Positions 1-32,409 of a DNA stretch of 32,409 nucleotides are shown here, piece by piece. The notes under the pieces are model-generated. The model had not been told where the DNA came from. It searched no databases and saw only the letters and a program-made list of their open reading frames with translations. The position numbers were made by a program, and so were the translations under genes. Positions within the stretch are counted from its first letter, which is position 1. Every line of letters starts with the position of its first letter. The DNA is taken from positions 1-32,409 of the forward strand of contig WHTT01000072.1 of the NCBI GenBank assembly GCA_009377605.1. The letters are read 5' to 3'. The DNA is from Luteitalea sp. GTDB lineage: Bacteria > Acidobacteriota > Vicinamibacteria > Vicinamibacterales > Vicinamibacteraceae.

Positions 1-972
1 CAGCGCGACCGCCGTGGCAGCCTCACGCGAGATCCCAGGGCGCACGGTGCCGACGACTTTCAACCACCAGAATGTTCGCGTCTGTAGCGCGGAGCGATCT
101 GGAAAGAAGCTTGCTTCGAGCTGGAGCGGCAGCCAAAGATCTGGCGACTGACCCACCTGAAGCCCGAAGAAGGCTGGTGGCGTGACGCCGACCACGGTGC
201 ACTGCAGGCCATTCAAGAGGATGGTTCGGCCGATAATCGACGGGTCTCTGGCGAAGCGTCGCTTCCAGAGTCGATCGCTGATGACGACTCTTCCCGCAAC
301 GCTTGGACGATCGTCGTCGGCGATCAGTCGTCGCCCACGCGCTGCCGTGATGCCCAGCGTCGCGAAGTAATTCCCAGACACCAGCTCGCCCATCACGCGA
401 TCCATCCCATCGTCGTCGCGCAGCGTGAGCGGCATGGTTGCGTACGCCGCGAGATGGTCGAAGGCCGTGGAATGCTCGCGTAGCGCCAGATACACGTGGT
501 GCGGGAATTCGCCGCCACCGCTTTCGTAGTGCAGCGAAACTAGTCGATCGCGGGTGGGCACAGGAAGTGGCTTGAACAACCAGGCGTTGGCGGCGGAGAA
601 GACCGCGATGTTCGCGCCGAAGCCGAGCGAGAGGGTGAGGAGCACGATGACAGTGAAACTTGGCTGACGTACGAGCAACCGGGCGGCCTGCCGGACGTCG
701 CTCGTCACGGTCTCCCGCTCCTGCCGAAGCGCATCGCGGAGGCGCACGGCTGGAGAATTCGCTCGATCTCGCCAGCCGAGCGGCCGACCGAGGCGGTGGT
801 CCGTCACAGAGCGAATCGCCTGGCGCCAATACCAGCAGCGCGCCCCACGGCGGCCCAGCCGAGGCAGCACGCTGGTCGTGAACTCCTCGTCCAGGTCGCC
901 GACAATGGCCGATCGGGCCGCGCCCGTTAGTGTGCGGGTCAGAAACCAACGCGCGAGATATGGTGGCTTCAT
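1..972 (-). CDS. ADOP-type ABC transporter permease (MacB/FtsX family), N-terminal part, cut by window edge
   Basis: Reading back from the ATG at 970-972 gives 324 codons with no stop before the window edge, so this is the N-terminal part of a longer gene. Residues 1-55 look like the acidobacterial permease prefix: a GDLDEEF motif at 25-31, then a WYWRQAIRS segment. A linker follows, then a MacB periplasmic-core start with one hydrophobic helix near 105-128 (FTVIVLLTLSLGFGANIAVF), followed by the extracytoplasmic part (VVISDRLWKRRFARDPSIIG). The family works in inner-membrane export or membrane remodelling; the substrate is unknown. The partner regulator PadR lies 56 bp upstream on the same strand, the usual pairing in this phylum. 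No Shine-Dalgarno is visible, and a stable hairpin ends 10 nt before the start codon. An overlapping ORF on the same strand (23-1042) is a wrong-frame shadow. Confidence 0.88.
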   Translation of the reverse strand, partial: MKPPYLARWFLTRTLTGAARSAIVGDLDEEFTTSVLPRLGRRGARCWYWRQAIRSVTDHRLGRPLGWRDRANSPAVRLRDALRQERETVTSDVRQAARLLVRQPSFTVIVLLTLSLGFGANIAVFSAANAWLFKPLPVPTRDRLVSLHYESGGGEFPHHVYLALREHSTAFDHLAAYATMPLTLRDDDGMDRVMGELVSGNYFATLGITAARGRRLIADDDRPSVAGRVVISDRLWKRRFARDPSIIGRTILLNGLQCTVVGVTPPAFFGLQVGQSPDLWLPLQLEASFFPDRSALQTRTFWWLKVVGTVRPGISREAATAVAL

Positions 973-981
973 CGCAGAAAT

Positions 982-1023
982 GGAACCGGGGACCTTTTCG
1001 GTTGCGAAAAGGTATCCGGTTCC
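982..1023. repeat. REP-like hairpin between padR and the permease
   Basis: Arms 982-1000 and 1005-1023 pair at 17 of 19 positions around a 4-nt loop (GTTG). The outer part reads GGAACCGG and the inner part ACCTTTTCG. It fills most of the 56-bp padR-permease spacer and is related in sequence to the block at 19034-19125. In the transcript it would sit just before the permease start codon, so it could lower permease translation relative to padR or stabilise the padR end. The structure is seen directly; the regulatory role is inference. Confidence 0.75.
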
Positions 1024-1028
1024 TTTTC

Positions 1029-1355
1029 CTAGGGCACTTCAAAGCGCGGTCCCAAGTCCGCGGCCAGACCCCTCAGCAGCGCTTGCGTCCGGGCAACCGC
1101 TTCCTCGCCGGCGGGGAGGATGCGGTAGTAGCGTTTGGCGCGCCCACCTCGCTCCGGCGTTGGCTCCCCTAGCCAGGACGTCGCGAGGCCACGCCGTTCC
1201 AAGCGCTCGAGCGCCGTGTAGACAGCGCCAGCGGAGACGACACGACCGGTGCGCTCGGCGAGCTCGCGGCGGATCGTGACGCCATAGGCACGATCGCCGA
1301 GACGCAGGACCGCGAGCAACAGGAGCAGCTCGAATTGGCCGAGGGTCTTGCTCAT
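1029..1355 (-). CDS. PadR-family transcriptional regulator
   Basis: A 108-aa winged-helix protein, the usual size for short PadR regulators that accompany ADOP permeases. The family signature is clear: an N-terminal LGQFELLLLLAVLRLGDRAYG segment, a recognition-helix region around VVSAGAVYTALERLERRGL, and a wing rich in Gly/Arg followed by RYYRILPAGEEAV. It is likely a dimeric repressor of its own operon, controlling the downstream permease. Start is the ATG at 1353-1355. A promoter with TTGACG and TACAAA boxes lies 27-55 bp upstream. The Shine-Dalgarno is weak. The signal it senses cannot be told from sequence. Confidence 0.93.
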   Translation of the reverse strand: MSKTLGQFELLLLLAVLRLGDRAYGVTIRRELAERTGRVVSAGAVYTALERLERRGLATSWLGEPTPERGGRAKRYYRILPAGEEAVARTQALLRGLAADLGPRFEVP

Positions 1356-1381
1356 AGCATTCGCAGCGCAGTTATTCTCTA

Positions 1382-1410
1382 TTTGTAGTAGAAATCTCGC
1401 GTCTCGTCAA
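1382..1410 (-). promoter_or_regulatory. Promoter of padR-permease operon
   Basis: On the minus strand a TTGACG box (1405-1410) is followed after exactly 17 bp by TACAAA (1382-1387), 26 bp before the padR ATG. The surrounding GATTTCTACTACAAATAGAG is AT-rich compared with the rest of the region, and a PadR operator probably overlaps it. A 26-bp core (1387-1412) recurs with 23 identities at 4607-4632, upstream of the AAA ATPase gene. Boxes are seen; activity is inferred. Confidence 0.55.
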
Positions 1411-1436
1411 GCGCTCATGTGGTGAGCTCGCGATCA

Positions 1437-2249
1437 CTATTGTCGGCGCTCGCGCGCGAGCTGTTCGAGATAAAGATTCTCGAAGCGATCGATGGCCTGC
1501 TTGTAGCCCTCCGGGTCGACAAACGATCCGGCTTCGTACTTTTCCCGCATGCCGCACTGCGACCCGTGGGCAGCCACCCAGATATCGGGCGCCAGCGTCT
1601 TCTGCACACGGAACGATTGCGCGAAATCCTCGACGATCCGTGGATAGTACTCGTTATCCACGAGCGGCATCACGACGCTGCCCATGTTCGCGATGGCGAC
1701 GCTGTACGTCTTGCCGTTCTCGACAACGCTCATCGAGTAGCTGACGCTCCCCTTCGAATGGCCTGGCGTCAGGTGTACCTCGAGTTCTGTACCGCCAAGG
1801 CGGACGATGTCGCCGTCGCGTAACCTGCGATCCACCTTGACACGCGTGAACCGGTACTCTTCCGGGAGGAACGGGTCGCTGCGCCCTCCGTCTTCCAGCG
1901 CTGGAGCATCCGCCTCGGTCGCAAACAGACGGGCACGTGTGAGCTTCTGGATCTCCGCGAGAGCCGCAACATGATCGAAGTGCGCCTGCATGATGAGCAG
2001 GATCTCGATGTCCTCTAGCTTGTGACCAAGCTTCTCGACGCTTTCCCGGATCATCTCGGCCGAATCTGCAAGACCGGTGTTGATCAGGATGTGGCCCTCC
2101 GGCGTGGTGATGAGAAAACAGGCCAAGTCTTCCGTGCCGACATAGTGCAGGTTGCCTGCGATCTTGTGCGCCGGGAACGGTGCTTTCCAACTCTCCTGCT
2201 GCGCAGGCAGGAGCATCGTGAGCACCATCAAGAAAAGAGAATGAAGCAT
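1437..2249 (-). CDS. Subclass B3-like metallo-beta-lactamase-fold hydrolase, GOB-like Gln variant
   Basis: A 270-aa protein with a short hydrophobic N-terminus (about residues 1-17), probably a signal peptide, so the enzyme is likely periplasmic. The zinc site reads Q88-A-H90-F-D92-H93, then H164 (LTPGHSKGS) and H228 (DIWVAAHGSQ). Subclass B3 enzymes normally have His at the first position; Gln there is the hallmark of GOB enzymes. The C-terminal DIWVAAHGSQ...REKYEAG segment also resembles GOB as I remember it. B3 relatives hydrolyse beta-lactams, but environmental homologues may have other substrates. Start is the ATG at 2247-2249, 18 bp after the RES toxin stop, so it may be read with the upstream toxin-antitoxin genes. 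Fold confidence is high; beta-lactamase activity is unproven. Confidence 0.88.
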   Translation of the reverse strand: MLHSLFLMVLTMLLPAQQESWKAPFPAHKIAGNLHYVGTEDLACFLITTPEGHILINTGLADSAEMIRESVEKLGHKLEDIEILLIMQAHFDHVAALAEIQKLTRARLFATEADAPALEDGGRSDPFLPEEYRFTRVKVDRRLRDGDIVRLGGTELEVHLTPGHSKGSVSYSMSVVENGKTYSVAIANMGSVVMPLVDNEYYPRIVEDFAQSFRVQKTLAPDIWVAAHGSQCGMREKYEAGSFVDPEGYKQAIDRFENLYLEQLARERRQ

Positions 2250-2267
2250 GGGACTCTATGCTTGGAA

Positions 2268-2768
2268 TCAGCGACGACGATGCGGGGACGGGTGCGCCTG
2301 GGGCGCAGCGGTCAGCTTCCACATCCGTGGATCGTAGACAAAGGGACGCTTCTCCACGATCCGGACCTTAGGATACTCGGCGTGCGCCGCGTTGAGGAGG
2401 ATATTGCGGTCACTCTCGGATAGCACGCTCGGCACGCTCAGGGCCAGCGCTCTGCCCTCGTTGACCCACTTGCCGCCGATTGCCTGGACGCTCGCTGGAA
2501 CCGGTACCGCCTTCCAATTCGTTGGTAGCGCCGTGCGCTCGAGCGACAAGGCGTTGCCCGGCACTTCAATCTTCACCATGAGATGGGGCGACTCCGCGAG
2601 CTCCGGGCCGAGGTGAACGAAGCGCTCCAGATACGCGAGCGCTTCAGTGCTTGCCGTGTAGAGAACCGCCACGCCGGGAGGATTCCAGCGACCGCCGAGG
2701 CGGCGTGCCCCCTCAGCTGAGAGCGGACTTGCCCGAAAATCGGCGGAGATGACGCGCCAGACGATCAC
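2268..2768 (-). CDS. RES-domain toxin (NAD+-consuming family)
   Basis: A 166-aa RES-domain protein. It has the N-terminal WR pair (W4-R5), GGRWNPPG at 25-32, and YTASTEALAYLERFVH, whose conserved Tyr, Ser and Glu belong to the family's ADP-ribosyltransferase-like pocket. Known RES toxins (MbcT, Res) degrade NAD+ and halt growth. Its start is the GTG at 2766-2768, which overlaps the antitoxin TGA (2765-2767) as GTGA, so toxin translation is coupled to the antitoxin. It is followed after 18 bp by the metallo-hydrolase. The ending is rich in His/Arg/Pro and looks disordered. Identification is firm; toxicity is inferred from the family and the operon. Confidence 0.92.
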   Translation of the reverse strand: MIVWRVISADFRASPLSAEGARRLGGRWNPPGVAVLYTASTEALAYLERFVHLGPELAESPHLMVKIEVPGNALSLERTALPTNWKAVPVPASVQAIGGKWVNEGRALALSVPSVLSESDRNILLNAAHAEYPKVRIVEKRPFVYDPRMWKLTAAPQAHPSPHRRR

Positions 2769-3217
2769 GGCAGGACGCCATGGTAAAGGCGATCGAGCAG
2801 TAGCTCGACTTCCGAGGCGCCCGCTTCGGTTCGCATCAGATCGAGCGGCACGCGACCCGCGAGCCCCGGTTGTTCACGCGAGAGCCAGCGGCTCACGCCG
2901 CCATCGGTCTTGAGCAACCGCTTCGCCAGGCTCACGACACGCGCCACGCGCACCAGGGCATTACTCTCCGCCGTCGTCAAACGCCCGTGCCGGACCAGAC
3001 GACGCTCCAGCGTCTTTTCGCTCGTATTGAGTAGCTTCGCAAGGGTGCCGCGCGAAACAGGCAAGCGCTCGACCAATGCCTTCACCGCCGAGCTGTCGAA
3101 GCCGACCAGAGCCTGCTCGTGTAGAAGGGTCTGTGCGGGCCCGGACGCTCGCCGTGTCGCGCCCAGTCGGCGCGCCCCACCCAAGAGATCCACAATGGCT
3201 TCACTATTCGCGGTCAT
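2765..3217 (-). CDS. Xre/MbcA/ParS-type antitoxin (DUF2384) of RES toxin
   Basis: About 150 aa. The middle has a helix-turn-helix-like segment (VSRGTLAKLLNTSEKTLERRL). The C-terminal MbcA/ParS toxin-binding domain contains ARVVSLAKRLL, GVSRWLS, G.VPLDLMRTEAGASEVE and a final LDRLYHGVLP. The family binds and blocks the RES toxin and represses the operon. I chose the ATG at 3215-3217 because an AGGTGA Shine-Dalgarno (3226-3231) lies exactly 8 nt upstream. The GTG at 3227-3229, four codons earlier, falls inside that Shine-Dalgarno and is a less likely start. The gene order antitoxin-toxin and the 4-nt overlap are typical of the Xre-RES type. Confidence 0.92.
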   Translation of the reverse strand: MTANSEAIVDLLGGARRLGATRRASGPAQTLLHEQALVGFDSSAVKALVERLPVSRGTLAKLLNTSEKTLERRLVRHGRLTTAESNALVRVARVVSLAKRLLKTDGGVSRWLSREQPGLAGRVPLDLMRTEAGASEVELLLDRLYHGVLP

Positions 3218-3222
3218 GGTGC

Positions 3223-3243
3223 CCGTCACCTGACGGCATTATA
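3223..3243 (-). promoter_or_regulatory. Toxin-antitoxin promoter -10 and operator palindrome
   Basis: On the minus strand a perfect TATAAT (3238-3243) is followed after one base by CCGTCA-GG-TGACGG (3223-3236), a 14-bp dyad with perfect 6-bp arms. The dyad contains the antitoxin Shine-Dalgarno (AGGTGA, 3226-3231). An antitoxin bound here would block initiation and cover the start region, matching known autoregulation of Xre-RES modules. No good -35 box is visible. The sites are seen; binding is inferred. Confidence 0.6.
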
Positions 3244-3285
3244 GCACCCATTTGACGATAGTTGGGAGAGCACGCGCCCCGCGGG

Positions 3286-4494
3286 TTATGAGGCACCGCG
3301 GGACATCCATTCCCACGCAGGCACGACGTCCACGACGGTCCCTTCCGTTCTGATACGGTCATGCTGGTCGAGTGTGAGGATCAACGGACGGCGTGGCCCC
3401 GGCAAGGCCAGCGCGCGCAAGACGCCTTGCACTTCCCGCTGGCGGTTGAAAGCCGTCAGTTCCGCGCATACCTGCACGGCGGCGGACTCAGTGACGAAGT
3501 CACATCCCCACACGTCCTTCTCGCCCGCGTACGCCACGCGCTCCCCTTGTCGGCGCAGTGCAAGGAAGACCGCATTCTCTAGTCGACGTCCCAGATCGCG
3601 GGTAGCCTGTGGCGAATTGGCGCGGCGGAGGCCGGTGTCAACCGCATAGTACTTGTTGGGCGTGACCACACGCTGCTTGAACGACGGACTGAATTTTGGG
3701 ACGGCGAACGACACATAAGCATCCTCGAGAAACTCAAGATAGCGCGAGGTCTGCGCGACCGTAGGGATCGCGATCGCCTTCGTGAGGTTGTGCATCGAGA
3801 AGGGCTGTCCCGTGTTAGCAAATAGAAAGAGCACGAGATTCATCACGTGGCGCGTCTCACGCAAGGCGTGCCGTATCGTAATGTCCCGCTGGACGATGTC
3901 GCGCAGCAGCGCTTGAAGGAGCCGAGGATCGCGGTCGTGCAGATACATCGGAAAGCCGCCATCGTCGAGAAAAGCACCGAAGGAAGCGGCTCCCGGCTTC
4001 TGGCGCGTGTAGGCCAGGTATTCTGTGTAGCTGAACGGAAACAGCTCGAAGGACAGATGCCGGCCGGTCAGCTTTGCGCCCAGCTCGCGGCCCAGCAGCG
4101 AAGCATTGGAGCCCGTGACGCAAACCGCGCGGCCCCGGTCGAGCAGCGTACGTACCAGCCGCTCCCATTGAGCGACTTCCTGGACCTCATCCAGGAAGAT
4201 CTCCCCGTTCCGCGGCGCGAGCTCTTCCACCAGCTCGAGGAGGGTCGGGAAGTCCGCCGGGGACAGGTCGAAAAGCCGCGTGTCTTCCAAGTTGCAGTAC
4301 AAGGCGTCGGCCCGGCCTCGCATCAATTGGGCTTGGAGAATGCTCTTTCCCGCGCGCCGCACGCCGGTGAGAACGAGCGCGTGACCCGGCCGGGTGGGTA
4401 GCTCCGTGGAGAGCTCACGCAGGACGTCTGGTGCCGGCATCACTGGCGGCCGTTGGTCCTCGAGAATCCCCCTAAGTGTTTCTTTGAGTACCAC
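3286..4494 (-). CDS. AAA ATPase of the AAA_14 / DUF4143 family
   Basis: 402 aa. The Walker A is GVRRAGKS (residues 44-51) and the Walker B is EIFLDEVQ, with D102-E103 at its end. A sensor-like VCVTGSNASLL follows. The C-terminal half carries DUF4143 features: FPFSYTEYL, FPMYL, VQRDI, a winged segment LTKAIAIPTVAQTSRYLEFLEDAY, and KYYAVDTGLRRA...LENAVFLALRRQG. A late D-F-V...Q-V-C-A-E-L stretch recalls a degraded PD-(D/E)XK fold. These ATPases are widespread on accessory DNA and their role is unsettled; links to defence or mobile DNA are proposed but not shown here. Start is the GTG at 4492-4494, since the frame upstream meets a TGA with no other start. The start codon lies inside one of two operator-like repeats. 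Confidence 0.88.
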   Translation of the reverse strand: MVLKETLRGILEDQRPPVMPAPDVLRELSTELPTRPGHALVLTGVRRAGKSILQAQLMRGRADALYCNLEDTRLFDLSPADFPTLLELVEELAPRNGEIFLDEVQEVAQWERLVRTLLDRGRAVCVTGSNASLLGRELGAKLTGRHLSFELFPFSYTEYLAYTRQKPGAASFGAFLDDGGFPMYLHDRDPRLLQALLRDIVQRDITIRHALRETRHVMNLVLFLFANTGQPFSMHNLTKAIAIPTVAQTSRYLEFLEDAYVSFAVPKFSPSFKQRVVTPNKYYAVDTGLRRANSPQATRDLGRRLENAVFLALRRQGERVAYAGEKDVWGCDFVTESAAVQVCAELTAFNRQREVQGVLRALALPGPRRPLILTLDQHDRIRTEGTVVDVVPAWEWMSRGAS

Positions 4495-4532
4495 ACTAGT
4501 GTCATATCACAACAAACACTAGTGTGATATCA
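4493..4532 (-). promoter_or_regulatory. Tandem operator-like repeats at the ATPase start codon
   Basis: Two 17-bp direct repeats, 4493-4509 and 4516-4532, differ at one base and are offset by 23 bp, about two DNA turns. Each contains the perfect 10-bp palindrome ACACTAGTGT next to an ATATCA box. The first copy overlaps the GTG start codon of the ATPase. This geometry suits a repressor that binds two faces-aligned sites and blocks both transcription and translation start. The protein that binds is unknown; the ATPase itself or the neighbouring Xre protein are candidates. Confidence 0.55.
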
Positions 4533-4606
4533 TAAAATACAGTCAATCTCAGGGCGCTCCAGGTCGAGAGTCCGAGCCGAACGCGCCGACGCTCGCTTCG
4601 ATCCAG

Positions 4607-4632
4607 AGTAGAAATCAAACGTCTCGTCAAGC
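4607..4632 (-). promoter_or_regulatory. Second copy of the padR promoter core, -10 box lost
   Basis: On the minus strand GCTTGACGAGACG, three variable bases, then GATTTCTACT match the padR promoter core (1387-1412) at 23 of 26 positions. TTGACG is kept, but the position of TACAAA reads TCTGGA. It lies about 110 bp upstream of the ATPase start. It may be a relic of a padR-type promoter or a binding site kept without its own -10 box. The 230 bp between the ATPase start and the Fic start hold no other convincing gene. Confidence 0.4.
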
Positions 4633-4761
4633 CATCTCTGGGAAGCGGCTTGACGCGGGCGCCAGTCAAGGATACGTTCGGAAGCGAAAGTATCGTTAGT
4701 CTGCCCGCCTTGGCCCTTTGGGCTTCGGCGCGGCGCCCCACGCAAACCGCGGCGAGCACCC

Positions 4762-5913
4762 ATGGCAACAGGGACATTCACCGAACACGGCTGGGGAACG
4801 CTGGTCCCCGTCGCACCGGATCGGTGGGCCTTCGTGCCGCGGTCCTTGCCCCCGTCGCTGGATTTGTCCTGGGACTTCGTCGGTCAGATTGCCGCAGCGG
4901 ACCGCGCGGCCACGGAGCTCGCCAGCATCACGCGCCAGTTGCCGGACCCGCAGCTTCTCGTCGAACCGTTCCTCAAGCGAGAAGCCGTGAGCTCGAGCCG
5001 GCTCGCGGGCCTGCAGGCGACACTGTCCGATCTCTGTATCTTCGAGACCGCAAGCGCCCCTTCTACCGTGCGCAGTCTTGCGGCCGACGTACGGGAGGTT
5101 GCACGCTACGTGCACGTGCTCGAGTACGGCGTGCGTCGTGCCGCGGCGGGCGGGATCACGCTCAGGCTGCTGCGTGAGCTGCACGGACGCTTGCTGAAGG
5201 GGCTGCACACGGCTGGACGCGGTAGCGCCGGCGAGTTCCGCCGCGCGCACGCCTGGGTCGGGCTGGCTGAAGACAACTCCGCGACACGATTGGCCGCGCC
5301 ACCTGGCGCGCTACCGGAGGCGCTCAACGCGCTCGAGCGCTTTCTCCAAGCACCGTCACCGCTGCCACCGCTCGTCCGCGCGGCCCTGATTCACTATCAG
5401 TTCGCTGCCATCCATCCGTTCGCTCGCGCGAACGGGCGGGTCGGCCGTATGCTGATCGCGCTCCTCCTTGGTCGCGAGCGCGTCCTGCCGCAGCCGCTGC
5501 TCTATCTCTCGACAGCGTTGGAGTGTCAGCACGCCGAGTATGAGCGCCTCCTGTTGACGGTGAGTCAGCGCGGCGAGTGGAGCCCATGGATTCGGTTCTT
5601 CCTGCAGCTGGTCGTCACCACGGCGAGAGACGGCGTGCGTCGAGCGGATAGCCTGCTGACCCTGCGCGCCACCTATCGCGGACGGGTCGCAGGCGCTCGT
5701 TCGTGTGATCTGCTGATGAAGCTGCTCGATCACCTGTTTGCACATCCGGTCGTCACCATCCCCGGTGTCGCCAAGCTCCTGGACGTGACGCCGCGGACCG
5801 CGCGACTCACCATCCGCAAGCTGGAAACGGCAGGCTTGCTGGAAGAAGCGACCGGACGACAGCGATATCAGATGTTCATCGGGCGCTCGATCCTCAAAGC
5901 CTTAGAAGATTAG
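4762..5913 (+). CDS. Fic-domain protein with substituted catalytic and inhibitory motifs
   Basis: 383 aa with the layout of large class II-type Fic proteins: an N-terminal Fic_N region (about 30-95), the Fic core (about 110-260), and a C-terminal winged helix (about 315-383; VVTIPGVAKLLDVTPRTARLTIRKLE). The active-site loop is H218-PFARANGRVGR229. The usual form is HPFx(D/E)GNGRxxR, so the metal-binding acidic residue is Arg222 and the next Gly is Ala223. The N-terminal inhibitory motif, normally SSxxEG, reads S78-S-R-L-A82-G, so the inhibitory Glu is Ala. GEFRRAHAWVG, the usual region before the active site, is intact. Family members transfer AMP to target hydroxyls; this one may be inactive or use other chemistry. 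Start is the ATG at 4762, with no clear Shine-Dalgarno. Confidence 0.9.
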   Translation: MATGTFTEHGWGTLVPVAPDRWAFVPRSLPPSLDLSWDFVGQIAAADRAATELASITRQLPDPQLLVEPFLKREAVSSSRLAGLQATLSDLCIFETASAPSTVRSLAADVREVARYVHVLEYGVRRAAAGGITLRLLRELHGRLLKGLHTAGRGSAGEFRRAHAWVGLAEDNSATRLAAPPGALPEALNALERFLQAPSPLPPLVRAALIHYQFAAIHPFARANGRVGRMLIALLLGRERVLPQPLLYLSTALECQHAEYERLLLTVSQRGEWSPWIRFFLQLVVTTARDGVRRADSLLTLRATYRGRVAGARSCDLLMKLLDHLFAHPVVTIPGVAKLLDVTPRTARLTIRKLETAGLLEEATGRQRYQMFIGRSILKALED

Positions 5914-5923
5914 CGGCATCGGC

Positions 5924-6090
5924 GTAGAAGGTTCGAGGTTCGAGGTTCAAGGTTCGAGGTGGGGGCAGGACGGGGCGTTCGGGGTTCACGATTCGCGCTC
6001 GCCCTTTCTGCCCGACAGGTTCGACGAAGCCACCGAAGCTGCGCCCCGCCCCGACCTCGAACCTTGAACCTCGAACCTCGAACCTTCTAC
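5924..6090. repeat. Perfect 37-bp inverted repeat of GGTTCGA heptads
   Basis: Arms 5924-5960 and 6054-6090 are exact reverse complements over 37 bp, separated by 93 bp. Each arm consists of the heptad GGTTCGA (one unit GGTTCAA) in about four tandem copies. The block fills the space between the convergent Fic and M1 peptidase genes. The heptads continue to the peptidase stop codon (TAG, 6094-6096) and encode its last residues (EGSR). As RNA from either strand this would form a very stable stem, so it may end transcription in both directions. Confidence 0.9.
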
Positions 6091-6093
6091 CTC

Positions 6094-9021
6094 CTACCTT
6101 GAACCTTCCACCAGCGTCGCGAGCGAGATCTCGTCCGGGTCTACCTCCACGCGACGAAGCGGTCCCTTCAGTGCCAGCTCGAGGTTCGTGACTCGCCTCG
6201 CGAGTCGGAGCAGTAGACGCTGTCGCTCACCCGAGGCGTACTGCAACTCGACGGTCAACGGGAGGTCGAACGTCTCGCCGATCTGCTCGACGCGCAGTTG
6301 CAGTGGGCGTTCGCCACCATCGCTCGATTCCGTTGGCGCGTCGCTCGCCTCTCCTTGCGGCGCGCGGAAGGACCGTTCGAACCGGGTGTCAGTCGTGTAC
6401 TCGTCCTGGGGGTCTACAACGCGCCAGGTCACTCGAATCTGCGGCACCGCATCATCGTAGAGCCAGCGCTCGAAGAAGCGCTCGAGCCTGGCGCCACTCG
6501 CCTCCTCGAACGCCCGGCGAACATCCTCGGTGCCCACGCGCCGGAAGCGTGCTTCGTCGTAGAAGCGGCGCAACCCGCGGAAGAAGGCCTCGTCGCCGAG
6601 CCACTGCCGCAGCATGTCGAGCACCAGCGCCCCCTTGTTGTAGAGGATGGCGCGAAAGATGCGCGAGTCGCCCTTGAGGTGACCCAGTCGGTAGCCGAGC
6701 CAGATTGGCCCTTGGCCGGGATATCGCTCCACCGAGCGACGCATTTGCCGAAGGATGCCCACCCAGGCTCGGCGGTCGTGCGTCCGCTCGGCATACAGCA
6801 ACGCAAAGAACTGCGCGAAGCCCTCGCTGATCCACTGTTCGTGATAGTTCTCCCAGCCGACCGCCTGACCCCAATATTGATGCGCGAGCTCATGCGCCAG
6901 AAAGAAGTCCGGGAAGTTGTCGAAGCTGACTGGATCGTTCCGCCACGAGAGCGCCGTCGGCAGCGTGGGCTGATTCAGGATCCCCAGATACGCTGGGCTA
7001 TGGCCGCCTGGCAGGACATCGTCCACTGCAGCCAGCGTGACGGCAGGGTACGGGGCATCGTGCAGGACGGACTGATAGAAGCCCAGGATCTCAGCGGCCC
7101 GGCCAGCAAGCGCGCGCGCGCGTCCAACCTGGCGCGGGTTGGCCACCACGGCGAGAGAGACGGAGTCGTAGTACACACCGGGCCGGCCGCTCGGCACGTA
7201 GTCGTCGCCGCGATCCGTCCTTGCCACGACGTGACTGGTCACGTCCGTCAAGCGCGACACGATGGCGCTCAAGTAGCGAAGCGGCTGCGTGGCGTTGAAC
7301 ACATACGTTTTGCGGGGGCCGCGCCCAGCGATGTCCGGCGCCACGGTTGGGCTCCCGGGCGCCAGGACACCGCTCGCGACGACGTTCAACCGAGCCGGCA
7401 CGCTGAGCCGCAGACGCGCGAGCGCGTACTCATTGATGGTCGCCTGCGGGTACCAGTAGCTGCGATTGCTGTACAAAAACCTCGGCTCCGGCGCGAAGAG
7501 CGGCCCTTCGAGCTCTTGAGGCACGACCGGCGGCGGGCCGAGCACGATAGCCTCCCGGTCGAGCGCCTGTGGCGGCAGGCGGCCGGAGTAGAAGACCTGG
7601 AGCGTGAGCCACTCATCGCGACCGACAGGCTCAGGAAAGTTGACGATGAAGCTGTTCTGTCCTCGGACGCGCAGGGTGAGCAAGCGTCCAAAGCGGTCCG
7701 CCACGACGGATCGCACCACGAGAGACTCGGCGAGCCGCAGCGTCAGGGCAGACAGCGCGTAAGCGCGGACCCGCAGGTCGATCCCCGTCCGTCCCTCGAT
7801 CCATGCACGATCCGGACTGATGGACACATCCACGTCGTAGCGATACACGTCATAGGCAAGGCGCGCCGCGTGGTCGTAGCTTCGTCCACGTCGCGCCAGT
7901 CTCTCGGCTGACGTATAGACGGCAATGTTCTTGCGATTCGACCGATCGAAGAGCGAGATATCCTCGGCGTCGCTTTGCGAGCGGGTGTAGGTGAGCACGC
8001 CGAAGCGGTCGGTATCGACATCCATGAGGAAATCGCCAACGCTCGGGACCAGCGACCAGGTATCGCGGCTCAAATCGCTCAGATCCAGGCTGAACGACGT
8101 GGCGACGCGCGAATCGAAGAACTCCTGCGCCTCCGCCAGCGCCGAGGCGTCCACGCTGCGAGCAGGCCCGAGACGACTCGGTATCAAGTGATCGTCGAGG
8201 TCGCCAGGGTTGATGCGGACGAACGCTCGCACGAACCGCGTGCGCAGCGTCTCGTTGCCCGCGAACAGGCGCACCTGCCCCTTCTCGGCCGGCGGTGCCG
8301 GTGAGAATTCCATGTCACCCCGTCCCACGACAACCAGCGCCGTCGCGCCTCCGTCGGACACGGCCAGGTGCACGATACCGTCGCGGACGTTCAACCGCAG
8401 ATCTTCCGCCTCGATCCGCAGGCCGTTCGCGACGTATTGCTGGTTGCGATCCAGGCGCAACCGATACAGGCCTTCGACGAACGAGAGACGATCCTGGGCA
8501 CGGATTGCCCAAGCTGGCTCCTGCGGGGCCGCGGGCCCGCCCGCGGCGTTCGATTCGGGCGAGGGGGTGGTCTCGGACGCATCGGCGGCGCGCGCTTCTC
8601 GATCGGTTGGGAGCGGCTCGAGGTCGAGCCGCCAGGTGCTGACGATTCCACGGTCGCCCCGTTCGGTGAAGACGTCGACGATCAGACGGAGGCCGGCCGG
8701 CCCGTCCGACGAGGCAGGGAGCGGCGTCCGCTCTCGCTCGCGCACCGCCGCATGTGTGATTCCAGCGGCGATGTTGGTGGTCGCGAATTGCGCAGCGGCC
8801 TCCCGGTCGGCCGAGGGGGCCGCGAGCGCCACGTACTGATCGGGCTGGCCGGAAATCAAGACTTGCTCGAGGTGTAGCAACAGAGCGGGGACCGTCTCGT
8901 CTGGCTGTGACACGGCCGTGCGCGAGCCGACAGCGACGAACGTCAGGAGGGCGAGCCATCCCCACTTGCGCGCCGTGAAGCGAGCATTCCGGCCGCCGGA
9001 GCACCGGGTGTGGACAGCCAT
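6094..9021 (-). CDS. M1-type zinc metallopeptidase (gluzincin) without a canonical GAMEN motif
   Basis: 975 aa with an N-terminal signal-like helix (WLALLTFVAVGS, about 22-33), so probably exported. Zinc ligands are H710-ELAH714 and E733 (WISEGF), with the M1 spacing of 18 residues. Tyr794 (LYNKGALVLDML) is in the place of the catalytic Tyr. Where M1 aminopeptidases have G-x-M-E-N, this protein has GGHSPAYLGI (672-681), with no Glu to hold the peptide N-terminus, so true aminopeptidase activity is doubtful. About 400 residues of beta-rich sequence precede the M1 fold, and a low-complexity Ala/Pro/Ser stretch lies near 145-165. No Shine-Dalgarno is seen at the ATG (9019-9021). It lies 44 bp downstream of the phosphatase gene and may share its transcript. 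Confidence 0.9.
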   Translation of the reverse strand: MAVHTRCSGGRNARFTARKWGWLALLTFVAVGSRTAVSQPDETVPALLLHLEQVLISGQPDQYVALAAPSADREAAAQFATTNIAAGITHAAVRERERTPLPASSDGPAGLRLIVDVFTERGDRGIVSTWRLDLEPLPTDREARAADASETTPSPESNAAGGPAAPQEPAWAIRAQDRLSFVEGLYRLRLDRNQQYVANGLRIEAEDLRLNVRDGIVHLAVSDGGATALVVVGRGDMEFSPAPPAEKGQVRLFAGNETLRTRFVRAFVRINPGDLDDHLIPSRLGPARSVDASALAEAQEFFDSRVATSFSLDLSDLSRDTWSLVPSVGDFLMDVDTDRFGVLTYTRSQSDAEDISLFDRSNRKNIAVYTSAERLARRGRSYDHAARLAYDVYRYDVDVSISPDRAWIEGRTGIDLRVRAYALSALTLRLAESLVVRSVVADRFGRLLTLRVRGQNSFIVNFPEPVGRDEWLTLQVFYSGRLPPQALDREAIVLGPPPVVPQELEGPLFAPEPRFLYSNRSYWYPQATINEYALARLRLSVPARLNVVASGVLAPGSPTVAPDIAGRGPRKTYVFNATQPLRYLSAIVSRLTDVTSHVVARTDRGDDYVPSGRPGVYYDSVSLAVVANPRQVGRARALAGRAAEILGFYQSVLHDAPYPAVTLAAVDDVLPGGHSPAYLGILNQPTLPTALSWRNDPVSFDNFPDFFLAHELAHQYWGQAVGWENYHEQWISEGFAQFFALLYAERTHDRRAWVGILRQMRRSVERYPGQGPIWLGYRLGHLKGDSRIFRAILYNKGALVLDMLRQWLGDEAFFRGLRRFYDEARFRRVGTEDVRRAFEEASGARLERFFERWLYDDAVPQIRVTWRVVDPQDEYTTDTRFERSFRAPQGEASDAPTESSDGGERPLQLRVEQIGETFDLPLTVELQYASGERQRLLLRLARRVTNLELALKGPLRRVEVDPDEISLATLVEGSR

Positions 9022-9044
9022 AGTGGGCAGGACGCGAGGCCCGG

Positions 9045-9065
9045 AGCCCTTGATCCCTTGACCCC
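9045..9065 (-). repeat. Short tandem octad repeat after the phosphatase stop
   Basis: Directly after the phosphatase TAA (9066-9068) the minus strand reads GGGGTCAA GGGATCAA GGGCTC, nearly three copies of an 8-bp unit. No matching reverse-complement block lies nearby. It has the same placement (at a stop codon) and base style as the larger heptad blocks, so it may be a minimal member of that class. Confidence 0.5.
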
Positions 9066-10208
9066 TTAGTTGTGCCGCAGCGCGAGAATCGTCAAGTCGT
9101 CGCAGACCCGCGCGTCGGCGATATGGGCTTCCACACGTGCCATGAGGGCACTGGTGACAACCTGAGCGCTTTCCGCTGCGTGCTGCGTTACCGCCTCGTC
9201 CACGCCATCATCGTCAAAGGGCGCGCCGGAGGGCGACTCGGCTTCCGTGATGCCATCACTGTAAACTACGAGAAGGTCTCCCGGACATAGCATCACGTTC
9301 CGGGACGAATACACGGCACGGCGGTCGAGGCCGAGCGCCATTCCGCTTGGCGGCAAGCGCTCCAGTGACCCATTGGCGTGGCGTAGCAGGGCTGGTGGAT
9401 GCCCCGCGTTCACATACGTGAGCACGTGACTCTCGGGGTCATAGATTCCGAGCAGCGCCGTGATGAAGCGTGAGCGGGGCGCATGGCGCAGCACCTGCTG
9501 GTTCAACCGCGTGGCGAGCGCCTGTGCGTCCAGTCCCTCGTCGACCAGTGTGCGCAAGATCGCCAGCAGTAGTGCCATCAGGAGCGCGGCAGGTGTGCCC
9601 TTTCCGGCGACGTCCCCTAGCGCAACGAGTAGGCGACCATCCGGCGTCGGAACGATGTCGAAGAAGTCTCCACCGACCGTGTTGGCAGGGCGGGTCTCAC
9701 CGTGAGCCTGCACGCCGAGGCCGATGAACGGCTGGCGTGGCAGCATGGCGCGTTGAATCTCCCGCGCGACGTTCAGGTCCTGCTTGAGCGTTAGTCGATC
9801 AGCCACCTCCAGCGCGAACAAGATGTTGAGCAGCACGAGCGCGAGGAACATGCCGCCTGTTCCCTGCGACCAGGTGAGCACCGGCAAGACGATTGGGCCA
9901 ATCCGCACGGTGTCGATGCCGGTGTACAACTCCACCAGGCCGATGAGTGAGCAGACCAGCGCCAGACCGTAGAGTGCACGCCGCGCGGGCGGCAGACGAC
10001 GTGAGAAAGCCAACAGGAACAGCCGTAGGTGCAGCAGTGCCCGCTTCGGCCACGGCAGCTGCGCCAGCGCCCGGCGGTCGATCCCGTGGGCGAAGAACGC
10101 GTACGCTTCCCGCGCATCACGAGTGAAGACGCGCTTGAGGTCGTCTGCCGTGACGTCTTGCGTGAAGGTGTCCAGAAGCTCGCGCGTACCGCGGCGAGGA
10201 CCGCTCAT
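9066..10208 (-). CDS. Membrane SpoIIE/RsbU-type PP2C Ser/Thr phosphatase
   Basis: 380 aa. Two hydrophobic segments (about 79-96 and 104-134) anchor the N-terminal half. A coiled linker containing LKQDLNVAREIQRAMLP, typical of RsbU-type enzymes, leads to the PP2C domain (about 165-380). Metal-binding Asp residues are visible in GGDFFDI (D181, D184), ALGDVAGKG (D199), VVYSDGITE and CDDLTILAL. The family dephosphorylates anti-sigma antagonist proteins to release sigma factors, but no anti-sigma or STAS partner is in the window. The N-terminal 75 residues have no recognised sensor. Start is the ATG at 10206-10208, without a Shine-Dalgarno and with TATAGT ending 6 nt upstream. Confidence 0.92.
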   Translation of the reverse strand: MSGPRRGTRELLDTFTQDVTADDLKRVFTRDAREAYAFFAHGIDRRALAQLPWPKRALLHLRLFLLAFSRRLPPARRALYGLALVCSLIGLVELYTGIDTVRIGPIVLPVLTWSQGTGGMFLALVLLNILFALEVADRLTLKQDLNVAREIQRAMLPRQPFIGLGVQAHGETRPANTVGGDFFDIVPTPDGRLLVALGDVAGKGTPAALLMALLLAILRTLVDEGLDAQALATRLNQQVLRHAPRSRFITALLGIYDPESHVLTYVNAGHPPALLRHANGSLERLPPSGMALGLDRRAVYSSRNVMLCPGDLLVVYSDGITEAESPSGAPFDDDGVDEAVTQHAAESAQVVTSALMARVEAHIADARVCDDLTILALRHN

Positions 10209-10214
10209 ATCTCA

Positions 10215-10220
10215 ACTATA
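10215..10220 (-). promoter_or_regulatory. TATAGT box 6 nt before phosphatase start (possible leaderless promoter)
   Basis: TATAGT on the minus strand ends 6 nt before the ATG at 10208, and no Shine-Dalgarno lies between. A -10 box at this distance would place the transcript start at or next to the start codon. No consensus -35 was found 17 bp upstream. Confidence 0.4.
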
Positions 10221-10229
10221 CGCGTTCTA

Positions 10230-10383
10230 ACGCTGAGTAGTGGTCAGTGGCCAGGGGTCAGTGGTCAGCCGGTTTACGTGCGTTCGGGGGCTGACGACGA
10301 GCGGCCTCAAGCCTCCGACGTCAACCCGGAACGCTGGCTAACCCCCGACCACTGATCACTGACCACTGATCACTACTCAGCGT
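10230..10383. repeat. Inverted GGTCAGT heptad block between kbl-type gene and phosphatase
   Basis: A perfect 13-bp inverted repeat (ACGCTGAGTAGTG at 10230-10242; its complement at 10371-10383) caps two blocks of the heptad GGTCAGT and variants, giving an imperfect stem of about 40 bp around an 80-bp unique centre. The right arm begins at the stop codon (10383-10385) of the oxoamine synthase gene. The left arm ends 10 bp from the phosphatase TATAGT box. It may separate the transcription of these two same-strand genes. Confidence 0.85.
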
Positions 10384-11570
10384 CAGATAATGCCCACCTG
10401 CCTGCCGACCTTCGCGAACGCATCGAGGGCGAACTGCAGCTCTTCGCGCGTGTGCGTGGCCGTGACGATCGTGCGCACGCGCGCCTTTTCACGCGGCACG
10501 GTGGGGAAGCCGATGCCTTGCGCGAAGACCCCTTCCTGGAACAACCGGTCGGACAGCTGCATCGCGCGGGGGGCTTCACCAACGATCACGGGCGTGATGG
10601 GACTCTCGCTACTGCCGGTGTCGAACCCAAGCTGCTGCAAGCCCTCCTTGAAGAACCGCGTGTTCTCCCAGAGGCGGTCGATGAGCTCCGGCTCCTCGAG
10701 CAGCACATCGAGGGCGGCGAGGCAGGTCGCCGCAACGGAAGGTGGATGAGACGTCGAGAAGAGAAACGGCCTCGCCCGGTGATACAGCAGCTCGATGAGC
10801 GTGTGGCTGCCGGCCACATAGCCACCAAGCGCGCCGAGCGCCTTGGAGAGCGTGCCCACTTGGATGTCGACACGGCCGTGGAGGCCGAAGTGATCGATGG
10901 TCCCACGCCCGTTCCGCCCAAAGACTCCGCTCGCATGGGCGTCGTCCACCATCATGATGCAGCCGAACTCCTCGGCGAGGTCGCAAAGGCCCGGGAGCGG
11001 CGCGACGTCGCCGTCCATGCTGAAGACACCGTCGCTGATGAGCAGCTTGCGCTGCCCCGCGGGCAGCTCCTGCAGCACCTTGCGTGCCGCCTGGACGTCA
11101 CGGTGCGGAAACACCTTGATGGCGGCACGACTCAGGCGGCAGCCATCGATGATGCTGGCGTGATTGAGCGCGTCCGAGACGATGACATCTTCTTTGCCGA
11201 GGATCGCGGCCACCGTGCCCGCGTTGGCGGCAAAGCCGCTCTGAAAGACGACCACCGCCTCTACTTGCTTGAAGGAGGCCAAGCGCCGCTCGAGCTCCAT
11301 GTGGATGTCCATCGTGCCGGCGATGGTGCGCACGGCGCCGGAGCCCACACCGAGCTGGTCGAGCGCGCGCAGCGCCTGCTCCCGCAGCTTCGGGTGCGTC
11401 GTCAGACCGAGGTAGTTGTTCGACGACAGATTGACAACGGATTTCCCGTCGAAGGTCGAGGTCGCTTTCTGCTCGCCGTGCAGGATACGCAACTGGCGGT
11501 GGAGACCTTGCTCCTTGAGCGAGTCGAGCTCCATGCCGAGATACGCAAGTGGGTCGGTTCTCGTCGGCAT
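10383..11570 (-). CDS. Alpha-oxoamine synthase: glycine C-acetyltransferase (Kbl) or BioF type
   Basis: 395 aa, PLP-dependent fold type I. The Schiff-base lysine is K243 in GTLSKALGALGG; the cofactor-binding VDDAHASG (209-216) and the SDALNHASIIDG segment (132-143, His136) are intact, with SSNNYLGL near the N-terminus. The family joins glycine, alanine or serine with an acyl-CoA. The sequence is closest in feel to 2-amino-3-ketobutyrate CoA ligases, but no threonine dehydrogenase or biotin genes are nearby, so substrate is open. I chose the ATG at 11568-11570. The frame stays open further upstream, but only through the GGGTGACC repeat, giving Pro-rich low-complexity sequence. No Shine-Dalgarno; a TATACT box ends 8 nt upstream. 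Confidence 0.9.
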   Translation of the reverse strand: MPTRTDPLAYLGMELDSLKEQGLHRQLRILHGEQKATSTFDGKSVVNLSSNNYLGLTTHPKLREQALRALDQLGVGSGAVRTIAGTMDIHMELERRLASFKQVEAVVVFQSGFAANAGTVAAILGKEDVIVSDALNHASIIDGCRLSRAAIKVFPHRDVQAARKVLQELPAGQRKLLISDGVFSMDGDVAPLPGLCDLAEEFGCIMMVDDAHASGVFGRNGRGTIDHFGLHGRVDIQVGTLSKALGALGGYVAGSHTLIELLYHRARPFLFSTSHPPSVAATCLAALDVLLEEPELIDRLWENTRFFKEGLQQLGFDTGSSESPITPVIVGEAPRAMQLSDRLFQEGVFAQGIGFPTVPREKARVRTIVTATHTREELQFALDAFAKVGRQVGII

Positions 11571-11923
11571 AGGGGCAGAGTATAGCGCGTCGACTTCAGG
11601 TGGCAGGACTAGCTGGGCGACAAGGTGAAAGGGGTGACCGGGTGAGGGGGTGAGGGGGTGACCGGGGGGTGACCGGGTGAGGGGCGATTCGAGCGTAGAG
11701 GGCGCTGCGCCAGGCCGCGGGGGCACGACGTTAGCGGGTGTTCGGTTGATCGTGACGAAGCGCCACAGTCTCCGAAGTAAACCTGCACTGTCTCGTACTA
11801 CCCGCTTTCACCTTGTCACCCCGTCACCCGGTCACCCCGTCACCCCCCTGTCACCCCCTCACCCTGTCACCCCCCTGTCACCCCCTCACCCTGTCACCCC
11901 CCTGTCACCCCCCTGTCACCCCC
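11571..11923. repeat. Gene-free 353 bp of GGGTGACC/GGGTGAGG octads and their complements
   Basis: No gene is supported here. On the plus strand 11620-11690 is a G-rich array of the octad GGGTGAMS, and 11807-11926 is the C-rich complement array (GTCACCCC and GTCACCCCCCT units). The arms start with an exact match: CAAGGTGAAAG at 11620-11630 against CTTTCACCTTG at 11807-11817. The unique centre, about 11691-11806, has no visible gene or motif. The right array runs into the aminotransferase stop codon (11924-11926), which is formed by a repeat unit. The G-rich arm has enough G-runs to form G-quadruplexes. Confidence 0.85.
11579..11584 (-). promoter_or_regulatory. TATACT box 8 nt before oxoamine synthase start
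   Basis: TATACT on the minus strand ends 8 nt before the ATG at 11570, and the intervening CTGCCCCT offers no Shine-Dalgarno. This suggests a -10 box with a leaderless or near-leaderless transcript. It lies between the gene and the octad array, so the array is upstream of the promoter rather than in the mRNA leader. Confidence 0.4.
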
Positions 11924-13153
11924 TCACCCTGCATCGCCCTTCTGCAGGAACTGTCGCGTGAAATCGGCCATGAGGTCGTAGATGCCATCGAGCTCGTCAG
12001 GCGAGGCGAGGTACACGACGCGGAAGAACCCGCCTTCTCGCGGCATCCCGAAGCCGGAGCCGTGAACGCAGAGAATCCCGGTCGCACGAAGCAAGCCGAG
12101 CACGAAGTCCTCGTCGCCTCTCCCCGGCGGCAGGTCGACCTGTGGCATCGCATAGAACGCGCCACGGGGTGGCACGCAGCGCATGCCCGGGATGTCGTTC
12201 AGGCGGCGTGAGGTCAGCTCCGCGCGCGTCTGGAGCGCGGCGCAAAAGGCCTGCTGGTGCGATCGGTCGCCGCCGAGCGCGGTCGGAATGGCGTGCTGCA
12301 TCGGCCCGCAGCTACAGAGACGGCCGTCCGCGAGCTTCTGGAGTGCTGAAACGACCCCGTCGAGACGCGGACTGCGGCCAACGGCGAGCCAGCCCGTGCG
12401 CCAGCCGGGCGCCGTGAAGCCCTTGGACAGCGAAGAAAACGACAGGATCAAGGCGTCGGGATTCAGGCTTCCAAGAGGTGCGACCGGACCGTCATAAGCC
12501 AGATCCCCATACACCTCGTCTGAAAGAATAGGAATGCCGTAATGATCCGATAGATCTAGTAGCCGGCGACGGAGGTGCTCGGGGTACACCGCACCGGTCG
12601 GGTTGTTAGGATCAATGACCACGAGCACGCGCGTGCGTGGTGTCACGAGCCGGCCCAGTGCCTCCACGTCCGGCAGCCAACCCTGCTCGGGATCCGCGGG
12701 ATAGAGTACCGCGCGGGCGCCGAGCTTGGCGGTCACTGCCGTGTAGAGCGGATATGTCGGCACCGGCATCAGGACCTCGTCACCCGGGTTGACGAGCGCC
12801 GTCAAGGCGAGCTCGATGCCTTCTGACGTGCCACTCGTGATGATGACGCGGTCAGGCGCCGTCGGCAGGCCGCGACGCGTGAAGTCGGCAGCGATGGCCT
12901 CGCGCGCCTCCCGAGTCCCGGCAGACGGCGCGTAACCGTTGTTGTTCGCTCGCACGGCCTCGATCACGGCGTCGACCAGATGCGAAGGTGTAGCGAAGCC
13001 AAACGGCACGGGGTCGCCGATGTTTAGATACCGCACGCGTGTTCCCGCGGCCTCGACGCGCTTCGCCTCGGCGACGATGTTGCGGATGGCGTATGTGAAC
13101 GCGTCGACGCGGTTCGCCACGGGTACGGCTGATGCAGTGGTCGTCGGTGGCAT
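11924..13153 (-). CDS. Class I/II aminotransferase, AlaA/aspartate aminotransferase-like
   Basis: 409 aa, PLP fold type I. The PLP lysine is K244 (SFSSLSKGFTAPGWRTGW), with N184-P-T in DPNNPTGAVYP, D212-x-x-Y215 in SDEVYGDL and the substrate-carboxylate Arg late in the protein (GFFRVVYLASP). The N-terminal LNIGDPVPFGF and NNNGYAPSAGTREAREAIA match alanine/aspartate-type aminotransferases, probably interconverting alanine or another amino acid with 2-oxoglutarate. Start is the ATG at 13151-13153, with GGAG 6 nt upstream. The stop TGA lies in the first unit of the octad array. It is divergent from the VWA gene. Confidence 0.92.
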   Translation of the reverse strand: MPPTTTASAVPVANRVDAFTYAIRNIVAEAKRVEAAGTRVRYLNIGDPVPFGFATPSHLVDAVIEAVRANNNGYAPSAGTREAREAIAADFTRRGLPTAPDRVIITSGTSEGIELALTALVNPGDEVLMPVPTYPLYTAVTAKLGARAVLYPADPEQGWLPDVEALGRLVTPRTRVLVVIDPNNPTGAVYPEHLRRRLLDLSDHYGIPILSDEVYGDLAYDGPVAPLGSLNPDALILSFSSLSKGFTAPGWRTGWLAVGRSPRLDGVVSALQKLADGRLCSCGPMQHAIPTALGGDRSHQQAFCAALQTRAELTSRRLNDIPGMRCVPPRGAFYAMPQVDLPPGRGDEDFVLGLLRATGILCVHGSGFGMPREGGFFRVVYLASPDELDGIYDLMADFTRQFLQKGDAG

Positions 13154-13226
13154 GAGATGCTCCGATTGTAGCAGGCGTCCCCGGCTGCTCGCGCTCCGCG
13201 GAAGGCTCCGGACGAGCGTGGACTTG

Positions 13227-13248
13227 TCCGCCGGAGCGCGAAGGCGGA
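13227..13248. repeat. Small TCCGCC/GGCGGA hairpin in divergent spacer
   Basis: TCCGCC (13227-13232) pairs with GGCGGA (13243-13248) across a 10-nt loop in the spacer between the aminotransferase and VWA genes. The remaining spacer (13154-13444) shows no gene. The element resembles other short palindromes of this window in style but has no second full copy here. Confidence 0.45.
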
Positions 13249-13431
13249 AGCACCATCGACTTGCGAAGGGCGGAGCTGTTTCCCAAAAGTTACATAGCTG
13301 GGGTTACGTCATCGTGCAAGTTTTACGCGTCTCCGTGGATGATCCAGCATTGAACGTGTGTCCGCGCGTGCAACGGTCCAGGTCAATGCCAACGCCATCA
13401 ATGGGTTGGCGGTGCTGGCAAGCATCTTGGT

Positions 13432-13447
13432 AAGGAGAGGCCCTGTG
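13432..13447 (+). promoter_or_regulatory. Shine-Dalgarno that fixes the VWA start at GTG
   Basis: AAGGAG (13432-13437) lies 7 nt before the GTG at 13445-13447. The longer open frame from the ATG at 13358 has no such site and would add 29 residues unlike a signal peptide. Confidence 0.75.
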
Positions 13448-14431
13448 AGACAAGAGCGCGGGAAGATGCTTGGCCACATCGTCGTGGCCCTCGGCCTGCT
13501 TGTGGTGCCGGTCGCAGGGGCGTCGGCCCAGCAAGAGGACGAGACTCCCCGCGCGACGTTCAGGTCCGGCGTCGAGCTCGTGGCTCTCACGGCCACCGTG
13601 AAGGATCAGAGAGGACGACTCATCCGGGACCTCCAGCAAGAAGATTTTCAGGTGATCGAGAACGGCCAGGAACGGCGAATCGTCGAGTTCAAGCCCACTG
13701 ATCGCGGGCCGGTTCAGGTGGCGTTCCTCTTCGACCAGAGCGGGAGCATGGGCCTCGGCGCGACTGGGATGGGGACGAACCTCGAGGCCGGCCAGCAGGT
13801 CGTCGAGCACATGTTGGCGTGGATGCAGCCCCAGGCGGACCGTGTCGCCCTCTACGCGTTCGATCGAGAGCTGATAGAGCTGCAGCCATTTACGAGCGAT
13901 CCGACATCGGTGCGCTCCGGGCTCACCAAGCTTCAGGCATGGGGAACGACGGCGCTGTACGATGCCGTGGCAGAGACAGCCAAACGGGTGGGAGGCAAGA
14001 AGAGCATCGAGCGGCGGGCCGTTGTCGTCGTCACGGATGGCATCGACACGGCGAGCGCGCTGACACCCTCTGAAGTGTCGGGCATTGCGAGTGCGATCGA
14101 CGTGCCCGTGTACGTCTTCGTCGTGATGGCATCGGTCGATCACCCCGATCGTGGGGTTGGGCTGCGGACGCCGTCGGGCGAACACGTGACGAGCAACCTG
14201 GGGAAGCTCGCATCGTGGACTGGTGGTAGCATGCTGCTCGTCACCAGCGCGAGTGAAGCCAGCCTGGCGGTGCGAGATCTCATCACCGAGCTGCGTCACC
14301 AATACCTCATTGCGTTCGAGGCAGCGCCCGGCTCCGGCTGGCGGGGGTTACTGGTGCGAGCTCGGGATCCAGACCTGTCGGTGCGTGCGCGGCGTGGGTA
14401 CTTTGCGAGCCAGTACTCGATGACGCAGTGA
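13445..14431 (+). CDS. Exported VWFA-domain protein (acidobacterial VWFA-related type)
   Basis: 328 aa from the GTG chosen by its Shine-Dalgarno. Residues 1-29 form a signal peptide (HIVVALGLLVVPVAGASAQQ). A short beta domain follows (VKDQRGRLIRDLQQEDFQVIENGQ), the recurring lead-in of these proteins. The VWA domain carries a full metal site: D97-Q-S99-G-S101, a Thr in WGTTALYDAV and D198 in VVTDGID. It ends in LRHQYLIAFEAAP and VRARRGYFAS, also family-typical. Such proteins are numerous in Acidobacteria and are thought to bind proteins or matrix outside the inner membrane; the partner is unknown. It may belong with the OmpA-domain gene 165 bp downstream. Confidence 0.92.
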   Translation: MRQERGKMLGHIVVALGLLVVPVAGASAQQEDETPRATFRSGVELVALTATVKDQRGRLIRDLQQEDFQVIENGQERRIVEFKPTDRGPVQVAFLFDQSGSMGLGATGMGTNLEAGQQVVEHMLAWMQPQADRVALYAFDRELIELQPFTSDPTSVRSGLTKLQAWGTTALYDAVAETAKRVGGKKSIERRAVVVVTDGIDTASALTPSEVSGIASAIDVPVYVFVVMASVDHPDRGVGLRTPSGEHVTSNLGKLASWTGGSMLLVTSASEASLAVRDLITELRHQYLIAFEAAPGSGWRGLLVRARDPDLSVRARRGYFASQYSMTQ

Positions 14432-14529
14432 GGTTGTGTTGCAGGCGGTTTCCGCGCCAGGATGTCAGACTGCCGCGGCGGGAACCCGACCTGCTCGTGG
14501 GTGTGCCTGCCAAAACGTGATAACTCTAA

Positions 14530-14564
14530 GCCCGGCCCGCAGGCGGTCGGGCAGTGCCGTTTTT
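14530..14564 (+). terminator. Hairpin and T-run between VWA and OmpA-domain genes
   Basis: GCCCGGCC (14530-14537) pairs with GGTCGGGC (14545-14552), 8 bp with one G-U pair and a 7-nt loop. A run of five T (14560-14564) follows, but only after 7 unpaired bases, so this is not a textbook terminator. It may instead be a leader structure of the downstream OmpA-domain mRNA, as it ends 32 nt before its start. Confidence 0.35.
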
Positions 14565-14596
14565 GATGCGAGAACGGACTTGAACAGGAGGAGGCA

Positions 14597-15256
14597 ATGT
14601 TTCGTCGATTGCTGATGGTAGTTCCCGTGGTGGCGGTGGCTGTTGCGGGATCGACAGCGTGTGCCACGAAGAAGTTTGTCAGGACCGAGGTTGCGCCGGT
14701 CAATGACAAGGTGACGACCCTGTCGACAACGGTCGAGGAAAACCAGGAGCGGACCGATCAACGCATCTCCGAGGTGGATGCAAAGGCCGGTGCCGCCGAC
14801 GAGAAGGCTGCTGCGGCTGGGTCTGCCGCCACGGAAGCGAGGAGCGCTGCCGACAGCGCGGCGGGCAGAGCCGACGAGGTCGAGAAGTCGTTCCGGAAGC
14901 TAATCTACGAGGTCACGCTGGACGAGGCCGCCGGCAAGTTCGAATTCGACAACGCCGACCTGCCAGAGGGCGCCACGGCGCTGCTCGACCAGATGATTAC
15001 GGACCTCCAGGCGGATCCCCAGGCGGTCTGGTTCGAGATCGAGGGCCACACCGACTCGACCGGCAGCCAGGCATACAACGAGAAGTTGGGGCTCCAGCGC
15101 GCGGAGGCGGTCAAGCAGTACTTGTACGAACAGCACAAGATTCCGCTGCACAAGATGAACGTCCTGAGCTACGGTGAGACGAAGCCCGTGGCGAGTAACC
15201 AGGCGCGCGACGGTCGCGCAGAGAACCGCCGAGTGGTCATCAAGGTAGTTTCGTAA
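14597..15256 (+). CDS. OmpA/Pal-domain envelope protein with coiled-coil spacer
   Basis: 219 aa with a very good Shine-Dalgarno (AGGAGG) 5 nt before the ATG. Residues 1-21 are a signal sequence ending in GSTAC; Cys22 could be a lipoprotein cysteine, although Ser at -3 is unusual. Residues 33-100 form an Ala/Glu-rich coiled coil. The OmpA-C domain (about 112-219) has EGHTDSTGSQAYNEKLGLQRAEAV with the residues that bind peptidoglycan and a final GRAENRRVVIKV. It probably links the outer membrane to the cell wall. The coiled coil may span the periplasm. Confidence 0.92.
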   Translation: MFRRLLMVVPVVAVAVAGSTACATKKFVRTEVAPVNDKVTTLSTTVEENQERTDQRISEVDAKAGAADEKAAAAGSAATEARSAADSAAGRADEVEKSFRKLIYEVTLDEAAGKFEFDNADLPEGATALLDQMITDLQADPQAVWFEIEGHTDSTGSQAYNEKLGLQRAEAVKQYLYEQHKIPLHKMNVLSYGETKPVASNQARDGRAENRRVVIKVVS

Positions 15257-15257
15257 C

Positions 15258-15480
15258 CAGGTGTCCAGGGATCAGGGTGAGGGGGTCAGTAGGCGTCAGG
15301 GGACCAGGCGTCAGTAGGGGATCAGTCCTTGCTCCTCCTGGCCTGCCCCGAATCACTCGCGACCCCTTCCCCCTGATCCTGACTCCCCGCGATGCCTGAC
15401 CTTGCGGACACCTGCCCCGGATCCATGCTGACGCCTGACCCTAACGCCTGCTGACCCAGCCCCCTGACCCCTATTCCTGT
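15258..15480. repeat. Mixed heptad/octad repeat block after the OmpA-domain gene
   Basis: Beginning at the OmpA-domain stop codon (15254-15256), the plus strand carries purine-rich units such as GGATCAG, GGGTCAGT and GGCGTCAG to about 15328. From about 15361 to 15480 come their complements (CTGACGCCTGACCC, CCCTGACCCC). The arms are imperfect and interrupted, unlike the exact pair at 5924-6090. No gene is seen from 15257 to 15543. Confidence 0.7.
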
Positions 15481-15531
15481 TAAGAAGGTAAAAAGGACGT
15501 CGGCACTACGCCGCGCAGCCTGGCCCGGTGC

Positions 15532-15537
15532 TACAGT
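15532..15537 (+). promoter_or_regulatory. TACAGT box 6 nt before histidine kinase start
   Basis: TACAGT ends 6 nt before the ATG at 15544; the spacer ACGTCC has no Shine-Dalgarno. The ACGTCC is also the complement of GGACGT at 15495-15500, so a regulator could bind across this promoter. Leaderless transcription is inferred. Confidence 0.4.
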
Positions 15538-15543
15538 ACGTCC

Positions 15544-17382
15544 ATGCGATGGCGGCGGCCATCCGGGTTGCTCGTCTTGGCGCTCGTGCTCGCCGGCCTC
15601 CTCGGGCTGCTCGCAACGCTGCAGTGGCAGTGGCTCGGGCAGATCAGTGCTAGCGAGCGGGGCCGCATGCATCACACGCTGCGTCGCCAAGCGAATGAGT
15701 TCGCGGAGGATTTCGACCGAGAGATCACGCGTGCCTACTTCTGGCTCCAGATGGATCACGTCTGGCTTCAGGTAGACCGCCTTGCTGCTCAGACCACGCC
15801 GGCGAAGCCGTTCGAGGGTTGGTTCCGCACTTCGCCCTATCCCGGGCTGATCAAGACCATTTATCAAGTGACGCGGGCAGAGACGGGTGACCTGCGCCTC
15901 GCACGCTACAACCGGCAGGACGCCACCTTTGTCTCACTCGATGCCTGGCCGCGCGAGCTCGAGGTGCTGCAAGCGCGCCTTGCCGCCGAGAAGATGACCA
16001 GGCCGCTGGGTGTCGATGTGCGGGGCCGCAAGCCGCGCATCGGACTCGGACACGTGGCACCGTCGATTCCCGCCATCGTCATTCCTCGCCCGCCCATCGA
16101 GTTCAGGCGTGAATCCCGGGCGGGCGAGCCGATCGGATTCGAGCTCACCATCGCCGTTCTCGATATGGACTACATCCGGCGTGAGCTGCTACCGACGCTT
16201 GCCGAGCGTCACTTCACGACCGATGTGGCCACACGGCCGGACAGCGCGGCGCCGGCGCCAGGGAATCGCTTCGAGTATCGCGTCGCGGTGATCGATCGCC
16301 GAACCGAGACGCTGATCTACTGTTCCGCGGAAGACAGCGCACAGTGCCGGTTCGAAGAGCCCGACTACGCCGAGGACATGTTGGAGATTCGCGTGCGCGA
16401 CTTCAACCGCTTCGTGGTGGACGACCGGCTGCGCCCGCCGCTCCCGCCGGGAGAGGCCAGCGCTTACAAGCTAAGCTTGATGCGTCGGCGTGCTGCCGAC
16501 CACGGAGCGAAGCCCCGGCCGCGTGCAGACGGACCGTGGGAGGTCGCGCTCAAGCACCAGTCGGGCTCCCTCGAGATCGCCGTGGCGCAGGCACGACAGC
16601 GCAACCTGGTCGTGAGCTTCGGCGTGCTGCTGCTGCTCGCAACGAGCATCGGGCTGGTACTGATCTCCACCGGGCGCGCACGGTCCCTGGCGGCGCGACA
16701 GGTGGAGTTCGTGGCTGGTGTGTCGCACGAGCTCCGAACGCCGCTGGCCGTGATTCGATCCGCTGCAGAGAACTTGGCGGACGGCGTTGTGGCCGAGGCA
16801 GGACAAGTGCGCCGGTACGGCACGCTCATCGCCTCCGAGGGGCGACGTCTGACCCAAATGGTCGAACAGGTGATGGAGTTTGCCGGCATTGCCACCGGGC
16901 GCCGGCAGTTGGATCTTCGCCCCATAGACGTGCAGGGCGTCATTGACGATGCCCTCGCCGCGTGCCAGCCGTTGGCGCGCGAGCAGGGATGCACGATTGA
17001 CGTAGACCTGCCCTCCGCGCTGCCGACGGTCGTCGCGGACGCCGAGGCGCTCAGCCGGTCGGTGCAGAACTTGTTGAGCAACGCCATCAAGTACAGCGGC
17101 AGCGGCGCCTGGGTCGGCTTGACCGCAGAGGTCGGGAACCACGGGCGGTCCGAGGTGCGAGTCAATGTCACCGATCGCGGTCCTGGAATCTTCGCAGAAG
17201 ATCTGCCCCACATCTTCGAGCCCTTCTATCGCGGCCGCAGCGTCCAAAATGGTCAGGTTCATGGCAGCGGTCTCGGTCTAAGCCTCGTGGCGCGCATCAT
17301 GGAGCAGCACCGCGGCAAGGTCACGGTGCGATCCGAGCCACACAGTGCCACGACTTTCACGCTTCACGTCCCGGCAGCTTAG
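15544..17382 (+). CDS. Membrane sensor histidine kinase (HisKA type)
   Basis: 612 aa. A first membrane helix at about 9-27 and a second at about 354-375 bracket a 320-residue periplasmic sensor region in which no known domain is recognised. The kinase part has the H-box FVAGVSHELRTPLAV with His395, N-box NLLSNAIKYSG (N513), DRGPGI (D544) and GSGLGLSLV. It autophosphorylates on His395 and passes phosphate to the regulator encoded 9 bp downstream. The order kinase then regulator, a tight gap and a shared strand make an operon likely. There is no Shine-Dalgarno at the ATG; a TACAGT box lies 6 nt upstream. Confidence 0.95.
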   Translation: MRWRRPSGLLVLALVLAGLLGLLATLQWQWLGQISASERGRMHHTLRRQANEFAEDFDREITRAYFWLQMDHVWLQVDRLAAQTTPAKPFEGWFRTSPYPGLIKTIYQVTRAETGDLRLARYNRQDATFVSLDAWPRELEVLQARLAAEKMTRPLGVDVRGRKPRIGLGHVAPSIPAIVIPRPPIEFRRESRAGEPIGFELTIAVLDMDYIRRELLPTLAERHFTTDVATRPDSAAPAPGNRFEYRVAVIDRRTETLIYCSAEDSAQCRFEEPDYAEDMLEIRVRDFNRFVVDDRLRPPLPPGEASAYKLSLMRRRAADHGAKPRPRADGPWEVALKHQSGSLEIAVAQARQRNLVVSFGVLLLLATSIGLVLISTGRARSLAARQVEFVAGVSHELRTPLAVIRSAAENLADGVVAEAGQVRRYGTLIASEGRRLTQMVEQVMEFAGIATGRRQLDLRPIDVQGVIDDALAACQPLAREQGCTIDVDLPSALPTVVADAEALSRSVQNLLSNAIKYSGSGAWVGLTAEVGNHGRSEVRVNVTDRGPGIFAEDLPHIFEPFYRGRSVQNGQVHGSGLGLSLVARIMEQHRGKVTVRSEPHSATTFTLHVPAA

Positions 17383-17391
17383 GCCCCGTCG

Positions 17392-18081
17392 ATGAACCGC
17401 ATTCTTCTCATCGAGGACGAGCCGGGGCTCGTGCTGACCCTCTCCGATCGCCTTACCCGCGAGGGCTACGAGGTCGAGGCCGCCCACGACGGGGAGGAGG
17501 GTTTCGAGAAAGCCCTTGCGCAGTCGTTCGATCTCATTGTCCTCGACGTGATGCTGCCGCGGCGCAACGGCTTCGATGTATGCCGCGACCTGCGGCAGCG
17601 CGGTGTCGAAACGCCCATCATCATGCTCACGGCGCGGGGCCAGGTGGTGGACAGAGTCGTCGGCCTGAAGCTCGGCGCCGACGACTATCTCACCAAGCCG
17701 TTCGAAACCATGGAGTTGCTCGCGCGGATCGAGGCACGGCTGCGCCGTGCGCCCCCGAAGGCAGCGACCGCGGTGGACAACGAGTCCTATCAATTTGGCG
17801 ACATCCGGCTGGATTTTCGAAGCGCAGAAGTGTATCGCGCGGAAGCGAAGGTGGAGGTCTCCGCGCGAGAGTACCAGCTCCTCCGCTACTTCATCGAGCA
17901 CCGCGGTGCGACCCTCTCCCGCGATCGTCTCCTGGACGAGGTGTGGGGCTACAACGCCATCCCGTCGACGCGCACGGTCGACGTCCACGTCGCCTGGCTT
18001 CGGCAGAAAATTGAGCCGAACCCGCGCCACCCTCAATACCTCCTGACCGTACACGGCCTCGGCTATAAGTTCGTCGGGTAG
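17392..18081 (+). CDS. OmpR-family response regulator
   Basis: 229 aa, standard length. The receiver domain (about 3-118) has E8-D9, phosphoacceptor D52 (LIVLDVMLP), T80 (IIMLT) and K102 (YLTKPF). The winged-helix DNA-binding domain (about 135-229) includes VSAREYQLLRYFIEHRG, LLDEVWGYN, TVDVHVAWLRQKIE and VHGLGYKF. It is the partner of the preceding kinase. Target genes are unknown; the PEP-CTERM gene downstream lies beyond a structured spacer and need not be one. Confidence 0.96.
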   Translation: MNRILLIEDEPGLVLTLSDRLTREGYEVEAAHDGEEGFEKALAQSFDLIVLDVMLPRRNGFDVCRDLRQRGVETPIIMLTARGQVVDRVVGLKLGADDYLTKPFETMELLARIEARLRRAPPKAATAVDNESYQFGDIRLDFRSAEVYRAEAKVEVSAREYQLLRYFIEHRGATLSRDRLLDEVWGYNAIPSTRTVDVHVAWLRQKIEPNPRHPQYLLTVHGLGYKFVG

Positions 18082-18090
18082 GCGCCAATT

Positions 18091-18117
18091 ACGAAAAAGG
18101 GGCCTGTCCCCTTTTCC
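18091..18117. repeat. REP-like A5G4...C4T4 palindrome after the response regulator
   Basis: AAAAGGGG (18095-18102) pairs with CCCCTTTT (18108-18115) around CCTGT, 10 bp after the regulator stop. A partial copy, CCAAAAGGGG, follows at 18139. It is the same element as the pair at 28908-28972. It can act as a transcript end for the two-component operon. Confidence 0.8.
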
Positions 18118-18159
18118 GCTAAGTCTGCCGCCAGGTTGCCAAAAGGGGTCACCGAGGCG

Positions 18160-18247
18160 ACTTGGCCGGCGCGGAGGCCACGCCTGGGCGCGGCGTGTCG
18201 GCCAAAGTATTTGGAGTCAGTCGGTTGGAGGCCGTGGCGCGCCCAGG
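18160..18247. other. Nested inverted repeats in spacer before PEP-CTERM gene
   Basis: Two overlapping dyads are visible. ACTTGGCC (18160-18167) pairs with GGCCAAAGT (18200-18208, one bulged A). CCTGGGCGCG (18183-18192) pairs exactly with CGCGCCCAGG (18238-18247), and GGCC extends both. Because the dyads interleave, the RNA could switch between folds. This may be a structured leader, an untranslated RNA or merely the remains of repeats. The rest of the spacer up to 18337 has no gene. Confidence 0.4.
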
Positions 18248-18337
18248 AACGTCGGCATTGAGCTTGCTGTGGATTCTACTAGTGTTCGATGTCCGTCCGA
18301 CGTCACCAGCCGGACGTGTGCTTACAGAGGGGGTTAC

Positions 18338-19015
18338 ATGATCAGACAATTGCCTTGGGCAGCGACGGTAGTCGTGCTCGCGCTCATGTTCGGTGGTGCG
18401 AGGGACGCGGCTGCTGCACCAATTACCATTACAGGAGCTACGTCGTTTGAAATCGACTGGGTCATGTCCGACATCGACATGGCCGGTCACGATCTGCTCG
18501 CGACGGGCCTGTTCACGGTGAACGATCTCACCTCGTCTGAGCTCGACCTCACGGTGCAGATCACGAACAACACGACCACAGACCTCGGCATGTTCAAGGA
18601 GAACGTCCTGTCGATCGGCTGGAATGCCGCCTCTCCAATCACCAATGTCTCGACCGGTGCGCCGGGGTTTGCGGGCGGCGTGTTCCCCGATTTCTCATTG
18701 AACACGAACTTCCCGAGCTTCCAGAACATCAATCTCTGCGCTTGGGCAGGGAACAACTGCTCCGGTGGACCGGTCAACGATGGGCTCTTTGGAGACGGGA
18801 GCTCCGATACGTTCCGGCTGCTCCTGGGCGGCAGCTTTGGCGACACACCGAGCGTGACGCTGGATACGTTTGCGATCAAGTTCCAAGGTGATGCCGGATC
18901 GTTCGAGTTCGAAGGTAACGGGAAGGAGCAAGTTCCCGAGCCAACCACTCTCTTGCTGTTCGGCGTGGCGCTCGCGCTGAGCGCCCCCGCTCTCCGACGC
19001 CGCGCGAAGCGGTAG
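18338..19015 (+). CDS. PEP-CTERM sorting-domain protein
   Basis: 225 aa from the ATG at 18338, preceded by an AGAGGGGG Shine-Dalgarno. Signal peptide at about 1-26 (TVVVLALMFGGARDAAAA). The body is beta-rich with repeated T/D/N/S and two cysteines in NLCAWAGNNCSGG. The last 27 residues are a classic PEP-CTERM signal: VPEPTT, a hydrophobic helix LLLFGVALALSAPAL, then RRRAKR. Such proteins are cut and exported to the surface by an exosortase, often in exopolysaccharide-producing bacteria. No exosortase gene is in the window. The cysteine segment recalls the 'cistern' subgroup, but that is memory only. Confidence 0.92.
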   Translation: MIRQLPWAATVVVLALMFGGARDAAAAPITITGATSFEIDWVMSDIDMAGHDLLATGLFTVNDLTSSELDLTVQITNNTTTDLGMFKENVLSIGWNAASPITNVSTGAPGFAGGVFPDFSLNTNFPSFQNINLCAWAGNNCSGGPVNDGLFGDGSSDTFRLLLGGSFGDTPSVTLDTFAIKFQGDAGSFEFEGNGKEQVPEPTTLLLFGVALALSAPALRRRAKR

Positions 19016-19033
19016 GAAAAGGAACCAGGTAGG

Positions 19034-19125
19034 AAAAAGGGAACCGCGTACCTTTCCGGGACAAAGGAGTCAGGGCCCATTCTCTGGGGCCGTTTGTTCC
19101 CGGAAAAGGTACCCGGTTCCTTTTC
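19034..19125. repeat. Long imperfect REP-like hairpin between PEP-CTERM and SDR genes
   Basis: The segment 19034-19065 (GGGAACCGCGTACCTTTCC within it) is the approximate complement of 19093-19125 (GGAAAAGGTACCCGGTTCC within it), with a few single-base changes. In the centre GGGCCC and GGGGCC form a second small stem. The GGAACCGG...CCTTTTC theme is shared with the padR-permease hairpin. It starts about 20 bp after the PEP-CTERM stop. Confidence 0.75.
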
Positions 19126-19162
19126 TGGATCACTTCTCCGAACGCACGAAATCCGCTTCTGT

Positions 19163-19168
19163 TACAGT
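19163..19168 (+). promoter_or_regulatory. TACAGT box 7 nt before SDR start
   Basis: TACAGT ends 7 nt before the ATG at 19176 with no Shine-Dalgarno between. It is the same hexamer as before the histidine kinase gene, so probably a -10 box giving a leaderless transcript. Confidence 0.4.
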
Positions 19169-19175
19169 TTGCGAC

Positions 19176-19916
19176 ATGGATCTGGCGGGCAAGGTGGCGC
19201 TCGTCACGGGCGGCGCGCGCATGGGTGCCGCGATCGGCTCGGCGCTCGCCGCACGAGGAATAGACGTCGCGTTCTCCTACTACCGATCAGCGGATGCGCT
19301 CGAGCGGGCAACCGCCGCGGTGCAGGACGCTGGTCGTCGAAGTGCCGCCATTCAGGCGGACCTGAGCCGGGCCGCCGGATGCGAGCATCTCGTGTCGGCC
19401 GCGGTCGAGACGCTCGGCCGGCTGGACATCCTCGTTCTGATGGCGTCGGTCTACGAAGAAGTCCCATTCGAACGGTTGACCGAGGAGGCGTGGCGCACCC
19501 AGATCGGCGTTGATCTGGAGGCGACCTTGCACTGCGCGCGCGCCGCGCTGCCACATCTGCGGCGCGCCGGCGGCGGGCGCATCGTGACCTTCAGTGACTG
19601 GACCGCCGCGAGTGGGCGGCCACGGTATCGCGGCTGGACCGGGTACTACGTTGCCAAGGCAGGCGTGAAGGCGCTCACCGAATCGCTGGCCCTCGAGCTC
19701 GCACCGGACGGGATCCTGGTCAATGCCATTGCGCCGGGACCCATCCTGGCGCCGCCCGAGACTAGCGCCGACCAGGAGGCGGCGGTGCGCGCGGCGACGC
19801 CGCTCCGCCGCTGGGGTGGACCCGAGGCGGTGGCGCAAACGCTCATCTTCGTCCTCGAGTCGGACTTCATGACCGGCGAGACGATTCGCGTCGACGGCGG
19901 CCGCCACGTCAGGTGA
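19176..19916 (+). CDS. Short-chain dehydrogenase/reductase, pteridine-reductase-like branch
   Basis: 246 aa, usual SDR length. Nucleotide-binding loop TGGARMG, FSYYRSADALE after beta-2, QADLSR, LVLMASV in place of the NNAG motif, catalytic YYVAK (Tyr four before Lys), VNAIAPGPI and the terminal GETIRVDGG. A FSDWTAASG segment before the catalytic Tyr, with Asp, recalls FolM/PTR1-type pteridine reductases and their relatives. The glycine loop is one residue shorter than the usual TGGARRIG form. Substrate is unknown; a quinonoid or folate-like ring is possible. The stop overlaps the end of the convergent MetF-like gene by 8 bp. Confidence 0.9.
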   Translation: MDLAGKVALVTGGARMGAAIGSALAARGIDVAFSYYRSADALERATAAVQDAGRRSAAIQADLSRAAGCEHLVSAAVETLGRLDILVLMASVYEEVPFERLTEEAWRTQIGVDLEATLHCARAALPHLRRAGGGRIVTFSDWTAASGRPRYRGWTGYYVAKAGVKALTESLALELAPDGILVNAIAPGPILAPPETSADQEAAVRAATPLRRWGGPEAVAQTLIFVLESDFMTGETIRVDGGRHVR

Positions 19917-20766
19917 GCGGGACGGGCAGCTCGGCGAGATCCAGGATTCGCGTGAGCGTCGGCAGCGCGCGCGCCAGCGGCAAGTTGCTAATGTAGAAGT
20001 GTCGTACGCCAACCTCGCGAAGGCCACGTACGGTCCGCGCGCAGATCTCATCCGCAGACGCACCTTCCTCGAACTCTCGGGTGATCGCCTCGGACGGCAC
20101 GGGGATGAACTCCTGCAGCCGCCTCAAGGTCGACGGACGAGCGCTACGGTAGTAGAACACACCAAAGATGCCAGGCAAGTGGAGATTGCGGCGGTCGCAC
20201 TCCTCGAGAAACCGAGTAACCTGGCGTCGATCGTGGTGCGAGACAATCTGGGAGAGGTAGAACTCGGCCGTGACTTGCGGATCCAGCAGATAGCGCACCT
20301 GCGTGACCGCGTCGCGGTGCGGGTTTGCCCAACCACCGAGGGCCAGATCCGCTTGTCGGGCGCGAATCGCCTCGCGGAGCTGCCAGGCGTGCTCCACCGA
20401 ACGCGCCGGCCCACGCCGTCGATCGCCGCCCAGGACCACGAGCGTGGGAAAACCGTGCTGGCGAGCGCGGTCGGCGTAGGTCAGGCAGTACTCGAGCGTG
20501 TGCTTCGACGTGAGAAATGGCACGACGTGTGACCGATCCACGTCATCGCCAAGATTACTGACCAGGTGCCGCAGATTGTCCTCTTCGGCCGTACCGACCG
20601 CGCTGTCGGTCAGGAAGACGTAGCGATCGCGCCGCGCGAGCCCGCGCACCGCGTGATACGTGTCGATCCAAGCGTCCATGCCGGCACGCGTGTCGAGCTC
20701 CACGCGCGGTGGTCGCAGCTCGGCTGCGATAACGTGGCTTTCTCTCCGCAGGGCATCCAGTAGCAC
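19909..20766 (-). CDS. Methylenetetrahydrofolate reductase-like (MetF-type) protein
   Basis: About 285 aa with MetF-type barrel features: VIAAELRPPR near the N-terminus, LEYCLTYADRARQHGFPTLVVLGGD (flavin-site LxGD), AHPH-like GGWANPHRDAV, and AEFYLSQIVSHHDRRQVTRFLEEC where MetF has its substrate-binding FxxTQ region. GVRHFYISNLPLA closes the barrel. Likely an FAD enzyme acting on a folate or similar one-carbon carrier, but it differs from true MetF at several motifs. Start is GTG at 20764-20766 or TTG one codon earlier; neither has a Shine-Dalgarno. It begins 11 bp after the DUF4412-type gene and is probably cotranscribed. Confidence 0.8.
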   Translation of the reverse strand: MLLDALRRESHVIAAELRPPRVELDTRAGMDAWIDTYHAVRGLARRDRYVFLTDSAVGTAEEDNLRHLVSNLGDDVDRSHVVPFLTSKHTLEYCLTYADRARQHGFPTLVVLGGDRRRGPARSVEHAWQLREAIRARQADLALGGWANPHRDAVTQVRYLLDPQVTAEFYLSQIVSHHDRRQVTRFLEECDRRNLHLPGIFGVFYYRSARPSTLRRLQEFIPVPSEAITREFEEGASADEICARTVRGLREVGVRHFYISNLPLARALPTLTRILDLAELPVPLT

Positions 20767-20777
20767 CAAGGACCAGT

Positions 20778-21560
20778 TTAGTTCTTCTTGACCTCGTAGT
20801 CAGACGGGACGACGAACAGGTCGTCGGAGAGGGGGTCTTCGCTGACGCTCTTGACGGTCGTCGTGAAGGACATCGCTCCAACCTTGCTCATCAGCGCGGC
20901 CATGGGGCCCTCGCCGCCGATCTTGATGTTCATCTCCATCTCGTACGGCACGCCAAGCTTCGCCATCTGCCGGTACATCTCCGTCATGCTGCGCGCATGG
21001 CCTGGGTTCCTCTGGGCTTGGCTCGGATCCCCGGTCAGAATGAAGCCCTGCTCGGCTGCTTTCAAATAAAAGCTCTCGTAGTCCTTCGCGCCTGGTGCAT
21101 TCTTGACGATGCATGCCGGCCCGGTCGTGGCGATGGATATAGGTGTGCTGCCGTCGACCGACATGGGGACCGACATCTCGAGCGTGTATTCGTCGCAGCT
21201 CTGCCCAGCAATCTGCTTGCTGTTTCCGGTTGGCGTCAGCGACACCTTCACCTCGTCCGACGTAATCTTCTGCAGCGTTGCCTGGACCTCCTGCATGTCG
21301 CTAATGGTGGCTTCCTTCTTGCCGTGGTCGAGGAGGATCATCTGCTGGCCATCGAGGTCGAGGATGGTCGATTGCTTTCGATCCTCGGCCATACTGTCCG
21401 CGCGCATCTTGCCACCTTTGATGTAGGTGATCGAGTCCCCAGAAAGCGCTTTGGCGAAGCCGCCCTTGCCGACCGTCGTTGCCGTGACGGTCACGTCGGC
21501 AGAAGCACTGGTGGCCATCAGAGTCGCGCCAAGTGTCAGGATTGTCAGCTGAGCTCGCAT
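20778..21560 (-). CDS. Secreted DUF4412-type protein
   Basis: 260 aa from the ATG at 21558-21560, chosen because AAAGGA (21569-21574) lies 8 nt upstream; the open frame further upstream is out of signal-peptide context. Signal peptide about 1-21 (LTILTLGATLMATSASA). The mature part has SITYIKGGKMRADS, STILDLDGQQMILLDHGKKEATISDM, a Cys pair (SCDEYTLEM and ACIVKN) and a final SDDLFVVPSDYEVKKN, all typical of periplasmic DUF4412-like proteins with a lipoprotein-carrier-like beta fold. No enzymatic motif is seen. Function is unknown. Confidence 0.82.
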   Translation of the reverse strand: MRAQLTILTLGATLMATSASADVTVTATTVGKGGFAKALSGDSITYIKGGKMRADSMAEDRKQSTILDLDGQQMILLDHGKKEATISDMQEVQATLQKITSDEVKVSLTPTGNSKQIAGQSCDEYTLEMSVPMSVDGSTPISIATTGPACIVKNAPGAKDYESFYLKAAEQGFILTGDPSQAQRNPGHARSMTEMYRQMAKLGVPYEMEMNIKIGGEGPMAALMSKVGAMSFTTTVKSVSEDPLSDDLFVVPSDYEVKKN

Positions 21561-21764
21561 TGTCGTCGTCCTTTCATGCGCCGTCTGCGCGAAGCGAAGC
21601 GTTGGCCGCCCGCGTGCTCGGAGAGGGCTGTTAGAATCTGCAATCAAGTGCGCCGCCGGAGAATCGCCGGAGCCCGGCCCGCCGAGCAGCCGCACCACCA
21701 AGGCAAGTTAGGGTCAGCCTACCACCGCTGCAGTTACAGGGAGGCCACCTAAATAGGTAGGAAC

Positions 21765-23459
21765 GTGCGGGCATCCGAGGTCGAACAGACGCAGGACGCG
21801 GCTCCACTCACGCTTGCGAGACTGGCCCGTGTAACCCTCGGTTTCGCGGGTCTCGTCATCGTCTGCACGTGGCCGCAAATCCTCCGCCTTGGTGACGGCG
21901 TGGCCGATCACTTCGATCCGCTGTTCAGCATCTGGCGTCTCAAGCGGCTCGCCCGGCAGATCTTTCACGATCCCTCCCATCTCTTCGACGGCAATATCTT
22001 CTACCCGGCATTGGGAACGCTCGCGAACTCCGACGCGACGTTCCTCGAGGGTGCCCTTGCAGCACCGTTCCTCGAGGCTGGCGTCCCAGCGGTGGCGGTC
22101 TACAACATCCTGCTGCTCAGCGGCATGGTCGCGTCGGCGGTGGGCATGTACGTGTTCGCGCGTCGGTTGACGCGCAGCAACGGGGCGGCCGTTGTCGCCG
22201 GTATCGTGTTCGCCCTCGCGCCGTATCGTTTCGAGCACTTCATGCACCTCGAGCTGCAATGGGCGCAGTGGATGCCGCTGACGCTCTGGGCGCTCCATCG
22301 CACGCTGGAGAGTGGCCGGGTGAAAGACGGTCTGCTCACGGGCTTCTTCTTGCTGCTGCAGTTCCTGTCGAGCGTCTACTACGGCCTGTTCCTCGTCACC
22401 TTCCTTCTGGTCGTCGGCCTACCGCTGCTCTTCTTCTGCCGGCGCGCGCCGCTCTCTCGTGTGATCGGTGCGCTGCTTGCGGGGGCGTTGTTGTCAGCCA
22501 TCGTCGTCCTGCCGTACAGCCGGCCGTATCGTGCGAACGCCGAGCGCTTGGGTGAGCGCACGCAGGAGGAGATCGAGCGGTGGAGCGCGCATCCCGAGAG
22601 CTATCTCGCCACGCCAAGCGGGAACGTCGTCTATGGCCGGCTGTCGGGGCCGCTGGGCGGCAGCGAAGCACGCCTCTTTCCTGGGCTCACGACGATTGTG
22701 TTGGGCGTCCTGGCCCTCCTATGGGGACCAAGGCGCGTTCGATTCATCTACCTCGCGGGGCTGCTCCTCGCGCTGGATTTTTCACTGGGCGTGAACGGTC
22801 TCGTGTACCCGTGGCTGCTCGAGCCGGGCTCGCCGTTTCGCGGGCTGCGAGCGCCCGCGCGGTTCGGCATCCTCGTGAACCTCGCGCTGGCGCTGTTTGC
22901 CGCCTGGGGTGTGACGCGGCTCCGCAGCTCCGCTCGATCGGAGGCAGTGCGCCGGTGGATCCCCGCACTCTGCGGTGCGCTGCTGGTCGTCGAGTACTGG
23001 TCCGCGCCCCTACCTCTGAGGCACGTACCCAACCGGCCCTTACTGGTATACGAATGGCTCGGGCGGCAGCCACCAAGTGTTGTCGTCGAGCTGCCCATGT
23101 GGCTCAGTGGTGCAGATCCGCAGCACGATGCGGAGTACGAATACTATTCGACGTTTCATTGGCAGCGCCTGGTGAATGGTTACAGCGGATACTATCCACG
23201 CGCGTACCTTGATTTGATGGAGCAGATGCGTGGCTTCCCAAGCGGGGCCTCGCTCGAAGCACTTCACGCGCTTGGTGTGGACTTCATTGTCGTGCACCTC
23301 GACAAGTACGACCCCGATGACTTAGAAGTTCTCTTGGAAGAGATGGACGAACGGCCGGAGTTCTTCACCGCGGTGGCGACGTTCCCCGACTACGAAGGCA
23401 CGGCCAGGGTCTACCGGCTGACCTGGCCGACGCCAGCGGGCTCGACCGTCACGCGCTGA
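21765..23459 (+). CDS. Polytopic membrane protein, GT-C-like glycosyltransferase candidate
   Basis: 564 aa from a GTG preceded by TAGGTAGGAAC. About ten or more hydrophobic helices span residues 20-420 (for example VYNILLLSGMVASAVGMYVFA and LLTGFFLLLQFLSSVYYGLFLVTFLLVVG). A first-loop acidic segment, DGVADHFDPLFSIWRL at about 44-59, is where GT-C enzymes keep catalytic acidic residues. The C-terminal 150 residues form a soluble domain (VVVELPMWLSGADP, ALHALGVDFIVVHLDKYDPDD). It resembles acidobacterial dolichyl-phosphate-mannose-type or YfhO-like membrane proteins, so lipid-linked sugar transfer is plausible. Unproven. A small ACCTA-AA-TAGGT dyad (21747-21758) lies just before the start. Confidence 0.75.
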   Translation: MRASEVEQTQDAAPLTLARLARVTLGFAGLVIVCTWPQILRLGDGVADHFDPLFSIWRLKRLARQIFHDPSHLFDGNIFYPALGTLANSDATFLEGALAAPFLEAGVPAVAVYNILLLSGMVASAVGMYVFARRLTRSNGAAVVAGIVFALAPYRFEHFMHLELQWAQWMPLTLWALHRTLESGRVKDGLLTGFFLLLQFLSSVYYGLFLVTFLLVVGLPLLFFCRRAPLSRVIGALLAGALLSAIVVLPYSRPYRANAERLGERTQEEIERWSAHPESYLATPSGNVVYGRLSGPLGGSEARLFPGLTTIVLGVLALLWGPRRVRFIYLAGLLLALDFSLGVNGLVYPWLLEPGSPFRGLRAPARFGILVNLALALFAAWGVTRLRSSARSEAVRRWIPALCGALLVVEYWSAPLPLRHVPNRPLLVYEWLGRQPPSVVVELPMWLSGADPQHDAEYEYYSTFHWQRLVNGYSGYYPRAYLDLMEQMRGFPSGASLEALHALGVDFIVVHLDKYDPDDLEVLLEEMDERPEFFTAVATFPDYEGTARVYRLTWPTPAGSTVTR

Positions 23460-23768
23460 TGAGCTTGAGATTGCCGCCACGCGTAATGGATTTCCGCATC
23501 GCGGGACCAGGAGAGAGACGTTCGGCAACGGTGCAGACCGCGCCCGGCGGAGTTATGGTACGATCCTGCTTCATTCATTCATTTTTGATGAGACCATTCG
23601 GCTACCCGGCTACTGGGATTGGAGGCGTGGTGTGACTCGCACACGGCCCCTCGTGTCTGTGGAAGGAGAATCGCTATTCAGGGCGCCGCTGTCGGGCTGT
23701 CACACGCATGACTCATCCTTTGTCACGGGACCGGTCGCTCAGGACTCGTCACTCGACATGGTTGTCGT
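23460..23768 (+). promoter_or_regulatory. Leader region of the FHA-kinase operon, with extended -10 box
   Basis: 309 bp without a firmly supported gene. TATGGTACGAT at 23554-23564 contains TACGAT (23559-23564) with TG one base before it, an extended -10 box. A TTCATTCATTCATT run (AT-rich for this genome) follows at about 23570. This promoter would give an mRNA leader of about 200 nt before the FHA gene. A small reading frame within the leader is listed separately. Confidence 0.45.
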
Positions 23769-23784
23769 ATGCCAGCGAAGCTGA
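23632..23784 (+). CDS. Possible 50-aa leader peptide overlapping the FHA start
   Basis: A GTG at 23632 lies 6 nt after GGAGG (23621-23625) and opens a 50-codon frame that ends with TGA at 23782-23784, 13 bp inside the FHA gene. The FHA ATG itself has no Shine-Dalgarno, so translation of this frame could deliver ribosomes to it. The peptide resembles no family I know and could be chance. The same DNA is not claimed by another gene except at the overlap. Confidence 0.3.
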   Translation: MTRTRPLVSVEGESLFRAPLSGCHTHDSSFVTGPVAQDSSLDMVVVCQRS

Positions 23785-24695
23785 CCTTGCACCCGCCGGA
23801 GCGTGCGTCGCGCTTCGTGATTCTCCGTCCGGACCGCGCGGTGCTCATCGGCCGCGACCCGGCGGTCGATCTCGTGTTGGAGGATCCGCGTGTGTCGAAG
23901 CGGCATGCGCGTCTGCAGTCCGGGGCGGAAGCATGGTCACTCGAGGATCTCGGAAGCAAGAACGGCACGAGAATCAATGGCTCGCCGGTGATCCTCGTGA
24001 ATCTACGCAGCGGTGACTGGGTCAGCTTCGGTGGCCTGTTGGCCCGCTTCGAGATCATTTCCGAAGAAGCTGCGGCAGCCCTCTACGAAGATCGGCTGCG
24101 GCGTCTTCAAACGACCGCTGAGATGCGACATCGATTAAGTGCCGAGCTCGACCCGTCTGATCTGTTGCTGCGCTTCCTCGACTCTGCCGTGCAGTTGACC
24201 GGCACGGAGCGCGGCTTCGTCCTCGCAGCGGCCCCGCGCGAGCCGATTCGCGCGCTCGTCGCGACCGGCTTCACCGCCGATATGGTCGACGAAGCGGGCT
24301 TCGATGGCTCCGTAGGCGTGGTCAACAAGGTTCTGCACAGCGAGAAATCGATTGTTGTCAGCGATGTTCAGCAGGACGCATTCCTCGCCAGCCGCCCAAG
24401 CGTCATCGCGCTGGGGATCCGAACCCTGGCGTGCGTGCCACTGCGGCAGGACGAGCGCTCTTACGGCGTGCTGTATGTCGATGGCCGGAAGCCGGGGCCA
24501 GGCTTCACCGAGCTCGACCTCGAGATCTTGGAGGCGCTCGCCGAGCAGATGGCGCTCGTGCTCGCCAGCGCGCGGCTGGAGTCGACGGTCCGCGAGCTCG
24601 CCAACCCGATGGTTCACGCGACCGGCGACGATCCGAGCATTCTCGAAACGCTGCAACAGCGAGTTCGCGACGCGCGGATCACGCGGACGAGGTAG
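23769..24695 (+). CDS. FHA-GAF signalling protein
   Basis: 308 aa, soluble. The FHA domain (about 5-97) has all phosphothreonine-binding residues: IGRD (G28-R29), VSKRH (S43, H46) and LGSKNGTRING (N65). A helical linker (100-125) leads to a GAF domain (about 125-280) with TGTERGFVLAA, GFDGSVGVVNKVLHSEKSIVVSDVQQD, IRTLACVPLR and GVLYVDGRK. So it can read a Thr-phosphorylated partner and a small ligand. The Ser/Thr kinase gene starts 19 bp downstream, and its phosphosites are natural FHA targets. No output domain is present, so it must act through partners. Confidence 0.92.
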   Translation: MPAKLTLHPPERASRFVILRPDRAVLIGRDPAVDLVLEDPRVSKRHARLQSGAEAWSLEDLGSKNGTRINGSPVILVNLRSGDWVSFGGLLARFEIISEEAAAALYEDRLRRLQTTAEMRHRLSAELDPSDLLLRFLDSAVQLTGTERGFVLAAAPREPIRALVATGFTADMVDEAGFDGSVGVVNKVLHSEKSIVVSDVQQDAFLASRPSVIALGIRTLACVPLRQDERSYGVLYVDGRKPGPGFTELDLEILEALAEQMALVLASARLESTVRELANPMVHATGDDPSILETLQQRVRDARITRTR

Positions 24696-24714
24696 GACCA
24701 AGCACCTGACTGAT

Positions 24715-27700
24715 GTGACAGACCCAAGCGAGCGGACCACGGTCTACTCCGACCGAGTGCCTTCCGCGACGGAGACGCTCACGAGTGTCGACGTCGCCGA
24801 GCGGCTCGTGCCTGGAACGCTGGTTGCCGGCCGTTACCGCGTCCTCTCGTTCCGTGGCCTCGGCGGCATGGGCGTCGTCTACAAGGCACGCGACGAAGAG
24901 CTCGGCGTTGACGTTGCCTTGAAGGTCCTGCGATCTGACCTGCGGTGCGATCCGAGGTGGGTTCAACGCTTCCGGCGCGAGCTCGTGCTCGCGCGCCAGG
25001 TCACGCATCGAAACGTCGTCAGAATCCACGACATTGGCGAGACTTCGCGGCTGCGCTTTCTCACCATGGATTTCGTCGAGGGCCCCTCGCTCGGCGAAGT
25101 CCTCGACCGCGACGGGCCGCTGACCGTCCAGCGCGCGGTCGCCATCCTCCGGCAGCTCAGCGAGGCGCTGCAACAGGCGCACGCTGCCGGCATCGTCCAC
25201 AGAGACTTGAAACCGAGCAACATCCTGCTCGGACCTGACGATACGGCCTACATTACCGACTTTGGTGTCGCACGCTCCCGTGACGGCGAGCCATTGACAC
25301 GCACCGGTGCCATCGTCGGGACCCCCGACTATCTTTCCCCTGAGCAGCTCTCCGGCGAGCCGGTCGACGGGCGGAGCGATCTGTACGCCCTCGGCATCGT
25401 GTTCTACGAAGTCCTGACCGGAAAGCTGCCGTTTCGTGGGAAGACGCAGTCCGAGACATTGGCGCAGCGCCTGACCAGCGACGCACCTGACGTGTCGAGT
25501 GTCGGCGTCCGCGTACCGGCGGGCGTTCAACGGGTGCTCCGGAGATGCCTGACGCGTGCTCCGGCCCGCCGATACCAGCAGGCGCGCGAGATCGTGGCGG
25601 ATCTCGATCGGGTGGAACGGACCGCCAGCGGGTGGCGATTCGGCTCGCGCTTGGTGATCGCCGCCTGTGTGGCACTGCTCGTCGGTGTCCTGGTGTGGTG
25701 GGGAGCACGGGTGCTCGGCGGGCGGGTGACGTCGAGGCCAGCCGCAAACGCCGTGGCGATCGAGCACGCGGTGGCTGTGCTGCCGCTCGCGGACGAGGCG
25801 CGCGACCCTGAGCTCGCGTGGGTCGGTCTGGGTGGCGCCGATCTGCTGGCCAGGAGTCTTGCGGCCAGCCCCGACCTGCGAGTGGTCGGCCCAGAGCGTC
25901 TGCTTCCTGCATTGAGCAGCCTCGAGTTGACCCCAGGCCGCTACGATCGGGCAGCACTGGGCGACTTGGGCCGGTTGCTGGACGTTGACAGGATCATTAC
26001 GGGACGCGTGAAGCGGAGCGGTCAGGGGACGCGCCTGGACCTGCAGCTCGCGAGCGTCGCGGGCACACAAGATGTCACGAGCGTTCCACTCCTGTCCATC
26101 CAAGCCGACAATGCAGCTCGCTTCTTCCCTCTGATGAACGATCTCGGCGGGCGCCTTCGGCAGGCGCTCGACGGCGACGTTCCGCCGGATGGTGAAGCGC
26201 CATCGATCAGCACACGCGTTCCAACCGCTGCCGCCGCTTACCTCGAGGGCCAAGTGCGGCTCCACGAGGGTGACGCCTCGGCGGCCGCGTCGCTGTTCCA
26301 GCGCGCGGTACGCATCGACTCTCACTTCGCGGAGGCGCTGGAAGGGTTGAGCGAGGCCCACCAATATCTCGGCCATCGGGACGCCGCTGCCGAGGCCGCC
26401 TCGCGCGCGGGCGCGCTCGTCGGCAGCGGCCAAGGCCGGCTCGCCGAGCGCGTGCGCGCGCGGCTCGCGATGCTCCGGCACGAGGCGACAGACGCCCTCA
26501 CACTCTACGAGGGGCTCGCCGCACGATATCCCAACGACACGCGGACGTCGATAGATCTGGCCAATGCGCAAGCGACTGCCGGTCGTCGAGCGCAAGCCAT
26601 TGAGACGCTCGGCCGCGTGACGCGGATCGATCCCAACAACGCGCAAGCCTGGCTCTTGCTCGGCGAGCACACTCTGCGTTCGGACAACACGCACGCCACG
26701 ATCGACCGGCACTTCCGGCGTGCCCGAACCCTGTATGAACGTCTCGGTGACCAGCATGGCATGGCGGATGTGGCAGAGGCGATGGGGAGGGCGGATTACC
26801 AGGCGGGCGACTACGAGCAGGCGCTGGCGCATTACGCGGATGCGATGTCTCGGCGGGAGCGCCTCGGCAACCAGCGTGCTCTCGAGACGACGTTGCGTCG
26901 CCGAGCCGAGACACATCTAGCGAACGGAGACCGTCGTTTGGCTGCAGCCGATATCGCGTCGGCGCGGACGATTGTGCAGCGGCTCGGTGAGCGCGCGATG
27001 TTGGCCGATTTCCTCGACGAGACCGGGGCGATGTACGAAACGCATAGTGGCCATGGTCTTGCTTTGCAGGCGTATCAAGAGGCGCTCTTGATGAGACGAT
27101 CGCTGGGCGGCACCGAGCGGCTCGCCGAAAGCTATGATCGCGTCGGCGACGCCGCGTTCGCACAGGGCGACTATGCGGATGCGCCGCTTTATTGGAACGA
27201 AGCGCTCGCGTTGCGCGAGCGTGTGGACGACAGGCGCGGCGTGATCCTCTCGACTCAAGATCTCGGATTGCTGGCCATCGTCCAGGGGCGCTGGTCCGAA
27301 GCCATCGAGACGTTTCGTGCCACGTTGGAGCGAAGCGATGCCATCAGCTTCCAGCGCGGCGCGGTGGTCTCACACAAGAACCTCGCGCTATTGCATCATT
27401 ATCGAGGTCGGTACGGAGATGCGCTCGCCGCGCTCCAAGAGGCGTTGGCGATGGCGCGAGAGCTCGACCAGCCGGACCTCCTGACCTCGTGCACGCTGGA
27501 CGAGGTGGCACTGCTCGTCGAACTGGGTCAATGGGAACGAGCGCGTGCACGGCTCGCGGATGCCGACCATTGGATCAAGGTTGCTCACGACCGCGATCAA
27601 CGGACGAGACGCAGCATGCTCGTCGGCCTGCTCCACGAGCGGAACGATGATGCCGCGGCAGCGGACCTCGCGCTCGAAGCGGCACGTGAGGAGGCGGAGG

Positions 27701-28125
27701 CCGGCGACAACCGCGCGGTCTCCCTGCGAGTGCGGCTGGCGCAAGCACGGGTCAGGAGCGAGCGGGGCGATGCGCAGGCGCGTGGGACACTGTCGAAGCT
27801 GGCCGCGGAAGCGGACTCCTTTGGCAATGTGGTACTGCGGTTGGAGGCGGGCGCCGCGATCGCGGGCGCTGAGCTGCGCGCTGGGCGCACTGTTGCCGCC
27901 GAACGCCGGGTGCGGCGTACCATCGACCTCGCGGACCGCGTGGGCTGGGGCGCGGGTCGCTATCGGCTGCATGGGCTACTCGGTGAGGTATTGAAGGCGC
28001 GCGGCCTCGTTCCAGCAGCGGAGCGCGAGCAGACGATCGCACAGGTTGCCCTGGCGGAGATTCGTGACGGTCTCGCGCCGGAGCTACGCGATCGGTTCGA
28101 CGCGCTCCACCAAGGCAGGGACTGA
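24715..28125 (+). CDS. Ser/Thr protein kinase with transmembrane helix, FlgO/TolB-N-like domain and TPR array
   Basis: 1136 aa from the GTG at 24715; the frame continues upstream, but there it only shadows the FHA gene. The kinase domain (about 41-300) is complete: G48-L-G-G-M-G53, K70 (VALKVL), H162-R-D164 (IVHRDLKPSNILL), D182-FG, GTPDYLSPEQ. One membrane helix at about 313-330. Outside it a region with AVAVLPLADEARDPELAWVGLGGADLLARSL resembles the FlgO/TolB-N-like domain seen in CadC- and cyclase-type sensors. About 600 residues of TPR-like helical pairs follow. The Pkn-like kinase faces the cytoplasm and the TPRs the periplasm or outer side, by inference. The Shine-Dalgarno is weak, and coupling with the FHA gene is likely. 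Confidence 0.9.
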   Translation: MTDPSERTTVYSDRVPSATETLTSVDVAERLVPGTLVAGRYRVLSFRGLGGMGVVYKARDEELGVDVALKVLRSDLRCDPRWVQRFRRELVLARQVTHRNVVRIHDIGETSRLRFLTMDFVEGPSLGEVLDRDGPLTVQRAVAILRQLSEALQQAHAAGIVHRDLKPSNILLGPDDTAYITDFGVARSRDGEPLTRTGAIVGTPDYLSPEQLSGEPVDGRSDLYALGIVFYEVLTGKLPFRGKTQSETLAQRLTSDAPDVSSVGVRVPAGVQRVLRRCLTRAPARRYQQAREIVADLDRVERTASGWRFGSRLVIAACVALLVGVLVWWGARVLGGRVTSRPAANAVAIEHAVAVLPLADEARDPELAWVGLGGADLLARSLAASPDLRVVGPERLLPALSSLELTPGRYDRAALGDLGRLLDVDRIITGRVKRSGQGTRLDLQLASVAGTQDVTSVPLLSIQADNAARFFPLMNDLGGRLRQALDGDVPPDGEAPSISTRVPTAAAAYLEGQVRLHEGDASAAASLFQRAVRIDSHFAEALEGLSEAHQYLGHRDAAAEAASRAGALVGSGQGRLAERVRARLAMLRHEATDALTLYEGLAARYPNDTRTSIDLANAQATAGRRAQAIETLGRVTRIDPNNAQAWLLLGEHTLRSDNTHATIDRHFRRARTLYERLGDQHGMADVAEAMGRADYQAGDYEQALAHYADAMSRRERLGNQRALETTLRRRAETHLANGDRRLAAADIASARTIVQRLGERAMLADFLDETGAMYETHSGHGLALQAYQEALLMRRSLGGTERLAESYDRVGDAAFAQGDYADAPLYWNEALALRERVDDRRGVILSTQDLGLLAIVQGRWSEAIETFRATLERSDAISFQRGAVVSHKNLALLHHYRGRYGDALAALQEALAMARELDQPDLLTSCTLDEVALLVELGQWERARARLADADHWIKVAHDRDQRTRRSMLVGLLHERNDDAAAADLALEAAREEAEAGDNRAVSLRVRLAQARVRSERGDAQARGTLSKLAAEADSFGNVVLRLEAGAAIAGAELRAGRTVAAERRVRRTIDLADRVGWGAGRYRLHGLLGEVLKARGLVPAAEREQTIAQVALAEIRDGLAPELRDRFDALHQGRD

Positions 28126-28143
28126 CGTCAGAGGGGAGCATCA

Positions 28144-28941
28144 GTGGCGAGCGAGCTAGTCGCGTGGATCGAGCAACAGCTCGAACGGCTATCGCGTGAG
28201 AACGCGCGCCTGCTGCAGCGTCTCGCCGACAGTGAGCGGCGGTTTCGTGTGATCTCGCAAGGGGTGCTGCGTGTCCAGGAAGCGGAGCGCGGCCGCATCT
28301 CGCGCGAGCTCCACGATGGCGTCGGCCAGGCCCTCACCGGCTTGAAGCTGCAGCTCGACGTGCTCGAGCGAGAGGCGGCGGCGGGCGAGAGCCCCTTGAT
28401 GGCGCGGCTCGGCGAGCTCAAAGAGCTGACCGAACGAACGCTCAACGACGTACGAGCGCTCTCGCACTTGCTGCGCCCGCAGATGCTCGATGATCTCGGT
28501 CTCATGCCGACGCTTCGGTGGTTGACGCGCACGTTCGAGGGGCGAACCGCCGTGCCCGTGATGTTCGAGCACGAAGGTCTCGGTGAGCGACTCGATCCGG
28601 ATGTCGAGATCATCGTCTTTCGGGTGACGCAAGAGGCCTTGACCAACGTTGCCAAGCATGCGGAAGCGTCTCGCGTTCACGTGGGACTCGCATGCGATGG
28701 CGAGAGGCTCGCTCTCTCGATTCAGGATGATGGCAAGGGCTTTGACGCAGCGGCGGCATTGCGTGCAACGGGCGAGGATCAGGGATGCGGCGTGCGTGGG
28801 ATGCGTGATCGGGTCCAGCTCTTTGGGGGCACCTTCACGCTGAGCTCGACGCCCGGGCAGGGCACACGCATCGAGATCGAGCTTCGGTTGGTGCAGGGAG
28901 AGCAGGAGAAAAGGGGACAGGCCCCTTTTTCGTCTGCGTGA
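28144..28941 (+). CDS. Soluble NarL-type histidine kinase (HisKA_3)
   Basis: 265 aa, starting at GTG with GAGGGGAG just upstream and 18 bp after the kinase stop. No membrane helix. An N-terminal coiled coil (1-45) leads to the HisKA_3 box ERGRISRELHDGVGQALTGLK with His57, then HATPase_c with QEALTNVAKHAEA, DDGKGFD and GCGVRGMRDRV. The natural end of the domain is near IEIELRLVQGEQ. The last 11 residues (EKRGQAPFSSA) and the stop are encoded by a REP palindrome, so the original stop has been replaced. Signals probably come from the FHA-GAF protein or the Ser/Thr kinase, since it lacks its own sensor. Confidence 0.94.
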   Translation: MASELVAWIEQQLERLSRENARLLQRLADSERRFRVISQGVLRVQEAERGRISRELHDGVGQALTGLKLQLDVLEREAAAGESPLMARLGELKELTERTLNDVRALSHLLRPQMLDDLGLMPTLRWLTRTFEGRTAVPVMFEHEGLGERLDPDVEIIVFRVTQEALTNVAKHAEASRVHVGLACDGERLALSIQDDGKGFDAAAALRATGEDQGCGVRGMRDRVQLFGGTFTLSSTPGQGTRIEIELRLVQGEQEKRGQAPFSSA

Positions 28942-28972
28942 GTTCCGAAAAAGGGGCCTGTCCCCTTTTTCC
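28908..28972. repeat. Inverted pair of REP-like palindromes spanning a gene end
   Basis: Copy 1: AAAAGGGG (28909-28916), ACAGG, CCCCTTTT (28922-28929). Copy 2: AAAAAGGGG (28948-28956), CCTGT, CCCCTTTTT (28962-28970). Their loops are complementary, so the two are in opposite orientation, as in BIME-type REP pairs of other bacteria. Copy 1 lies inside the histidine kinase coding region; copy 2 is in the 65-bp spacer before the response regulator gene. A single copy is at 18091. No RAYT transposase gene is in the window. Confidence 0.88.
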
Positions 28973-28993
28973 GCGGAGAACGACAGAGGGGAC

Positions 28994-29009
28994 GGGAGAC
29001 GGAGCAGTG
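28994..29009 (+). promoter_or_regulatory. Shine-Dalgarno that fixes the LuxR-type regulator start
   Basis: GGGAG (28994-28998) lies 8 nt before the GTG at 29007. The frame is open back to a GTG at 28938, but those 23 codons translate REP sequence and have no Shine-Dalgarno, and the receiver domain begins right after 29007. Confidence 0.7.
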
Positions 29010-29657
29010 TCACGAATTCGCGTATTGGTTGCTGATGATCACACGATTGTCCGACAAGGGCTCGTCAGCCTGCTCCAGGCGGAGCAGGAGATTGAGGTGA
29101 TTGGCCAGGCGGCCGATGGCCTGGAGGCAGTCGCGCAAGCCGCTGCGCTCCGGCCAGATATCGTCGTCCTGGACATCACAATGCCGCGGCTCTCCGGTCT
29201 TGACGCCGCGCGCCGCATTCGGGAAGCGCAGCCGCAGTGCCGCATTCTCGTCCTCACGATGCACGACGACGAGGAGTACGTGCTGAAGATGACTCGGGTG
29301 GGCGCGTCTGGCTACATCGTGAAGGATGGCGCAGCGGCCGAGCTCATCGAGGCCATCCGGTCTCTCGCGGCTGGTCGCACATACTTTGCCGGCCGGGTGC
29401 CACGCCTGCCCGGAGCGGCGCTGGGTACCAACGCCCACGCCACCAACAACGTGCATCCGCTGGCGAGCCTCACCAATCGCGAGCGCGAAGTCTTCCAGCT
29501 CGTCGCCGAGGCAAAAACGAACCCGCAGATTGCCAAGCTGCTCGGCCTGAGCCCCAAGACCGTCGACAATCACCGCACGCGGCTGATGGAGAAGCTCGGG
29601 ATCCACAGCACCGCCGAGCTCGTGCGCTTCGCGGCGCGACACGGGCTGCTCGAATAG
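29007..29657 (+). CDS. NarL/FixJ-family response regulator
   Basis: 216 aa. The receiver domain (about 2-120) has D10-D11, phosphoacceptor D56 (IVVLDITMP), a Thr in ILVLTMHDD and Lys in GYIVKDGA. The LuxR-type helix-turn-helix (about 150-210) reads LTNREREVFQLVAEAKTNPQIAKLLGLSPKTVDNHRTRLMEKL. It is the cognate partner of the HisKA_3 kinase just upstream and the output of the FHA-kinase operon. Ser/Thr kinases can also modify such regulators, but no site can be named from sequence. A GGGTCAGGG/CCCTGAACCC hairpin follows the stop at 29661-29681. Confidence 0.96.
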   Translation: MSRIRVLVADDHTIVRQGLVSLLQAEQEIEVIGQAADGLEAVAQAAALRPDIVVLDITMPRLSGLDAARRIREAQPQCRILVLTMHDDEEYVLKMTRVGASGYIVKDGAAAELIEAIRSLAAGRTYFAGRVPRLPGAALGTNAHATNNVHPLASLTNREREVFQLVAEAKTNPQIAKLLGLSPKTVDNHRTRLMEKLGIHSTAELVRFAARHGLLE

Positions 29658-29835
29658 ACAGGGTCAGGGGTCCCTGAACCCCCGATCGCAGAGCTCATTT
29701 TGTGTTGCCACTCATTGGCTCCCGTAGCGCAGGCCTGAAGGCCTGCGCTACGAGTGTCAATTCACGTGAGCCAGGGCCTAATCCCTGATCCCTCCTGATC
29801 CCGGATCCCTGTCCCCTGACCCCTCCTCATCCCTG
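29658..29835. repeat. Convergent spacer with heptad-type repeats
   Basis: After the regulator stop the plus strand has GGGTCAGGGGTCCCTGAACCC (a hairpin by itself). From 29779 to 29835 comes a C-rich array of CCTGATCC, CCTGACCC and CATCCCTGAG units. The two arms are complementary in style, not exact. The right arm reaches back into the UPF0182 coding region and encodes its last residues (RDPGSGGIRD). A 30-bp palindrome lies in the middle. Confidence 0.65.
29723..29752. repeat. Perfect 30-bp palindromic element (GTAGCGCAGGCCT type)
   Basis: CGTAGCGCAGGCCT (29723-29736) and AGGCCTGCGCTACG (29739-29752) are exact complements around GA, 14 bp per arm. It lies between convergent genes and can serve as a two-way transcription end. 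It looks like a second REP family, distinct from the A4G4 type; no other copy is in this window. Confidence 0.8.
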
Positions 29836-32409
29836 AGCTGCTGCAGCACGGCACCGAGCTGTTTCAGCTCTTCGCCGTAGCGTGCCCAGTCACCTGTCCG
29901 TTGCGCGGCAACCGCGCGCTGATAGTGCTCGTGCGCACGAGCGAGGAGGGTGCGTGTGGCCTCGTCGACCGTCGTGGTCGCTGTCTCGGGAGCCATCTGT
30001 TGCGGTGCCTCGGCTGCTCTGCGCTCGGTGGTCATGCTGGCTGGACGAGGCTTCGCAGGGAAGAGGCGCTCGAGCGCGGCGTCGAGCGTCGGCTCCATGA
30101 CGATCTGGTTCTGGTAGGCGACGATGACCCGTCTCATCTCAACGATGCGCCCGCCTGATGCGCGGAGGTACAGGGGGCGAACGTAGATGAGAGATTCTTC
30201 GATGGGGATGACCAACAGCGTGCCGAGGATGACCTCGGCTCCCTGCTGGTTCCACAGCGTGATCTGCGGCGCAATCACCTGATCTTGACTGATTCGCGCA
30301 ACAATCTGCCGCGGGCCAAAAATCAGCTTCTGTTTCGGGAACTGAAACACCATGAGCCGGCCGTAGTTCGGCCCATCGCTCCGAGCGACCATCCACGCCG
30401 CGAGGTTGTCTTTCTGGCGCGGCGTAAACGGCAGCATCTGAATGAACTCGACGTCGCGCTCGCCCGGCACCTTCATGATCGTGTAATACGGCTCCATGCG
30501 ATCAGGCTGCCCGCCGCGAACGTCGAGCGCGGGGACCTCCCATTGGTCCTCTCGGTTGTAGAAGACCGCCGGACTCTGCATGTGGTATGTCGCGTAGATG
30601 GACGTCTGCACCGTAAAGATGTCCTGCGGATAGCGCATCCGCGCGCGCAGGCCCGTCGGCATCTCGGAGAGTGGGCGGAGCAGCCCGGGGAACGCGCGCT
30701 GGAGCGTGAGCGCTATCGGATCCTCGGGGTCGACGAGATAGAACGTGGTGGTGCCGTGATACGCGTCGATGACCGCCTTGACCGAGTTGCGGATGTAGTT
30801 GGTGCCGTCGTCGAGCGCATTCGAGTACGGGTAATAACGGCTCGTGGTGTAGGCATCCTGTATCCAGTACAGGCGGCCTTCGTCAATCGCGAGATAGGGG
30901 TCGCGGTCGTAGGTCAAGAACGGCGCGATCCTTTCGACGCGCTCGGGAACGCGCCTATAGTAAAGGACACGGCTACCACCAGAGAGGTCGTTCGAGAGCA
31001 GTGTCTTGGCAGACCGGAAGCGGATGGCAAACAGGAGCTTTCGAAACAAGCTGCCGACCGAGACGCCGCCACGTCCTTCGTAGCTGCCGTAGACGTTGTC
31101 TTCCCCCTGCGGATAATCGAACTCTCGCGTGGCCGTGGTGACGAAGACGTGGTCGTTCGACCTCTCGCCAAAATAGATGGCCGGCTGCGTGACACGGAGG
31201 TCCACAGAGGAGTCGGGCGGCAGATTCCTGATGAAGAGCACCGGCAAGCCTTCGCTGGTCGACTCGTTGACCGGGCCCAGCGTCAGGCCGTAGCCGTGTG
31301 TGAACGTCATGCGCTCGTTGACCCAGCTCCGGTTGGGGAGACTCTCCGAGTTGAGTTCGCGAGCGGAGAGCATGACCTGCCGGTATTCACCGTCGATGGT
31401 GTAGCGGTCGTTGTCGACCGACACGAAATCGTAGTACGTGCGGATCGCTTGGATTTGCGAATACGTATCGAGGACGGGCTCGTGATCCCAGAGCCGCACA
31501 TTGCTCAGCGTTCCCGCGTTGGCCTCGATGTCGGCCCGGGTCAGCGTGGCGTCGCCCGAGAGCTGGCGCTCGGCGACCTGGTCGACGCCGAACGCCTCGC
31601 GGGTAGCCTTGATGTTGTGAGTGATGTAAGGCGTCTCGGCTGTTTGCTCGTTGGGGGTCACGATGAAACGCTGCAACAGGGTCGCATACAACGCGCCGCC
31701 CAGCATCACCAGGACGTAGAGGGCAATGCTGCCGGCGAGCAACCATTTCTGCGGACGGAAAGCCCCCGCAACCGCCAGTGCTGCGGCGACGACGGCGACC
31801 GCCATCCGCACGTAGTAGGTCGGGATGCGAGCATGCACGTCCGCATACGAGGCTCCCTGGATGATCCCCGCCGGCGATAGCAAGACTCCCCGCAGACCCA
31901 GCCAGTCGCCGAAGACAACCGTGAGAAAGATACCAGCCGCGAGCCACCCAAGGTGCCGGCGCGCTGCCGCGCTGATCACGAAGCCGCGCTCGGCGCTCAG
32001 GCTCAGGCCGCCGCTCAGCACGTGTGCGAGCGCCACCGCCACTCCGGCCAACAGCAGCGTGGTGAACATCGTCTGTTGCACGATCCTGAGCCAGGGCCAA
32101 CTGAAGAGGTAGAAGGCGATATCGTGCCCCAGGATCGGATCGGCACGACCGACCTCGACGCCGCTCCAAAAGAGCAGCGCCGTGTCCCAATGGCTTCCGA
32201 TGCGGGTGGCGATCACGAGGGTTGCCACGATCGTGAGCCCCGCCGCAAACGGCCGCAGCCGCGCAGCATCCAGCGTGAGCGCCTGCGGCCCCTGGGGGGT
32301 CATGAAGACCACCTCGCGCCGCGGCAGCGTCGCAACCGCGTGGCGGACATTCCACCACAGGAACGGCAGGACGACCGCGAAAGCGGCCGTCCACAGCAGC
32401 GACTTCGCA
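29778..32409 (-). CDS. UPF0182-family membrane protein, N-terminus beyond the window
   Basis: At least 877 codons; the frame stays open from the GTG at 32310-32312 to the window edge (KSLLWTAAFAVVLPFLWWNV), so the true start lies outside. The N-terminal third has several membrane helices with GHDIAFYLFSWPWLRIVQ and GDWLGLRG, family landmarks. The large soluble part contains YITHNIKATREAFGVD, NVRLWDHEPVL, YYDFVSVDNDRYTIDG, REFDYPQGEDNVY, IAPFLTYDRDPYL and SNALDDGTNYIRNSVKAVIDAYHG, all UPF0182-typical. Function is unknown. The C-terminus has an Ala/Arg-rich helix and an odd Gly/Asp tail encoded by an intergenic-type repeat. Confidence 0.93.
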   Translation of the reverse strand, partial: AKSLLWTAAFAVVLPFLWWNVRHAVATLPRREVVFMTPQGPQALTLDAARLRPFAAGLTIVATLVIATRIGSHWDTALLFWSGVEVGRADPILGHDIAFYLFSWPWLRIVQQTMFTTLLLAGVAVALAHVLSGGLSLSAERGFVISAAARRHLGWLAAGIFLTVVFGDWLGLRGVLLSPAGIIQGASYADVHARIPTYYVRMAVAVVAAALAVAGAFRPQKWLLAGSIALYVLVMLGGALYATLLQRFIVTPNEQTAETPYITHNIKATREAFGVDQVAERQLSGDATLTRADIEANAGTLSNVRLWDHEPVLDTYSQIQAIRTYYDFVSVDNDRYTIDGEYRQVMLSARELNSESLPNRSWVNERMTFTHGYGLTLGPVNESTSEGLPVLFIRNLPPDSSVDLRVTQPAIYFGERSNDHVFVTTATREFDYPQGEDNVYGSYEGRGGVSVGSLFRKLLFAIRFRSAKTLLSNDLSGGSRVLYYRRVPERVERIAPFLTYDRDPYLAIDEGRLYWIQDAYTTSRYYPYSNALDDGTNYIRNSVKAVIDAYHGTTTFYLVDPEDPIALTLQRAFPGLLRPLSEMPTGLRARMRYPQDIFTVQTSIYATYHMQSPAVFYNREDQWEVPALDVRGGQPDRMEPYYTIMKVPGERDVEFIQMLPFTPRQKDNLAAWMVARSDGPNYGRLMVFQFPKQKLIFGPRQIVARISQDQVIAPQITLWNQQGAEVILGTLLVIPIEESLIYVRPLYLRASGGRIVEMRRVIVAYQNQIVMEPTLDAALERLFPAKPRPASMTTERRAAEAPQQMAPETATTTVDEATRTLLARAHEHYQRAVAAQRTGDWARYGEELKQLGAVLQQLRDEEGSGDRDPGSGGIRD

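Follow-up and report, generated by a model that had tools for sequence, protein, structure and literature searches.

The links between Ser/Thr kinases and two-component systems in bacteria are mostly known as case-by-case cross-talk, and the locus described here raises the question of whether a Ser/Thr kinase, an FHA-GAF protein and a two-component pair encoded side by side act in a single signalling pathway. The window, i.e. the whole analysed stretch of 32,409 nucleotides from Luteitalea sp., does carry, as the earlier note had claimed, four such genes on one strand separated by gaps of 19, 18 and 65 bp, which presuppose GTG starts for the STK gene at 24715 and the RR gene at 29007. The features of the operon are as follows:

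23769..24695, + strand: FHA-GAF protein, 308 aa, FHA at residues 25-88 and GAF at 127-265, without an output domain (Pfam)
24715..28125, + strand: membrane Ser/Thr kinase with TPRs (STK-TPR), 1136 aa (Pfam, AF2, hydropathy, conserved residues)
24775..24783, + strand: Thr-x-Thr motif (T21/T23, ETLTSVD) N-terminal to the STK kinase domain, a candidate autophosphorylation and FHA docking site
25627..25728, + strand: transmembrane segment of the STK, Kyte-Doolittle maximum 2.52
28144..28941, + strand: cytosolic NarL-type histidine kinase (HK), short coiled coil, HisKA_3 and HATPase_c (Pfam), without a sensor domain
28909..28970, no strand assigned: dispersed REP-like palindrome, present as an inverted pair, which encodes the C-terminal tail of the HK and extends into the HK-RR gap
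29007..29657, + strand: NarL/LuxR-type response regulator (RR), REC and GerE, 216 aa (Pfam)

The dispersed palindromic repeat at 28909-28970 has given rise to the final ~11 codons of the HK gene and to part of the 65 bp that separate it from the RR gene; the sister genome has a copy of this repeat upstream of its FHA-GAF gene. In three other genomes (L082, L179 and L181), the end of the HK gene and the start of the RR gene share 1-4 bp. A promoter and terminator scan yielded no signal above chance.

Could the adjacency of these genes be due to chance, or merely to local synteny? A search of 60 genomes, mostly of the same taxonomic order, would agree with this, as they yielded no orthologues from that order outside the window's genus, and their FHA-GAF matches, where examined, were FHA-GAF-SpoIIE phosphatases and not members of the cassette. 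However, such an explanation is refuted by the same gene order in further families and classes, where the flanking genes are different, and we regard it as hardly credible. Indeed, the search for conserved gene order, which the earlier note had suggested as a check, gave a positive answer: FHA-GAF, STK-TPR and HK genes follow one another in eight genomes (the window, L039/L079, L082, L083/L071, L072, L179, L180 and L181) that belong to several families of Acidobacteriota and to at least three of its classes, with flanking genes that differ from lineage to lineage. The RR gene comes next after HK in seven of the eight, and in L180 it is nearby but inverted. The four proteins co-diverge (pairwise identities correlate with r of 0.88-0.93), and their trees are largely congruent. 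Since the order holds across families and classes while the surroundings differ, and since the four proteins co-diverge, comparison of sequences strongly supports the view that the four genes are a single, conserved unit, and the recurrence of the cassette in distant relatives with other flanks indicates that their association exceeds chance. Because it recurs in distantly related Acidobacteria, the operon and its relatives probably represent one real, undescribed signalling pathway; no description of the cassette was found in the literature searched. Shared neighbouring genes that might serve as targets were limited to an M36 peptidase, located beside two sister operons.

Outside the window's genus, the cassette starts with a gene for a secreted DUF6689 protein just upstream of FHA-GAF (9/9 genomes), and this gene adjoins STK-TPR in all 11 genomes where it was found. 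It is absent from the window, from the whole genome G000 and from the sister genome G001. The AF2 model of the DUF6689 protein has a pLDDT of 70, and its best PDB match a TM score below 0.3, values that make the fold uninformative. No mention of DUF6689 was found in the literature searched, and the cassette provides a first context for it.

The STK is a Hanks-type kinase with TPRs, as judged from Pfam (Pkinase, 3.8e-47, plus TPRs), the AF2 model (pLDDT 78) and the catalytic Lys, HRD and DFG residues: K70, D164, K166, D182 and G184 are invariant in the orthologue alignment. Its kinase domain (~36-298) is followed by one transmembrane helix (~305-338), the sole strongly hydrophobic segment in the four operon proteins, an alpha/beta domain (~350-485) and a TPR superhelix of ~600 residues; the position of the helix, between kinase and TPRs, would set the TPR array outside the cytoplasm. 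The Thr-x-Thr motif is present in 10/11 operon kinases versus 3/14 paralogues, with Fisher p values of 0.001 and 0.007 that are optimistic because the compared kinases are related. The more specific form T[SN]x[DE] is found in 7/11 operon kinases, being absent from the other four, and in 1/14 paralogues. Located ahead of the kinase domain, this Thr-[SN]-x-[DE] sequence resembles an FHA ligand, such as the pT-x-x-D bound by Rad53 FHA1 (PMC3146460), and is a candidate docking motif.

The FHA-GAF protein (FHA, 2.9e-18; GAF, 4.9e-18) has no Pfam domain C-terminal to GAF, bearing out the earlier claim that it lacks an output. Its FHA domain is a putative phosphothreonine binder, carrying the residues of the pocket (GR, SxxH, NG), of which R29, S43 and N65 are invariant across six orthologues; in G121, the His of SxxH is replaced by Gln. 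In FHA inhibitors of the GarA/OdhI type, the FHA domain is preceded by a phosphorylatable N-terminal ETT motif; FHA-GAF has no such motif and opens directly with FHA. FHA domains in general are able to read many phosphothreonine sites, and the window genome has about 15 Ser/Thr kinase genes, so that FHA-GAF might be a general hub, reading several of these kinases and feeding the HK. We consider this very unlikely, however, as FHA-GAF lies beside orthologues of the operon STK-TPR in 11/11 genomes and co-diverges with them (r 0.91).

The HK (HisKA_3, 5.7e-17; HATPase_c, 1.3e-14) and the adjoining RR (Response_reg, 1.4e-29; GerE, 4.1e-20) constitute a NarL/FixJ pair, with H-box, N-box and G-boxes kept in an alignment of eight operon HKs, and D10, D11 and D56 conserved in the RR. 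Nothing sensory was identified by Pfam N-terminal to HisKA_3, in line with what had been noted earlier, and seven of the eight operon HKs are sensorless, so that the input of the operon HK must have another source. The STK could provide it directly, by phosphorylating HK or RR on Ser/Thr, leaving FHA-GAF as a scaffold or brake instead of a relay. There are precedents in YbdM acting on DegS and in Ser/Thr kinases acting on CroS, DosR and VraR, i.e. on a cytosolic HK and on response regulators (PMC3033389, PMC12189002, PMC6213207). Nevertheless, direct phosphorylation appears unlikely: no DegS-like phosphosite is conserved, as the ~46-residue N-terminal coiled-coil region of the eight operon HKs contains no conserved Ser/Thr, and those of the ATP lid vary.

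We tentatively prefer to view the operon as an envelope-to-transcription phosphosignalling cassette, a possibility somewhat short of an even chance, in which the TPR array beyond the membrane would read the state of the envelope, in most species jointly with the secreted DUF6689 protein, and the STK would autophosphorylate within its N-terminal Thr-x-Thr stretch. FHA-GAF may then dock onto the phosphothreonine and, together with an input received by GAF, small-molecule or redox in nature, control the sensorless HK; it would thus be the detached input domain of the HK, which would phosphorylate the NarL-type RR and change transcription, probably including that of the operon itself. The observed base of this reading is gene content, order, conservation, domains, unimpaired sets of residues for catalysis and binding, and a single transmembrane segment in the STK, and Ser/Thr and histidine kinases working together have precedents (PMC2176072, PMC3033389, PMC12189002). 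The interpretation in the earlier note is thus supported in part: the genes stand as one conserved unit, by order, flanks and co-divergence, while the linear chain from outer signal and Ser/Thr kinase through FHA and GAF to HK and RR is still an inference: the anatomy and the candidate docking motif fit it, but three genomes lack a detected HK/RR. Such a relay is plausible. In its favour are gene order, HK/RR overlap in three genomes, co-divergence, the sensorless HK, invariant residues, Thr-x-Thr and DUF6689 adjacency; against it are the three genomes, the HK N-terminus without conserved Ser/Thr, and a similar GAF whose fusion partners in other Acidobacteria are STK-TPR and a sigma-54 activator instead of an HK. 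A full five-protein relay, with DUF6689 as ligand or co-receptor of the TPR kinase and a diffusible FHA-GAF adaptor converting Ser/Thr to His-Asp phosphorylation, is rather doubtful.

The three genomes in question, G121, G372 and G527, have kept DUF6689, FHA-GAF and STK. No HK/RR genes occur near the FHA-GAF/STK pair in G121 and G372, and in G527 the contig stops inside the STK; NarL-type regulators (40-45%) near the latter cassette look like a separate locus. The best HK matches elsewhere in these genomes (~40%) lie in much larger open frames and were rejected as orthologues. Two further genomes, G231 and G126, have DUF6689-STK without FHA-GAF. Since FHA-GAF/STK occurs without a detected HK/RR and DUF6689-STK without FHA-GAF, the parts of the cassette are separable, and the operon may contain two modules with no shared phosphate chain, one being FHA-GAF and STK as a self-contained Ser/Thr pathway with other targets, as in PknB-GarA or PpkA-Fha1, and the other an HK-RR pair that only autoregulates the operon. 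This arrangement is somewhat unlikely, given that HK and RR accompany FHA-GAF/STK in eight genomes of distant families, co-diverging with them, and that the HK itself is sensorless.

The cassette unites a receptor-like Ser/Thr kinase and a two-component pair in a single conserved set of genes, linked by a putative phosphothreonine reader. With its four proteins in purified form, one could therefore test directly how a Ser/Thr kinase can drive a histidine kinase. Acidobacteria have many other receptor-like TPR kinases, and the cassette offers a first context for these as well.

Each part of the cassette is of a known kind, the nearest precedents being cyanobacterial HstK and DegS/YbdM. In HstK/cbSTKIII kinases of cyanobacteria (STK-GAF-HisKA within one protein; PMC2176072), Ser/Thr kinase, GAF and histidine kinase likewise form one signalling unit. 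In contrast, the cassette distributes them over three separate proteins, has HisKA_3 in place of HisKA, and adds FHA, extracytoplasmic TPRs, a NarL regulator and usually DUF6689. The DegS/DegU pair is of the NarL type, as is the cassette HK-RR. In Bacillus subtilis this cytosolic pair is under the control of the Hanks kinase YbdM, as proposed here for the cassette, but DegS has an input domain holding the target Ser76, unlike the short HK N-terminus, and no FHA partner or operon shared with YbdM is described there (PMC3033389). PpkA-Fha1 of type VI secretion and PknB-GarA also combine a Ser/Thr kinase with an FHA protein (PMC6213207), whereas the cassette FHA protein bears GAF, and neither the T6SS genes nor the PP2C phosphatase of PpkA-Fha-PppA systems were detected by Pfam in the cassette, in the operon's immediate neighbours or in other window genes scanned. 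The FHA-GAF-SpoIIE phosphatases of the same order share the FHA-GAF input module at ~30-35% identity, but have a PP2C-type phosphatase output fused to it. Finally, large GAF proteins considered as STK-GAF-HK fusions turned out to be STK-TPR-GAF-sigma54; such STK-AAA-TPR-GAF-sigma54 activators, found in G214 and G145, likewise link Ser/Thr kinase, TPR and GAF to transcription, albeit in a single chain with sigma-54 output and without FHA, HK or RR.

The four genes lie on the forward strand where the earlier note had placed them, with the same gaps of 19, 18 and 65 bp, and a REP-like palindrome occurs in the last gap and once upstream:

18094-18116, REP-like palindrome AAAAGGGGACAGGCCCCTTTTT, single copy
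23769-24695, + strand, FHA-GAF protein
24715-28125, + strand, membrane Ser/Thr kinase with TPR repeats (STK-TPR)
28144-28941, + strand, HisKA_3 histidine kinase (HK)
28909-28970, REP-like palindrome AAAAGGGGACAGGCCCCTTTTT, inverted pair between HK and RR
29007-29657, + strand, NarL/LuxR-type response regulator (RR), GTG 29007 being most likely its start codon

Pfam searches recovered FHA and GAF domains in the first protein, protein kinase and TPR in the second, HisKA_3 and HATPase_c in the HK, and receiver and GerE in the RR. The STK, one of 15 Ser/Thr kinase genes in the window genome (E <= 1e-20), has only one strongly hydrophobic segment (residues ~305-338), and none of this kind was found in the HK or FHA-GAF protein. 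In its AlphaFold model (mean pLDDT 78) the kinase is joined by a linker to an alpha/beta domain, which is followed by an extended TPR superhelix. Given this layout and the single hydrophobic segment, the TPR array probably lies outside the cytoplasm, as the earlier note had supposed.

A first survey, of 60 relatives drawn largely from the window genome's own order, detected the genes only in the sister genome G001, with full local synteny. Across the phylum (396 genomes), free-standing FHA-GAF orthologues were found in G121, G372, G396 and G084, each followed by full-length STK-TPR. A scan of GTDB contigs yielded L080 (G372), L082 (G481; gp7 AA5) and L083 (G396), a search for DUF6689 within the class of G396 added G514, G477 and G465, and an FHA-GAF profile search of the window's class added G527, for a total of 11 genomes. 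The order FHA-GAF, STK-TPR, HK is shared by the window, G001, L082, G396, G084, G514 (whose assembled STK is split between two frames), G477 and G465. The RR comes next in seven of these eight, separated in G084 by one opposite-strand gene (methyltransferase-like, by eye), and lies inverted nearby in G477. Flanking genes vary among lineages; gene-order conservation, which had been singled out for checking, holds in eight genomes amid this variation, and the four-gene unit is real and conserved. In two sister genomes, an M36 fungalysin-type metallopeptidase gene is convergent with the cassette (L071:16166-18997, L181:7436-10624).

Directly upstream of FHA-GAF, each of the nine genomes that belong to other genera than the window's carries a DUF6689 (PF20396) gene, its product having an apparent signal peptide by eye. 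Genome searches detected none in the window genome or G001. Across the surveys DUF6689 occurred in 11 genomes, nine times in the cassette and twice (G231, G126) by another STK-TPR gene; the open-access literature searched does not mention it. Divergent DUF6689 genes adjoin STK-TPR without FHA-GAF at L165:5179-5997 and L166:9210-10040.

The 65-bp gap between HK and RR owes its length at least partly to the palindrome, which matches many sites in the window genome, lies upstream of FHA-GAF in G001, and has supplied the last ~11 HK codons. Since the two genes overlap by 1-4 bp in L082, L179 and L181, the gap is no mark of loose coupling.

Catalytic residues of the STK, pocket residues of the FHA domain and the phosphoacceptors of HK and RR are invariant among orthologues. 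Pairwise identities of the four proteins correlate (r 0.88-0.93) and their gene trees have the main groups in common, which, as judged from sequence, shows stable co-inheritance rather than contact, since vertical descent alone also gives correlated divergence. Seven of the eight operon HKs are bare proteins of ~260 aa; the exception is that of G084, which extra N-terminal residues bring to 380 aa.

Of the 11 operon kinases, 10 carry a Thr-x-Thr ~15 residues ahead of the kinase domain, whereas only three of the 14 paralogues do; for Thr-[SN]-x-[DE] at the N-terminus the counts are seven and one. The significance of these differences is overstated by the relatedness of the sequences compared. 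An acidic residue at +3 from phosphothreonine is a known FHA preference, as Rad53 FHA1 binds LEV(pT)EADATFAK (PMC3146460), and the N-terminal Thr motif is a candidate FHA docking site. Beyond these features, the most economical mechanism that we infer is one in which FHA-GAF would dock on phosphorylated STK and, once docked, would provide the missing input of the HK.

Alternatively, the STK could act on the HK as YbdM does on DegS, a cytosolic HK stimulated through Ser phosphorylation (PMC3033389); the absence of any conserved Ser/Thr from the N-terminus in the operon HK alignment argues against such a switch. The Ser/Thr part can also work alone or with other output, since G121, G372 and G527 retain FHA-GAF and STK-TPR with no HK or RR detected in the cassette flanks of the first two (the G527 contig stops within the STK) and no orthologous HK found elsewhere in the three genomes. 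Fusions of STK, TPR and GAF to a sigma-54 activator in G214 and G145 show that these inputs can serve a different output. Single-chain proteins of this kind, with the architecture STK-AAA-TPR-GAF-sigma54 activator-HTH and a length of ~1720 aa, are encoded at L208:1982-7141 and L209:1661-6850. FHA-GAF-SpoIIE/PP2C-type phosphatase fusions (~540 aa; output domain by eye), widespread in the order (L011-L038), could oppose Ser/Thr kinases.

No description of this combination of parts was found in the open-access literature searched. In cyanobacteria, kinases of the HstK type carry STK, GAF and HisKA on a single polypeptide (PMC2176072), the ATP lid of CroS is phosphorylated by a Ser/Thr kinase (PMC12189002), and kinase-FHA pairs include PknB-GarA and PpkA-Fha1, with the regulators DosR and VraR among listed Ser/Thr-kinase targets (PMC6213207). 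Clustering of FHA with kinase genes is a long-standing observation in M. tuberculosis (PMC1262709).

Elsewhere in the window, genes for a RES-domain toxin and an Xre/MbcA/ParS-type antitoxin overlap by 4 bp (2268-3229), and a gene of the Fic/DOC family (4762-5913), whose product has an HTH domain at its C-terminus, lies close to an AAA_14/DUF4143 ATPase gene (3286-4494).
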